Shown: positions 1 to 64,000 of the stretch, piece after piece
How positions within the stretch are numbered: position 1 is the stretch's first letter
How the letters are laid out: every line of letters starts with the position of its first letter
Assembly (NCBI RefSeq): GCF_026930145.1
Contig: NZ_JANHOJ010000001.1
Coordinates: forward strand, 248,001-312,000
Direction: 5' to 3'
Origin: Bartonella sp. A05
Lineage (GTDB): Bacteria; Pseudomonadota; Alphaproteobacteria; Rhizobiales; Rhizobiaceae
DNA length: 64,000 bases
Notes under the pieces: generated by a model
Database searches by the model: none
Told to the model about the DNA's origin: nothing
What the model saw: the letters and a program-made list of their open reading frames with translations, nothing else
Made by a program: the position numbers and the translations under genes

Positions 1-324
1 CATGATAAGATATTCATTATGAAAAGCATTAAATTTTTCTTATTCTAGGTCGCATTAATATAGGTGGGTGTGAAGCAGACACGATTGTCTTATAAATCAT
101 GCATATGCGATTTTTTTCTGTACTTCATACAAGCACTGTTCTTATGAAGTGATCAATATTATTCTCTCAATGCAACCGAGTTTATGCAATCAACTTATAT
201 TATAATAGTCATTTTTTAGCCATTCTCTCTCTACATCATTGCATGTCTTTTAGCGACGTGGTTTCATTATAAATTGTCCCATCGTCACATTTATAGTGAT
301 ATCTTATAATCACAAGGAGGTACC
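1..324. other. AT-rich leader without a recognised gene
   Basis: No open frame that looks like a gene was seen in these 324 bases. The only clear element is a strong ribosome binding site (AAGGAGG at about 315-321) just upstream of the thpR start. A gene upstream of the window may end before position 1. Confidence 0.5.
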
Positions 325-864
325 ATGCTGCGTTTGTTCAGTGCACTTCAGATTCCTCAAAAAACAACGGAAGCACTTGTCTCTATACAAAATGGCTTGA
401 AAAAAGCACAGTGGATAAATCCGCAAAATTTTCATATCACCTTGTCTTTTTTTGGTGAAATTGACTCCTCCATAGAGGAGAGGATTATTCATGCCTTTAA
501 CACAATAAAATGCCCACCTTTTATGCTAAGTTCTGAGGGTTTTGAGGTTTTTGGTTCAAAAAATGCTCCCCATTCTCTTGTTATACGCATTACATCTTGT
601 GAAGCTCTCAGCCTTTTACACGAAAAAATACAACACACCCGAGATTGCTTAGGATTAACTCCCGATAAAACACCCTTTACACCGCATATCACTCTTGCAC
701 GACTGCTTGATATTCAACCCGATGATCTCCCTTCTTATCTAGCTTCTCGAGGTGATTTTGCTGTTCCTTCTTTTGAGGTCAATCATTTTGTTCTGCTATC
801 GTCGGAAAACCCCTTAAACGATACTCCCTATATCGTAAAAGGAAGCTGGCCGCTTCAAGCGTAA
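325..864 (+). CDS. thpR: RNA 2',3'-cyclic phosphodiesterase (ThpR/LigT family)
   Basis: A 179-residue protein of the 2H phosphoesterase superfamily. It carries the two diagnostic HxTx motifs, HITL at residues 37-40 and HITL at 121-124, spaced as expected for the two catalytic histidines. Length matches the family, which is usually 175-190 residues. Members hydrolyse 2',3'-cyclic phosphate RNA ends and can ligate tRNA halves through 2'-5' bonds in vitro; the cellular role is not well settled. The ATG is preceded by AAGGAGG, so the start is firm. It converges with grpE and appears to be a single-gene unit. Confidence 0.9.
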   Translation: MLRLFSALQIPQKTTEALVSIQNGLKKAQWINPQNFHITLSFFGEIDSSIEERIIHAFNTIKCPPFMLSSEGFEVFGSKNAPHSLVIRITSCEALSLLHEKIQHTRDCLGLTPDKTPFTPHITLARLLDIQPDDLPSYLASRGDFAVPSFEVNHFVLLSSENPLNDTPYIVKGSWPLQA

Positions 865-925
865 AAGTGTTTTTTACAAGCGTCTTCTAAAGCGATCTCG
901 TACAATGTTAATAGCACGGGAACTG

Positions 926-947
926 ACCGTGGCGGCGCACGGTTTTA
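926..947 (+). terminator. putative terminator between thpR and grpE
   Basis: A short GC-rich hairpin, ACCGTG (926-931), a six-base loop, CACGGT (938-943), followed by TTTAT. It lies in the 109-base gap between the convergent thpR and grpE genes and is oriented to stop thpR transcription. The T tract is short, so this is tentative. Confidence 0.45.
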
Positions 948-973
948 TATTCCAATTGTTATGGCTGATATGT

Positions 974-1630
974 TCATTCCATATCAGATCCAGAAGATTC
1001 TTTGAAGCCACCTTTGGCAACACCAACGATCGCTGGACGTAAAACACGCTCACCAATGATATAACCCGCTTGGACAACCTGCTGAACAGTATTATCTGGA
1101 ACGTCGGAGTTAGGAATTTCAAACATTGCTTGATGAAAATGCGGATCGAATTTTTGCCCCTCTGGGTTAATTTTCTTAACCCCATGGCGTTCCAAAGCAG
1201 CCATCATTGCACGCTCTGTCATTTCAACACCCTCAGCCAATGTTTTCAAACCAGCATCACTTTCGCGTGCACCTGCTGGAATAGCCTCCAAGGCACGATT
1301 AAGATTATCGGAAACAGATAACATATCACGAGCGAAATTAGCAATCGAATAGGCTTTTGCATCAGCCACATCACGCGCAGTTCTGCGCCTAAGATTTTCC
1401 ATATCCGCAGCAAAACGCAAAAGTTGATTTTTCAGTTCTTGATTTTCATCCTGTAAAGCAACTAACGGATCGACAGGTTCTTTTTCTTCTTCAACCTCTG
1501 CGTAAGCCTCTTCTTTACGCATTTTTAAAAATTCATCAGCTGCCTGTTTAAGTGCATTGCGATCAGCTGGATTTTTCAAATCGCGATTTTCAAATGAAGC
1601 GTCAGCAAATTTATTTTTTTCGTCAGACAT
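974..1630 (-). CDS. grpE: nucleotide exchange factor GrpE
   Basis: A 218-residue homologue of GrpE, the factor that releases ADP from DnaK in the cytoplasmic Hsp70 cycle. The N-terminal third is highly charged (many E and K). It leads into the long dimerising helix with the family sequence [20 protein letters not shown]. The C-terminal beta domain contains [19 protein letters not shown] and ends with a [20 protein letters not shown] stretch typical of the family. It sits 118 bases downstream of hrcA on the same strand, a common heat-shock pairing in alphaproteobacteria. Confidence 0.96.
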
Positions 1631-1748
1631 ACAAGTTTTATTCCTTCATAAGATTTGTTATTCTCGATATTGAAATTTTGTAAACAAAAATCAAGTAATA
1701 TTTATTCATCTTAACACAATGAATATCTACAAAAAATATCTGATCGTG

Positions 1749-2822
1749 CTAACGCAGCAACTGCGATACAAGTTGAGCTGTATAATCAACCATAGGCACG
1801 ATCTTCGCATAATTCAGCCGTGTTGGCCCAATAACACCCAAAGCACCAATTACCCTTCGCTGCGAATCGCAATAAGGCGCCACCACTAAAGAAGAGCCAG
1901 AAAGCGAGAACAACTTATTTTCCGAACCAATGAAAATACGTACTCCTGAACCTTCATCTGCCATATCAAGCAACTGTGCCATACTTTCACGTGTTTCAAG
2001 ATCATCAAATAAATGGCGCAATCGTTCCAAATCTTTTTCTGCCTTGACATCTTCAAGCAAATTGCTCCGCCCACGAACAATAAGATGCATTTTATGATCA
2101 GTCCCTTCTTTTTCCCAAAGAGCTAATCCAGTTTCAATGATATGATGAGACAATTGATCTAGTGCACTCCGCATTTCCACACATAAACACGCAATTTCCG
2201 CTTTTGCTTCGCTCAGTGTACGTCCCTGAATATGCATATTCAAAAAATTCGTTGCCTCTGTCAATTGTGTAGTAGTGACATCTTCCGGTAAATGAACGAT
2301 ACGATTTTCAACCTCACCTGTTTGCATCACTAAAATCGCAAGAGCATGATCCTCATCAAGACGCACAAATTCAATATGCTTCAATATACCTTCTTGTTTC
2401 GTTGCTAAGACCACCCCTGCCCCACGCGAAAGACCTGAAAGAATTTGGCTTGCCTGGCTCAGAACATGCTCAACGGATTGTGCATGAGCAGATTCTTTAA
2501 CTTGAGTTTCAATATTTTCACGCTCCTCAGTTGGTAAATCATCCACTTCCATAAATGCATCAACAAAAAACCTTAGGCCCGATTGTGTTGGCATTCGGCC
2601 TGCAGATACATGGGGAGCATAAATCAGACCAAGATGTTCAAGATCACTCATCACATTGCGAATTGTCGCAGGCGATAAAGTTTGTTGTAAAAGCCGCGAA
2701 AGATTACGTGAACCAACCGGCTCACCATCATTTAGATAAGCTTCAACAATATGACGAAAAATATCACATGAACGTTCATCAAGGCCTTTTAGTTCATCAT
2801 CAATAGGTTTGTGTTTCATCAC
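1749..2822 (-). CDS. hrcA: heat-inducible transcription repressor HrcA
   Basis: A 357-residue HrcA. The N-terminal winged-helix DNA-binding region contains GEPVGSRNLSRLL and SPATIRNVMSDLEHLGLI (residues about 35-70), followed by the ligand-binding-like domain and the conserved C-terminal GVIGPTRLNYAKIVPMVDYT. HrcA normally represses groESL or dnaK operons through the CIRCE operator. I saw no CIRCE-like inverted repeat (TTAGCACTC/GAGTGCTAA) upstream of hrcA or grpE here, so its target is probably elsewhere, as in other alphaproteobacteria where groESL carries CIRCE. Confidence 0.96.
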   Translation of the reverse strand: MMKHKPIDDELKGLDERSCDIFRHIVEAYLNDGEPVGSRNLSRLLQQTLSPATIRNVMSDLEHLGLIYAPHVSAGRMPTQSGLRFFVDAFMEVDDLPTEERENIETQVKESAHAQSVEHVLSQASQILSGLSRGAGVVLATKQEGILKHIEFVRLDEDHALAILVMQTGEVENRIVHLPEDVTTTQLTEATNFLNMHIQGRTLSEAKAEIACLCVEMRSALDQLSHHIIETGLALWEKEGTDHKMHLIVRGRSNLLEDVKAEKDLERLRHLFDDLETRESMAQLLDMADEGSGVRIFIGSENKLFSLSGSSLVVAPYCDSQRRVIGALGVIGPTRLNYAKIVPMVDYTAQLVSQLLR

Positions 2823-2855
2823 AACTGGTTCACTACTTCAAAAACATTGTCTTCT

Positions 2856-2883
2856 TATATAAGTTTTGTCAAGGTCTGGTCAA
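2856..2883 (-). promoter_or_regulatory. candidate sigma-70-type promoter of hrcA-grpE
   Basis: On the minus strand TTGACC (2883-2878) is followed after 16 bases by TATATA (2861-2856), about 34 bases ahead of the hrcA start. It resembles a housekeeping promoter. This is inferred from the motif and spacing only. Confidence 0.4.
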
Positions 2884-3414
2884 ATAGTCTAAAGCAGTGC
2901 AAAAGAATATCATATAACTTATCGTAAAAATACCATCGTCAAAAAGTAAAGGTCATTTTGTGCATTTATCCACTCTCTTCTTTTATTCAATACGAATACT
3001 TGCTGTGCACAAATATCAACAACGTGCAGAAGAATCATATCTCATATAAGTGTGGTAATATCTATGTTTTATAATTGCTTCAATTGATTTCAAGCACAGC
3101 AAACAATGCTCTGTAACAAAATCTTAAAACCAAAGTTTATGCCATTTTATGCAATATCTCCAAAAGTACACTGATGATTGATTTCAACTATGAAAATTTA
3201 TAAGCTAACATCAATATTAATTTTGTTACCATGAATTACATTACTTTGCAAAAATTCAAGCACTTACTAAAGCCAAACCTTTCGATGATATTGTATTTAT
3301 CCTTTTGTTGGAATTTGCAAAATTGGCATCATCGGACTTATCATCCCGCTTAACCGATCTCAACCGATACTTGATCACACAAACAATTAATCCTTCATTT
3401 CAGGAGCGATACAC
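2884..3414. other. gene-free gap between hrcA and rdgB
   Basis: About 530 AT-rich bases with no complete gene. In many Hyphomicrobiales rph (RNase PH) lies between hrcA and rdgB; no rph-like sequence was recognised here. The plus strand holds an open stretch without a start codon, from about 3221 to a TGA at 3416-3418. It reads like protein (for example LTKAKPFDDIVFI and [18 protein letters not shown]) but I could not assign it. The last bases hold the rdgB ribosome binding site (AGGAG at 3401-3405). Confidence 0.45.
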
Positions 3415-4065
3415 ATGAGAAGTATAATAGAAGTTGAAAAACTCGTCATTGCTACACATAATACTGGCAAATTACGCGAAATCACCACTTTGGTTGCTCC
3501 TTTCGGTTTAACAACACAATCAGCAAAAGAGCTTGACTTACCCGAACCAAAAGAAACAGGAATAACATTTGAAGAGAATGCTTATATCAAAGCCTTTGCA
3601 GCGGCAAAAGCTACAGGACTACCTGCTTTATCTGATGATTCTGGCCTAGAAATTGATGCATTGGGCGGAGCACCAGGCGTTTATACAGCTGATTGGGCTT
3701 TTCAACCCGATGGTACACGTAATTTTGCAAAAGCTATGCAAAAAGTAGAAGATGAACTACAAAAAGCCGGATCCATTGAAAAAAAACAACGAAAAGGTCG
3801 GTTTATATCGATAATCTGTGTTGCTTGGCCCGATGGCTATGCAGATTATTTTCGTGGCAGCGTTGAAGGTACATTAATTTGGCCACCTCGCGGAAACAAA
3901 GGTTTTGGTTTTGATCCTATTTTTTTACCAGATGGATATGAGAAGACATTTGGCGAAATGCCAACAGAACAAAAACATAACTGGAAACTCAATGATGAAA
4001 CACCTCTTTCACATCGCGCCCGCGCTTTTAAACTTCTCGCAGAAAACCTTTTAGAACTCTCATGA
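3415..4065 (+). CDS. rdgB: RdgB/HAM1 non-canonical purine NTP pyrophosphatase
   Basis: A 216-residue house-cleaning enzyme that hydrolyses dITP, ITP and XTP to the monophosphates, keeping deaminated purines out of DNA and RNA. Family motifs are present: [10 protein letters not shown] near the N terminus, the FEENAYIKA segment, [21 protein letters not shown], the GFGFDPIF nucleotide-binding loop, and SHRARAF at the C terminus. The ATG has an AGGAG ribosome binding site. Its TGA overlaps the hemW start by four bases (ATGA), so translation of the two is probably coupled. Confidence 0.96.
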
Positions 4066-5261
4066 TTGAACCCTTCGGTATTTACATTCATTGGCCTTTT
4101 TGTGCTGCCAAATGTCCATATTGTGACTTTAATTCGCACGTGCGTACAAAGGAAGTGGATCAGCTACGTTTTGCAGCCGCCATTGAACGCGAAATGTCAA
4201 CACAATATCATGACATAGGTCCACGTCATATTGCGAGTATTTTTATTGGAGGTGGTACCCCTTCCCTTATGACACCCCAAACTGTCGATGCCTTATTACA
4301 AGCCGTGGCAAAAAACTGGACAATTGACAAAAAAACTGAAATCACACTGGAAGCGAATCCCTCAAGTGTGGAAGCAGAGCGTTTTCGCGGCTATCGCACA
4401 GCAGGCGTTAATCGCTTATCGTTAGGCGTACAAGCACTCAACGACAAAGCACTGAAACAACTGGGTCGTCGCCATGATGTTAAACAAGCTCTTCATGCCA
4501 TTTCTTTAGCGCGTGAAATCTTTGAACGTTTATCCTTTGATTTAATCTATGCTCGCCCCGAACAAACACTCAAAGAGTGGGAATGTGAACTTTCTCAAGC
4601 TATTGATTTAGCAGCAGATCATCTTTCCCTTTACCAACTCACCATCGAAGAAGGAACCGCATTCAAACGTCTTCATGCCGCAGGAAAACTGGTTCTCCCA
4701 GTATCAAAACTTGCAGCAAACCTTTATAATCTTACTCAAGAAATAACCACTATGCATGGTCTTCCAGCCTATGAGATTTCAAACCATGCAATTCCCGGAG
4801 CCGAATCACGTCATAATCTTCTTTATTGGCGTTATCATGAATATGCAGGCTTTGGACCAGGTGCCCATGGACGTTTTATCAAGAAAACACTGAAAAATAC
4901 CTCTGTTTTTTTGGAAATGTCACCAACCAAAATTGAAACCCCTGAGCGTTACGTTACCATAAATGAAAAACATCCTGAACATTGGCTTGAATTGGTAGAA
5001 ACCACAGGTCACGGCTGTGTCGAAACAGAATACTTGAATAACGAGCAACAAGCCGATGAAATGCTGCTCATGAGCTTACGTCTTTCAGAAGGCCTAGATC
5101 TTGTACGTTATGAAACCTTAAACCCTAAAGGATTATCGCTGACAAAACTCATACATTTACAACAACAAGGACTGGTAGAAATGGTGAGCAACCAGCGCCT
5201 AAGAGCAACGACCACAGGACGCATTCTTCTTGATCATATCATTTGCCAACTCGCCAACTAA
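4062..5261 (+). CDS. hemW: HemW-type radical SAM protein (heme chaperone; formerly coproporphyrinogen III oxidase-like)
   Basis: A 399-residue radical SAM protein with the cluster-binding motif CxxxCxxC at C14, C18 and C21 ([14 protein letters not shown]). It also carries the [11 protein letters not shown] glycine-rich strand, the TLEANPSS stretch and the [11 protein letters not shown] segment. Current evidence puts this branch as HemW, a heme-binding chaperone, rather than the oxygen-independent oxidase HemN; it lacks the longer N-terminal region of HemN. It overlaps rdgB by four bases and converges with dapE. A weak hairpin, CTAAAA/TTTTAG near 5260-5280, lies in the 48-base gap. Confidence 0.93.
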
Positions 5262-5309
5262 AACTTCAATAATTTTAGCCTACTATTTTCACCAATAAGA
5301 ATCATTTCT

Positions 5310-6482
5310 TTATGCAAAAAAATCAGCAATGAAGCGTTCATAAATAGAGGTGAGGCTTTCCATTGCATCAAGAGCTACGTATTCGTCCACCATGTGCATC
5401 GTTTGTCCCGGCAAACCAAATTCAACAACGGGACAATAATCTTTAATAAACCGTGCATCAGAAGTCCCTCCAGAGGTCGAATATTCTGGTTTTTTTCCTG
5501 TTACGCTTTCAATAGCGTTTGATAAAGTTTCAACCAATTTATCATTTTTGGTCAAGAAAACGCTCCCCGAACTTGGCATCCATTCGAGTTGATAATATGG
5601 CAATTGACCATGATCATTTTTTGCTTGCACCGAAGCAAGACGATTTTCGATTTCATCAATGAGCGTTTCTCTTGTCCAAAGATCATTGTAGCGTATATTG
5701 AAACGGATTATTGTTTGCGCTGGAATAATATTGACCGCAGAATTGCCTGTATCAATGGTTGTTAATTCCAAATTACTTGCTTGAAAATTCTGTGTTCCTT
5801 GATCCAATTCTGTTTGTGTCAATGCTTGAATAAGCTTACTTGCCAAAGGTAATGGGTTAGCTGCCCTCTCAGGAAAAGCAACATGACCTTGACAGCCTTT
5901 AACTGTAATAATACCTGAAAGTGATCCTCGGCGACCGATTTTTATCATATCACCAACCACTTTCACACTTGTTGGTTCACCAACAAGGGCTGCATCCCAT
6001 TTTTCGCCTTTTTGCACCGCCCATTTTAAAAGTTTTACAGTACCATTGATCGCAGGACCTTCTTCATCACCAGTTATTAAAAGGCTTACTGTTCCTTTTA
6101 TTGTTTTTTTTTCAAGAAACCGAGCCAATGCTGCTATAAAACAAGCGATCCCACCCTTCATATCAACAGCACCCCGCCCATACAATTTCCCTTGATGGAT
6201 TACTCCCTCAAAAGGGGGAAAACTCCAGTCTTCCTGTTTACCAGGCGGCACCACATCACTGTGGCCAGCAAACATAAGATGTGGTCCTTCATTGCCTATC
6301 TTGGCATAAAGATTTTCAACATCTTCTGTATTTTTATCCACAAAAACGGGGCGCTCAACACTCAATCCCATTTTTCGCAAAAATTGCTCCAACACAGATA
6401 AAGCACCCGCTTCATGAGGTGTAACAGAAGGGCAACGAATAAGCGCCTGTAAGAATTGAATAGGATCTGTAAGGATAGGCAT
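5310..6482 (-). CDS. dapE: succinyl-diaminopimelate desuccinylase
   Basis: A 390-residue M20-family zinc hydrolase that removes succinate from N-succinyl-LL-diaminopimelate in lysine and peptidoglycan precursor synthesis. Metal-ligand and catalytic motifs are intact: [40 protein letters not shown], the dimerisation lid domain in the middle, and [12 protein letters not shown] with the last histidine ligand. It is transcribed away from the decaying duplication that follows. Nothing suggests loss of function. Confidence 0.95.
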
Positions 6483-6719
6483 TGGCGCTATTCCAATTGA
6501 AATTAAGAATTATCAAGAAATGCTAAACTGAATGACCAAAAAGATAAAGTAAAAATATCGAAAGTTTTCAGTAGAACACGTAAGAAAAAGAACAACCGTG
6601 TTGAGGGCTATTGGAACCTCAACACTACGTGGTTATGCACACACAGAATGAAATATCAAAGAAAAAGTTCCATTGAATATATTTTTCACCTCTCAAAAGA
6701 ATACAGTAATGTTATATCA
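6483..6719. other. AT-rich spacer upstream of dapE
   Basis: No gene is visible. The stretch probably holds the dapE promoter (minus strand). It may also contain the most decayed end of the YgjP remnant described next, but I cannot align it reliably. Confidence 0.4.
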
Positions 6720-7029
6720 TTATATTTTTGGCTGCACTCTTTTACAATTTAAGACCTATTCCAGAGGCAACGTATATTTTTTCATATTTCGCTCCACAGA
6801 AAAACAATCCAGAATGTACAGAAACTTAATCAACAGCCAATTCATTACCAATCTATGTATAGAACATTAAACTACCCGGAAACTTATCGCAGTGGTATTC
6901 GTTACGTAAATCCTCCTCCCTCCACAATATCAATGCGGAATGTGACACGATGCGTGCATTTGTGTTCTTACGGCATGTAAAGGTACGATACGATCAGAGA
7001 AACAAAATTTTGTTCACAACGGCTATGCA
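6720..7029 (-). pseudogene. decayed copy of the YgjP metallopeptidase gene
   Basis: This stretch is a diverged copy of the 5' part of the intact gene at 8039-8767. The clearest match is 6890-7025 against about 8635-8765, where the reverse strands both contain GAACAA, a FRID-type stretch and GGATTTACGT in the same order. The copy has an in-frame TAA, lacks a matching start codon and has small insertions and deletions. Weaker similarity can be followed back to about 6720. The 3' half with the HExxH zinc site is not recognisable, so the copy cannot be functional. Confidence 0.72.
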
Positions 7030-7081
7030 TCATATATTCACACTATTACAATAAATAAACTAAATCTTTATTTACATTGAT

Positions 7082-7844
7082 CTAGTCAATGAATGACATC
7101 AAACTTTTTTCAAGATACTCTAAATCTTGTGGACGCGATAAATAATGATCTGCATCACGAATGAATGTTGCTTTCACATCATGCACAGGTCAATAATCAA
7201 GGAGATTCAATGTATTCTGATAAGGAATCTCCTTATCTTCCATTCCGTGCACAATATGCACTGGACACCGAACATCATTGTATCCTTTCATTACACAACT
7301 GTTGCGTCCATCTTCAATCAACGCTTTTGAAAAAGGCATAGGTTGATTATCTTTAATCGCAGGCTGCTCAATATAGCCCTTTTCTTCCAAAGTCTTCCAC
7401 TCCATTTCACTCAAATTTGGTTCTACCAAGATTCGCGTAAAATCCGCCGCAGGTGCAATCAACATCAAACCAGCAAGTACTTTGTTTTTTTGAGCAAGCA
7501 TCACAGCAAGCTTTATCGAAATCCACCCTCCCATAGAGAAACCAATCAAAATCTGCGATCCCTCACAATAATTTTCAAAAACCGCTAAACTTTCTTTTGT
7601 CCAACGTGAAACCGATCCCTGGAAAAAATTTCCTTCAGATTCGCCATGGCCAGAATAATCAAAACGCAAACAAGACAAATCATTTTTTTGAGCAAAAGCA
7701 TCAATCATCATCGCCTTATCACTCAACATACTGCCTCGATAACCACAAAACCAAACCTGGAGAGCAACTACCTTTACGATGACGTACCGCAAGAGCCGTA
7801 TCTTCAAATGAAAAAAACTGACTAAGAATATTTTGATCCCTCAT
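7082..7844 (-). pseudogene. decayed copy of the alpha/beta hydrolase gene
   Basis: A second copy of the hydrolase at 8808-9590. The ATG at 7844-7842 starts a frame that matches the intact protein (FEDTALAVRH), but a 5-base deletion near 7751-7755 shifts it. The intact gene has two tandem TTTGG units there, this copy only one. Beyond that the frame again matches closely, including DLSCLRFDYSGHGES and the nucleophile loop LIGFSMGGW. It meets an in-frame TGA at about 7190 where the intact gene has TTA (Leu220). The downstream part still reads as homologous protein (DADHYLSRPQDLE) to a TAG at 7082-7084. Upstream similarity with the intact copy continues past the start (7845-7900 against 9591-9650), so the promoter region was duplicated too. 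Confidence 0.85.
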
Positions 7845-8038
7845 TATTTTTCCCCCATGTAATATCCTTCTTAAAAAGGAAAATCACTAAGCTTAAAATA
7901 AAGAATAAAATATATTTTTAAATGGTCGTAAAAAATGAAAAATCTTATTATTTTCTGTAATTGGGATATACCATAAATGGATATATAATAATTTTTAAAT
8001 ACAAATAGCTCTTCAAATAAACATCATATCTTTTGACA

Positions 8039-8767
8039 TTATTTAAAATTGATTGCATGCAGCGTGTGACCGTTTTTCTTCAACCAAGCTCGATAAGTTT
8101 TACTACCAGGACATAGACTTTCGCAAATGGCCCAAAATTTTTCTCCATGATTCATTTCAATAAGGTGAGCCACCTCATGCGCAACAACATATTGAATAAT
8201 TTCTTTTGGTGCCATAACAAGACGCCATGAAAAAGATAGACGTCCATCTGCTGAACATGATCCCCAGCGACTTTTTGTATCTTTATAGCGAATTGATTTA
8301 ACCTTGCGTCCGACTTTATATGTATAATGTTCTACCAATGGTGTTATAATGATCTTTGCCTGTTTTTTCAAAACATCAGCAATACGCCTTGGCAGAGATT
8401 CTAATCGACTATAGACAATAATTTGTGGTTTTTGCAGCGCACCACCTGCAATGATTTCAGTCACTCCACGCCCTTCTTTACGCGTTATGAGATGTGCAAC
8501 GCCTAATAAAGGAATCGTTGCACCCTCTTTAAGATAACAATGCTCAGAAGAAACGAATATACGCGCAAGTTGCAACTCAATCCAAAATCGATGCTTATCA
8601 ATGAAATATTGTACCTCATGGAAACTTACCGCTGGGGGGGTCGTCACGTAAATCCTCTGCCCTCCAGAATCAATGCGTAAAGTGAAACGGCATGCGGATT
8701 TATGTTCTCTTACTTGCAAAGGCACAATGCGATCACACAGAATAAAGTCTTGTTCATAAACAGCCAT
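8039..8767 (-). CDS. YgjP/DUF45-family metallopeptidase (M48-like)
   Basis: A 242-residue protein of the YgjP (DUF45, SprT-like fold) family. The zinc site is intact: HEVAH at residues 197-201 with the further histidine at 207 (MNHGEKFW). The preceding SRWGSCSADGRLSFSWRLV block is a family signature. Similar proteins are predicted cytoplasmic zinc peptidases; the substrate is unknown. No signal peptide or membrane segment was seen. It follows the hydrolase at 8808-9590 on the same strand with a 40-base gap, so the two probably form one unit, which is also the unit that was duplicated. Confidence 0.88.
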   Translation of the reverse strand: MAVYEQDFILCDRIVPLQVREHKSACRFTLRIDSGGQRIYVTTPPAVSFHEVQYFIDKHRFWIELQLARIFVSSEHCYLKEGATIPLLGVAHLITRKEGRGVTEIIAGGALQKPQIIVYSRLESLPRRIADVLKKQAKIIITPLVEHYTYKVGRKVKSIRYKDTKSRWGSCSADGRLSFSWRLVMAPKEIIQYVVAHEVAHLIEMNHGEKFWAICESLCPGSKTYRAWLKKNGHTLHAINFK

Positions 8768-8807
8768 ACACCGTATCTTTATCTCTTATAATAAATGAAC
8801 TTAACCC

Positions 8808-9590
8808 TTATGCTACGTTAATCCGATCAACAAATGACATCAACACTTTTTCAAGACATTCTAAGTCCTGCGGACGCGAAAACCGGTGATCAGCATCACG
8901 AACAAGCGTCAATGTTACATCATGCAAAGGTAAATAATCAAGAAGAGTCAATGTATGTTGATAGGGAATTTTATTATCCTCCATCCCTTGCAAAATATGA
9001 ATTGGACATCCAATATCAATGCATTCTTTCATTACACAATTGTTTCGTCCGTCTTCAATCAATGCTTTTGTAAAAGAAAATGGTTCCGTATCACCAGACA
9101 CAAGGTGTTCAACATAGCCTTTTTCTTCCAACATTTTCCATTCCTCCGCACCCAAAGCTGGTTCCACCAAGGTTTGCGTAAAATCAGGAGCTGGCGCAAT
9201 TAATACCATGCCTGCAAGCGCTTTGTTTTTCTGCGCAAGCATCATGGCAAGTCTGAGAGCAATCCATCCGCCCATAGAGGAACCAATCAAAATTTGCGGC
9301 TCTTCACAATAAGCTTCAAAGACCGCTAAACTTTCTTTCACCCAACGAGAAATCGTCCCTTGGAAAAAATCTCCTTTAGACTCTCCATGGCCAGAATAAT
9401 CAAAACGCAAACAAGACAAATCATTCTTTTGAGCAAAAGCATCAACAGTCATTGCTTTGCTCCCCAGCATATCGGATCTATAACCAGAAAGCCAAACCAA
9501 ACCAGGAGAACGATTGCCTTTGTAATGACGTACAGCAAGAGCTGTATCTTCAAACAAAAAATATTGACAAGGAACATCTTTATCAATCAT
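8808..9590 (-). CDS. alpha/beta hydrolase
   Basis: A 260-residue serine hydrolase. The GxSxG nucleophile elbow is GSSMG with Ser105. Asp205 (QGMEDNKIP) and His235 (DADHRFS) complete a plausible triad, and DYSGHGES is a typical oxyanion-side loop. The frame is open as far as 9689, but the ATG at 9590 is preferred because GGAGAA lies five bases upstream of it. The protein resembles short cytoplasmic esterase or acyl-hydrolase types (BEM46/ABHD10-like); the substrate cannot be told from sequence. It is divergent from infC and heads a two-gene unit with the YgjP-type peptidase. Confidence 0.87.
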   Translation of the reverse strand: MIDKDVPCQYFLFEDTALAVRHYKGNRSPGLVWLSGYRSDMLGSKAMTVDAFAQKNDLSCLRFDYSGHGESKGDFFQGTISRWVKESLAVFEAYCEEPQILIGSSMGGWIALRLAMMLAQKNKALAGMVLIAPAPDFTQTLVEPALGAEEWKMLEEKGYVEHLVSGDTEPFSFTKALIEDGRNNCVMKECIDIGCPIHILQGMEDNKIPYQHTLTLLDYLPLHDVTLTLVRDADHRFSRPQDLECLEKVLMSFVDRINVA

Positions 9591-9693
9591 TCTATTTTCT
9601 CCATGAAATATTCTTCTCACAAAAAGAAAATCTCTAAACTCAATAATAATCAAGAACCTTTTATAAAGGCATAGTGCAAAAAAGTACAAATAC

Positions 9694-9739
9694 CAGTTGT
9701 TTTCCTATATAAATTTCAGTTGTTTTTCCATAGATAATT
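9694..9739. repeat. 23-base imperfect tandem repeat upstream of infC
   Basis: Two adjacent copies, CAGTTGTTTTCCTATATAAA at 9694 onward and CAGTTGTTTTTCCATAGATA at 9717 onward, lie between the divergent hydrolase and infC genes. They may be duplicated binding sites or simple slippage. Confidence 0.5.
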
Positions 9740-9785
9740 ATATATTAAAATGTTATCGATAAATTGGAATCAAGGAGAATAAGCC

Positions 9786-10322
9786 ATTCGTCGACCATCT
9801 AAAATAACGCCTACTCAGAAAGATGGGCCACGTTCAAATCAAGATATTCGTGTTCCCTGTGTTCAGCTTATTAATGATGAAGGGCAACATCAAGGGATTG
9901 TTCCAACACAAGAAGCACTCGCTATGGCTGCAGAAGTGGGGCTTGATTTGGTTGAGATTGTACCAAATGCAGAACCACCTGTGTGCAAAATCATCGATCT
10001 GGGCAAACTAAAATATCAGAATCAAAAAAAAGCTGCTGAAATACGAAAAAAGCAAAAAATCATCGAAATAAAAGAAATTAAGATGAGACCAAATGTTGAT
10101 GTTCATGATTATGAAGTCAAGCTTAAAGCTATCCATCGTTTTATTGATAATGGTGATAAAGTGAAAATTACTTTGCGCTTTCGTGGTCGTGAGATGGCAC
10201 ACCAAGACCTTGGAATGAAGCTCCTTCAGCGGATTAAAGAAGACACAGGTAATATTGCTAAAATTGAATCGGAACCTAAACTTGAAGGTCGTCAAATAAT
10301 GATGGTGATAGCACCTAAATGA
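9786..10322 (+). CDS. infC: translation initiation factor IF-3, AUU start
   Basis: A 178-residue IF-3, which binds the 30S subunit, polices start-codon choice and blocks premature 50S joining. The coding frame begins at an ATT codon (9786-9788) and reads IRRPSK...RSNQDIRVP, the normal IF-3 N terminus. AAGGAG lies eight bases upstream (9773-9778). The first in-frame ATG is at 9924, which would remove 46 residues including most of the N domain. The linker is Lys-rich ([11 protein letters not shown]) and the C domain has [16 protein letters not shown] and [13 protein letters not shown]. The rare AUU start is the known autoregulatory device of infC in other bacteria. rpmI and rplT do not follow. 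Confidence 0.95.
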
Positions 10323-10380
10323 CCTTATTATATTAACGTAGTACATATACGCAGCTCGTTACAATTTAGAACGCAAAAGA

Positions 10381-10422
10381 TCTCACAAGTGCCATAAATA
10401 GTTTTTTATAGCACTTTGAGAG
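10381..10422. repeat. imperfect inverted repeat downstream of infC
   Basis: An imperfect hairpin with arms around AAGTGC (10387-10392) and GCACTT (10411-10416), extended by ATAAA/TTTAT inside and CTC/GAG outside. There is no T tract. It could stabilise the infC mRNA end or act as a weak terminator. Confidence 0.4.
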
Positions 10423-10639
10423 TCAGTAGATTGAGACGTTAAACTTCTTTATAAGAAAGCGTTCTTTTGATCAGAAGAGTATCAATCTATAAGAAATCTC
10501 TTAGTTTTCCATGAAACAATGATAGAAAATAGAAATATGATCAGAAACAAATATCCTCCTCTGATAAACATTTTATCATCTACCTTTTAAGATAAAATTT
10601 TTATAAATATGCACGTTAGCAGAGTGCAGCTTTTTTTCA

Positions 10640-11620
10640 ATGATTATCATCTTCTGCGCCTTCACAGCCAGCACACGGATTATGTGTGACGTTGTTAAGC
10701 ATATTATTGATTAATATGCTTATTTTGCTCTCTCTATTGCTTTCATCTTTATTCTTAAATTCTACCCAGATTTATTTTATAAGCAAAGAAAGCAATAGTT
10801 TATCTCTGAACAACAGCGCAAAATCTATGCACGTCTTATGAAACAAAACGTTTTCTTTTACCAAAATAATACCTCATCCGATCTTCTTGCCCGTGTACCC
10901 CATAATACAACGGTAGCCTGCAATATTATTGATACCATTATCACAATTTGTACGTGATTTGCTCTCTGTTATCAGCCTTGTTCACGTTATGTTTATTCAA
11001 AATTTATGTTCATTACTATAGCCTTAACAAGTAGGCTCACGAGCATTTGTAGGGATTTGAATAGCTTTAAAACGCGTTTGTAGCCTCGTAGAAAAAACTT
11101 CCCTCTCTCTGAGAAGTAACAGAAAATGCTGTTGATACTCGTATGATAAAAGCTTTTTGCTTGAAAAATTAATGCAAAAACGCATAAACAAAGCCGTTTT
11201 TGATGTTGAAAAACAGACAAATAGCGTTCAATGATTGAAGTCATAATACTCTAATATTGGCAACACGCACCAACAGCGCCATATAGGTTATCTGTCTTTC
11301 CGGCGACCTCGCAAACCAACGAACAAAGGTTTCAAGATGAATTAATGTCCTTTAATTATGGCTTTACTTCTCTCCTATGAACTCCGCTAAAAAAGTTAGC
11401 AAATGTGCGCGTTAAAATTGAATTTGCTTTGGTTAGTATCAGTACGATATTAAAAAGTATTAGATATCTTATTCCTGTTACGAAACATAAAGAAGCTAGA
11501 AATCTTCATAAAACGTAAGCTTCTATTCATTTTGAACGTATTTCTTTTGCCTATACAGATGATGGACAAATGATGTTAAACGATATCACTCTGGAAAGAT
11601 ACGAAATAACCACTTGTTGA
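10640..11620 (+). pseudogene. remnant of an MsbA-like ABC exporter gene
   Basis: Broken protein pieces in several frames follow the order of an MsbA-type half-transporter. Near 10665-10710 it reads TRIMCDVVKHIID, and at 10804-10945 SEQQRKIYARLMKQNVFFYQ continuing to SSDLLARVPHNTTV and IIDTIIT. Near 11395-11510 it reads RVKIEFALVSIS, and at 11525-11600 HFERISFAYTDDGQMMLNDI. These match the membrane domain and the start of the nucleotide-binding domain (the strand before Walker A). Many stops and frameshifts intervene, and the Walker A, signature and Walker B parts are gone. No functional product is possible. The family assignment rests on my recognition of these blocks. Confidence 0.68.
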
Positions 11621-11735
11621 ACAGGGAATCCTCTCCAGAATTACTGACGAAAGAAGAAAATTTCTATAAAAACTTCATCATATCCCATTCAAAAAGCAAA
11701 CATTTTAAGCAATTAATGTTTAAAAATTTTAATAT

Positions 11736-14700
11736 TTAATAGTCTCTTTCATAGAACAGACCAAAACTAGAATTGTTATCATTCCCTATTGCGCCTCTAG
11801 CTTTCAGATTTTTTGAAATATCCAAATTCGCTGTTCCTTTTGTCGTTCCATCCGATCCAGCTTCAAAACCTAAGTAAATATTATTATGGATATAGCGCCC
11901 AACACGTAAACCTGTATTACCCTTTTCATCAATGACAACATCAAGATCATCAAGACCGATTTTTGTGCGTAAAGAACTCAATAATGATGTATTTGTATTA
12001 CCAGCACCTGCAAGTTCAGCAGCTGCTGACGCAAGCTGGGCAAGCTGAAACGGCGATAGTTCGCTAAGAGAGCGATTAAAAATCAAACGCGCCAACACTT
12101 CATCCTGTGGCAAAACAGGTTGTGAAGAAAAATAAACATCAAGATCACTAACATTTCCACTTACTGTTACAGTAACACGCGTATCTCCACTATTATGGTT
12201 GGCGACCAAATGAATAACTGGAATAAAACTACCGCTGAAAGTCGCTTGTCCTTGATCGAAATCGATACGTTGTGAAAGAATGTCAAAACGCCCGCGAATC
12301 ATCTGCAACTCACCAAATGGACGTACATCATTCAATGGACCCTTAAAACTAACGAGTCCTCCCAACTCAACATCTAAGCCCCGACCCTGCACAAGAAACT
12401 TATTGTACGCATTAAGATGTATATCCAACTGTACAACAGAAAAAGTTTCTTTAGCAACAACGTCATTCTGGCTGTTACTCAGAACCTCTGCACGTTCAAG
12501 CGTTTTTTGAATCGGTTTGGTTAAATTCTTATGTTTAATATCAAGAAGTTTTCCTTTTTGAAAAGAATCGGGAAAAATAAACGCTCCTTTTTCAACTGTA
12601 AGATCACCACCAATAACAAGCCCACGCAAAAAATGACCAGTTATATTTGCATCACCTGTTAGCGTCATAAAAATCATAGATCCATCATTATAATTGGCGT
12701 GCTTAAGATGCAGAACCAAATCTGTTTTCAAATCGTTAGCAATATGGCCTGAAGCAGAAACAGAACCACCGCCCAAAAAATGAGCATCAGCGCGCTCTAA
12801 AGTAATATCATATCCCTTCAATTTTCCTTCAATCGCTATATTTTTCAGTCCAAAATTTGTTTGAGGATCAAAAAAACTGCCATTTGCCACGGTCAAATGT
12901 CCTTTCAACTGCAGCTGGGAGAACATACCACTGATAGCTGTATCAATTGTTGCACTTCCCATTAAATATGCTCCACGCCTAGCTAAGAAGGGATCAATTA
13001 AGATAAGAGGCATTGTACCTTTTACCTTCAAGTCAACTCCTGAATCATTCAGAGAAATATATCCATTTACGGAGCAATCCAATCCCTTGTATCCATTCGC
13101 CTTTATATGTTCAATATGAAGTGTCGAATTTTTATAAGAACCACGAGTACTTATGCTTACTGCTGCAGATCCCTTATGCGTCATAACTACCAAATCTTGA
13201 ATAGAAAGGTCAAAATTAGCAGATAAATCCTTTAATTTTCCACCAATATCAACCGTACCAATCATTATTCCTCCCCAAAATTGCTCTTTGATAAAACTAC
13301 TGGTCAAATGCTCAGATAAATCCTTTATTGTCTCACCAATAGAAACTTTATCCATCACCATTTTTTTAAGAAATTTTCCCTTCATCAAACTATTGGCCAA
13401 ATGCGCAGAGAACTTTTGCAAATCGACATGCAGCTCAATCGTACCTTTATCTAAAGACACAGTTCCCTCTGCTTGCATCTGCAGCTTATCTCCTGCTAAA
13501 TCTGTATACATAGTAAGGGTCTGATCGGCGAATCTACCTTTAGCAGAAAGCATAAAGGGCATTATTTGATCTTCTTGAAGAGCAGCTAGTGTTAGCTCTT
13601 GACCTTTTATATCATAAGTTATATCCGGTTTTGCAAAACTACCACTAATCATAACCTGCCCAGACAAAGTACCAACAGCTCCGAAATCGAGTTTCCACAA
13701 ATCGACTAAAGCAACAGGAAGTGCACTTATTGTAAGATTTAAATTAAGGATATCATAAAAATCGCCCGAAAGCACAATCTCGCCTTCATTGACAGATAGC
13801 CCCAATTCATTCACCATCACCCCGTTGTCTTTATAAATAATTGTCGCTGGTTTGAGCAATGTTGCGTGAAGATTAGAATGCTTCACATCCACAGTTTCAA
13901 TCTGTACAGTCTGTTTCACGCCTGCCGGCAATTCTTTCGTCAGCACACGACCAGCAAGCTGTGCACTTGTATCATCAGGCATCATCAGCTGCACATTAAA
14001 AACCGTCTGCCCATTGTCACCACTGGCGCGAGCATTTAAATGATTGATAATCATCAACGGTGTCTGGATATGCTCTGCATTGACAAAACCTTCAAACTGT
14101 ATTGCGCCAAAAGGATCTAATATATCAGCCTGTATTGTTAATTTTTTGATTTCGTTCTCTGCAAATATTAAATGATCAATATTGGCCTTCAAATCGACTT
14201 TTTGTCTGCCATTTTTTTCATCTAAGATAAAATCTCCCTTCACACTTCCACTTCCTTCCTGCAAAAATAATGCAGAAAGTGTTGAGATATCATCAGCATC
14301 AATATGCAAGATTCCCTTTATAAAACCTTTAATTGTTTGAGAAAAACCACCAGTTATCGTTGCATGACCTCCTTTAACATTGAGATGTTGAAACTTCCAA
14401 ATATGATTGGAATTGTTGAAGGAAGCAGATAGCTGCAATGGTTTTTCAGAAAAAGTTCCATCACCTTCAATAAAACCAATAAAAGAGGGGGAAACTGGTA
14501 ATGTATTATCCATCAGTGCATTAATATTTAATGTTGTATTTTGAAGCTTTTTTCTAACCAAAAATGCTTCAGAAACATGAGCACGCGCACTAAGCATTAT
14601 AAGATTATTATGCCCTCTGGCAGCACCTCGTATTGTGACTGCTCCACCTATTCTCGAATCCCAGACAGAAAGATCAGACATTTGCGCATCTAAATCTATC

Positions 14701-16481
14701 TTAGTATCTTTACTTGACAAATAGCCTTTGGCATTTACGTGGGCATGCTGATTTTTCAAATGCAAATGGCGTAGTATAATAAGACCTGTCGTATTCCGAG
14801 CAGCATTGCTTGAAAGAGTGAACTTTCCTTTTAATAAAGGATCAATAGTCTCTACGCCTATCTTCACGTTATCAGCAACACCTGATAGTCCGAAATCAAA
14901 GACACCACTGATTAAGCTAATACTTCCCTTAGCTTTAATATCTGCACTACCAGATAATGGTTGCCCGCTTAACAAGCTCAACGGTACTAATGTTTGCGCT
15001 TTTAAACCAAGATCGCCTTTAAAAACCAAACGATCCAGCTCTCCTTTTAACCAAACAGAAAAACCCTGAGCCGTAACGCTCAAATCATGGATAAGTGCTG
15101 GTTTTCCAGCTAAAATATCCGTATCTAAATGCACATGAACCGTTTGGTTTAGATCACCTGTAAGGACACCATTAGGATTCGTAACCCCTTGAAGAGTTCC
15201 ACTAATCTGAATACCAACATGACGAGAAGCCGGATTATCAAGATTTTCGCTCACCCCTCCCATATCAAAAACCGCATCACGAATGAAAACATTGTCATTG
15301 CCCAAATGATGCATGACAAGCTGCCCCTTCCAAGTTTGTTGCCCTTTACGACCATAATCAATTGTTAAAGTAAGATTATCTGCACTTATCTTCTTTTCTA
15401 CCAGCGGTAAATGTGCAGACTCTTTTTCCTTATCACGGAGAGCCATATTTCCATTAACAAAAAGCCGCCGCAAAAAGCCATCAGCTGTTATTTCAGCATT
15501 GGCCATAAAATTCATCAATTGGCTCTGAAGTGTCATATGATCAAGACGCATTACACCTTCTTTGGTCATCATTGCCTGTGCTTGTAATGCAACTTCAGAT
15601 TCAAATTGGCTACGATATTGAGCTGGTATAAAAAGACCTATGGTGCCCGCTAACTTTGTAGAAAGACTATAACCTTCTGAAGAACGCGCAAGAATAACAC
15701 TGCCATCTAAAACAGGCTGATGATTAGCCTTTAAATGAAGCGTAACGCTTAAATCATCCAAAGTGCCCTCACCTTGAATAGCGAGATTTAATGCAGGACG
15801 TTTTTCAACATTAAGCACATTAGCTACGATACCATTTTGTGGCTCATCGGCAGTAATATCAATTTTAGCTATGCTACTGTTATTAGATATTTTCGCAAGA
15901 AGAAACAAATAACCAGGCGCATCTAAGCGATGAACCGCTATATCCACATCCAAATCACCACTGATTAAGGCTAAATGTCCTTTTAACGACACATCGGAAG
16001 AAAGACCAAAAAAGTCTTGTTTAAAAGCAACATGCTTAGCGATCAGCGCATTTATAGACACATCTAATAGCAATTTTGGTATGGTAAACACACCAGATTC
16101 AGTGGAAGTAAAGCTCTGTGGTTTACGTAAAAACGTAATACGTTCCATCGAAAGCTGATCAATCTCTATACGCCCCCTCATCAATGCTAAGCGTCTCCAA
16201 TTCATCTTAGCATTGGCAATTTCAAGCCAAACACCCCGATCATCACTTATAGTAATAACGCCAATTGACGCTTGAGAAGACAATACCCCCCGCACATTAT
16301 GCATACGTACCTGGTGATTAGGTGCTGAAAGTTTGCGCTCAATAAAAGAAACAAGCCATGAAGAATCATCTACTATTGCTTCACGAAAAGGCATATTGCC
16401 TTTCTGCAAAACAAGAAGGGAGCATATAAAAAGGATAAAAAATCCAAATAAAAAAATTCCCAAACGCAATATTTTTTTCAT
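11736..16481 (-). CDS. tamB: translocation and assembly module protein TamB
   Basis: A 1581-residue TamB/DUF490 protein. One N-terminal membrane anchor (residues about 5-25, LGIFLFGFFILFICSLLVLQ) is followed by a long region of repeating beta-strand segments, expected to form a hydrophobic groove across the periplasm. The conserved C-terminal domain (about 1250-1581) carries LPQDEVLARLIFNRSLSELS and ends NSSFGLFYERDY. TamB partners TamA and is implicated in moving phospholipids to the outer membrane and in autotransporter assembly. The start codon shares one base with the tamA stop, so the two are translationally coupled. Length is ordinary for alphaproteobacteria. Confidence 0.95.
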   Translation of the reverse strand: MKKILRLGIFLFGFFILFICSLLVLQKGNMPFREAIVDDSSWLVSFIERKLSAPNHQVRMHNVRGVLSSQASIGVITISDDRGVWLEIANAKMNWRRLALMRGRIEIDQLSMERITFLRKPQSFTSTESGVFTIPKLLLDVSINALIAKHVAFKQDFFGLSSDVSLKGHLALISGDLDVDIAVHRLDAPGYLFLLAKISNNSSIAKIDITADEPQNGIVANVLNVEKRPALNLAIQGEGTLDDLSVTLHLKANHQPVLDGSVILARSSEGYSLSTKLAGTIGLFIPAQYRSQFESEVALQAQAMMTKEGVMRLDHMTLQSQLMNFMANAEITADGFLRRLFVNGNMALRDKEKESAHLPLVEKKISADNLTLTIDYGRKGQQTWKGQLVMHHLGNDNVFIRDAVFDMGGVSENLDNPASRHVGIQISGTLQGVTNPNGVLTGDLNQTVHVHLDTDILAGKPALIHDLSVTAQGFSVWLKGELDRLVFKGDLGLKAQTLVPLSLLSGQPLSGSADIKAKGSISLISGVFDFGLSGVADNVKIGVETIDPLLKGKFTLSSNAARNTTGLIILRHLHLKNQHAHVNAKGYLSSKDTKIDLDAQMSDLSVWDSRIGGAVTIRGAARGHNNLIMLSARAHVSEAFLVRKKLQNTTLNINALMDNTLPVSPSFIGFIEGDGTFSEKPLQLSASFNNSNHIWKFQHLNVKGGHATITGGFSQTIKGFIKGILHIDADDISTLSALFLQEGSGSVKGDFILDEKNGRQKVDLKANIDHLIFAENEIKKLTIQADILDPFGAIQFEGFVNAEHIQTPLMIINHLNARASGDNGQTVFNVQLMMPDDTSAQLAGRVLTKELPAGVKQTVQIETVDVKHSNLHATLLKPATIIYKDNGVMVNELGLSVNEGEIVLSGDFYDILNLNLTISALPVALVDLWKLDFGAVGTLSGQVMISGSFAKPDITYDIKGQELTLAALQEDQIMPFMLSAKGRFADQTLTMYTDLAGDKLQMQAEGTVSLDKGTIELHVDLQKFSAHLANSLMKGKFLKKMVMDKVSIGETIKDLSEHLTSSFIKEQFWGGIMIGTVDIGGKLKDLSANFDLSIQDLVVMTHKGSAAVSISTRGSYKNSTLHIEHIKANGYKGLDCSVNGYISLNDSGVDLKVKGTMPLILIDPFLARRGAYLMGSATIDTAISGMFSQLQLKGHLTVANGSFFDPQTNFGLKNIAIEGKLKGYDITLERADAHFLGGGSVSASGHIANDLKTDLVLHLKHANYNDGSMIFMTLTGDANITGHFLRGLVIGGDLTVEKGAFIFPDSFQKGKLLDIKHKNLTKPIQKTLERAEVLSNSQNDVVAKETFSVVQLDIHLNAYNKFLVQGRGLDVELGGLVSFKGPLNDVRPFGELQMIRGRFDILSQRIDFDQGQATFSGSFIPVIHLVANHNSGDTRVTVTVSGNVSDLDVYFSSQPVLPQDEVLARLIFNRSLSELSPFQLAQLASAAAELAGAGNTNTSLLSSLRTKIGLDDLDVVIDEKGNTGLRVGRYIHNNIYLGFEAGSDGTTKGTANLDISKNLKARGAIGNDNNSSFGLFYERDY

Positions 16482-18412
16482 TAGAATGCTTGCCCTATAC
16501 CCACATAAAAACCAAAGCGAGGATCACCCTCCTCTCGCTTAAGAGGAAAGGCTAAATCAAACCGTAAGGGACCAAGGCCTGTCACGTAACGACCTCCAAT
16601 ACCAGCTCCCCATTTAATTTCTGAAGGATCAAAACGCATCTTTTCCGCTACCAAACCACCATCAATAAAACTGACAAATGCAATTCGATCATTCAAAGCA
16701 AAACGGACTTCTGCTGAGCCTTCAACAAGCGCCTTTCCCCCAATAACCACATCATTTTCTTTTCTGATACCAATATTGCGATAAGCGTAACCGCGAACAG
16801 ATCCACCACCACCAGCCCAAAAAAGCATATTTGAAGACAATTGAGCCGCATCAGCTCCAATAACCGCCCCTAATTTTGCCCTTGTTGCAAAAACAAAACG
16901 ATCTTTTGCATCAAATGACCAATAAGAACGGCCTTCCATAGTTATTTTTGTCATAAAATTGTCAAATCGTAATTCATAAAATGGTGCAAGAACCGCTTCC
17001 CCATACAGACCTTTTGTTGCATCTAATTTGTTATCACGACTATCATAAGTCAAACCACCCAATAGCCCCATTGCCGTAAAATAACGACTCCCAAAATAGT
17101 CATCGTGCGAATAACCGTTTGTGATAAATGCGGAAACGTTCCCTGATAAATTATCATTAAAAATATGCGTAATACCCCACTTTCCTCCAAAAACTGTTGT
17201 GGCATAATTATCTAGGATATCTTGTTGCATTTGCAGCTGTGCCCTAAAGTCTGTATCTGGTGTGATTATACCGGGCTTTATAAATATTGTTCTCAATTGT
17301 ACTCTTTTACTTCTAACACCACTTATTTTAGTTTCAATTTTAAGGCTCTCTGCATGGCCAAAAAGATTTCTATGTATAAAATAAGCTTCTAAACCCGCAC
17401 CATCTAATGTCGAATAGCCGCCACCAATACCAAAACGCTGTGGCTTACGCTCTTCCAAAACAAGCGTCAATGGCAAACGACCATCGGGATTAATTGTATC
17501 AGCCTCTTGTATATTCACAGCTCGAAAAACATTAAGGCGAGCAAGCCGGTCATTAGCTTTGATCAATATATCAGGATTGTATTCCTGACCTGGCTTCAAT
17601 CCTGTCATCCATTCAATATAAGCTAAGTCCATACGTGGTTTTTCACTCACATTACGCACATTTAAAAAACCATAATATGTCTTGCGATCAGGATTAATTG
17701 TAATCTGCGTATCAATAAGATGTGCAGCGTGATCTGCAACTATATCACGCCCGATAATGCTCGCCTTAGCATAACCTTGTTGACGCCACCCCTCTATTGC
17801 CCATCGTTCTGCTTTCAGAATGGTATCAGATTTCGCAACAGCGCCAATCTGATAGTCTAAATCTTCGATTGATACCATTTTACCTGTTTTATCTTTTGTG
17901 TGTAAAGCAGCTTTATTAATACGCGCAGAACTAAAAACGTACTGAGGGCCAGCATCAATCAGAATGACAATATGAGATTGAGCCGGCAATTGAGTCATAG
18001 GATTTAAATCCGCAACTTCTACTCCATTAACTTTAATACTAATGACACCACCATAACGCCCATCAGCATGAAGAGCAGAAAGAATTGCCTGATAATCTGA
18101 CCGAGCTTTAGCCAATAAGCTAGAAGAATTAGGCAACACCTTATCTTTATCAGCAACAAGAGCAGATACATCCTTAACTATTTTTACGCCCACAGACGAT
18201 GCACCCGGCCGTGCCACAACCTCAACCTTGTAGGATTTTGCTGTATCACTAACATTATAGGGAGATGAATTTGACTTTTTTCCATCCCAAAAGCGAATAC
18301 CAAAAAGCTCAAACGCCGCAAGCGGCTGTGAAAAAGCAAAAATGAAGCATAAGCTTACAAATACCTTGGGCAAAATTCCTGATTTCAACGAAACTCTTGT
18401 ATGACATATCAT
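16481..18412 (-). CDS. tamA: outer membrane assembly protein TamA (Omp85/BamA superfamily)
   Basis: A 643-residue Omp85-family protein. An N-terminal hydrophobic stretch ending FSQPLAAF is a likely signal peptide. POTRA-type domains occupy about residues 60-310 (for example YQAILSALHADGRYGGVISI). The C-terminal 16-strand barrel region begins RFGIGGGYSTLDGAGLEAYF and ends DPRFGFYVGIGQAF with the terminal Phe needed for barrel insertion. The WAGGGGSVRGYAYRNIG segment is the superfamily VRGY motif of the L6 loop. It is the first gene of the tamA-tamB operon; the promoter lies in the repeat-bearing region upstream. Confidence 0.94.
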   Translation of the reverse strand: MICHTRVSLKSGILPKVFVSLCFIFAFSQPLAAFELFGIRFWDGKKSNSSPYNVSDTAKSYKVEVVARPGASSVGVKIVKDVSALVADKDKVLPNSSSLLAKARSDYQAILSALHADGRYGGVISIKVNGVEVADLNPMTQLPAQSHIVILIDAGPQYVFSSARINKAALHTKDKTGKMVSIEDLDYQIGAVAKSDTILKAERWAIEGWRQQGYAKASIIGRDIVADHAAHLIDTQITINPDRKTYYGFLNVRNVSEKPRMDLAYIEWMTGLKPGQEYNPDILIKANDRLARLNVFRAVNIQEADTINPDGRLPLTLVLEERKPQRFGIGGGYSTLDGAGLEAYFIHRNLFGHAESLKIETKISGVRSKRVQLRTIFIKPGIITPDTDFRAQLQMQQDILDNYATTVFGGKWGITHIFNDNLSGNVSAFITNGYSHDDYFGSRYFTAMGLLGGLTYDSRDNKLDATKGLYGEAVLAPFYELRFDNFMTKITMEGRSYWSFDAKDRFVFATRAKLGAVIGADAAQLSSNMLFWAGGGGSVRGYAYRNIGIRKENDVVIGGKALVEGSAEVRFALNDRIAFVSFIDGGLVAEKMRFDPSEIKWGAGIGGRYVTGLGPLRFDLAFPLKREEGDPRFGFYVGIGQAF

Positions 18413-18442
18413 AAAATCAGATACTCTTATTAAATACTTTAA

Positions 18443-18860
18443 TACTGTTTTCTATCAATAGCATCAAAAAAGACAAACATGTCTCTCTTTTCAGGTTTTT
18501 CATGCGTTTAACGACATTGGATAATATTTATTCGTTTAAGATGCATAATAATTGTACTTTTTCATAGGATGCACTGTAGAACAAAATAGTTTTCCTTTAA
18601 CATATTAATCTGACTCATTCTAAACGTTTTTTCTACCAATAATGTCGAATAAAAAACAAACATGCCTCTCCTTTTAAGAGTTTTTCATGATTTAACGAAA
18701 TCGGACAATATTCATAATTCATAGCTAAAATGCATAATGTTGTACTTTTCTTGCGTACTCACACAATTAAAGATTATTGTGAAAATAGTCTTTAATTCTG
18801 ACATCTCCATATTTATACTACTCATTTATACTACTCAATTCTAAACGTTTTATTGATCCC
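18443..18860. repeat. imperfect direct repeat upstream of tamA (about 183-base period)
   Basis: A segment of about 125 bases at 18443-18567 recurs at about 18626-18752 with 75-80 percent identity by eye. Shared landmarks are TCTA[TC]CAATA, ACAAACATG[TC]CTCTC, GTTTTTCATG, TTTAACGA, CAATATT or ATAATATT, and TGTACTTTT. The flanking CATTCTAAACGTTTT at 18617 also recurs at 18836 as CAATTCTAAACGTTTT. No protein-like frame is shared. It lies between the divergent tamA and comM genes, so both may draw promoters from it. Confidence 0.65.
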
Positions 18861-19032
18861 TATGTTATACGGTTAAATTTATGCAAACTCTTCCTCTATA
18901 ATCGTATGATTAAGACACCGACATATGTTCTGCGTATATAGATCTCTCTGTCCAAAAGACCATACAGCTACATCTTGATTTTTATGCGCATATGTGATCT
19001 GTTCCATCATAATAAAAGGAGAGGGGGAATCG

Positions 19033-20565
19033 ATGATCGCACGAGTCACGACAGTTGCCTTTCTTGGTTTAGAAGCAGTTCCTGTTGATGTACAGGTTAT
19101 GATTGCATCCGGAAAAATAGGAATGGCTATCGTGGGGTTGGCAGATAAAGCTATCGCTGAAAGCCGTGAACGCGTGCAAGCAGCTCTTCATGCCTGTGGG
19201 CTTTCTATGCCTAACAAACGAATTACCATCAATCTTGCACCAGCTGATTTACCTAAAGAAGGTTCACATTATGACCTACCAATTGCGATAGGCTTAATGC
19301 TTGCTATGGAGCTTCTACCCCCTGAAGTAGCACAAGATTACATCATTCTAGGCGAATTATCTCTAGATGGCTCTATTAACGCCGTTAATGGTGTTTTACC
19401 AACCGCAATAACAGCTTTATCACTTAATAAAGGATTAATCTGTCCTTACCAATGCGGACCTGAAGCTGCGTGGGCAGATGCAGAAATGAATATTGTCGCC
19501 CCCAATTCTCTTCTCACTGTGGTTAATCATTTTAGAGGAACTCAAATTCAAAACCGGCCACAACCACGCCAATACACGATCCAAACTGAACTACCAGATC
19601 TTTCCGAAATTAAAGGACAAAAAACCGCCAAACGTGCTTTAGAAGTTTGTGCAGCTGGGCGGCATAATCTCTTGTTTGTTGGCCCTCCTGGAGCAGGAAA
19701 GTCTATGTTAGCCCAACGATTACCTTCTATTTTACCGCCTCTTGATAGTCGTGAACTTTTAGATGTTTCCTTGATTGCTTCTATCACAGGAGAAACAGTC
19801 CATAAAACTATTTCACTCCATTGCCCCTTTCGTTCTCCGCATCATTCTGCCTCTATGGCAGCAATGGTTGGTGGTGGTCTCAAAGGACGACCAGGAGAAG
19901 TATCGCTTGCTCATAATGGCGTTTTATTTCTTGATGAATTGCCTGAATTTTCCCCACAGGTTCTTGATTCTCTTCGTCAACCCTTAGAAAGCGGAGAATG
20001 TATTATAGCCCGTGCCAATCACCATATTAGCTATCCTGCCCGGATCCAACTCATTGCTGCTATGAACCCTTGTCGATGTGGAATGGCAGGTGAAAAAGGC
20101 CATGTTTGTTCCAAAGGAATACGTTGTCAAACCGATTATCAGTCTCGTATTTCTGGTCCTCTACTTGATAGAATTGACTTACGTATTGATGTCCCTGCTT
20201 TAACAGCTATGGATCTCATGCAACCCGAACAATCAGAAAAAAGCTGTAACGTTGCAAAACGTGTCGCACGGGCTCGCGCCATCCAAAGCGAACGTTTTAC
20301 GACACTAGGCTTTGCCCATATTCGCACCAATGGTGATTGCCCTGCCAAAGTCATTGAACAAATTGCTATACTAGACAAAAAAGCAGCCAAATTATTGCGA
20401 GATGTTAGTGAAAAAATGCAACTTTCCGCACGTGCCTATCATCGCATTCTCAAAGTTGCACGCACTATCGCTGATCTTGATGAATCATACCATCTCTCAC
20501 GCCATCATCTCGCGGAAGCTATTTCCTATCGATTAGGCAATGAAAGATTAACAGCTACTGCCTAA
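19033..20565 (+). CDS. comM: YifB/ComM-family Mg chelatase-like AAA+ ATPase
   Basis: A 510-residue YifB/ComM protein. The N-terminal LonC-like domain includes RITINLAPADLPKEGSHYDL. The AAA+ core has Walker A GPPGAGKSM, Walker B LFLDELPEF, and the NPCRCG segment of Mg-chelatase-like ATPases. The C-terminal Mg_chelatase_C region includes LSARAYHRILKVARTIADL. ComM is a hexameric branch-migration helicase that supports integration of incoming DNA in naturally competent bacteria. The frame is open from 18994, but GGAGAGGG precedes the ATG at 19033, which is therefore the preferred start. Confidence 0.93.
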   Translation: MIARVTTVAFLGLEAVPVDVQVMIASGKIGMAIVGLADKAIAESRERVQAALHACGLSMPNKRITINLAPADLPKEGSHYDLPIAIGLMLAMELLPPEVAQDYIILGELSLDGSINAVNGVLPTAITALSLNKGLICPYQCGPEAAWADAEMNIVAPNSLLTVVNHFRGTQIQNRPQPRQYTIQTELPDLSEIKGQKTAKRALEVCAAGRHNLLFVGPPGAGKSMLAQRLPSILPPLDSRELLDVSLIASITGETVHKTISLHCPFRSPHHSASMAAMVGGGLKGRPGEVSLAHNGVLFLDELPEFSPQVLDSLRQPLESGECIIARANHHISYPARIQLIAAMNPCRCGMAGEKGHVCSKGIRCQTDYQSRISGPLLDRIDLRIDVPALTAMDLMQPEQSEKSCNVAKRVARARAIQSERFTTLGFAHIRTNGDCPAKVIEQIAILDKKAAKLLRDVSEKMQLSARAYHRILKVARTIADLDESYHLSRHHLAEAISYRLGNERLTATA

Positions 20566-20576
20566 CCAATTATTTC

Positions 20577-21440
20577 TCAATAAAAATTAATCGGAAAATA
20601 ACGCAAATAAAGCTCTGTAAGTTTTCCATCACGCTCCAAAGCCTTTAGAGCATAATTAAACACATCAACTAATTTTGTATTATTTTTTGCAACAGCAATT
20701 CGCATCCCTTCCCCTAACAATTGCGGAGCCATATAAGCACCTCCAACAAAAGAGCAGCAACGCGCTAATTGTGGATCATTTAACCATACAGATAACGCAA
20801 AGCCATCGTCGAAAACAAGATCAATTTCATGATTCTGTAATGCTTTATAAAGCTCTGTCCTACTCCTAAATCCTTGCCATTTGGCTTTGGGAAAATAACT
20901 ATGAAACAGTTTTTCATGAGCACTCTTGAATATAAATCCACTTTTTAAATATACAAGCTTATTGCTTATCGGCTCAGCAAGACTCAAAGACAAAGAAGAA
21001 ACAAACCGTGCAGGAAAACGTAAATAAGTTTGGGTAAAAACAAGATCCTGATATGTTGCATCTGTTTCTTTTAACCCAGAAATAACAGCTTCCGCTCCAC
21101 CATTTTTGACATAATCTACCAGATCTTCCCAAGGAAGAACTTCCACTTCACACACTGTTTCAAGCTTCAATTTTTCGCAAATAGCACGCAATAAATCAAT
21201 ATTATAACCTGCAATACGTCCTGTTTTATCAAGAAAATTAAAAGGTGGAAAATCAAAAGTGGTTACAAAACGTAAACGCGTTATATCCGTTGTATCAGGC
21301 CGCACCAAACGTTCATGCGAATTTAAAAAAGAAGGGAGCCTTCCCGCCGTTTCAGCCCATAAAAAAGGTGGAAAGAACAATGGACAGGTTATACATAAAA
21401 CTTTAATAAAAGTTTTTGATCTGCCTATGAATCTTTTCAT
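20577..21440 (-). CDS. amino-acid ABC transporter substrate-binding protein (family 3)
   Basis: A 287-residue periplasmic binding protein of the SBP_bac_3 family. A signal peptide is likely: basic MKRFIGRSK, then a hydrophobic stretch ending FLWAETAG. The first lobe has LRFVTTFDFPPFNFLDKTGR and IAGYNIDLLRAICEKL; the hinge and second lobe carry AVISGLKETDATYQDL and IDLVFDDGFALSVWL. These are family landmarks for binding polar amino acids or similar small solutes. No permease or ATPase gene lies beside it, so it either feeds a transporter encoded elsewhere or has another sensory role. It converges with comM, 11 bases away. Confidence 0.87.
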   Translation of the reverse strand: MKRFIGRSKTFIKVLCITCPLFFPPFLWAETAGRLPSFLNSHERLVRPDTTDITRLRFVTTFDFPPFNFLDKTGRIAGYNIDLLRAICEKLKLETVCEVEVLPWEDLVDYVKNGGAEAVISGLKETDATYQDLVFTQTYLRFPARFVSSLSLSLAEPISNKLVYLKSGFIFKSAHEKLFHSYFPKAKWQGFRSRTELYKALQNHEIDLVFDDGFALSVWLNDPQLARCCSFVGGAYMAPQLLGEGMRIAVAKNNTKLVDVFNYALKALERDGKLTELYLRYFPINFY

Positions 21441-21551
21441 TGTTAAATCATCCTCCTCGATTCCTCAAAGCTAAAATACTATCCGCTCCAATGACAGTAT
21501 CTAATACGCCTAGCCGAAATATCTGGCTCTTTACAATTCAGATAAAATGTT

Positions 21552-21579
21552 TGACAATCTGACATTTCTAAAATTGTCA
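21552..21579. promoter_or_regulatory. inverted repeat upstream of the solute-binding protein gene
   Basis: TGACAAT (21552-21558) and ATTGTCA (21573-21579) form seven-base arms around a 14-base spacer, in the region between the divergent solute-binding gene and gyrB. It could be a dimeric regulator site. The gap 21441-21829 is otherwise without a gene. Confidence 0.35.
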
Positions 21580-21697
21580 GAAAATTTAATAATTTCCGTA
21601 TATTTTAGAAATATATAAACGCAAAAAAAATAATAGCGCAACAGCACTTGCGCATACAAAAATCATAACATCTACTATATAAACCTCTATTATATAT

Positions 21698-21727
21698 TTG
21701 ACAAATATTGAATATAGTCTCGATATA
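21698..21727 (+). promoter_or_regulatory. candidate gyrB promoter
   Basis: A perfect TTGACA (21698-21703) is followed after 18 bases by GATATA. The -10 element is weak, so the call is tentative. It lies about 100 bases before the gyrB start. Confidence 0.33.
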
Positions 21728-21826
21728 CGGTACATGTTTAACGGAGTTATTCCATAAACCATCAGATAAGATGTAATACTTGGAATGCGCTGATAAAATA
21801 TGCAACTAAACACAGAAATGGATTGA

Positions 21827-24259
<2,433 letters not shown>

Positions 24260-24372
24260 AGACACTCTTATTTTGAGCTGTTTAAACCTCGTGGTTTTGA
24301 TATTACTTTTTCGTATGTAGGCATTTTTCTATACTTCATTTACGATAAAGAAAAATAAGAAAGGTCACATAC

Positions 24373-25155
24373 ATGACAGCTGAAACAGAACGTGTAGGAG
24401 TCAAAGGAGGCATGGAGCATTCTTTTGGCTTTACAAAAGTTGACGAAACTCAAAAACAATCCATGGTAGATGGTGTATTTCATTCTGTTGCTGAAAACTA
24501 TGACAGAATGAATGATATTTTATCTCTCGGATTACATCGTGTGTGGAAAAATTCCATGGTCGCGTGGCTTTCCCCGCCTGCGCTATCTGGCTGGAAAGTT
24601 CTTGATGTGGCTGGCGGTACTGGCGATATCGCTTTTCGCATTTTCAACGCCTCACGCCAAAAAGCACATGCCACAGTGCTTGATATTAATAGCTCAATGC
24701 TGAGCATTGGCAAAAAACGTGCACAAAAAAATGGTCTAACCTCTTTTATTGACTTTGTTGAAGCCAATGCAGAACATCTTCCTTTTGAGGATCAAAGCTT
24801 TGATGCTTACACTATTGCCTTTGGAATCCGCAATGTACCACATATTGATAAAGCTCTTACTGAAGCCTTTCGTGTTTTAAAACCAGGTGGGCGTTTTTTA
24901 TGTTTAGAATTTTCAAATGTTGAAATGCCTTTGCTTGACAAGGTTTACGATCTTTGGTCCTTCCATGCTATTCCTCGACTTGGCCAACTAATTGCAGGTG
25001 ATCGTGACGCATATCGTTATTTGGTTGAATCCATTCGAAAATTTCCTAAGCAGGATGATTTTGCCTCTATGATCAGTCATGCAGGCTTTTCACGAGTATC
25101 TTATCGCAATCTCACAGGTGCCATTGCAACATTGCATTCAGGCTGGAAGATCTAA
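24373..25155 (+). CDS. ubiE: UbiE: demethylmenaquinone/ubiquinone C-methyltransferase
   Basis: A 260-residue SAM-dependent methyltransferase of ubiquinone biosynthesis, adding the C-methyl group to the benzoquinol ring. Motif I is [14 protein letters not shown]. Family signatures are [19 protein letters not shown] near the N terminus and [19 protein letters not shown] followed by [14 protein letters not shown]. The C terminus is [18 protein letters not shown]. ubiB starts one base after the stop codon, so the two form an operon for ubiquinone synthesis. Confidence 0.96.
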
Positions 25156-25156
25156 A

Positions 25157-26743
25157 ATGGCGCAAATTTCCACTTATTTTCAATTGGTACGTGCAGGATG
25201 GATTTTAGCACGTGAAGGAGTTCTTAGCGCTCTCCCAAATGATAACCTTCAAGGATTCCCAGCAGCGTGTCATCGTGTAGCAAAAGCTTTAGCGCGGCGC
25301 AAAACAAAAAAAAAGCACCGTTCTGAAAATCTAACACACGCTATTAATAAGCTTGGTCCTTCTTACGTCAAGCTTTGTCAATTTCTTGCAACAAGACCCG
25401 ATATTGTTGGACACGATATTGCAGCAGATCTAGAACAACTCCAAGATCGTGTACAAACATTTCCCTGCACAGCTGCCATTGATCAAATTGAAAATTCTCT
25501 TGGCCGCTCTATCAATGATTTATTCATAGACTTTCACCCACCCATTGCCGCCGCTTCTGTTGCCCAAGTTCATCCAGCTGAATACTACGATAAGACAGGC
25601 CGCAAAAAAAAATGTGCCGTTAAAGTTATCCGCCCTAATATCAGAGCACGTTTTGCAAAAGATCTTAAAAGCTTCTATCTCATTGCCAATTTACAAGAGC
25701 GTTATGTGCCTGCCTCTCAGCGCCTCCGGCCTGTTTGTGTCGTTGATACTTTGGCACACACCATACGGATTGAAATGGATTTACGTTTAGAAGCAGCCGC
25801 CTTTTCGGAAATGGCTGAAAACACTAAACATGATGCTAACTTCCGGGTACCCGCAATTAACTGGGAAAGAACGGGACGAAATGTTCTAACAATGGAATGG
25901 ATCGATGGCATAAAACTGTCTGATATTCCAGCACTCAAAAAAGCTGGTTTTGATTTGAAAGCTTTAGCAGTGACACTTATGCAATCTTTCCTCCGTCATG
26001 CTTTGCGTGATGGCTTTTTTCATGCCGATATGCATCCTGGCAATTTATTTGTAGATCCGCAAGGATGTATTGTTGCCGTTGATCTAGGAATTACAGGACG
26101 GCTTAGTAAAAAAGAAAAACATTTTCTTGCTGAAATTATTTACGGCTTTATCACCCGCGATTACCATCGTGTGGCACGCATTCATTTTGAAGCAGGTTAT
26201 GTCCCTCCTCATCATAGCATAGAGGACTTTGCCCAAGCTATCCGTGCTATTGGTGAACCCATTCACGGACAACCCGCGCAAAGCATTTCTATGGCCAAAT
26301 TGCTCACACTCTTGTTTGAAATCACTGAATTATTTGATATGCAAACACGGCCGGAGCTTTTATTGCTACAAAAAACTATGGTTGTTGTGGAAGGTGTCGC
26401 TCGTACATTGGATCCAGACTTTAATATGTGGCAAACCTCTGAACCAGTTGTTAAAGAATGGATAGGAAAAAATTTAGGGCCTGTGGGACTTCTCAAAGAC
26501 TTTAGCGAAGGAGCAGAAGCTTTGATTTCTCTAGCGCGTAAAACACCGCAATTGATACACAGCTTTCAAAAGATAGAAGAAGAACTCTGCCAAATAACAA
26601 AAACAGGACTCCATCTTTCTCCTCTCACCCTCAAACAACTTGCCTTCGAACAAAGTCGTGCTAAACGTTCTAGTCACTATAGCTTATTCATGATCACTCT
26701 TTGTTCCATTTTTATCACTTTTTTTCTTTTTCAGCTTTTATAA
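25157..26743 (+). CDS. ubiB: UbiB/ABC1-family protein of ubiquinone biosynthesis
   Basis: A 528-residue UbiB, an atypical protein kinase-like ATPase of the COQ8/ABC1 family needed for ubiquinone synthesis. The Ala-rich loop is intact (IAAASVAQVH), as are the AVKVIRP lysine strand, HADMHPGNLF and the metal-binding VAVDLGITGR. A hydrophobic C-terminal segment (SLFMITLCSIFITFFLFQLL) should anchor it in the membrane. The family KxGQ motif reads KLCQ here (Cys74). The frame is open from 25079, but the ATG at 25157, directly after the ubiE stop, gives the normal N terminus. Confidence 0.92.
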   Translation: MAQISTYFQLVRAGWILAREGVLSALPNDNLQGFPAACHRVAKALARRKTKKKHRSENLTHAINKLGPSYVKLCQFLATRPDIVGHDIAADLEQLQDRVQTFPCTAAIDQIENSLGRSINDLFIDFHPPIAAASVAQVHPAEYYDKTGRKKKCAVKVIRPNIRARFAKDLKSFYLIANLQERYVPASQRLRPVCVVDTLAHTIRIEMDLRLEAAAFSEMAENTKHDANFRVPAINWERTGRNVLTMEWIDGIKLSDIPALKKAGFDLKALAVTLMQSFLRHALRDGFFHADMHPGNLFVDPQGCIVAVDLGITGRLSKKEKHFLAEIIYGFITRDYHRVARIHFEAGYVPPHHSIEDFAQAIRAIGEPIHGQPAQSISMAKLLTLLFEITELFDMQTRPELLLLQKTMVVVEGVARTLDPDFNMWQTSEPVVKEWIGKNLGPVGLLKDFSEGAEALISLARKTPQLIHSFQKIEEELCQITKTGLHLSPLTLKQLAFEQSRAKRSSHYSLFMITLCSIFITFFLFQLL

Positions 26744-26772
26744 TATACGCAATATGTTAAAAAAATACACTT

Positions 26773-26798
26773 GATAAAATCATTGCAATCATTTTATC
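26773..26798. promoter_or_regulatory. near-perfect 26-base palindrome just upstream of coaBC
   Basis: GATAAAAT (26773-26780), a central ATTGCAAT (26782-26789) and ATTTTATC (26791-26798) make a palindrome with only one mismatched base pair, flanking the centre. It ends 15 bases before the coaBC ATG. As a hairpin or operator it could control coaBC; see the finding on the RHH fusion. Confidence 0.6.
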
Positions 26799-26813
26799 TC
26801 TTTGGATTATTAT

Positions 26814-28211
26814 ATGGCCAGTATTACCATTCGCAATCTTTCATCTGAAGTAAAAGAATCTTTGCGCATGCGTGCCGCAAAAAATGGCATTTCTATGGAA
26901 GAAGAAGCGCATCGCCTGTTAAGCAATCCCACCGTACCATCATCCATCCCAGTATTTCAAGCAAGCACTGTCGAAATGCAATCATTGCAATCAAAATCTA
27001 TTCTCCTCATTATCGGTGGTGGTATTGCCGCCTATAAATCACTGGACCTCATTCGCCGTTTGCAAGAACGGGGAGCGCGATTAAATGTTATTATGACAAA
27101 AGCAGCGCAAAAATTTATTACCCCTTTAGCCGCTGAAGCCCTGAGCGGTAGCACTGTGTATAGCGATTTATTTTCACGCAAAGAAGAACATGATATTGGG
27201 CATATCCGGTTAGCACGTGCTGCCGATTTAATTATTTTAGCACCAGCTACCGCTAACCGCATTGCCAAAATAGCCACTGGCATAGGAGATGATCTGGCTA
27301 ATTGTGTTCTTTTAGCTGCACGCTGTCCACTCTTGATTGCACCGGCCATGAATCCAGCCATGTGGACTCACCCTGCAACTGTCCGCAATGTTGCACAATT
27401 ACGTTCAGATGGGGTTCATATGGTCGGACCGGAAATTGGCGAAATGGCAGAACGAAATGAAGCAGGCTGGGGGCGCATGAGCGAACCCTTAACTATTGTG
27501 GCCGCAGCGGAAGCGCTTTTAAGTACGCACAAAAAATCACTTTCCGGCCGCCATTTTATCGTTACTTCTGGTCCTACCCATGAACCAATTGATCCAGTAC
27601 GTTATCTTGCAAACCGCTCATCGGGAAAACAAGGTCATGCAATTGCAACTGCCTTAGCTCATTTAGGCGCAACAGTGACGCTTATTTGCGGTCCGGTTGA
27701 TCTTCCAGATCCACAAGAAGTAAAAACCATTCATGTTGAAACAGCCTGTCAGATGTTACAAGCTGTTCAAACGGCATTGCCAGCTGATGGAGCCATTTTT
27801 GTTGCCGCCGTTTGCGACTGGCGCAGCCAAACGAAATCTGTACAAAAAATCAAAAAGGATGCTCATAAAAAGCCTTTATCTTTGCATATGGTTGAAAATC
27901 CTGACATTCTAGCAATAATCGGCCATGCTCCAAATCGCCCCAGACTTGTGATTGGGTTTGCAGCAGAAACTTGTGATATTATCGTCAATGCACAAAAAAA
28001 ATGTATTCAAAAAGGTGCAGATTTCATTCTTGCAAATGATATTTCTTTCCATGCGGATGGCACAAGCGTTATGGGTGCTGATAGCAATCAAATCTGTTTT
28101 GTCAGCAAAGAAAAAGTTGAACAATGGCCAAGCATGAGCAAACAACAGGTTTCTGAAAAATTGGCTAATATTATTGTATCCCTTTTCTGCTCTCCTGCTT
28201 CTGCTGATTAA
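26814..28211 (+). CDS. coaBC: CoaBC (phosphopantothenoylcysteine synthetase/decarboxylase) with N-terminal RHH domain
   Basis: A 465-residue bifunctional enzyme of coenzyme A synthesis. Residues 1-40 form a ribbon-helix-helix domain of the FitA/VapB antitoxin type (MASITIRNLSSEVKESLRMR, then GISMEEEAHRLL). After a linker, CoaC spans about 60-240: IIGGGIAAYKSLDLIRRL, the catalytic-His segment GHIRLARAADL, and APAMNPAMW. CoaB follows with GPTHEPIDPVRYLANRSSG. The CoaC clamp that in E. coli holds Cys158 reads AERNEAGWGR and lacks the cysteine. A TTG at 26802 is an alternative start adding four residues. The frame runs unbroken through the fusion, and no partner toxin gene is nearby. Confidence 0.92.
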   Translation: MASITIRNLSSEVKESLRMRAAKNGISMEEEAHRLLSNPTVPSSIPVFQASTVEMQSLQSKSILLIIGGGIAAYKSLDLIRRLQERGARLNVIMTKAAQKFITPLAAEALSGSTVYSDLFSRKEEHDIGHIRLARAADLIILAPATANRIAKIATGIGDDLANCVLLAARCPLLIAPAMNPAMWTHPATVRNVAQLRSDGVHMVGPEIGEMAERNEAGWGRMSEPLTIVAAAEALLSTHKKSLSGRHFIVTSGPTHEPIDPVRYLANRSSGKQGHAIATALAHLGATVTLICGPVDLPDPQEVKTIHVETACQMLQAVQTALPADGAIFVAAVCDWRSQTKSVQKIKKDAHKKPLSLHMVENPDILAIIGHAPNRPRLVIGFAAETCDIIVNAQKKCIQKGADFILANDISFHADGTSVMGADSNQICFVSKEKVEQWPSMSKQQVSEKLANIIVSLFCSPASAD

Positions 28212-28237
28212 AATTAAAAAGATCTTTTTAATTTTAA
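28208..28237. terminator. perfect 30-base palindrome overlapping the coaBC stop
   Basis: A perfect inverted repeat centred on the AGATCT hexamer (28220-28225), with arms made of A and T runs (left arm TTAAAATTAAAAAGA). It starts at the end of coaBC and includes its TAA. The stem is AT-only apart from the centre, so it is a weak hairpin, but the position suits a bidirectional terminator. Confidence 0.5.
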
Positions 28238-28785
28238 ATGAAAGAAAAGTGCTTTGTCAGATTTTATGCTGTTAGAAAAATACAAAACATAATAGTAAAC
28301 TAGCCCGTTTCTCCCAATAATGTAATGTAAAGATATCCGCCCCCCCTAGTGATGTTAAAGATATCTACACCTGTTATGAATTAGCTGAACGACAGTGTTT
28401 GCACAAAGAGAATCCAAAAATCACACGCTTCCAAAGATTGTTTCACGTGTAGCTCTTAAGAAAACTGGCATATAACACACTCCAATATCACGGACTTCCA
28501 TTCCTCCATTTTCTCAAAAGACAGAAATATTTAGGTGCTTTCATTTAATTTCAGAAGAATGAGCTTACAGTGAGTTCCGATTACTTGGTTACTTATACAA
28601 TTCACTTTATCAGCCTTATAGGAACTTCTACTTTGGTTTTCTATGACACATAAAGACCCAAAAATTCTGCTTCATGCGCTAAAACAATTATTATTCATAA
28701 TGAATATAATTTACAAAGCAAATATAATGAGCATCTTCACTGATCGATCTCTTGTTTTCTCTTCTTTTTTTCTTACCTATTTTTT
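28238..28785. other. AT-rich gap between coaBC and the EI24 gene
   Basis: About 550 bases with no recognisable gene, RNA or repeat. Confidence 0.45.
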
Positions 28786-29490
28786 ATGATTTTTACTGCT
28801 TCTTATCGCGCTCTACTATACCTTTTTACCCCACAATATCGCGCTATAATATTGAAAATATTGGGGCTTACTTTTATTATTCTCGTTATCATATGGTTAT
28901 CTGCACGCCAACTTTTTATAACCTATTTTTGGCCTTGGATTGCGCAATTCTTTCCTGAAATACCAAATTGGGCAGGGTGGTTAGGATTAAGCTCATTGCT
29001 TATTTTTAATCTGGGTCTGGCTTTACTTATAACATTTTTGATTGTTCCAATTACAGCTATGATTGGTAGTTTCTTCATTGATGCTGTTGCTGAAATCATT
29101 GAAAAAAAAGATTATCCAAATGAACCTATCGGGCAAACTATGCCGTTTGGGCGCTCCCTCATTCTTTCCTTAAAGTTTCTTCTTTTAAGTCTTTGCGGCA
29201 ATGGAATCGTTCTTATTTTGTTTTTCGTACCAGCTATCAATTTGATCGCATTCTATGTTATAAATGGCTATTTATTTGGCCGTGAATATTTTGCGTTTGC
29301 CGCCTATCGTTTTAGATCCACGCAAGATGCTCACGCTTTTTTACAGTTCCATCGTATAACAGTTTTTGGCGCGGGGCTGCTGATAGCATTCTTTATTTCC
29401 ATTCCTGTTCTTAATTTAGTAACACCCCTTTTTGCAGCTACCCTTATGACAAATTTACATAAAATGCTTTCTCATCACACTCCCACATAA
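28786..29490 (+). CDS. EI24-domain (CysZ-like) inner membrane protein
   Basis: A 234-residue polytopic membrane protein of the EI24/CysZ family. Hydrophobic segments lie near residues 22-42, 66-95 (LLIFNLGLALLITFLIVPIT), 122-152 and 196-220. The family-typical NGYLFGREYFAFAAYRFRS stretch lies between the third and fourth. CysZ of enterobacteria is a sulfate channel; alphaproteobacterial relatives are annotated as sulfate-transporter-like, but no sulfur-assimilation gene lies here to support that role. The start ATG has no obvious ribosome binding site, so the exact N terminus is uncertain. Confidence 0.82.
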   Translation: MIFTASYRALLYLFTPQYRAIILKILGLTFIILVIIWLSARQLFITYFWPWIAQFFPEIPNWAGWLGLSSLLIFNLGLALLITFLIVPITAMIGSFFIDAVAEIIEKKDYPNEPIGQTMPFGRSLILSLKFLLLSLCGNGIVLILFFVPAINLIAFYVINGYLFGREYFAFAAYRFRSTQDAHAFLQFHRITVFGAGLLIAFFISIPVLNLVTPLFAATLMTNLHKMLSHHTPT

Positions 29491-29941
29491 TAATAATAGA
29501 ACCACCCAATAGCTCCATATTAAGCATATATCGCTCGTGTTGATGATTCACGACAAGAAGCTTTTCCTACCAGCAAACAGGAAACAGAATTAAATTTTTC
29601 TGTTCTATTTCGTAGCTATATTACCAATTACCAATCAATTATCCAGCCCCTAAAATCATATATCCTTATCCGTTGCAGTGAGAATTGACATTAAAACAAA
29701 AAAACAAGTAAAATATACCGGTAAAATTTCTTGCAGATTCGTTATGGGGAGCATTCTTATTCAAATCATTACTGACTACACTGAATAAACAAAGGATGAT
29801 AGAGTTAAAGCTGTACGTATACTTATGAAAGTGAAAGAATTAGATTAAGCGAACTTTTCAGCTAATACATGCAACCAATCAATCCCATATTCCATCAAAC
29901 CATACTTTCACGTGTATAACATCTCAAAAGAGGCTATAAAG
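29491..29941. other. gap upstream of accD
   Basis: About 450 bases without a recognisable gene. In many relatives trpFBA lies directly before accD; no trp remnants were recognised here. Confidence 0.4.
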
Positions 29942-30856
29942 ATGAACTGGATTACAAATTATGTTCGTCCTAAAATCAACTCTATATTAGGGCGCCGCGA
30001 AATTCCAGACAATCTATGGATTAAAGATCCTACCAGTGGTGAAATGGTGTTTCATAAAGATCTGGAGGCTAATCAACAAGTTTTTCCTGCTTCCGGATAT
30101 CATATGCGCATTAGTGCCAAAAATCGTCTCATGCATTTTTTTGATGATGGTGTTTATACACTCCTTGAAAATCCAAAAGTTGTAACGGACCCTTTAAAAT
30201 TCCGCGATGAAAAACGCTATATTGACAGATTAAAAGACTATCGTTCCAAACTTGGTGTTGATGATAATATTTTAAGCGCGCGGGGCACCATTGAAGGCCT
30301 GCCGATTATTGCGACTGTTCAAGACTTTGCCTTTATGGGTGGTTCTCTTGGTATGGCCTCAGGTGAAGCTATCGTAAAAGCTTTGCAAACTGCCGTTGCC
30401 GAAAAATGCCCTTTGGTTCTTTTTGCTGCTTCAGGTGGAGCACGTATGCAAGAAGGAACACTATCACTAATGCAAATGCCTCGTACAACAGTAGCAGTTG
30501 AAATGATGAAAGAAGCTAAACTTCCCTATGTTGTGGTTCTAACAAACCCTACCACAGGTGGTGTTACTGCTTCTTATGCCATGCTTGGTGATATCCACAT
30601 TGCTGAGCCTGGCGCCATGATTGGGTTTGCAGGTCCACGTGTCATCCAACAAACTATTCGTGAAACATTGCCCGAAGGTTTCCAAAGTAGTGAATATCTA
30701 CTTGAGCATGGCATGATTGATATGGTTGTATCGCGTTTAGAATTGAAAACCACCATTGCACGACTTTTACGCCTTATGATGAAATGTCCCGCAGTTCTTG
30801 AGCCTTCTAATCCATCTCCGACCGAAGCACCGCTTTCTGAAACAAAAGCAGCTTAA
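29942..30856 (+). CDS. accD: acetyl-CoA carboxylase carboxyltransferase subunit beta
   Basis: A 304-residue AccD, half of the carboxyltransferase that makes malonyl-CoA for fatty acid synthesis. The crotonase-fold core has [39 protein letters not shown] and [18 protein letters not shown]. The N-terminal zinc-ribbon region has none of the four usual cysteines: the positions hold Asp29, Ser32, Phe48 and Ser51 (WIKDPTSGE ... VFPASGYH). The overall spacing of that domain is kept. The upstream in-frame ATG at 29912 would add ten residues, but [12 protein letters not shown] is the typical start. folC follows six bases after the stop. Confidence 0.95.
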
Positions 30857-30862
30857 AAAACT

Positions 30863-32182
30863 ATGACACAAAACCGTGTGCAAAAGGTGCTAGATGCTTT
30901 ACTGGAAAATTATCCTAAAAAATTTGATTTTTCTTTAGATCGTATTTACCGTCTTCTAGAACGTCTCGGCAACCCTCATTTAAAACTTGCGCCTGTTATC
31001 CATATTGCCGGAACAAATGGAAAAGGATCTGCTTCAGCTATTTGTCGCGCTCTCTTGGAAAGCGCAGGCTACCGTGTTCATGTATACAGCTCACCTCATT
31101 TGGTCAATTGGAACGAACGCTGCAGACTGGGACAATCAGGAAATGGACAACTTGTCCCAGAAAATCAACTTGCTGAAATAATTCAAGGAGTTATAGACGT
31201 AAACCGTAAAGAATCAATCACTATTTTTGAAATTTTCACAGCAGCTGCTTTTATGCTGTTTAGCACATATCCAGCTGATGCAGTAATTTTAGAAGTTGGA
31301 TTAGGAGGACGTTTTGACGCCACCAATGTGATTCATAAACCAGCTGTATCTCTTATCATGCCCATTGATTACGACCATGAAACATTTCTTGGCAACTCAA
31401 TTGCACAAATCGCTTTTGAAAAAGGAGGTATTATCAAACCAACAGTTCCTGTAGTCATTGGAAAACAAAATCATGAGATCACTCATTCTGTCTTAAATGC
31501 CATTGCTGATAAAAACAAAGCGCCCTATCATATTTTTGGGCAAGATTATCAAAGTTATGAAGAACATGGACGCATGGTATTCCAAAACACTCAAGGTTTA
31601 ATGGATTTGCCACTGCCTAACCTCGTTGGTGCGCATCAAATTGCAAATGCCGGCGCTTCTATTGAAGCTATTTATCAAGCAGGTTTTCAGCTTTCAGAAC
31701 AAACAATAAGCAAAGCTTTGCGAAATATTTACTGGCCAGCACGAATGCAACGTCTCACGCATGGTCGACTGGTTGATCAGCTTTCTCCCAATACGGCTTT
31801 GTGGCTGGATGGTGGCCATAATCCTGCGGCTGGAAAAGTTGTTGCAGAAGAACTTACCCGATGGAAAAAAAAATCTAATCGCCCCATTATTATGATTGCT
31901 GGCATGCTTAATACCAAAGATAATATCGGTTATTTTCGTCCTTTAACAAACCTCGTGGACAAAGTGTATACAATCCCCTTAGCCTCCAGCGATGCAGGTC
32001 TCTGTCCAATAGCTTTAGCCGATTCAGCCCAAAAAGCAGACCTTATTGCTAAACCACAAGCAAATCTACACGAAGCCCTAAATAATGTTCGCTTAGAGTA
32101 TCAAAATGCAATCCTCTTTGTTGGAGGCTCTCTTTACCTTGCTGGCGATATTTTACGTGACAATGAAACACCACCATGCTAA
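30863..32182 (+). CDS. folC: bifunctional folylpolyglutamate/dihydrofolate synthase
   Basis: A 439-residue Mur-ligase-like enzyme that adds glutamate to folates and, in bacteria, makes dihydrofolate. The ATP loop is HIAGTNGKGSASAICRALL, followed by YSSPHLVNWNERCRL. The central domain has EVGLGGRFDATNVI and MPIDYDHETFLGNSI with the motif around the conserved His. The C-terminal domain begins with LWLDGGHNPAAGKVV. It lies directly behind accD, a conserved alphaproteobacterial pair, and both are probably one transcript. Confidence 0.94.
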   Translation: MTQNRVQKVLDALLENYPKKFDFSLDRIYRLLERLGNPHLKLAPVIHIAGTNGKGSASAICRALLESAGYRVHVYSSPHLVNWNERCRLGQSGNGQLVPENQLAEIIQGVIDVNRKESITIFEIFTAAAFMLFSTYPADAVILEVGLGGRFDATNVIHKPAVSLIMPIDYDHETFLGNSIAQIAFEKGGIIKPTVPVVIGKQNHEITHSVLNAIADKNKAPYHIFGQDYQSYEEHGRMVFQNTQGLMDLPLPNLVGAHQIANAGASIEAIYQAGFQLSEQTISKALRNIYWPARMQRLTHGRLVDQLSPNTALWLDGGHNPAAGKVVAEELTRWKKKSNRPIIMIAGMLNTKDNIGYFRPLTNLVDKVYTIPLASSDAGLCPIALADSAQKADLIAKPQANLHEALNNVRLEYQNAILFVGGSLYLAGDILRDNETPPC

Positions 32183-32224
32183 AAATCCCTTTTCTTAAGC
32201 TTTGAAAAATAAGAAATCTTAACC

Positions 32225-33223
32225 ATGAAACTTGATTGTACTCTTTATCAAAACCCTAAGCTTATCACTGTTTTTGGTGGTTCAGGTTTTGTGGGGCGGC
32301 ATGTTGTAGAGGCTTTAACCAAGCGAGGATATCGTGTTCGAATTGCTGTTCGCTCTCCTCAAAAAGCTTATTACATGCTGCAAATAGGTGAAGTGAGCCA
32401 AACCCAAATGCTTCAAACCGACGTTAGGCATCGTGCTTCTGTTGCGCGGGCATTGCTTGGAGCAGATGGCGCGGTATTTCTTCCAGGAAGTTTGGCACAA
32501 ACAAATCAGCCAAAATTTCAAAATATACAAGTTGATGGCGCACGAAATGTTGCCGAATTAGCCGCACAAGCTGGTATCCCACTTATCCACATGTCAACGC
32601 TTATCGCCAATCCAAACGCTTCATTTCTTTATGCTCGTGCAAAATCTATAAGTGAGCAAATCGTGTATGACAAGCATCCTCAAGCAATTATTATGCGCCC
32701 ATCAGTTATTTTTGGTCCAGAAGATTGCTTTTTTAACGTTTTAGCAGATTTATCCCGTTTCTTGCCGATAATGCCACTTTTTGGTGGCGGACAAAGCAAA
32801 TTACAGCCTGTCTATGTTGGTGATATTGCTGAATTTGTTGTACGCGCTTTAGAAGGACATGCTATCTCTGGAAAAAGTTATGACCTTGGTGGGTCACAGA
32901 TTATTACATTTCAAAATATACTTGAAAACGTATTAAAAATTATTCATCGTAAAAAAATGATTCTATCTATGCCTCGTTCTATCGGACTCTGCATCGGGGG
33001 AGTTTTTGGAACTATTGGCAAATTGCCTCTCGTGCCAACAATTATAACGGCTCATCAAATACGTTTCTTGCAACAGAATAATCTTGTCTCTCAAGAAGCG
33101 ATAGACAATGGATATACTCTAGAAGGGATAGGGATTATTCCCAAAACAATGACAGCTATTTTGCCAAGTTATTTATGGCGATTCCGTCCACAAGGGCAGT
33201 TTTCCAAAAGTCCATCCGTGTAA
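32225..33223 (+). CDS. NDUFA9-like NAD(P)-binding protein (atypical SDR family)
   Basis: A 332-residue Rossmann-fold protein. The dinucleotide-binding motif is TVFGGSGFVGRHVVEAL near residue 15. IHMSTLIANPN and SFLYARAKSISE replace the usual active site of extended SDRs, as in complex I NDUFA9 relatives, and MRPSVIFGPEDCFF and VYVGDIAEFVVRAL are family landmarks. The mitochondrial homologue is a complex I accessory subunit; the bacterial role is uncertain, and catalytic activity need not be assumed. It follows folC by 42 bases. Confidence 0.86.
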   Translation: MKLDCTLYQNPKLITVFGGSGFVGRHVVEALTKRGYRVRIAVRSPQKAYYMLQIGEVSQTQMLQTDVRHRASVARALLGADGAVFLPGSLAQTNQPKFQNIQVDGARNVAELAAQAGIPLIHMSTLIANPNASFLYARAKSISEQIVYDKHPQAIIMRPSVIFGPEDCFFNVLADLSRFLPIMPLFGGGQSKLQPVYVGDIAEFVVRALEGHAISGKSYDLGGSQIITFQNILENVLKIIHRKKMILSMPRSIGLCIGGVFGTIGKLPLVPTIITAHQIRFLQQNNLVSQEAIDNGYTLEGIGIIPKTMTAILPSYLWRFRPQGQFSKSPSV

Positions 33224-33601
33224 CGCACGCTCTTTTTTGTAACCAAACTAATTTACAGCCCATAAACAAAAAAGCGATTGCACTGAAATCACGGTTTATA
33301 TGTCGATCTCTTCTTCCACAAAATACAATTGCATTCCTCCCTTTTTGTCACTTTATTCTGCAATCAAGAAACCAAACAACGCTTTCCTTTTATCAATAGA
33401 ACTTCATAGAAATTTTTCATACCCAGCTGATAATATCAGCACTCAACACATAGATAATACACCCTATTGCAATATATATTTCATTGCATAGACTTATAGA
33501 AACACAAAATAACTTTTCATTATAGAAATCTTTTATATTCACTTGCGTTTTTTTTTAATTTCTCCTACCGTTTCGGAAAAATCGGTTATGAAGGCATAAA
33601 A
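33224..33601. other. gap between the NDUFA9-like gene and ahcY
   Basis: About 380 AT-rich bases. A run of T residues and an AAGG close to the ahcY start are the only features seen. I looked for a SAH or SAM riboswitch by eye and could not identify one. Confidence 0.4.
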
Positions 33602-34999
33602 ATGATAGCCCAAAACTATATAATCAAAGATATCACACTTGCTGATTATGGACGTAGAGAGCTTAATATTGCAGAAACGGAAATGCCTGGTTTGATGGCT
33701 TGCCGTGAAGAATTTTCTTCCTCTCAACCTTTACGGGGAGCACGCATTTCTGGTTCATTGCATATGACCATTCAAACAGGTGTTTTGATTGAAACTCTAA
33801 AGGCAATTGGAGCAGATGTGCGGTGGTGTTCTAGTAATATTTTTTCTACGCAAGACCATGCAGCAGCAGCAATTGCAGCAACGGGTACTCCTATTTTTGC
33901 AATCAAAGGGGAAACACTCAAAGAGTACTGGGAGCATATAGATGCGATTTTCCAGTGGCCTGATGGAAACCTTTCCAATCTTATATTAGATGATGGAGCT
34001 GATGCAACCAACTACATTTTAATTGGCAGTCGTGCGGAAACAAATCCAGATATTCTATCTCATCCCAAAACAGAAGAAGAAGCTTTATTTTTCAAACAAA
34101 TTCAAAAGCGTATGGCTGCTACACCGGGTTTTTTTACGCGCCAATGTGCAGCAATCCAAGGTGTCAGTGAAGAAACAACAACAGGTGTAAATCGTCTTTA
34201 TCACTTACAAAAAAAAGGACTTTTGCCTTTTCCAGCGATTAATGTAAACGATAGCGTCACAAAATCAAAGTTTGATAATAAATATGGATGTAAAGAATCA
34301 TTAGTCGACGGTATTCGACGTGGAACAGATGTTATGATAGCTGGCAAAACAGCCATTGTTTGTGGTTATGGCGATGTTGGCAAGGGTTCAGCAGCTTCTC
34401 TTTCAGGCGCTGGAGCACGTGTCAAAGTAACAGAAATTGATCCTATTTGTGCTCTTCAAGCAGCTATGGACGGCTATGAAGTGGTTACTTTGGATGATGC
34501 AGCCTCTAGTGCTGATATTATCATCACAACCACTGGCAACAGAGATATTGTCCGATTAGACCATATGCGACAAGTTAAAGATATGTGTATTATGGGTAAT
34601 ATCGGTCATTTTGATAATGAAATCCAAGTATCAGCCCTCAGAAATCTGCCATGGACAAATATTAAACCGCAAGTTGATATGATTACTTTTCCCGATGGCA
34701 AACGTATTATCTTGTTATCTGAAGGGCGTTTATTGAATCTTGGGAATGCCACGGGTCATCCCTCTTTTGTCATGTCGGCTTCATTTACGAACCAAGTTTT
34801 AGCGCAAATTGAACTCTTTACGAATACAAAAAACTACAAAAACGAAGTGACTGTTTTGCCCAAACATCTTGATGAAAAAGTTGCGCGTCTTCACCTCAAT
34901 CGGCTAGGAATAAAATTAACTGTTCTATCCGAAGAACAGGCCGCCTATATTGGCGTATCACTGCAAGGACCTTATAAGTCAAATCATTACCGTTACTAG
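33602..34999 (+). CDS. ahcY: adenosylhomocysteinase
   Basis: A 465-residue S-adenosylhomocysteine hydrolase, which splits SAH into adenosine and homocysteine and so relieves product inhibition of methyltransferases. The NAD-binding loop is [20 protein letters not shown]. Signature segments are [40 protein letters not shown] and [11 protein letters not shown], and the C terminus ends KSNHYRY as in the family. It contains the roughly 40-residue insert of the longer bacterial form. It is the first gene of the conserved run ahcY, DivL-like kinase, tsaE-amgK, addB, addA. Confidence 0.96.
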
Positions 35000-35034
35000 A
35001 ACGTTTCCTTGGTTAAAAAAAAGAAAGGTGTATC

Positions 35035-37491
35035 GTGCTCCGCTTTGGTGACTATAACCCCAAAGAAAAAGCTCAGAAGATGATCCAAATCTGTTCTGGT
35101 GTTTTGTGCTTTCTTTCCTTTTTTTTTCCTGCACACGCTATTGCCCAACCATCAACACCCCATTTGATGCCCCCCCTCACTTGGCCAGATAGTTCATGGC
35201 TTATTTTAGCACTATTCGGAGGTATTTCCTGTGCTTCACTTTTCGCATGTATAGCAGTTATTGTGAGCACAAAAAGTTCTGGACAAAAGACTCTAAAAAC
35301 AATTCAAGCAGATTTTTCTGAAAAGCTTAAGCATTATGAATGGCTTTTAGAAGAAACTGGACAATGTCTTCTCATTTGGGACAATCCGACAAGCTCACCA
35401 CGCATAGCTGGCAACATTCCTGCATTGCAAAAAGCAGGTATTAATCGACAAGATTTTCAGTGTTTTAAACGCTGGCTTGAAGAAACTTCTCTGCAAAAAC
35501 TCAATCAAGCGCTTACTCACTTGCATTATCATGGCTGTTCTTTCGAACTTTCTATTACGACTACAGATAAAATGTTGTTGCAAGTTACAGGGATAATCGC
35601 GGGAACAGCGGCCATTGCACGTTTCCAAGATATTTCAGCACAACAGAACGAAAATGCTCGTCTACAAAAAGATATTGAAAAAATCCTTACAGAACTGAAA
35701 ATACAACGCAACCTTCTTGATCGTATTCAAGAACCAATCTGGATTCGAGATCGTGAAAATAAAATCTGTTTTATCAACCGCGCTTTTCGAGAAATAACGG
35801 GTTTTCAAGAAGACAGCAATAACATCATTGATCTTTTTAACGAAACAACACAGCGCAAGACAGATGACATAGAAACAGTTTTTCAAGAATATGTCCATAC
35901 AATAATTGATGGAGAACGGCGCCATTTTCACCTCACTCGGATTACAACAGAAGAAGGGATGGCAGCCTTTGCCCGTGATAACAGCGCCTATGAAAATCTT
36001 TCCAATGAAATGGAACGAATCCTCCAAAGCCATTATGAAACACTGGATCAAATTTCAACAGCTGTAGCAATTTTTGATGCCAATCAAAAGTTAAAGTTCT
36101 GCAACCATGCCTTTAAGGTTTTATGGCCCTTAGAGAGTTCTTTTCTAGAAAGTGAACCAAGCCATACATTGCTTCTTGAACGCTTGCGTGAAGAAGGATT
36201 TATCGGTGAACACCCTAATTGGCGCGCATGGAAAGAGGAGCTTTTTAAAGCTGCTCAGCAAATAGAATCAAATCAACAAATTTGGAATTTGCCCGACGGA
36301 CGCACTGTGCGTGTTATGTCTACCCCTCACCCACAAGGAGGTATTACTTGGCTTTACGAAAACCTTACAGAAAAAATTGATCTTGAGCGTCGCTATAATA
36401 CACTGATTAGAATTCAAGGTGAAACACTTGATAAACTTTCCGAAGGAGTCGTTGTTTTTGGTACTGATGGACGCCTTCGTTTGTCAAATCCAGCCTTATC
36501 AACATTGTGGTCCCTACCTAGTAATTTACGTGTAGAAAGCACCCATATTACACAATTACAAACTCATTGTTCATCTTTAACAATGGGAGATGAATGGAAC
36601 ACATTTACCCAATTCATTACTGGTTTTGCTGAAAAACGCGATACACTTTCAGGCCGCATGGATCTGAAAAATGGGATGATACTTGATTACACATTGGTGC
36701 CTCTTCCTAATGGACAAACAATGATAACCTTTGTCAATGTTACAGACACTGTCCATATCGCACGTGTACTTCAAGAAAAAAATGAGGCCTTAGAGAGCGC
36801 TGATCGTCTGCGCAACGAATTTGTTCAACATGTTTCTTATGAATTGCGTACACCGCTTACCAATATTATTGGATTTTCCGATATTTTACGTGACCAAATT
36901 TTCGGTTCTATCAATAAGCGCCAACATGAATATCTTGGCCATATTCACTCCGAGTCAGGTACCCTTCTCAATATTGTTAATGATATCCTTGATCTTGCAA
37001 CCCTTGATGCTGGAATTATGGAACTTGATATAAAACCAGTTAATATCGCTGATGCTATGACACAAGCGGTAGCACGAATAGAAGAACGTCTCCACGGGCG
37101 TCATATAACACTTTTACAAGAAATTTCTCCTTCCTTAAATTTTATTTTTGCTGATGCGACACGCTTGCATCAAATCTTTGTGAATGTTCTCAGTAATGCT
37201 GTTAATTTTGCAACAGAAGAAAGCACAATTGAATTTTATGCCAATATGCAAGAAGATAACATCGTTTTCAGTGTCCATAATGAAGGGTCGGATATTCCAA
37301 CCGATATCCTTGATCGGATTTTCAAACGTTTTTCTTCTCATTCGCATCATGGTGGACGTGCGGGAGCAGGTCTCGGCCTTTCCCTTGTTAAGAGCTTTGT
37401 TGAACTTCACAGTGGACACGTTGAAATTCTTACTGGTTTGGGGCAAGGAACAACAGTTAAGTGCTTCTTTCCGGCTCCAAAAGGAGATTAA
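35035..37491 (+). CDS. divL: DivL-like PAS-domain histidine kinase homologue with Tyr at the H-box
   Basis: An 818-residue membrane sensor protein. The N terminus holds a hydrophobic signal or anchor near residues 16-37 and a membrane segment near 58-78. Several PAS-like domains follow, recognisable at NLLDRIQEPIWIRDRENKI, ETLDQISTAVAIFDANQKL and ETLDKLSEGVVVFGTDGRL. The H-box reads HVSYELRTPL, with Tyr602 where kinases have the phosphorylated His. The ATPase domain keeps the N-box (NVLSNAVNFA) and G-box (GAGLGLSLVKSF). This is the hallmark of DivL, a cell-cycle regulator acting with CckA and DivK. A GTG start preceded by AAGAAAGG is used; ATG at 35080 is an alternative. Confidence 0.86.
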   Translation: MLRFGDYNPKEKAQKMIQICSGVLCFLSFFFPAHAIAQPSTPHLMPPLTWPDSSWLILALFGGISCASLFACIAVIVSTKSSGQKTLKTIQADFSEKLKHYEWLLEETGQCLLIWDNPTSSPRIAGNIPALQKAGINRQDFQCFKRWLEETSLQKLNQALTHLHYHGCSFELSITTTDKMLLQVTGIIAGTAAIARFQDISAQQNENARLQKDIEKILTELKIQRNLLDRIQEPIWIRDRENKICFINRAFREITGFQEDSNNIIDLFNETTQRKTDDIETVFQEYVHTIIDGERRHFHLTRITTEEGMAAFARDNSAYENLSNEMERILQSHYETLDQISTAVAIFDANQKLKFCNHAFKVLWPLESSFLESEPSHTLLLERLREEGFIGEHPNWRAWKEELFKAAQQIESNQQIWNLPDGRTVRVMSTPHPQGGITWLYENLTEKIDLERRYNTLIRIQGETLDKLSEGVVVFGTDGRLRLSNPALSTLWSLPSNLRVESTHITQLQTHCSSLTMGDEWNTFTQFITGFAEKRDTLSGRMDLKNGMILDYTLVPLPNGQTMITFVNVTDTVHIARVLQEKNEALESADRLRNEFVQHVSYELRTPLTNIIGFSDILRDQIFGSINKRQHEYLGHIHSESGTLLNIVNDILDLATLDAGIMELDIKPVNIADAMTQAVARIEERLHGRHITLLQEISPSLNFIFADATRLHQIFVNVLSNAVNFATEESTIEFYANMQEDNIVFSVHNEGSDIPTDILDRIFKRFSSHSHHGGRAGAGLGLSLVKSFVELHSGHVEILTGLGQGTTVKCFFPAPKGD

Positions 37492-37553
37492 GTTCTTTAA
37501 CCTTGTGCCATATTTTCATAAATTTCCTCTCCAGAAACTCAGCGGGAATCTTC

Positions 37554-39047
37554 ATGAATTTTAGTTTTTTTCTTGAAAATGAAGAAGCAACCAAACTATT
37601 TGCACAAGATTTAGCCCTTGCCCTAAAGCCGGGTGATCTTATAACACTCCAAGGTGATCTTGGAGCAGGAAAATCTACCCTTGCACGCGCACTCATTCAT
37701 ACACTTGCCAATGATAACACTCTGGATGTTCCAAGCCCTACTTTCACGCTTGTTCAAAGCTATCAACTCCCACGATTTGAAGTTATTCATGCCGATTTTT
37801 ATCGCCTCTCTACGGAAGAAGAAATTGATGAGTTAGGGCTTGATGAAGCACGTGAACAAAGTATTTTATTGATTGAATGGCCAGAAAAAGGAGCAGATCT
37901 TTTAGGACCTGCTACTTTTGCTATCACCCTACAACAGGAAGGTTGCGGACGTCATATAACGCTTACATCAACAGAACATTCTACCGAACGTCTACAAAGA
38001 TCTTTTGCAATACGAACTTTTTTAACAGCTCATGGCCGTGGTTATGTCAATCGTCGCTTTTTGGCTGGCGATGCTTCAGCACGTTCCTACGAACTTTTAG
38101 ATGATGGTAACCATAAAGAAATTCTTATGGACGCCCCAACCATGCAAATGGCACAAAATACAAACTCCTCTGATGCAGAAATAATGCACCTCGCAAAAGA
38201 TATCAGTCAATTTGTAGGGATCTGTCAACTCATCTCAGACAATCAATTTTCTGCTCCCCATATCTTTGTCAAAGATCTGAAAAATGGGCTGTTAATTTTA
38301 GAAGATTTAGGACGCGAAGGACTTTTAGATCAATACGGTCATCCGATAGAAGAGCGTTATATCGCTTGTAGCGAATTGCTGGCTTCCTTCCATCAAAAGT
38401 CATGGCCTTCAGAAAAACAATTTCCAACTTTTTTACTTCAGATTCCTTCTTATGATTGTCAAACGATGCAAGCAGAACTTTGCTTATTGCTAGATTGGTA
38501 TTTACCTTTTCAGAAGCAAAAAAACTTGAACCAAGAACAACGTAAAGCTTTTTTTACGTGTTGGCAGCCTTATCTCGATAGTCTAACCCAAGGAGAAAAT
38601 ACTTTTGTTATGCGCGATTATCATTCGCCCAACATCATTTGGCGTTCGCATAAAGAAGGAACAGATCGCATTGGGCTTATTGATTTTCAAGACGGCTTAA
38701 AAGGCCCTACAGTCTATGACCTTGTTTCCTTAGCACAAGATGCACGCATCTTTATTCCATCAACACTTGAAGCAAAAATTCTCAACGCCTATTGCAGTGC
38801 TCGCCATCAAGCACAGCGACCTTTCGATGAAGATGAATTGCGCAAACTGTATGCATTTGCAGGTGCCCAACGCGCTTCAAAAGTTTTAGGAATTTTTGTA
38901 CGGCTACACCAACGCGATAAAAAATCATCTTATCTCCAATATTTACCTCATTTGCAAAACTATCTTGCCCGTAATCTTTCTCATCCAACTCTTGCTCCTT
39001 TACAAAGCTTTTATCAAGAAGTTGGCCTTCTTACAAAAGCATCGTAG
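37554..39047 (+). CDS. tsaE: fusion of TsaE (tRNA t6A ATPase) and AmgK-type sugar kinase
   Basis: A 497-residue two-domain protein. Residues 1-150 are TsaE, the ATPase for t6A tRNA modification, with Walker A GDLGAGKSTLARAL, SPTFTLVQSY, HADFYRLS and LIEWPEKG. Residues about 165-497 are an aminoglycoside-phosphotransferase-fold kinase of the AmgK type, with FLAGDASARSYELL, the catalytic MRDYHSPNIIW and the metal-binding LIDFQDGLKGP. AmgK phosphorylates N-acetylmuramic acid at C1 in peptidoglycan recycling. The fusion is known in alphaproteobacteria. The frame opens at 37461, but the ATG at 37554 gives the normal TsaE N terminus. MurU, the usual next gene, is missing. Confidence 0.92.
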   Translation: MNFSFFLENEEATKLFAQDLALALKPGDLITLQGDLGAGKSTLARALIHTLANDNTLDVPSPTFTLVQSYQLPRFEVIHADFYRLSTEEEIDELGLDEAREQSILLIEWPEKGADLLGPATFAITLQQEGCGRHITLTSTEHSTERLQRSFAIRTFLTAHGRGYVNRRFLAGDASARSYELLDDGNHKEILMDAPTMQMAQNTNSSDAEIMHLAKDISQFVGICQLISDNQFSAPHIFVKDLKNGLLILEDLGREGLLDQYGHPIEERYIACSELLASFHQKSWPSEKQFPTFLLQIPSYDCQTMQAELCLLLDWYLPFQKQKNLNQEQRKAFFTCWQPYLDSLTQGENTFVMRDYHSPNIIWRSHKEGTDRIGLIDFQDGLKGPTVYDLVSLAQDARIFIPSTLEAKILNAYCSARHQAQRPFDEDELRKLYAFAGAQRASKVLGIFVRLHQRDKKSSYLQYLPHLQNYLARNLSHPTLAPLQSFYQEVGLLTKAS

Positions 39048-39149
39048 ATATTTTCATCTCCGTAACACTATCTCCCACAAAAAAATCAATTTTAATTGCC
39101 AAATAAAATAATCATTTTAGTGCATATAGGCACCTCTTTCTCTTCCGTA

Positions 39150-39250
39150 CACACCTTAACTCTTTGATTAAAATGCATGGCTATTATCTGCTTTTAGATC
39201 GTGGCTTGCACTAAATCGTAAAAGTGACAATTTCAGAAGTCGTTATTCAT
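39150..39250 (+). pseudogene. possible remnant of murU (MurNAc-1-P uridylyltransferase)
   Basis: One plus-strand frame reads SLIKMHGYYLLLDRGLH, a stop, then IVKVTISEVVIHTT. This resembles the nucleotidyltransferase segment KPLIKVxGKPLLDxxLD..V.AGVxEVVVNVH of MurU. It lies exactly where murU sits in related genomes, between tsaE-amgK and addB. The match is short and the gene is otherwise gone, so this is a suggestion rather than a firm call. Confidence 0.4.
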
Positions 39251-39390
39251 ACAACCTCTATAATCCATTCTTTTAACCCCTTTTCTGAGAAAGCTATTGT
39301 GCAAACATAACTTTTTCATTTACTACTCAATGGAAACAAGTGAAATCGTTCATCAAAATGAACATTTTTACACAACCAAAACGAGTCCAA

Positions 39391-42300
39391 ATGACCCTTA
39401 AGCCACGTATATTTTCTATTTCTTCCGGAGTTGCTTTTCTTCCTCACTTTGTTGATGCACTTCTATCCGGCACCCTTATTGAGAACTTTGCACCAGATGG
39501 AGATATCCAAGCAGCTCTTACGGATACCACAATTTATGTACCAACACGCCGTGCTGCCCGTGCCCTACGCGCAACCTTCGTCGAAAGAAGCCAGACACAA
39601 TCAAGTTTTTTACCAACAATTCTTCCTTTAGGAGATCTAAATGAAGACAGTTCTTTCTTTTCTGAAAACCATACCAGCGCTCTCGCCAGTCATCCCCCGA
39701 TTGGAGAAAGTGAACGTCTCCTCCTTTTAGCGCGCCTTATTCGCCCTTGGCGTGAAAATCTGCCTGCTCATCTACGTGCATTGTTTGGTACAGAAGATGT
39801 GCTCATTCCAGCTCATACCGCCGATGCAATTTGGCTTGCTCAAGATTTAGCACGCTTGATGGATGAAATAGAAACAGAATCTGCGGATTGGTCAAAACTC
39901 CAAGAAATTGCACCCGATATGGTGGCTGAATGGTGGCAAATAACGCTCGACTTTCTTACCATTGTCACACAAAACTGGCCGCAAATCTTAAAAGAAAGAC
40001 AACGAAGCAATCCAGCTGAATGGCGTAATCAAGCGCTTAACATGCAAGCAGATATTTTACACCGCACACAACCTCATAGACCTATCATCGCTGCTGGAAC
40101 GACAGGGTCTATTCCTGCAGTTGCCCATCTTTTAAAGGTAATCGCTGGCTTACCAAAAGGAGCCGTTGTTCTTCCGGGTCTTGATCTTCATATGGATGAT
40201 GCACAATGGAATGCATTAGGGGAAATCCATGAAGACAAAACAGCTTTTGATCTTTCCGACCATACCACCGCTGCTTTTAGTCACCCTCAATATCACTTAA
40301 AAAAACTTTTATATTTGATGCAATGTCAACGCATCCAAGTTCGCGAAATTGGCCAACGAAGCGCAATCAAGGAGAAACGTGCCGCTCTTTTATCAGAAGC
40401 ACTACGACCCGCCTCCACAACACATCTATGGGCACAAATTATACGCAATGATTATGAAAACCTTTGTGCAGATTGGTCGCTGATTGAAGCCATGAATGAA
40501 CGCGAAGAAGCTTTAGCAATTTCTGTTGCTTTACGCAATGCCATTAAAGAACCCCAAAAAACAGCAGCTCTTATAACCAATGACCGCAATTTAGCACGCC
40601 GTGTCGCAGCTGAATTGCAGCGTTTCGGAATTGAAGCGAATGATTCAGGTGGAATACCCCTTGCACAAACATTGCCCTCAACCCTTTTACGACTCATTTT
40701 AGAGAATGTGTTTACGACCGGCGACCCAATCGCTTTTCTTTCCCTTCTTAAACATCCCCTCACAACACTCGAACAAAATCGCCATCAATTGCGTGAGATG
40801 GCAGAAAATTTTGAATTATTTGTTCTTAGAGGCAGTACAGGTCGTATCACTCTTTGCGAATGTGATCAATTTCTTGAAACATGGATAAAAACACGTGTCT
40901 ATAATAATTCTGATGACGATGCCCTTAATCTGCAAAAAAGCGAGGAAGCACGCCTGCTTTGTCGCCTTTTAGTGCAAGCAGTTGAACCATTAACATCCCT
41001 AATGAAACAGGATAGAGAATACACCATTAATGAAGTCGCCATAGCAACTGTTGAGGTTTTTGAAAATTTTGGACGGGATGACGATAATTCTCTTGCACAT
41101 CTTTATCAAGATGAAGCAGGAAAAGCTTTAGCAACTTTTTTGCATGAACTGATTAGCGATCAATCAGGATTAAAATTTCGTCTTTGCGAATGGCCAGCTA
41201 TGTTTTCAGCGCTCATAGCAACCCGTTCTGTGACGCCTTCCCCTGGTGGACATCCGCGTTTATTTATCTGGGGAACTTTGGAATCGCGCCTTCAAACAGT
41301 CGATACTGTCATCATCGGTGGTCTTAATGAAGGAACATGGCCGATCACAACCCGTAATGATGCTTTTTTATCGCGGCCAATGAAAATGATCTTAACACTT
41401 GACCCCCCAGAACAGCGCATAGGTCTTTCTGCACATGATTTCCAATGGGCCATGGGAATGAATAAAGTGATAATGAGCCGAGCCAAACGGGTTGATAACG
41501 CTCCTTCCATTCCTTCACGCTGGCTCCAACGTTTAGAAACAGTCGTAGGCAAACAGGTTTGGGAGCAAATCTGTGCACGAGGAGCAACATTGCTTCATTG
41601 GGCAAAAATGCTTGATCACACAGACATGACTACCTTTGCAGAACGACCCTGCCCTGTTCCACCACTTGATATGCGCCCACGCCACTTTTCAGTCACTGAA
41701 ATAGAAACGCTGCGATATGACCCTTATGCCATTTATGCGAAAAAAATTTTGCGTCTCAAACCGCTTAAAGCACTCATCCATGACCCCAGCATTATTGAAC
41801 GTGGTATACTCTATCACGCTATTATGGCTGCCTTTAGCACCCAAATAGAAAATCCAAATACTACAAACGCATTAGAAAAGTTACGAACCATTGGACGCAC
41901 AGAATTTGATAAATTAAACTTGCCTGCTGATGTAGAAACAATCTGGTGGTCAGACTTTGAAAATCTTGCGCCCTGTATTATCACGTGGGAACAAAGTCTT
42001 GGATCGAGAAAACGGTACGCTGAAGTGATGTCTCAAAAAACGCCTATAGGCACAACAGGCATCACTCTTTCAGGGCGTGCCGATCGTATTGATATTTTAC
42101 CAGATAAAATGGCTGAAATTATTGATTTTAAAACCGGTACGCCTCCTTCATCTGAAATGGTTCGCACATTATTATTTCCACAATTGGCACTGGAAACAGC
42201 TTTGTTCATGCAAGGAGCTTTTGTTGATTTTAAAGATCTTACGCCCTTAAATTTATTTTACATCCACCTAAAAGGAAGAGAAGAAATCAAACCTCAATCA

Positions 42301-42510
42301 GTTCTTTCAGGTAAAAATGCAAATCAGATAAGCGCCGTTTCTCTTGGTGAAGAAGCCTGGAAACGTCTTATTGCATTAATGGAATATTATCAGAACCCAC
42401 AGCAAGGCTATCTTTCACATTCAGTTCCTTCACATAAAGAGTATGAAGGTGATTATGACCACCTGGCGCGATTATTAGAATGGTCCAGTGGTTTCGATAA
42501 AGAAGGTTAA
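39391..42510 (+). CDS. addB: double-strand break repair protein AddB
   Basis: A 1039-residue AddB of the alphaproteobacterial type, partner of AddA in the helicase-nuclease that resects DNA ends for RecA. The N terminus MTLKPRIFSISSGVAFLP is typical. The degenerate helicase region includes TTIYVPTRRAARALRA and VIIGGLNEGTWP. The C-terminal nuclease domain carries the PD-(D/E)XK residues in GRADRIDILPDKMAEIIDFKTG. The frame extends upstream to a GTG at 39340 and an ATG at 39358; the chosen ATG gives the best family N terminus, though no start has a strong ribosome binding site. addA begins three bases after the stop. Confidence 0.92.
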   Translation: MTLKPRIFSISSGVAFLPHFVDALLSGTLIENFAPDGDIQAALTDTTIYVPTRRAARALRATFVERSQTQSSFLPTILPLGDLNEDSSFFSENHTSALASHPPIGESERLLLLARLIRPWRENLPAHLRALFGTEDVLIPAHTADAIWLAQDLARLMDEIETESADWSKLQEIAPDMVAEWWQITLDFLTIVTQNWPQILKERQRSNPAEWRNQALNMQADILHRTQPHRPIIAAGTTGSIPAVAHLLKVIAGLPKGAVVLPGLDLHMDDAQWNALGEIHEDKTAFDLSDHTTAAFSHPQYHLKKLLYLMQCQRIQVREIGQRSAIKEKRAALLSEALRPASTTHLWAQIIRNDYENLCADWSLIEAMNEREEALAISVALRNAIKEPQKTAALITNDRNLARRVAAELQRFGIEANDSGGIPLAQTLPSTLLRLILENVFTTGDPIAFLSLLKHPLTTLEQNRHQLREMAENFELFVLRGSTGRITLCECDQFLETWIKTRVYNNSDDDALNLQKSEEARLLCRLLVQAVEPLTSLMKQDREYTINEVAIATVEVFENFGRDDDNSLAHLYQDEAGKALATFLHELISDQSGLKFRLCEWPAMFSALIATRSVTPSPGGHPRLFIWGTLESRLQTVDTVIIGGLNEGTWPITTRNDAFLSRPMKMILTLDPPEQRIGLSAHDFQWAMGMNKVIMSRAKRVDNAPSIPSRWLQRLETVVGKQVWEQICARGATLLHWAKMLDHTDMTTFAERPCPVPPLDMRPRHFSVTEIETLRYDPYAIYAKKILRLKPLKALIHDPSIIERGILYHAIMAAFSTQIENPNTTNALEKLRTIGRTEFDKLNLPADVETIWWSDFENLAPCIITWEQSLGSRKRYAEVMSQKTPIGTTGITLSGRADRIDILPDKMAEIIDFKTGTPPSSEMVRTLLFPQLALETALFMQGAFVDFKDLTPLNLFYIHLKGREEIKPQSVLSGKNANQISAVSLGEEAWKRLIALMEYYQNPQQGYLSHSVPSHKEYEGDYDHLARLLEWSSGFDKEG

Positions 42511-42512
42511 TC

Positions 42513-45500
42513 ATGACTATTGTTTCTATTCCCGAAGCAGCCCTTGATGCACAAGCAAAAGCCACACACCCAACAAAAAGTGTGTGGGTTGCTGCAAATG
42601 CAGGATCCGGAAAAACCCATGTTTTAAGTGAACGCGTCATCCGCTTACTGTTAAATGGCACCCCTCCAGCACGCATTTTATGCCTGACCTATACCAAAGC
42701 AGCTGCTGCTGTCATGCAATCACGCATTTTTCGTACACTTTCAAACTGGAACGAACTTGATGATGCACAGCTCCAAACAGTTTTATCGCGCCTTGAAAAA
42801 AAACCAGCCACAGAACAAAAACTTACTTATGCGCGGCAACTCTTTGCCCGTGCTCTCGAAACACCAGGTGGCCTCAAAATCCAAACCATTCATGCATTTT
42901 GTGAATCTTTATTGCATCAATTTCCACTGGAAGCCAATATTGCAGGTCATTTTGAACTCTTAGATGATATAAACAGAAAAAAATTATTACAGCAAGCGCG
43001 TTGTCAACTTTTAACAAAGAGTGAAGCAAAACCGGCTTTAAAACAGCTCCTAAAAATTATCAGCGAAAAGACATTCAATGAATTACTGCAGGAAGCTGTC
43101 ACAAAACAGCATAAACTTTCTGATTTTCTATCATCTATTCTGTCTAAAGGTGGAGAAGAACAGTTACGTACATTCTTTAATTTAGCACCGGATGAAACAG
43201 ACCAACTGCTGCTGACAAAAATTAAACAGACTGCTTTGCTCTCTCCTAACATATTCGAGCATTATAAAATCTACAGTAACAAACGCGCAACAAAGACAAT
43301 CGCGCAATTTTCACAGTTAGCTGTTACTTCTTCCGATGACACCAATATCATTCATCTTGCTTCAAAAATTTATCTTACAACCAGTGATAAACCACGTAAC
43401 TTTTCACATTTATTTTCCAAAGAATCAAAAGAATCAAATGACATGTGGCTTCTTAAAGAGCTTGAAGACAAACAAAGCCAACTCTTGGTTCTTTTAGACA
43501 AATACCGATGCGCAAAACTTGTCAAACTCAATATGGCTGCTTTTCAGCTTTGTGCTCTGTATCTTCAAATCTACGCGGATTTAAAAAAAGCCAATGGTTT
43601 GCTAGACTTTGACGACCTCATTGAACGCACACTACACTTATTGCAATGTAAAGGCGCAGGTCAGTGGGTGCAGTATAAACTTGATCGTGGTATTGATCAT
43701 ATTTTACTTGATGAAGCACAAGATACCAATCCTGAACAGTGGCAGATTATTCAACTTTTAGCGCAAGAATTTTTCACAGGCAACAGTCAACGAACCAATA
43801 TAAGAACTATTTTTGCTGTTGGTGATGAAAAGCAGTCTGTCTATTCCTTTCAAAACGCTGCTCCAGAAAATTTTGCTGCAAATGGCCAAATACTTCAAAA
43901 GCAGATACAACAAGTGAACCAGACATTTGAAAAAGTACAGCTGAATTATTCTTTTCGTTCTACTGCTGATGTCTTAAAAAGTGTTGATCTTGTCTTTGAA
44001 ACACCAGAAAATTACAAAGGTCTTTCAGCAGAAAATGTGAAAACGGTGCACGAACCTATTCGTGTTCACAGCCCGGGTGAAGTCATTTTATGGGATGCCA
44101 TTTCCAAAGAAAAAAACGAACTTCCTGATGATTGGCACTTAGCCGTTGACCATTTGGATACACCTGCAACGCGTTTGGCAGAAAAAATTGCCGACACCAT
44201 TGCCAACTGGTTACAAAAAGGAGAAATGCTCCCTGCAAAAGGGCGTTTACTACGCGCCAGTGATATCATGGTTTTGGTTCGTAAGCGAGATCACTTCATA
44301 CCTGCTCTTTCCCGTGCTCTGAAACTGCGCAATGTTCCCGTAGCTGGTGCCGACCGCTTACAGCTTACCAGCCATATCAGTGTCCGCGATTTGATGGCAC
44401 TTGCGCATTTTGTCTTGCAGCCACAAGATGACCTTTCTCTTGCCTGTGTTTTAAAAAGTCCAATTTTTGCACTAAGCGAAGATGAACTTTACCAGATTGC
44501 AGCACAACGCACAGGATCCCTTTGGCAAAGTCTCTGCACCCACGCCTCATCGCATGCGGTTTTTAAAGATGCCTTTGAAAAATTAAGAAAATACCGCTCT
44601 TTAGTTGATAAAATGCCGGTTTTTGAGTTTTATAGCCATATTCTCAATACTGATAAAGGACGACAAAAAATCCTTTCCCGTTTAGGATCTGAAGCGAATG
44701 AGGTCCTTGATGCTTTTATGGATTACACACTTGCTATTCAAAAAACCGGTTTACCGGGATTACAAGCTTTTTTAGAAATACTAAATGAAAGAAAGCCTGA
44801 AATCAAACGTGAACTTGATCAACACCATGAAGAAGTGCGCATTATGACTGTTCATGCAGCCAAAGGCCTGGAAGCAGCCGTGGTTTTTCTGGTTGATTCA
44901 GGCAGCGCAATCTGGCACAATACACATCATACACCACAATTACTTAAATTTCCCTTGGGTGATAAACACGCTTTTATCTGGCGTCCAAACAAAAAATTCG
45001 ACACAAAACTCTCTGACAAAGCAATTTCACATTTAAAAGAGCGTGCAGAAGAAGAATATAAGCGCCTTCTTTATGTGGGAATGACACGTGCTGAAGACCG
45101 ATTGATTGTGTGCGGTTATAAAAATGAAAAAGAAAATCCTAATACATGGCTCCAATTAGTGAAAAAAGCCCTCACACCCCATGCTGTAACTATACAAGAC
45201 CCTGCAGACGATATTGCAGTTTGGCGTTATTCGATCACACCACCTCTCTCTATTTCAACAAATGAGGAAATACCCTGTGAATCTGGCCAAGAGCTCCCAC
45301 CTTTGCCTGCTTTTTTTCATCACAAAGTGCCTGTAGAACCAACGCTACCAAAACCTTTGAGGCCTTCTGTTTCTAGTCTTACCATTGATGCCGAAACAGA
45401 ACTTTTCTTCAATAAAAAGCAACTGAGCATCTCACCTGTTTTAGGAGAAAAAGATCCCCACAAAACTTTTCCCATTGAATACGGGAATCTGGTTCACCGA

Positions 45501-45983
45501 TTATTGCAATATCTCCCCAATTGTGCTCCTGAAAATCGTCGAGAGTATGCACGGCGCTATCTCAATGCTAAGGCTGCTCACTGGCATGAAACCCAAAGAG
45601 AAGATGCACTCCATCATGTTTTGGGAATCTTAGACAATCCACAGCTGAAACTATTGTTTTCTAACCTTTCACGAGCTGAAGTATCCTTAATGGGTATTGT
45701 CAAAATCCGTGGCAAAGAACAATCGATTTCTGGTCAAATTGACCGTTTAGTTATCACCCAAAACAGTATTATTTTTGCCGATTTTAAAACAGGAATCCCA
45801 CCAACAAACGAAACCGATATTGCTCCACAATATTTGTTACAAATGGCTCTTTATCAAAAATTGCTACAAACTATTCACCCTGACAAAGATATCCAAGCTC
45901 TTTTGATTTATAGCAAAGACGCAAAGATCTTTACACTTGCGCCTGAAAAACTCGATGCACTTCTTAATAAAATTGCTTCATAA
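42513..45983 (+). CDS. addA: double-strand break repair helicase AddA
   Basis: An 1156-residue UvrD-type helicase with a C-terminal nuclease domain. Helicase motifs are present in order: ANAGSGKTHVLSERVIRLL (motif I), LCLTYTKAAAAVM (Ia), LLDEAQDTNPEQWQII (II), FAVGDEKQSVYSFQNA (III), FRSTADVLK (IV), MTVHAAKGLEAAVVFLV (V) and RLLYVGMTRAEDRL (VI). The C-terminal PD-(D/E)XK nuclease residues are in GQIDRLVITQNSIIFADFKTG. It forms an operon with addB. AddAB replaces RecBCD in this lineage. A small hairpin, ACTCTTT/AAAGAGT at 45992-46008, follows the stop but has no T tract. Confidence 0.96.
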   Translation: MTIVSIPEAALDAQAKATHPTKSVWVAANAGSGKTHVLSERVIRLLLNGTPPARILCLTYTKAAAAVMQSRIFRTLSNWNELDDAQLQTVLSRLEKKPATEQKLTYARQLFARALETPGGLKIQTIHAFCESLLHQFPLEANIAGHFELLDDINRKKLLQQARCQLLTKSEAKPALKQLLKIISEKTFNELLQEAVTKQHKLSDFLSSILSKGGEEQLRTFFNLAPDETDQLLLTKIKQTALLSPNIFEHYKIYSNKRATKTIAQFSQLAVTSSDDTNIIHLASKIYLTTSDKPRNFSHLFSKESKESNDMWLLKELEDKQSQLLVLLDKYRCAKLVKLNMAAFQLCALYLQIYADLKKANGLLDFDDLIERTLHLLQCKGAGQWVQYKLDRGIDHILLDEAQDTNPEQWQIIQLLAQEFFTGNSQRTNIRTIFAVGDEKQSVYSFQNAAPENFAANGQILQKQIQQVNQTFEKVQLNYSFRSTADVLKSVDLVFETPENYKGLSAENVKTVHEPIRVHSPGEVILWDAISKEKNELPDDWHLAVDHLDTPATRLAEKIADTIANWLQKGEMLPAKGRLLRASDIMVLVRKRDHFIPALSRALKLRNVPVAGADRLQLTSHISVRDLMALAHFVLQPQDDLSLACVLKSPIFALSEDELYQIAAQRTGSLWQSLCTHASSHAVFKDAFEKLRKYRSLVDKMPVFEFYSHILNTDKGRQKILSRLGSEANEVLDAFMDYTLAIQKTGLPGLQAFLEILNERKPEIKRELDQHHEEVRIMTVHAAKGLEAAVVFLVDSGSAIWHNTHHTPQLLKFPLGDKHAFIWRPNKKFDTKLSDKAISHLKERAEEEYKRLLYVGMTRAEDRLIVCGYKNEKENPNTWLQLVKKALTPHAVTIQDPADDIAVWRYSITPPLSISTNEEIPCESGQELPPLPAFFHHKVPVEPTLPKPLRPSVSSLTIDAETELFFNKKQLSISPVLGEKDPHKTFPIEYGNLVHRLLQYLPNCAPENRREYARRYLNAKAAHWHETQREDALHHVLGILDNPQLKLLFSNLSRAEVSLMGIVKIRGKEQSISGQIDRLVITQNSIIFADFKTGIPPTNETDIAPQYLLQMALYQKLLQTIHPDKDIQALLIYSKDAKIFTLAPEKLDALLNKIAS

Positions 45984-46034
45984 AGGAGAAAACTCTTTCC
46001 CAAAGAGTCCACGACCACTTATTTTTGCAACTAT

Positions 46035-46062
46035 TTGACATCAATCACAATTAGACTAATGT
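46035..46062 (+). promoter_or_regulatory. candidate trxA promoter
   Basis: A perfect TTGACA (46035-46040), a 16-base spacer and TAATGT (46057-46062), about 45 bases before the trxA start. This suggests that trxA can be transcribed independently of addBA. Confidence 0.42.
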
Positions 46063-46107
46063 AAAGAGATATACCAGTATATTAAAGTGGATATAAAGGA
46101 TAAATTA

Positions 46108-46431
46108 ATGACATGTATAAAAATTGATAAGAGCAATTTCGAAAATGAAGTTCTAGCCTCTTCTATCCCTGTCGTTGTTGATTTTTGGGCAGAATGGTGC
46201 GGACCATGCAAAATGATTGCACCGATACTTGATGAAATTTCAGTAGAAATGAAAAACCAAGTTAAAATTGCTAAAATTAACATTGATGAAAATCCTGAAC
46301 TGGCCACTCAATATGGAGTTCGTTCGATTCCCACTTTATTAATGTTCAAAAATGGAAATGTTGCATCCAATATGGTTGGTGCAACCACTAAGGGGCGTCT
46401 TTCTGAATGGATTAAAGATGGTCTTATTTAA
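46108..46431 (+). CDS. trxA: thioredoxin
   Basis: A 107-residue thioredoxin with the redox site [10 protein letters not shown] (the two Cys of CGPC), the cis-proline segment [12 protein letters not shown] and the buried Asp in VVVDFWA. Length is normal. The frame opens at a GTG at 46087, but the ATG at 46108 has an AAGGA site six bases upstream and gives the standard N terminus. It follows addA, a conserved neighbour in this lineage, with its own likely promoter and a strong terminator behind it. Confidence 0.96.
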
Positions 46432-46463
46432 ATCTGCTGTTTTCATAACAAATTCCTATAACA

Positions 46464-46493
46464 AAAAAGGAGCTCTTTTAAGCTCCTTTTTTT
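46464..46493. terminator. bidirectional rho-independent terminator between trxA and prfC
   Basis: GGAGCT (46469-46474) and AGCTCC (46481-46486) form a six-base stem with a six-base loop, extended by A run and T run on the outside (AAAAAA before, TTTTTTT after). It lies between the convergent trxA and prfC genes and can serve both. Confidence 0.85.
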
Positions 46494-46532
46494 GATCTTT
46501 TTAGATGTATTTTGCCCATAACAAATATCTAT

Positions 46533-48113
46533 TTAGTCAGAACGTATCTGGTAATCCTTAAAGGTTGCAAATTTTATTTTCGGAACCCGTTCTGCTTCAT
46601 AATTTAAGAAAAAATGATTCTCTGCTAGAAAGACCGGATCACCATCTAAATCATAAGCGATAGCAGAGCGATGATTCGTGAGAAAATTTTGGAGCTCCTC
46701 TTTACTCTCTGAAGAAATCCATCGACATACGTTAAAGCGTGCTGGTTCAAAGTTCACCGGCAAAGAATATTCCACTTTAAGTCTCTCTTTTAAAACATCA
46801 ATTTGCAAAGCACCAATCACACCAATAAGAGCAGGTGAGCCATCATCGGGGATAAATAATTGTACGACTCCCTCCTCGGCCATTTGCTGCAAAGCTTCTT
46901 TAAGCTTTTTTGCCTTCATGGGGTCACCCAAACAAACACGACGCAAAATTTCCGGCGCAAAATTTGGCACACCTTTAAAGAGAATATCTTCTCCTTCCGT
47001 CAAGGTATCTCCAATACGCAAAGTTCCATGATTGGGAATACCCACTATATCACCGGCATAAGCTTGATCGGCAATTTGGCGTGAACGAGCAAAGAAAAAT
47101 TGTGGCGCCGAAAGTGTCATTGATTTTCCAGTTCGAACCAATTTTGTTTTCATTCCACGTTCAAGCGTTCCTGAACACACCCGCAAAAATGCAATACGGT
47201 CACGATGGTTTGGATCCATATTGGCTTGAATTTTAAACACAAACCCTGTCATTTTTTGTTCAGTAGCTATCACATTGCGTTGATCTGCCACCTGATCGCG
47301 AGGTCTTGGCCCAAAATCAACCAAGGCATTAATCAAATCACGAACACCAAAATTGCGTAAAGCTGAACCAAAATAAACCGGCGTCATATGTCCTTCACGA
47401 AAAGCCTGAAGATCAAAATTCTTGCAAACATTGCGGGCAAGTTCCACTCCTTCAATAAAAGACGTACGCTGATTTTCGGGAAGAAAATTTGCTACCTCAT
47501 CAGGACCAGAAACCGTCCGTGCGGTTATCTCATCGTCTTTTTGACGAAAACGATTATGATGAAGATCAAAGGTGCCAACAAAATCTTTACCCGCACCGAT
47601 AGGCCACGTAATTGGTGCAGTATCAAGGGCAAGTTTTTCTTCAATTTCATCTAAAATTTCCAATGGATCACACGCCTCACGATCCATTTTGTTAACAAAA
47701 GTGAGAATAGGAATATCCCGCATTCGGCACACTTCAAATAATTTCAGTGTTCTAGGCTCAATCCCACGCGCACCATCCAGCACCATAATAGCACTGTCAA
47801 CAGCCGTAAGAGTGCGATATGTATCATCTGCAAAATCTTCATGACCTGGAGTATCTAACAAATTAAAGATATGATTTTCATACTCAAATGTCATTACCGA
47901 TGTCACAACCGAAATACCGCGATCACGTTCAATATTCATCCAATCAGAACGGGTTTGAATACGATCTTTTTTTGCCTTCACCTCACCAGCAAGCTGAATA
48001 GCACCACCAAACAATAAAAGCTTTTCTGTCAGCGTTGTCTTTCCTGCATCAGGGTGAGCAATGATTGCAAATGTACGTCGCCGCTTTACTTCCTGCGTTC
48101 TATCTTCCATCAT
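46533..48113 (-). CDS. prfC: peptide chain release factor 3
   Basis: A 526-residue GTPase that recycles RF1 and RF2 from the ribosome. G motifs are [19 protein letters not shown] (G1), the [12 protein letters not shown] switch I region, [14 protein letters not shown] (G3) and [10 protein letters not shown] (G4). The RF3-specific C-terminal region includes FNVCRWIS. The ATG at 48113 follows GGGGGAGA and is preferred; the frame is open to 48146. Its first 14 bases overlap the end of lysS on the same strand, so the two are translationally coupled. Confidence 0.95.
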
Positions 48114-49773
48114 TCTCCCCCACAGGTCGAGCAAGTACTTCAGCAATCAGTGCACGCATTTCATTAATTCCATACAGTGCTATAAAAGACCCTAATCGAG
48201 GTCCTCGTTCTTGTCCTAAAAGCACTTCATAAAGCATTTGAAAAAAAGCATTTGAAACACCCGGTCCCCCCTCAGGGCTTTTTTTACTGTGATCTTGATA
48301 GCGTTCCATTAAACGTGCAACATCAAGAAGCGCGTTTTGTATCGTATTTCCGTCAGCAGTTTCCGGTAGACTGGCTAATTGTGCATCTATTTTTACCAAT
48401 GTTGAGCGCTCACTGTCATCAGGATTTCGAAATCTTTTGTTTGGTTGAACAAAAACATCAAAATATTTAATGGCAAATTCCACTAACCGATCTAACATTG
48501 GGTGAGTTTGCACAGTGACTCCTTTAGCATAACGAGAAATAAATCCCCAAAGAACCTCTTTATTCTCAGCATTGGAAGCACTTACCAAATTCAGTAACAT
48601 AGCAAAGGATACAGGCAAATCAATCTGTGGAGGACAACCATTATGAATATGCCATACAGGATTATTAAGCTGCTCTTTCAACTGCTGACGACCATAAGCT
48701 GAAAGGTGAGCATAATACTCATCAACGGCTTTTGGAATGACGTCAAAATAAAGCCGTTTCGCCGTTTTAGGCTTTAAAAACATATAGAGTGCTAAGCTCT
48801 CTGTCGGTGCATAGGTTAACCACTCATCAATGCTCAAACCATTTCCTTTGGATTTAGAAATTTTCTGACCCTTATCATCCAAAAAGAGTTCATAATTAAA
48901 CCCTTCGGGTGGATTACCATCAAGTGTTTTACAGATTTTAGAAGAGAGGGTTACTGAATCGATCAGATCTTTTCCTGCCATTTCATAATCAACACCGAGT
49001 GCTTTCCAGCGCATTGCCCAATCTACCTTCCACTGGCACTTAACTTTTCCACCCGTAATCTCTGTTTCAATGGTTTCGCCCGTTTCAGGCTCAATATAGG
49101 TAACAGTACCTTTTTTAACATTACGAGCAATCATGGGTACCTGTAATACTTTTCCAGAAATAGGAGAAATAGGCAAAAAGAGTGAATAAGTTGCCCGCCG
49201 TTCTTCACCTAATGTTGGTAGAATAATGTCCATAACCTTGTCATAACAGGCAAGTATTTCTAAAAGCGTTTCATCAAAACAGCCAGAATTATAATAATCA
49301 GCAGCACTAGCAAATTCATAATCGAAACCAAAACGATCAAGAAAAGCACACAAACGTGCATTATTAGCAGCTCCAAAGGAAGAGTAACCATCCCCAAAAG
49401 GATCTGGCACACGATTGAGCGGTTGCCCAAGATAACACTCCATTTTTTCACGGTCAGGGACATTATCAGGAACTTTGCGTAAACCATCCATATCATCAGA
49501 AAAACAAAGAAGTTTCGTTTTTACTTTGTTCTCAGTTAAAATATGAAATGCATGGCGAACCATGGTTGTGCGTGCTACTTCCCCGAAGGTACCAATATGC
49601 GGTAAACCAGAAGGCCCATAACCGGTTTCAAATAAAACACTCTCTGGATAACCCGTTTTCTCATAACGTTTTATAATCTTGCGCGCCTCTTCAAATGGCC
49701 AAGCTTTCGATTGAACAGCTGCATCTATTAATTCGGGCGTAAGGCCGAGAGTGTCACACTGATTACGCATCAT
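48100..49773 (-). CDS. lysS: class I lysyl-tRNA synthetase
   Basis: A 557-residue class I (archaeal-type, LysK-like) lysyl-tRNA synthetase, which charges tRNA-Lys. This form replaces the class II enzyme in many alphaproteobacteria. The HIGH-equivalent is [20 protein letters not shown] (His59) and the KMSKS-equivalent is [12 protein letters not shown] tRNA-binding C-terminal half follows. The first two codons are ATG ATG, so the start may be 49773 or 49770. It is the first gene of a two-gene unit with prfC. Confidence 0.95.
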
Positions 49774-49952
49774 TATTTTATCCTAACATTAAACTCTTTA
49801 ACGATATGCTGTATGATTCTTAAACTTATTCGTCAATAATAGCAGGCGAAAAGCTAAAAAAAATTCTTATCCCAAGCTTGTCATTATCAATACCTGACCT
49901 ATTATTTTTGTTACAATCTTTCTTACTCGTATATAAACAAAGTACAAATATT

Positions 49953-50075
49953 ATGAATCGTAATTTACTTTTTTTAATTATTGGTGTTTTAGTTGCCATT
50001 ATCCTAGGCTTTTCTTATTATACTTATCAGCAAGAAAATAAATCTTCTGGAATTGAATTAAAGATAAATAAATAG
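49953..50075 (+). CDS. small single-pass membrane protein
   Basis: A 40-residue open frame, MNRNLLFLIIGVLVAIILGF then SYYTYQQENKSSGIELKINK. It has one hydrophobic segment (residues 5-24), then a short polar tail. Similar small proteins with this MNRN-LIIG-LV-Y pattern occur in related Hyphomicrobiales, by my recollection. The function is unknown. Upstream bases are AT-rich and show no good ribosome binding site, so translation is likely but unproven. The longer open frame from 49878 adds an unrelated-looking N terminus and is less likely. Confidence 0.62.
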   Translation: MNRNLLFLIIGVLVAIILGFSYYTYQQENKSSGIELKINK

Positions 50076-51016
50076 CGTATCTATCTGTACAAACACATTA
50101 AAACAACATCAAATTAAGCGTTTTACATAAGGGTTATTTTCAGCATTTTCTTGCAATAGATCAGTGTACGCTTTTGCAATGTTTTTACGTTCCAGTTAAA
50201 CTATAATAAATCAGTTTTGCAAACGCAGCATTAATTCATCTTTCAAATAAGATACACTACAAGCTATCAAAATTAGTTTCTTACCCAACCACTATCTCAT
50301 CAATAGTGCTAAATTTTACACCCATAAAGTGATTTTCCCGTTAAACCTAACCGGCTAATACCCATGCACATATCATTTAATCGAAAAAGCAACGCAGACA
50401 AAAATGCTTTTTTCTCCATTAAGGGAAACAGCATCGTTTTTGTTTAAAGAAAATAGTGCTTCTTAAACGCTGTATAACCAAACCAAGCGTTAACAAAAAC
50501 ATTCTCCGACCTTCCTGAATTGGTTGCAGCTATTGCTACAAGTCGAAGACAATCTTTGCAATACAAAATACAGATACCATCTATCCAATTGCACGATCAC
50601 CGAAAATCTTTCATAAGATTGCGCATATGCACATATTCAAGAACGTCAACAGTGGCAACACAAAACCCCGCACAAATGCTTTGTAAAAATTGTTCATATC
50701 GATTTTAATAACCCAGCATTTCTGTTTTACGATGACAGATTCAATGCTTCTCCTCGACTGAAGATTATAATATTAGCATCCGATTTTATTCTACAATCAT
50801 ATTAAGAATAATTGGTGTTTTAGCCTCTCTTAAACAAATTTCTTAACATATTTCCATTTTATTATTCTAAGCGTATATTTTTCTTTTACTTTCAAGTAGA
50901 AACCATGTAAACAGCGCGAAAAAATTCCTCATATTAAAAATTATAAAGCAAAATACAAAATATATGTAAGAGGTATAAATGATGGTAACCTCTTTTCAAA
51001 TGTGAAAGATACTTAT
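50076..51016. other. gene-free gap before the LysE-family gene
   Basis: About 940 bases with frequent stops in all frames and no recognisable gene or RNA. A short open stretch at 50478-50570 on the plus strand (TKTFSDLPELVAAIATS) looks protein-like but could not be assigned. Confidence 0.45.
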
Positions 51017-51658
51017 ATGTCGTTTTTACCTGAATGGCCTATCATGGTACAATTTGCCTCAACAGCATTAATTGTGGCGCTTATTCCGGGACCTGATATC
51101 ATGCTGTCAGTGGAGCGGACTATTGCACAAAACAAAACAGCTGGCATTGTATGCGCTTTAGGGAGTGCGACGGGTTTCGCCATCCAAGTTATTGCAGTAA
51201 CTATTGGCTTATCAGCGCTCATTATGGCCTCACCAAACGCTTTTTTTCTCCTTAAGATTACTGGTGCAGTTTATCTTTTATGGCTTGCCTTTCAAACATT
51301 GCGTAAACACTCAGCATTTTCTTTAGAACAGGCATTTCAAAATCACAAAAGTCTTACACGCAACTACTTTACTGGCATTGGAATCAATATCACAAATCCT
51401 AAAAGTATCCTCTTTAATATGACTTTCTTACCGCAATTTATCAATGCTAATGATCCTATGGCTACACAAAAATTGCTTGTTTTAGGGTTCTCTTATATCC
51501 CTATCTCTCTACCTATTACAATTTTCATGGTTTTTATGGCTCACAAATTGTCCATACGCCTTAAGCAAAACCCTTTATACATGCGTATCCTTAATTGGGT
51601 TATCGCAGGCGTTTTTACCAGCTTTGCCTTACGCTTACTTATCACAAGAACTTCTTAA
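51017..51658 (+). CDS. LysE/RhtB-family amino-acid exporter
   Basis: A 213-residue inner-membrane protein with about six hydrophobic segments. The LysE family signature PGPDIMLSVERTI lies near residue 22, followed by GIVCALGSATGFAIQV, and the middle has NPKSILFNMTFLPQFI. These exporters release amino acids such as lysine, homoserine or threonine; the substrate cannot be told here. The ATG at 51017 is preferred over the upstream start at 51002. It converges with rlmN, 11 bases away. Confidence 0.88.
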   Translation: MSFLPEWPIMVQFASTALIVALIPGPDIMLSVERTIAQNKTAGIVCALGSATGFAIQVIAVTIGLSALIMASPNAFFLLKITGAVYLLWLAFQTLRKHSAFSLEQAFQNHKSLTRNYFTGIGINITNPKSILFNMTFLPQFINANDPMATQKLLVLGFSYIPISLPITIFMVFMAHKLSIRLKQNPLYMRILNWVIAGVFTSFALRLLITRTS

Positions 51659-51669
51659 ATTGAATTCAT

Positions 51670-52893
51670 TCAGCCAATAATATTTTCTAATCGCAAACGT
51701 TCAGACTTGTGTAAACGCTTTGAAGCAGATTTGAGCTGTCCACATGCAGCCAAAATGTCGCGTCCACGTGGCATTCGAATGGGGGAAGCATAACCGGCTT
51801 GATTAACGACATCAGCAAAACGTTCAATCTGCTCCCAATCAGAACATTGATAACGGCTCCCCGGCCATGGATTAAAAGGAATCAAATTAATCTTGGCAGG
51901 AATACCTTTAAGCAACTGAACCAACTGCCTAGCATCATCCAAACTGTCATTCACATCTTTTAGCATAACATATTCAAAGGTAATACGTTTAGCATTAGAA
52001 AGACCAGGATATCTACGACAAGCATCCATTAACATAGCAAGTGGATATTTTTTATTGATAGGCACCAAAATGTTTCGCAATGCATCATGCACAGCATGGA
52101 GTGAAATCGCCAACATGACTCCAATTTCTTCTCCAGTTTTTATAATTTCAGGAACTACTCCACTAGTGGAAAGGGTAATGCGTCGTTTCGACAAAGAAAG
52201 TCCATTCCCATCGGAAGCAATTAATAAAGCTTTTTTGACTGCTTCAAAATTATAGAGTGGTTCACCCATACCCATCATAACAATATTGGTAATTTTGCGC
52301 CCTGTCACGGAGACACTTGCATCATTAGATGCATCTCCAACAGGAAAATCACCCAAACGATCACGCGCCAACAATAATTGCGCCAAAATTTCTTCAGCCG
52401 TCAAATTACGAACAAGCGTTTGCGTTCCCGTATGGCAAAAAGAACAGGTTAATGTACATCCTACTTGAGATGAAATGCATAAAGTACCCCGCCCCTCTTC
52501 AGGGATGTATACTGTTTCAACTTCCACAGGCTTTCCAGCCCCACGTGCAGGAAAACGCAAAAGCCATTTACGCGTACCATCTTCTGATATCTGTTCTTCA
52601 ACGATTTCCGGACGCGCAATAGAAAAATGCTCTTTGAGCATTTCTCGCATTGGTTTAGCAATATTCAACATTTCATCAAAATGCGAAACGCCACGCACAT
52701 AAAGCCAATGCCAAAGCTGGCGTACACGCATACGCGTTTGACGCTCTGGCACACCGACTGCTCTTAAAGCATGAATCATTTCATCATGTAACAAACCAAT
52801 CAAAGACAGCTTAGGGCTATCCTGTACTATAGCACCACATTTTTTGAGTGCTTGGCATACACCCATTGATTTAACATCATATGAAACGGCCAT
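51670..52893 (-). CDS. rlmN: dual-specificity RNA methyltransferase RlmN
   Basis: A 407-residue radical SAM enzyme that methylates C2 of A2503 in 23S rRNA and A37 of some tRNAs. The cluster motif CxxxCxxC is at C146, C150 and C153 ([14 protein letters not shown]). Family landmarks are [46 protein letters not shown], the [11 protein letters not shown] stretch and the C-terminal [16 protein letters not shown] with its methyl-carrier cysteine. Length is normal for alphaproteobacteria. It follows the IalB-family gene by 39 bases on the same strand. Confidence 0.95.
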
Positions 52894-52932
52894 TGTTTTC
52901 CAGTTCGATAGCTACGTAAAATTATCATTACC

Positions 52933-53442
52933 TTAATGGCATTTTTGCGCAGCATTCAATGCAGCAGTTACCCCTTTTAAGGAATAGGTATAGGTCGTAT
53001 AGGTTTCTCGCTTTGAAATAGCCTTCACCGTCATGTGCATACCTGAACGCATAGCAGAAACAAACCGTTGTTCCAGCTTTGGAGAAGATAGCCAAGCTGA
53101 TGAATCCTTTGTAAAAAATTCAAAATCTTCATCCCCAATGATCACAGTAACTTTTGACCCTTCTTTAAGTGTATAGCCAGCCAAGAATTGTGGTTCAAAC
53201 AAAACAGGCGAATTAGAGTGCTTGGTAACCAAAAAGAAATTATCACCATGCTTAACGGTTGTTGGGAGTTCACTCAAAGGCATTGATAATACATAGCAAA
53301 TTGTATTTCCTGATGATTTATAAGAATAAACGCCCCAAGCATCGAATTGCTGCAAACGGCTTGGTACTTGCGCTTGTACAGCTCCACAAGCAACCATAAC
53401 CACCATAGATGCAACAACAAAAACCTCTTTAAACATTTTCAT
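52933..53442 (-). CDS. invasion-associated locus B (IalB) family protein
   Basis: A 169-residue exported protein. The N terminus is a signal peptide (VFVVASMVVMVACGAVQAQ, cleavage likely after AQA). The mature part has the IalB family pattern: FDAWGVYSY, ICYVLSMPLSELP, KVTVIIGDEDFEFFTKDSSAW, FVSAMRSGMHMTVKAISKR and the ending TYSLKGVTAALNAAQKC. IalB of Bartonella is linked to erythrocyte invasion, but most alphaproteobacteria carry several family members of unknown role, so a virulence role is not implied by sequence alone. The two in-frame ATGs at the start are six bases apart. Confidence 0.87.
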   Translation of the reverse strand: MKMFKEVFVVASMVVMVACGAVQAQVPSRLQQFDAWGVYSYKSSGNTICYVLSMPLSELPTTVKHGDNFFLVTKHSNSPVLFEPQFLAGYTLKEGSKVTVIIGDEDFEFFTKDSSAWLSSPKLEQRFVSAMRSGMHMTVKAISKRETYTTYTYSLKGVTAALNAAQKCH

Positions 53443-54144
53443 TCAGCTCACTTCTTTTCATAATGATTTTTTCAATGGTTTTAAAATAATTCTTCCGTTT
53501 AATTGTTGTCTTTATTAAATATTACTAAAACATGAATTTTCTATTCATCAACCAGATTTTTGATTTTATTCTGCCAATTTTGTTTTTGTACACAAAACAT
53601 AACCCTACCCCACATACATGAAAAGCATATTTCTATTCATTCAAAACAAGAACATAAAAACACGATATGACTCTTCTATATTTTAATTTCAAACAAATAA
53701 AATGAGTACACATTAAATCGTCAAGAAAAAACCATATAACCATACTGCAAGCAAGAAAATTATCATGAAATACTGAAAAAATATATTCCTTGCACACAAC
53801 GTAAACTTCAAAAGCCTTTCCTTTCACAAACAAAAATTCATGAATACTCAGAACACTATTAAAAAACCGCTTATGACCACATTGGGAATGAAAACGACCA
53901 TCTTTTTAACTATCTACTGTCAAAAAAACATTCAAACAAAATGTTTCGCACAACCTCTTACACATAATCGTGTTAGTTGAAACGCGCATCGCAATTTCTA
54001 TACACCGAACAAGTCTAGGCAAATCTCATCGAACAAAATAAAATCAGTAATCCTGGATGAAAAAATAAATACAACTAGAAACGATCAGTCGTGTATTTAC
54101 TCTTTTGTTTTTGGCCCCATTGCAAACATCATTTACTACCCTTC
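53443..54144. other. gap between the IalB-family gene and ptsN
   Basis: About 700 AT-rich bases with no recognisable gene, RNA or repeat. Confidence 0.45.
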
Positions 54145-54609
54145 TTAGGCTGCATTTAACGCTGAATGCTGAATTAACAAAGCATAAAGCGCATGGGCAT
54201 CACGTGTATTGCGCAATTTTTGAACAACATCAGAACAACGAAAAACACGTGCAATTTGTGATAAAGCCTTCAAGTGATCTACACCGGCATGCTCAGGTGC
54301 CAAAAGTAGAAAAACAAGATCAATCGGCTCATCATCAAGAGTTTCAAAATAAACTGGATGTTCAAGGCGAGCAAAAATACCAATAATTTTGTCAATCTCA
54401 GGAAGTTTTCCGTGAGGAATCGCAATACCACTTCCCACACCCGTGGATCCTAACTTTTCACGTTGTAAAATGGTATCAAAAACCACACGCTCATCAAGGC
54501 CTGTCAGATCGGCTGCTTTTTCCGCTAGAATTTTCAAAACTTGTTTTTTCGAATTTGCTTTAAGCTCCGGAATAATGGCTTCCGGTGCAATTAAATCACT
54601 TAAATCCAT
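54145..54609 (-). CDS. ptsN: PTS IIA-like nitrogen regulatory protein PtsN
   Basis: A 154-residue EIIA-Ntr protein. The phosphorylated histidine is in GSGIAIPHGKL, and DEPIDLVFLLLAPEHAGVDHLKALSQIAR is the family C-terminal block. PtsN receives phosphate through EI-Ntr and NPr and signals to potassium transport, nitrogen and stress systems. In relatives it follows rpoN and hpf; neither is next to it here, since the upstream 1.7 kb is empty of genes. Confidence 0.94.
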   Translation of the reverse strand: MDLSDLIAPEAIIPELKANSKKQVLKILAEKAADLTGLDERVVFDTILQREKLGSTGVGSGIAIPHGKLPEIDKIIGIFARLEHPVYFETLDDEPIDLVFLLLAPEHAGVDHLKALSQIARVFRCSDVVQKLRNTRDAHALYALLIQHSALNAA

Positions 54610-56298
54610 GCTTTATTTTCCTTTTACTCACCCAAATGCTCATCCACGAATTAACAAAGGACTCGGCATAAATTTCTGTTGATCGTTTGCATCATAAAAT
54701 ACGTATTCACTTTCTAATTGATACAAGTGATGAATCAATCCATCCAATAATTACCTTAACTCAGTAGTAAATAATATTCAGCTTATAATTAGCAACATTG
54801 GAAAAAACAAAAACGATTTCATCAGTAAAGCCAAACTCTACAACAGTGTCAATAACAATCATTATCTGTAAATTCATCAATCTCTCAGTCACAAGGACTG
54901 GTATATTTTTTCCATAAACCTATCCCATTTGCAAAAATTAACCCCATAACGTGATACACATATCTGACTAAATAGCATTTTCACTTTAGATTATTATTTG
55001 CCACCTAAAGCACCTGCGTAAACGCATTTCAGACGTTAAAACTTCTGCATTAAAACCGCTCATCTTAATACGGTGTTCGCAACAGCGCGCATACGCTTTT
55101 GATTGCACAACACACTCAAAAGAATAATGGAAATCGCATTTGATAACCAAAATACAAGTACATTACGCTACTAACAAAATATTTGAGAATATCATCACTG
55201 ATATATCGGCCGTTTGATACGAAGCAAAAACCTTATCGATATCTAATATGCCTCCAAACTCATCACAACCCCATTTATCACTCATCATAAAGCTAATCCC
55301 ACAATGTCTTCCCCGCTCAATTAAAAGTAACCTGAACCAATAAAAAAACCATCGTGACAATGCCTTCTTTTAATCAGCATAAAACTACTACGCTTCTGTG
55401 TTGTGATTGTAAAAGAAATTTTGGCAAAAATAAGAATCTTTAACAATGAACTGATGAATATGACTATCATACATGACTGAACTAAAAACCATTATTCTTT
55501 CTCTCTTCAATCAAGAAACTCCATCACGAAAATTTTATAAATCACCACGTTTTCTGTTTCATTTAAATGCCTTAACGATGTCATCATAACACCAAACCAG
55601 TACTAATGATAATTCTAGTCGCATAATGAATCTGTATATTTGTAACACTTGATATTAGGAAGCAGAATGAAGTTTCATTGATCTTCATGAGATAAATCTG
55701 TATAGCTTGTGGAATTGATGTTACACTAACAGCAGTGGCTTTCTTTAAGCTCAAATAGCTTTCCTATAATGATCTGAGAAGTTAAAGAGAAAGTTGATTT
55801 CCCAAATAAATTCTGCGTACATCAGAGTTATTAATATTATCATAAACTCCCCTTGAACATTGAAAAACCTGTCTTTGTTTATTTATTAAGTGTCTCAACT
55901 GTAATATTTTATAACTCAATAACCCCAGAAACGCACAGGGCTTTGAAATGCTTTTTCCCTTTTAGCCAATAAAACTTTTAAGCCTTCTAATTTTAGGTTT
56001 ATCATTGCTTGTTTTATTATTCTCCACTCTTCATTAAGGCATCAAAAAAGCAGGAATGAACAGGAACGAAAATGTAAATCAGCAAAAAACAAATGCCCAT
56101 AATTTAATGTAGAGAAGGATAAAAAAACCTCCACTAAGTGAACTTAAAAAACTACATAATACGTATTTTTAAATTTTGTATATTGCAATCTGACTTTTCT
56201 TGGTTTTATTTTACTTTCACTGATTTATATATTGTAACGTGCATGCGTATAATGCACAATTTGAAGGACAATCTTTTTTATGAGAAAGAGAGGCTATT
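54610..56298. other. 1.7-kb gene-free region between ptsN and ihfB
   Basis: No complete gene was recognised. Frequent stops interrupt all frames. The longest open stretch (55163-55360, minus strand) includes WGCDEFGGILDIDKV, which faintly recalls the core of a GGDEF diguanylate cyclase domain. No neighbouring domain sequence supports that. The likely content is decayed genes plus the ihfB promoter. Confidence 0.5.
56239..56257 (+). promoter_or_regulatory. inverted repeat over a TATAAT box upstream of ihfB
   Basis: GTGCAT (56239-56244) and ATGCAC (56252-56257) flank and overlap a perfect TATAAT (56248-56253), about 46 bases before the ihfB start. The arrangement suits an operator that blocks the promoter. 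The -35 region is weak. Confidence 0.4.
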
Positions 56299-56577
56299 TT
56301 GGTTAAATCAGAACTTGTGCAAATTATTACCCGTCAAAATCCGCATCTTTTTCAGCGTGATGTTGAAAATATTGTCAATGCTATTTTTGAAGAAATTTCA
56401 ACAGCTCTTGCCAATGGCAATCGTGTTGAGCTTCGCGGTTTCGGAGCTTTTTCTGTTAAAAGCCGTTCAGCTCGTAACGGACGCAATCCGCGAACAGGTG
56501 AAGCCATTGCGGTTGAAGAAAAATGGGTTCCTTTTTTCAAAACCGGAAAAGATTTACGTAATCGATTGAATCAGTGA
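56299..56577 (+). CDS. ihfB: integration host factor subunit beta
   Basis: A 92-residue HU/IHF-family DNA-bending protein. The beta arm has [30 protein letters not shown], with the intercalating Pro of RNPRTG, and the C terminus has [14 protein letters not shown]. The N terminus [20 protein letters not shown] fits IHF-beta rather than HU. Start is a TTG at 56299, preceded by GAGAGG. IHF with IhfA sharply bends DNA at promoters and recombination sites. lapA follows at once and may be co-transcribed. Confidence 0.9.
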
Positions 56578-56585
56578 ATAAACTT

Positions 56586-56897
56586 ATGACAACCAAGCGT
56601 ATCCTCTTAGCAATATTGTTGGTTCCTCTTACCATTTTTTTGATCGCTTTTATCTTAGCAAACCGTCAATCAGTTACATTAACAATTGATCCTTTTCAAA
56701 CCAGTTCTGAACATTTCACCTATCAAGCTCCTTTATTTGTTTGGCTTTTTATTTTTTTAGGCCTTGGTATTTTATTGAGCAGCATTATCCATTGGCTTGC
56801 ACAATATCACTCTCGCAAAGCTCTTAAAAAGAACAAAGCTGAACTTGAAAAATTAAAAATATTAATAGCTAAAAAACTTGATATAACAGAACTTTAA
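56586..56897 (+). CDS. LapA-domain (DUF1049) membrane protein
   Basis: A 103-residue inner-membrane protein with two hydrophobic segments (residues about 5-25 and 44-66) separated by the periplasmic SVTLTIDPFQTSSE. The tail is a basic cytoplasmic helix (ALKKNKAELEKLKILIAKKL). This pattern is typical of LapA/YciS, associated in enterobacteria with LapB and control of lipopolysaccharide synthesis. No lapB-like gene lies nearby. A GTG at 56574, overlapping the ihfB stop, is an alternative start. Confidence 0.82.
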   Translation: MTTKRILLAILLVPLTIFLIAFILANRQSVTLTIDPFQTSSEHFTYQAPLFVWLFIFLGLGILLSSIIHWLAQYHSRKALKKNKAELEKLKILIAKKLDITEL

Positions 56898-57044
56898 GAC
56901 AATTTTGTTCTTATTGTGTTCGATAGCAAATTTAAAGTCCTCTTTTCCTTTTTCTCTATACATGCTTTAATAAAGGTTAGATTTCTGCACTATACGGAAA
57001 TTTAACAACCCTTTCGAATAACCCTCCTTTACAACGCGGGTATC

Positions 57045-57989
57045 ATGACGCTGAATATGTCTACAAAATGCTTTCAATTGCACCCTAGCGGTCTATACCC
57101 GAAAGAAACACTGCCTCTTATTTTAGAAACAAAAGCCAGCACCGATTATGCCTTAATTGATTCTGGCAATGGGCGGAAATTAGAGCGTTATGGCTCTTAC
57201 CGCATTATTCGACCAGAAGGTCAGGCACTATGGAAACCAGCCTTATCACAAGAGAAATGGGCTAATATTGATGCCATTTTCACAGGAAACCGAGATGAAG
57301 AAGGTGTTGGCCGCTGGTATTTTCCAAAAAAACAGCTTGAAGAAACATGGCCACTTTCTTGGAATGGTCTCCCCTTTCTCGGACGCTTCACTTCCTTTCG
57401 TCACGTGGGTGTTTTTCCTGAACAAGATGCTCATTGGCGTTCAATAGAAGAACAAATTACAAAAGCTAAACGTCCTATTAAATTGCTCAATCTTTTTGGT
57501 TATACAGGCATTGCCTCTTTGATTGCTGCACGTGCTGGGGCGGATGTTACTCATGTTGACGCTTCTAAAAAAGCTATCATCTGGGCAAAAGCCAATCAGA
57601 CAAAAGCAGGATTATCAGATCGTTCCATTCGTTGGATCTGCGACGATGCAGTCAAATTTGTCAAACGCGAACTACGCCGTCAAAAAACTTATGATATGAT
57701 TCTTCTTGATCCCCCAGCTTATGGACGTGGACCTCATGGCGAAATTTGGCAACTTTTCGATCACTTACCAAAAATGATCACAAATTGTCGAAGGCTTTTA
57801 TCTAACAAACCACTCGCTGTCGTGCTTACGGCTTATTCTATTCGCATTTCTTTTTATGCACTTCATACTTTAATGCGCGATGAATTTATAAATCTCGGAG
57901 GTACAATTGAATCAGGAGAACTCATCTTGCGTGAAGAAACTGCTGGACGCGCTTTATCCACTTCTCTTTTTAGCCGTTGGATTGCTTAA
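57045..57989 (+). CDS. class I SAM-dependent RNA methyltransferase
   Basis: A 314-residue Rossmann-fold methyltransferase. Motif I is LLNLFGYTGIASLIAARAGADVTHVDASK, and the catalytic-type motif is MILLDPPAYGRGPHG. This pairing resembles the RlmI/RlmK 23S rRNA cytosine methyltransferase group, but the N-terminal PUA domain of RlmI is not recognisable, so the RNA target is uncertain. The next methyltransferase gene starts two bases after the stop. A start at 57057 is also possible. Confidence 0.82.
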   Translation: MTLNMSTKCFQLHPSGLYPKETLPLILETKASTDYALIDSGNGRKLERYGSYRIIRPEGQALWKPALSQEKWANIDAIFTGNRDEEGVGRWYFPKKQLEETWPLSWNGLPFLGRFTSFRHVGVFPEQDAHWRSIEEQITKAKRPIKLLNLFGYTGIASLIAARAGADVTHVDASKKAIIWAKANQTKAGLSDRSIRWICDDAVKFVKRELRRQKTYDMILLDPPAYGRGPHGEIWQLFDHLPKMITNCRRLLSNKPLAVVLTAYSIRISFYALHTLMRDEFINLGGTIESGELILREETAGRALSTSLFSRWIA

Positions 57990-57991
57990 AC

Positions 57992-58840
57992 ATGTGTACA
58001 CAAAAAACCGGTAAAGTCAAAGAAATTACCTCCCTTAGCAATCCTATCATTAAAGACCTTAAAGCGCTTAATCAAAAGAAGAACCGTAATCGAGAAAGCG
58101 TCTTTATGGCAGAAGGGCTTAAATTGGTCATTGATGCTTTAAATTCTGGCTGGACAATTCAAACACTCATTTTTTCTAAAAATGGACTTGGTAATGTAGC
58201 CATTGAAAACACTGCTGCACGCACTGTGGCCAGTGGTGGTCTTGTCATTAAAACTTCACAAAAAATTATGGAATCCATAACTCGCCGTGATAACCCGCAA
58301 ACGGTTGTTGGCGTTTTCAAACAACAATGGCACCCTATCGAAACAATAAAAGAACTGACTGAAAATATCTATATCGCCCTTGATCGCGTGCGCGATCCAG
58401 GAAACCTTGGCACAATTATTCGCACTGCTGATGCAGTCGGAGCCAAAGGTGTTATTTTGATCGGCGAAACAACAGATCCTTTTTCACCCGAAACAGTACG
58501 TGCAACAATGGGATCAATTTTTTCTGTACCATTGTACCGCCTTGATGAAAACGCCTTTTTAAATTGGTCTACACACTTCAAAGGCATAATTGTTGGTACG
58601 CATCTTAAAAGCTCTGTCGATTATCGCACAATAGATTTTAAAAGTAGCTCTATTATACTTTTGATGGGCAACGAACAACAGGGGTTACCAGATGTTCTTG
58701 CAAATCGCTGTGATCAACTCGTCCGTATTCCGCAAAGTGGACGCGCTGATTCACTTAATTTGGCAGTAGCTACAGCTATCATGCTGTATGAAATCCGTCG
58801 CTCCCATTTAACACTTGAACCGTGCGAGGCGAAAAAATGA
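57992..58840 (+). CDS. TrmH/SpoU-family RNA 2'-O-methyltransferase
   Basis: A 282-residue SPOUT methyltransferase. Motif 1 is ALDRVRDPGNLGTIIRTADA, motif 2 is IILLMGNEQQGLP and motif 3 is IPQSGRADSLNLAVATAIML, all characteristic of the trefoil-knot fold. The N-terminal substrate-binding segment includes VFMAEGLKLVIDAL. The target may be 23S rRNA (RlmB-like) or tRNA; the sequence does not decide. The ATG at 57992 directly follows the preceding stop. Its stop overlaps the lspA start by four bases (ATGA). Confidence 0.9.
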   Translation: MCTQKTGKVKEITSLSNPIIKDLKALNQKKNRNRESVFMAEGLKLVIDALNSGWTIQTLIFSKNGLGNVAIENTAARTVASGGLVIKTSQKIMESITRRDNPQTVVGVFKQQWHPIETIKELTENIYIALDRVRDPGNLGTIIRTADAVGAKGVILIGETTDPFSPETVRATMGSIFSVPLYRLDENAFLNWSTHFKGIIVGTHLKSSVDYRTIDFKSSSIILLMGNEQQGLPDVLANRCDQLVRIPQSGRADSLNLAVATAIMLYEIRRSHLTLEPCEAKK

Positions 58841-59346
58841 TACGCAAATCTCTGTCTTTTCTTCTTCTGGGTTTGTGCATTATAATAGGACTTGATCAAG
58901 CGATAAAATATTGGGTTATGCATACCATACCACTCGAAACAGAAATTTCCCTTCTGCCCTTTGTTTCTCTTTATCATGTACATAATTCCGGTATTGCATT
59001 TTCGTTTCTTTCTTCTTTCCATTATATGGGAATCATCGCACTTACATTAATCATTATCCTTTTTCTTCTATATTTATGGAAAAATACCAAACACACTAAA
59101 ATTTTATCGCGCTTTGGTATTGTTCTTATCATTGGTGGAGCACTCGGGAATCTCATTGACCGTATCCGTTTCCACTATGTCATTGATTATATATTATTTT
59201 ACATTGATGGCGTCTTTTCTTTTGCTATTTTTAATCTTGCTGACGCTTCTATTACGTTTGGTACCATTGCTATTATGGCCGACGAATTGTATATCTTGAT
59301 TAAAGGAAGACGCCGCCTTAAAAATATCTTTTCTGAATCTGAATAA
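58837..59346 (+). CDS. lspA: lipoprotein signal peptidase (signal peptidase II)
   Basis: A 169-residue aspartyl membrane protease that removes signal peptides from diacylglyceryl-modified prolipoproteins. Four membrane segments are visible. Family motifs are LDQAIKYWV, HNSGIAFSF, GGALGNLIDRIRFHYVIDYI and FNLADASITFG; the two catalytic aspartates lie in VIDYI and NLADAS. The ATG at 58837 overlaps the TrmH-family gene, so all three genes from 57045 are one transcript. A hairpin with a T run follows. Confidence 0.95.
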   Translation: MIRKSLSFLLLGLCIIIGLDQAIKYWVMHTIPLETEISLLPFVSLYHVHNSGIAFSFLSSFHYMGIIALTLIIILFLLYLWKNTKHTKILSRFGIVLIIGGALGNLIDRIRFHYVIDYILFYIDGVFSFAIFNLADASITFGTIAIMADELYILIKGRRRLKNIFSESE

Positions 59347-59384
59347 GAGCATTGTTTACTCCGTAAACATTCAAGCTCTTTTGC
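59345..59384 (+). terminator. hairpin terminator after lspA
   Basis: AAGAGC (59345-59350) pairs with GCTCTT (59375-59380). An inner stem TGTTTAC/GTAAACA sits at 59353-59369, and TT follows the outer arm. It starts at the lspA stop. Confidence 0.55.
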
Positions 59385-59452
59385 TGCACAAGTACAGACA
59401 AAGACTCTATCTTCCCTTTTGTTTTCATTCAAAAAATGCATACTAAAAAAAT

Positions 59453-59496
59453 TTTTAGGACGAAAGTTTAAAAATTTTTTTCGTTTCTCCCTAAAA
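59453..59496. repeat. inverted repeat in the lspA-aas gap
   Basis: TTTTAGG (59453-59459) pairs with CCTAAAA (59490-59496), and ACGAAA (59460-59465) with TTTCGT (59479-59484), with an unpaired bulge on one side. The gap 59385-59965 otherwise shows no gene or RNA. Confidence 0.4.
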
Positions 59497-59965
59497 TTTT
59501 TATACCTTTATATTTTTCTTTCTTTTAAACTGTGAATGAAACGATAATGAACCCACCATAAAAATTTCTATGATAACCTTCACCTCTCATTGTATCATAC
59601 GAGTGATTAACTTATTGTCAAAATACAATATTCCCGCTTGATCAGGCAACAGAACATACACTCAAATTAATTTATCTCTTATTTTGTCATATCACGCTAA
59701 AAATACGAACTCTCATACAGAACTCTAATACATTTGACGTAATCACCAACATCTTACCTAAAGACAAAACTCATATCCTTATATTGCTCTTTAATACTCT
59801 TCTCTGCATTCAGGCACAACACTTAAGGAACACTGTTGTTGTTGACTTGACTTCAAAAAAAAACTACATTTTTCCTCTCTTTTATTTTTATTTCCAGATT
59901 ATTAAAGCATAGCGCTTCTTTTTCCGTCTCTCTACATGATAAAAATGACAAAAGAAGGGAGAGCA

Positions 59966-62900
59966 ATGAATAAAAAAAAACAGCATCAAGATTTTTTAAA
60001 TGCAGACTGTGATCCTTCTTTGCTCAGTTCGCGCATTTTTGCGCCTTTGTTTTGGTGCCAATTCTTTTCTGCTTTTAATAATAATTTTATCAAAGAAACT
60101 CTAATTTTTCTTATTGTCACATGTAGTACTTTAGAATATCAATCAAGCCTTATCAGCTTAGCAAGTGGTGTTTTTTCGCTTCCTTATCTTTTATTTTCTG
60201 CAACTGGTGGTCAGCTAGCTGATCGCTATGATAAAGCAGCTGTTGCGCGCTTCATTCAATTTTCAACTCTCTTTATTGCTTTGGCAACATCGATTTCTCT
60301 CCTCTTATCGTCGATCACTTTGCTTATGATATGCTTGTTCCTTCTTGGTTCTTCTGCAGCACTTTTTGGACCCATTAAGTATGCTATATTACCCGATCAC
60401 ATGGCAAAATCTCACTTACCACGTGCCAATGCGTGGATAGAAGCTGCAACTTTTGTTGCTATTTTATCAGGAACATTATGGGCAAGCATTAGTTTTAATT
60501 TTCAAAACAAATTACAAATTATTCCAGCTATTGTTATAATTGTCTTAGCTGTAATTTCATGGGTTATAAGCTATTTTATGCCCAAAAATATTCCCGCACA
60601 TCCCAACCTTGTTGTTGACCATAACATTATACGTGCCACAATCTCCATCCTTAAATACTGCGTTCAAAAAAAACATTTATTGGTCGTCAGTCTCATAATT
60701 TCTTGGTTTTGGTTTATAGGAGCTGCATTCTTATCAATCATCCCAATACTGACTGCTTTTCTCAATTTTTTACCCTATGGAAACATTACGTTTTTGATAT
60801 TTTTTTCCTTTTTTGCTGCCATTGGTGCTGGAATAGCAGCGTGGCTTTCAGCGGGGCGAATAGTCTTAGTGCTATCGGTTATAGGAACTTTTGTTTTAGG
60901 GATTGTTTGTATTGACTTAGGCATCGTTATAAAAAATCTTAGTCCCAAATTACAAGTTAGAACATTCGTCGATTTTTTCTCTCATGCGCAATTATTGCAT
61001 ATTCTGGTTGATTTTGCTCTGATCGCAACTTTTGCTTCCTTGCTTGTTGTTCCTGGATTTGCTGCATTGCAGGCTTGGGCTAACCCCAAACAGCGCGCGC
61101 GTGTTATTGCTGCTAATAATATCATTAATGCTGCAATGATCGTTGTAGGAATGGGTATTGTTACTTTTATTCAATATCTTGGCGCTCCACTCTATACAGT
61201 AATTCTTATGCTTGGTGCTTCTTCCTTAATCACTGCAATTGCTATGCTAAAATATTTACCCACTTCTGCTTTACGCGATTTTATTTTTATTCTTTTTCGC
61301 ATATTTTTTCGTTTAGAGATCAAGGGTATAGAAAATTTTTCCAAAGCAGGAAAAGCACCTATTTTCATTTTTAATCATGTATCATTCCTTGATGGCTTTC
61401 TGGCATTTGCTGTTTGTGATACAACAAATATGCGTAATCCAGCTTTTGCCATTTGTGCTGATATTACAAAATTTTGGTGGTTTCGTCTCTTCCAGAAATA
61501 CATCAATTTTTTTCCTATAGACCCTACACACCCATTAGCAACCCGTGATTTTATACGTACCATAACACAAGGGATACCGCTTGTTATTTTTCCAGAAGGA
61601 CGTATCACCATTACAGGATCCCTTATGAAAGTTTACGACGGCACTGCTATGGTTGCTGATAAAACAGGAGCAAAAATTGTTCCCATTAAAATTGATGGTC
61701 TCGAACGCACTTTTTTTTCACGTCTTTCTAACACTCACACACGTCGCAAACTTTTTCCTAAAGTGTGTATTACCATCACTGAACCCATCAAATTAAATAT
61801 TCATGCAAATATCAAAAGTCGTGCTCGCCGCCAAGCTGCTGGAGATGAACTATATCGCATTATGTCTGATCTTGTTTTTTCAACTTCAAATAAAAACAGT
61901 ACGCTTTTTAATGAACTTGTTAAAGCTGCCCGCAATAATGGAATGCGCACAAAAGCCATTGAAGATCCTCTCACAGGTTCCATGAGTTATGGGCTTATGC
62001 TCTCAAAGATTCGCGTTTTAGCTAAAAAATTAGCTGCCCTTACCCAAAAAGAAACAACTGTTGGAATGTTGCTACCGAATGCTAATAGCACAGCCTTAAC
62101 CTTTTTTGCTTTACAATCAGCGGGAAAAGTACCAGCTATATTGGACTTTTCTGCTAATTCTTCAGTTTTGCTTTTAAAAACTAAAGCCTCTAAAGTACGC
62201 ACGATTATCACGACACATACTTTTTTACGCCAAGAAAACTTAGAAGAAACAGCCGATATTTTAAAAAATTCAGGAATGCATTTCATTTATCTTGATGATC
62301 TGAAAAAAAATATTTCTAAATTTGATCAACTTATGGCTTTTTGCATGCGTTGCAAACCAATTATACAAAATAACGCGCAAGATTGGGCTGTTATTCTCTT
62401 TACTTCTAATTCAGAGAATGTGCCTAAAGGTGTCGTTCTCACCCACGCAAATATACTCTCCAATGCAGCGCAAGTAGCTGCACGTGTTGATTTTAACAAA
62501 TCCGATAAAATTTTTAATGTTGTGCCTATATTTCATTCTTTTGGCCTAACGATGGGAACTATTTTACCTTTAGTTTATGGCGTTCCAATCTATTTCTATC
62601 CCTCTCCTCTGCATTATAATATTATTCCTGAAATAATTTATAATTCAAATGCAACCATTATTTTAGGTACAGATACTTTTCTGAATAACTATGCCCGCAA
62701 TGCACATCCTTACGATTTACATTCTATCCGCTATTGTTTTTCCAGTATAGAACCTATCACCGTTGCAACACGCACTCTAATGATGGAAAAATTTGGCATT
62801 CGAATTTTAGAAGGTTATAGCGTCACTGAAGCCTCTTCCATTCTAGCACTCAATACACCCATGTATAATAAAAACGGAACAGTTGGAAAATTAATGCCAA

Positions 62901-63121
62901 GTTTAATATCACGGCTTGAATCAGTGGAAAATATAGAAAAAGGAGGATGCCTTTACATTAAAGGCCCCAACATCATGGCAGGTTATCTAACAGTTGAACA
63001 ACCTGGTGTACTTTTATCATCACTAGATGGATGGCATAATACTGGAGATATTATTGATATTGATGCAGAAGGGTTTATCACTATCTTAAAATACTCCAAA
63101 CATCTTACGAACATTAATTGA
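59966..63121 (+). CDS. Aas-type protein (MFS, acyltransferase, acyl-ACP synthetase), C-terminally truncated
   Basis: A 1051-residue protein in three domains. An MFS-type membrane domain occupies about residues 15-430. A PlsC acyltransferase follows with FNHVSFLDGF (HX4D) and FPEGRITITGSLMKVYDG. An AMP-binding domain comes last, with a degenerate P-loop (FTSNSENVPKGVVLTHA) and WHNTGDIIDID. Aas systems move and re-acylate lysophospholipids. The reading frame ends just after GFITILKYSKHLTN, where intact relatives continue with about 90 more residues; those are still recognisable downstream in another frame. The MFS and acyltransferase domains look whole, the synthetase does not. The ATG at 59966 follows GAAGGGAGAG. 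Confidence 0.85.
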   Translation: MNKKKQHQDFLNADCDPSLLSSRIFAPLFWCQFFSAFNNNFIKETLIFLIVTCSTLEYQSSLISLASGVFSLPYLLFSATGGQLADRYDKAAVARFIQFSTLFIALATSISLLLSSITLLMICLFLLGSSAALFGPIKYAILPDHMAKSHLPRANAWIEAATFVAILSGTLWASISFNFQNKLQIIPAIVIIVLAVISWVISYFMPKNIPAHPNLVVDHNIIRATISILKYCVQKKHLLVVSLIISWFWFIGAAFLSIIPILTAFLNFLPYGNITFLIFFSFFAAIGAGIAAWLSAGRIVLVLSVIGTFVLGIVCIDLGIVIKNLSPKLQVRTFVDFFSHAQLLHILVDFALIATFASLLVVPGFAALQAWANPKQRARVIAANNIINAAMIVVGMGIVTFIQYLGAPLYTVILMLGASSLITAIAMLKYLPTSALRDFIFILFRIFFRLEIKGIENFSKAGKAPIFIFNHVSFLDGFLAFAVCDTTNMRNPAFAICADITKFWWFRLFQKYINFFPIDPTHPLATRDFIRTITQGIPLVIFPEGRITITGSLMKVYDGTAMVADKTGAKIVPIKIDGLERTFFSRLSNTHTRRKLFPKVCITITEPIKLNIHANIKSRARRQAAGDELYRIMSDLVFSTSNKNSTLFNELVKAARNNGMRTKAIEDPLTGSMSYGLMLSKIRVLAKKLAALTQKETTVGMLLPNANSTALTFFALQSAGKVPAILDFSANSSVLLLKTKASKVRTIITTHTFLRQENLEETADILKNSGMHFIYLDDLKKNISKFDQLMAFCMRCKPIIQNNAQDWAVILFTSNSENVPKGVVLTHANILSNAAQVAARVDFNKSDKIFNVVPIFHSFGLTMGTILPLVYGVPIYFYPSPLHYNIIPEIIYNSNATIILGTDTFLNNYARNAHPYDLHSIRYCFSSIEPITVATRTLMMEKFGIRILEGYSVTEASSILALNTPMYNKNGTVGKLMPSLISRLESVENIEKGGCLYIKGPNIMAGYLTVEQPGVLLSSLDGWHNTGDIIDIDAEGFITILKYSKHLTNIN

Positions 63122-63377
63122 TGAAATTCAGCTTGATAGTACATTAGGCTATAATTGTTATTGATGTCTCTCAGTAGATAAAAGCTTAGTATTTATCAGA
63201 GAAGATAAAACTCCTAACCAAGCGAATTTTTTAACATTTTCTCACAAATCAGATATCCCTGAAAGAATGATCCCCCATTCTGGATTTATCCAAATTTAAA
63301 TTGCCTATCTTAGCTATGACCAAATAGACTTATCCAACCTTACAAAAAAATTACTCAAAAAACTCAATGTTTTTTAA
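63114..63377 (+). pseudogene. detached C-terminal end of the Aas synthetase domain
   Basis: In a frame shifted by one from the upstream gene this stretch reads TLIDEIQLDS, SVDKSLVFIREDKTPNQANF, LTFSHKSDIPERMIP and YDQIDLSNLTKKLLKKLNVF. This matches the C-terminal lobe of AMP-binding synthetases, with in-frame stops near 63168 and 63296. The roughly 20 bases that should encode the GRxKxxIxxxGE-type motif are missing at the junction. Confidence 0.78.
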
Positions 63378-63602
63378 CTAAAATCGACCATTTCATTACT
63401 AATTTGTAAGATTTCTTCTTGATAAAAGTATCTTGTAATTTTTAAATAAATCCCCATAATAAGGGGGCGTATGTTGGAATTTTTACAATAACGCGTACAA
63501 TTTTTGTATTCGCTAGATCGAGGCTTATACAATTCATTAAAAAGAAAGAATGAATGTTTTGTCACAAATTCTAGCGTAATATAAGCGAAGGAACTTTGTA
63601 TT

Positions 63603-64000
63603 ATGGCTAATTTAAAAGATTTACGTTCGGCGTCTGTTTCTCATGCCGATGCATCAATTGATCAGGGATTGCGCAGCTATATGCTGGGCGTTTACAATAC
63701 AATGGCTATTGGTTTGCTTATTACAGCTGCTGCCGCTTATGTGATTTCATCGTTAGCCATTACAACCGATATGAATCAAGCAGCTGCTCAAATGAATGGG
63801 AGTGTTTACTTAACATCATTCGGAGTAACATTTTATACGTCACCATTCTCTTATATTGTTATGTTTGCACCACTTGTAGCTGTGTTATTTCTGAGTTTCA
63901 AAATCAATACACTCAGTACAAGTGCCGCACGTAGCCTCTTTTTTGGTTATGCTACCCTTGTGGGGCTTTCACTGTCATCAATTATTCTGCGTTATACACC
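63603..64000 (+). CDS. Bax inhibitor-1/YccA-family membrane protein (cut by window end)
   Basis: The first 132 residues of a polytopic membrane protein. It opens MANLKDLRSASVSHADASID and has hydrophobic segments at about 33-57 (MAIGLLITAAAAYVISSLAI) and 84-103. The FFGYATLVGLSLSSIILRYT segment is typical of YccA/BI-1 proteins, which form pH-gated channels or leaks. The start is supported by GAAGGAA ten bases upstream. The gene continues beyond the window. Confidence 0.9.
   Translation, partial: MANLKDLRSASVSHADASIDQGLRSYMLGVYNTMAIGLLITAAAAYVISSLAITTDMNQAAAQMNGSVYLTSFGVTFYTSPFSYIVMFAPLVAVLFLSFKINTLSTSAARSLFFGYATLVGLSLSSIILRYT

Follow-up and report, generated by a model that had tools for sequence, protein, structure and literature searches.

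A near-palindrome upstream of coaBC in Bartonella probably contains an operator for the antitoxin-type RHH domain of CoaBC

Introduction

CoaBC of Bartonella sp. A05 carries an RHH domain at its N-terminus, and the near-palindrome that precedes its gene in all likelihood includes an operator for autoregulation, whereby RHH-CoaBC would bind a pair of half-sites and repress coaBC. Among relatives, the site tracks the RHH domain and is missing where the domain is lacking, so the data are best explained by an operator for RHH-CoaBC ahead of the gene that encodes it. The combination of an essential enzyme and its own predicted operator recurs in Bartonella, Brucella and many other genera; if true, it would be a tangible example of an antitoxin domain recruited together with its operator grammar for housekeeping control. 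Natural controls are at hand in relatives whose coaBC locus holds a toxin–antitoxin module instead and in those that have neither.

The RHH-coaBC locus

The stretch of DNA that was analysed, referred to as the window, comprises 64 kb of a genome of 1.56 Mb, and positions are those of the window. The features of the locus are as follows.

25079–26743, + strand: UbiB-like open reading frame, the upstream neighbour, 70 bp from the coaBC ATG
26773–26798, no strand: near-palindrome GATAAAATCATTGCAATCATTTTATC, 26 bp, 12 of 13 pairs matched, the sole mismatch being C/C
26775–26791, + strand: predicted operator O1, half-sites TAAAATCA (26775–26782) and TGCAATCA (26784–26791) at 9-bp pitch, 22 bp before the ATG
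26814–28211, + strand: RHH-coaBC gene, 465 aa plus stop
26814–26924, + strand: FitA-like RHH domain (PF22513), residues 1–37, model helices 11–24 and 28–37
26928–26975, + strand: disordered linker, residues 39–54, pLDDT under 50
26977–26993, + strand: in-gene site O2, perfect pair TGCAATCA-T-TGCAATCA, codons 55–60 (MQSLQS), end of the RHH–CoaC linker
26994–27500, + strand: CoaC (Flavoprotein, PF02441), residues 61–229
27540–28100, + strand: CoaB (DFP, PF04127), residues 243–429

The protein belongs to the CoaBC equivalog TIGR00521 (405 bits versus a cut-off of 219.7), and the N-terminal RHH domain claimed by the initial annotation is borne out by a PF22513 match over residues 2–37 (51.3 bits versus a gathering cut-off of 27); the pairwise match of this domain to the solved FitA chains 2h1o/2bsq is weak. 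The structure prediction (mean pLDDT 76.5) gives RHH helices, a disordered linker and then the CoaC fold. As the gap between ubiB and coaBC is only 70 bp, it holds no toxin gene in the window. At the other end of the gene, a perfect 26-bp AT-rich palindrome, AAAATTAAAAAGATCTTTTTAATTTT, lies over the coaBC stop codon (28210–28235) and is possibly a transcription terminator.

From the near-palindrome to a pair of half-sites

The near-palindrome is as first described, with one mismatched pair and its 3′ end 15 bases ahead of the coaBC ATG (26814). Taken alone it is unusual, yet not overwhelming, because zero-loop palindromes of 26 bp with at most one mismatch occur twice in the 64-kb window (the other being the perfect one at 28210–28235), where dinucleotide shuffles of this length yield 0.09. 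Two signals are stronger, namely that its core AATCATTGCAATCA recurs exactly at 26980–26993, within the coaBC gene, and that relatives keep the half-site pair. The outer arms GATAA/TTATC are special to the genome of the window and vary among the aligned Bartonella upstream regions, so that the palindrome was rejected as the conserved unit and is best regarded as an incidental, local form of an octamer pair.

The unit that is conserved consists of two 8-bp half-sites whose starts are 9 bp apart; each reads TGCAATCA or, as its complement, TGATTGCA. A pair of the type TGAAATCA-T-TGCAATCA is kept in the aligned Bartonella upstream regions, and deep-branching species of the genus, including the bee-gut B. 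apis, have TGATTGCA-T-TGATTGCA, i.e. these octamers read from the opposite strand. Across genera, the octamer pairs are direct or inverted and, in rare cases, everted. O1 of the window has two mismatches; it is conserved across the genus as this type of pair and, in other genera, as the same octamers.

Co-occurrence of the RHH domain and the half-site pair

A half-site pair, defined as lying within 120 bp of the gene with at most 3 mismatches out of 16, precedes 66 of 68 coaBC genes with the RHH domain and 1 of 53 without it, compared with 22 of 1360 dinucleotide shuffles (1.6%). The lone RHH-less gene with a pair has it inside coding sequence. For L152, one of the two exceptions with the domain, scoring had begun at an incorrect start codon; the actual upstream region holds TGCTAGCA and TGATAGCA, not at 9-bp pitch. 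Every one of the 80 named RHH-CoaBC loci that were found by scanning GTDB species genomes (Bartonella, Brucella, Phyllobacterium, Mesorhizobium and others) has the pair upstream, and such sites are also present in a further family of the order, f35, that has the fusion. In one locus, L229, an insertion has displaced the pair to about −187; the record of this locus (JAHREI010000007.1) is titled Bacillus subtilis SK6B4, and the contig has a coaBC locus of Pseudochrobactrum type, which suggests a wrong label or a contaminated assembly. The CoaBC of L121/L318 (G205) has a different in-frame N-terminal extension that looks by eye like an XRE-type helix-turn-helix and has no Pfam match at E 0.01.

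On a CoaBC tree of 88 relatives built from 398 columns (a 150-column tree being too weak), the RHH domain changes state 11 times, at least 5 of them on well-supported branches, and domain and operator agree in 86 of 88 relatives, the exceptions being L029, which retains a diverged RHH and has no recognisable site, and L318, an RHH-less gene with a three-mismatch match inside coding sequence. The operator follows the domain in all five supported independent pairs, with a sign test that reaches only p 0.06 because the pairs are so few. A ubiB homologue stands upstream of coaBC in both classes, hence the neighbourhood alone does not explain the difference between them. The conservation check called for initially thus lends good support to the link between the RHH domain and the site, but not to the palindrome as the unit: the half-site pair follows the domain and is absent from RHH-less relatives, but the full palindrome, whose arms vary, is not kept.

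Co-loss alone is no proof of function, since domain and operator are adjacent and one deletion can remove both; a comparison of L320 with its congener L033 suggests just such a single event. A stronger indication of function comes from conservation among loci that retain the domain. In 15 loci of the Brucella group, the invariant columns fall almost entirely in the operator and in a TGCAATCA half-site that touches the start codon. Four loci (L032, L228, L229 and L233) have between operator and start codon an inverted repeat with a T run (AAAGCGGTATTC...GAGTATCGCTTTTTT), terminator- or attenuator-like in appearance.

A second site inside the gene

The centres of O1 and O2 (sequence of O2, TGCAATCATTGCAATCA) are 202 bp apart. 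Most Bartonella retain O2, and of 305 7-codon windows ranked by synonymous conservation, those covering it hold the top two places; the Ser57 codon is TCA in 41 of 41 sequences and, where the amino acid changes from Q to K, the DNA takes the TGAAATCA variant, as seen upstream. In the genome of the window, the single exact TGCAATCANTGCAATCA is this in-gene copy. As a general feature the in-gene site was rejected, for outside Bartonella the scores equal those of codon shuffles, with the exception of a similar pair in L035. The in-gene site is decayed in L025–L027, which have a diverged RHH; within Bartonella as a whole, RHH divergence correlates weakly with operator mismatches (p 0.08 and 0.28). 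In L028 (G009), a frameshift breaks the RHH frame, CoaBC stays open and the upstream site is decayed too; its CoaBC perhaps starts at the ATG inside the in-gene site.

Relationship to FitA–FitB modules

About 16 of 38 RHH-less relatives have a FitA-like antitoxin gene between ubiB and coaBC, usually with a PIN-domain gene (Pfam-checked). These are L045, L049, L051, L052, L301, L306, L308, L310, L315, L317, L321, L059, L302 and L322, together with L050 and L058, in which fitA is kept and fitB is only a remnant. Upstream of FitA-like genes in relatives, TGNNNNCA half-sites form arrays of two to four with a pitch of exactly 9 bp in 20 of 34 cases versus 0.04 expected from mononucleotide shuffles. 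The CoaBC operator therefore shares the FitA-type operator grammar, and RHH-coaBC is, like members of the FitA-like family, preceded by an operator of FitA form. The adjacent PIN toxin gene that marks a type II toxin–antitoxin system is absent from the window and present in RHH-less relatives instead; having no toxin gene, the RHH-coaBC locus is not such a system.

The CoaBC RHH is most likely the DNA-binding domain of an antitoxin taken over by an essential enzyme, because both the domain and its site are FitA-type in form and the fitA–fitB modules of relatives occupy the same locus. From position and grammar, we infer that the fused domain descended from the module at the ubiB–coaBC locus; sequence comparison over the 36 residues of the domain does not separate coaBC-linked from other FitA as its source, 14 of 25 being closer to the linked ones. 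Module and fusion coexist in L299 (G194), where a FitA-like/PIN pair, complete and with a 9-bp-pitch array of its own, stands directly upstream of an RHH-fused coaBC. Four other loci (L329, L331, L337 and L338) represent a FitA-like antitoxin subgroup (ETHRALKVRA) with half-sites of the type TGATATCA/TGATAGCA about 20 bp apart, not at 9-bp pitch. Literature searches did not retrieve a published FitA operator sequence, and the Sinorhizobium ntrPR papers make no mention of coaBC.

Such an origin raises the question of a relic, i.e. a domain and an operator co-inherited from a toxin–antitoxin module and now functionless. The shared locus fits this scenario, as do the loss or decay of domain and site in L028, L029 and L320, but a relic is improbable given their strong conservation over many genera, in otherwise diverged intergenic DNA, and the synonymous conservation of the in-gene copy.

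Specificity of the site and its reader

In the RHH-containing genomes searched, exact TGATTGCANTGATTGCA sites lie at coaBC only (8 of 8), and four RHH-less genomes have none. A regulon beyond coaBC was rejected, exact sites being confined to coaBC and near-matches elsewhere lying almost all in open reading frames. The only PF22513 protein detected in the genome of the window is CoaBC itself, as in 7 of 10 other RHH-containing genomes searched, which makes CoaBC the obvious reader of the site. Another regulator, either a separate antitoxin of the FitA type or some unrelated factor, to which RHH-CoaBC is merely genetically linked, might be thought to own the site, considering that stand-alone FitA-like antitoxins use very similar ones and that some relatives have two or more FitA-like proteins; this is hardly likely in view of the lone PF22513 proteins and of the absence of the site from RHH-less relatives with the same ubiB–coaBC neighbourhood.

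No clear promoter was found at O1 of the window, and neither a terminator-like site nor a promoter-like site on the strand of the gene was found at the palindrome; in many other genera, a permissive scan places the operator over promoter-like hexamers. Those hexamers, and a palindrome ending 15 nt before the ATG, could suggest that the 5′ region forms a structure in DNA or RNA, such as a hairpin or terminator, or that the palindrome is simply part of the promoter, a very improbable reading given the lack of such sites in the window, the arms not kept complementary in relatives and the conserved octamers on either strand and also in direct-repeat order, which an RNA hairpin would not tolerate.

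Proposed mechanism of autoregulation

In the favoured autoregulatory circuit, RHH dimers on the CoaBC N-terminus would bind the TGCAATCA/TGATTGCA pair at 9-bp pitch before coaBC, and the bound protein would repress the gene, repression being presumed rather than activation. In Bartonella, RHH dimers probably also bind the second pair, 202 bp downstream in the gene, and a CoaBC oligomer may bridge O1 and O2, which is possible because the mycobacterial CoaBC is a dodecamer (PMC7794376). A response of RHH-CoaBC to CoA status is a matter of speculation, for which the sole outside support is the inhibition of mycobacterial CoaB by CoA and acyl-CoAs (PMC7794376). An extended version, put forward tentatively for a broad Rhizobiales group, is that the CoaBC oligomer grips its own promoter via the antitoxin RHH and is released by binding of CoA or a substrate at CoaB; if true, the enzyme would therefore be its own CoA sensor.

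Comparison with known systems

Ordinary CoaBC/Dfp proteins, e.g. the mycobacterial one, have the same two enzyme domains (TIGR00521) but, unlike RHH-CoaBC, no described N-terminal DNA-binding domain. The only known regulation of mycobacterial CoaBC is the inhibition of CoaB mentioned above (PMC7794376). A literature search for a link between CoaBC and RHH found none, and a search combining antitoxin and coaBC gave nothing on point. FitA/FitB (VapBC-type) modules share with RHH-CoaBC the PF22513 family and TGNNNNCA-type half-sites at 9-bp pitch, and in some relatives they sit at the same ubiB–coaBC locus as the fusion. RHH-CoaBC differs from them in that the window has no toxin gene and the CoaBC enzyme stands where the antitoxin has its toxin-binding tail.

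The closest functional parallel is PutA of E. coli, Salmonella and Pseudomonas putida. Its RHH binds operators at putA itself and represses the gene (PMC5879082). Like PutA, RHH-CoaBC is a metabolic flavoenzyme with an N-terminal RHH and operator sites at its own gene, as far as the sequence goes, and on both sides some relatives are without the domain and without the regulation, the latter being judged for CoaBC from operator sequence only. The two enzymes differ in pathway, PutA serving proline catabolism, with proline as its ligand switch, and CoaBC serving CoA synthesis; the CoaBC RHH is, unlike that of PutA, FitA-like by Pfam, with sites made of TGATTGCA octamers at 9-bp pitch.
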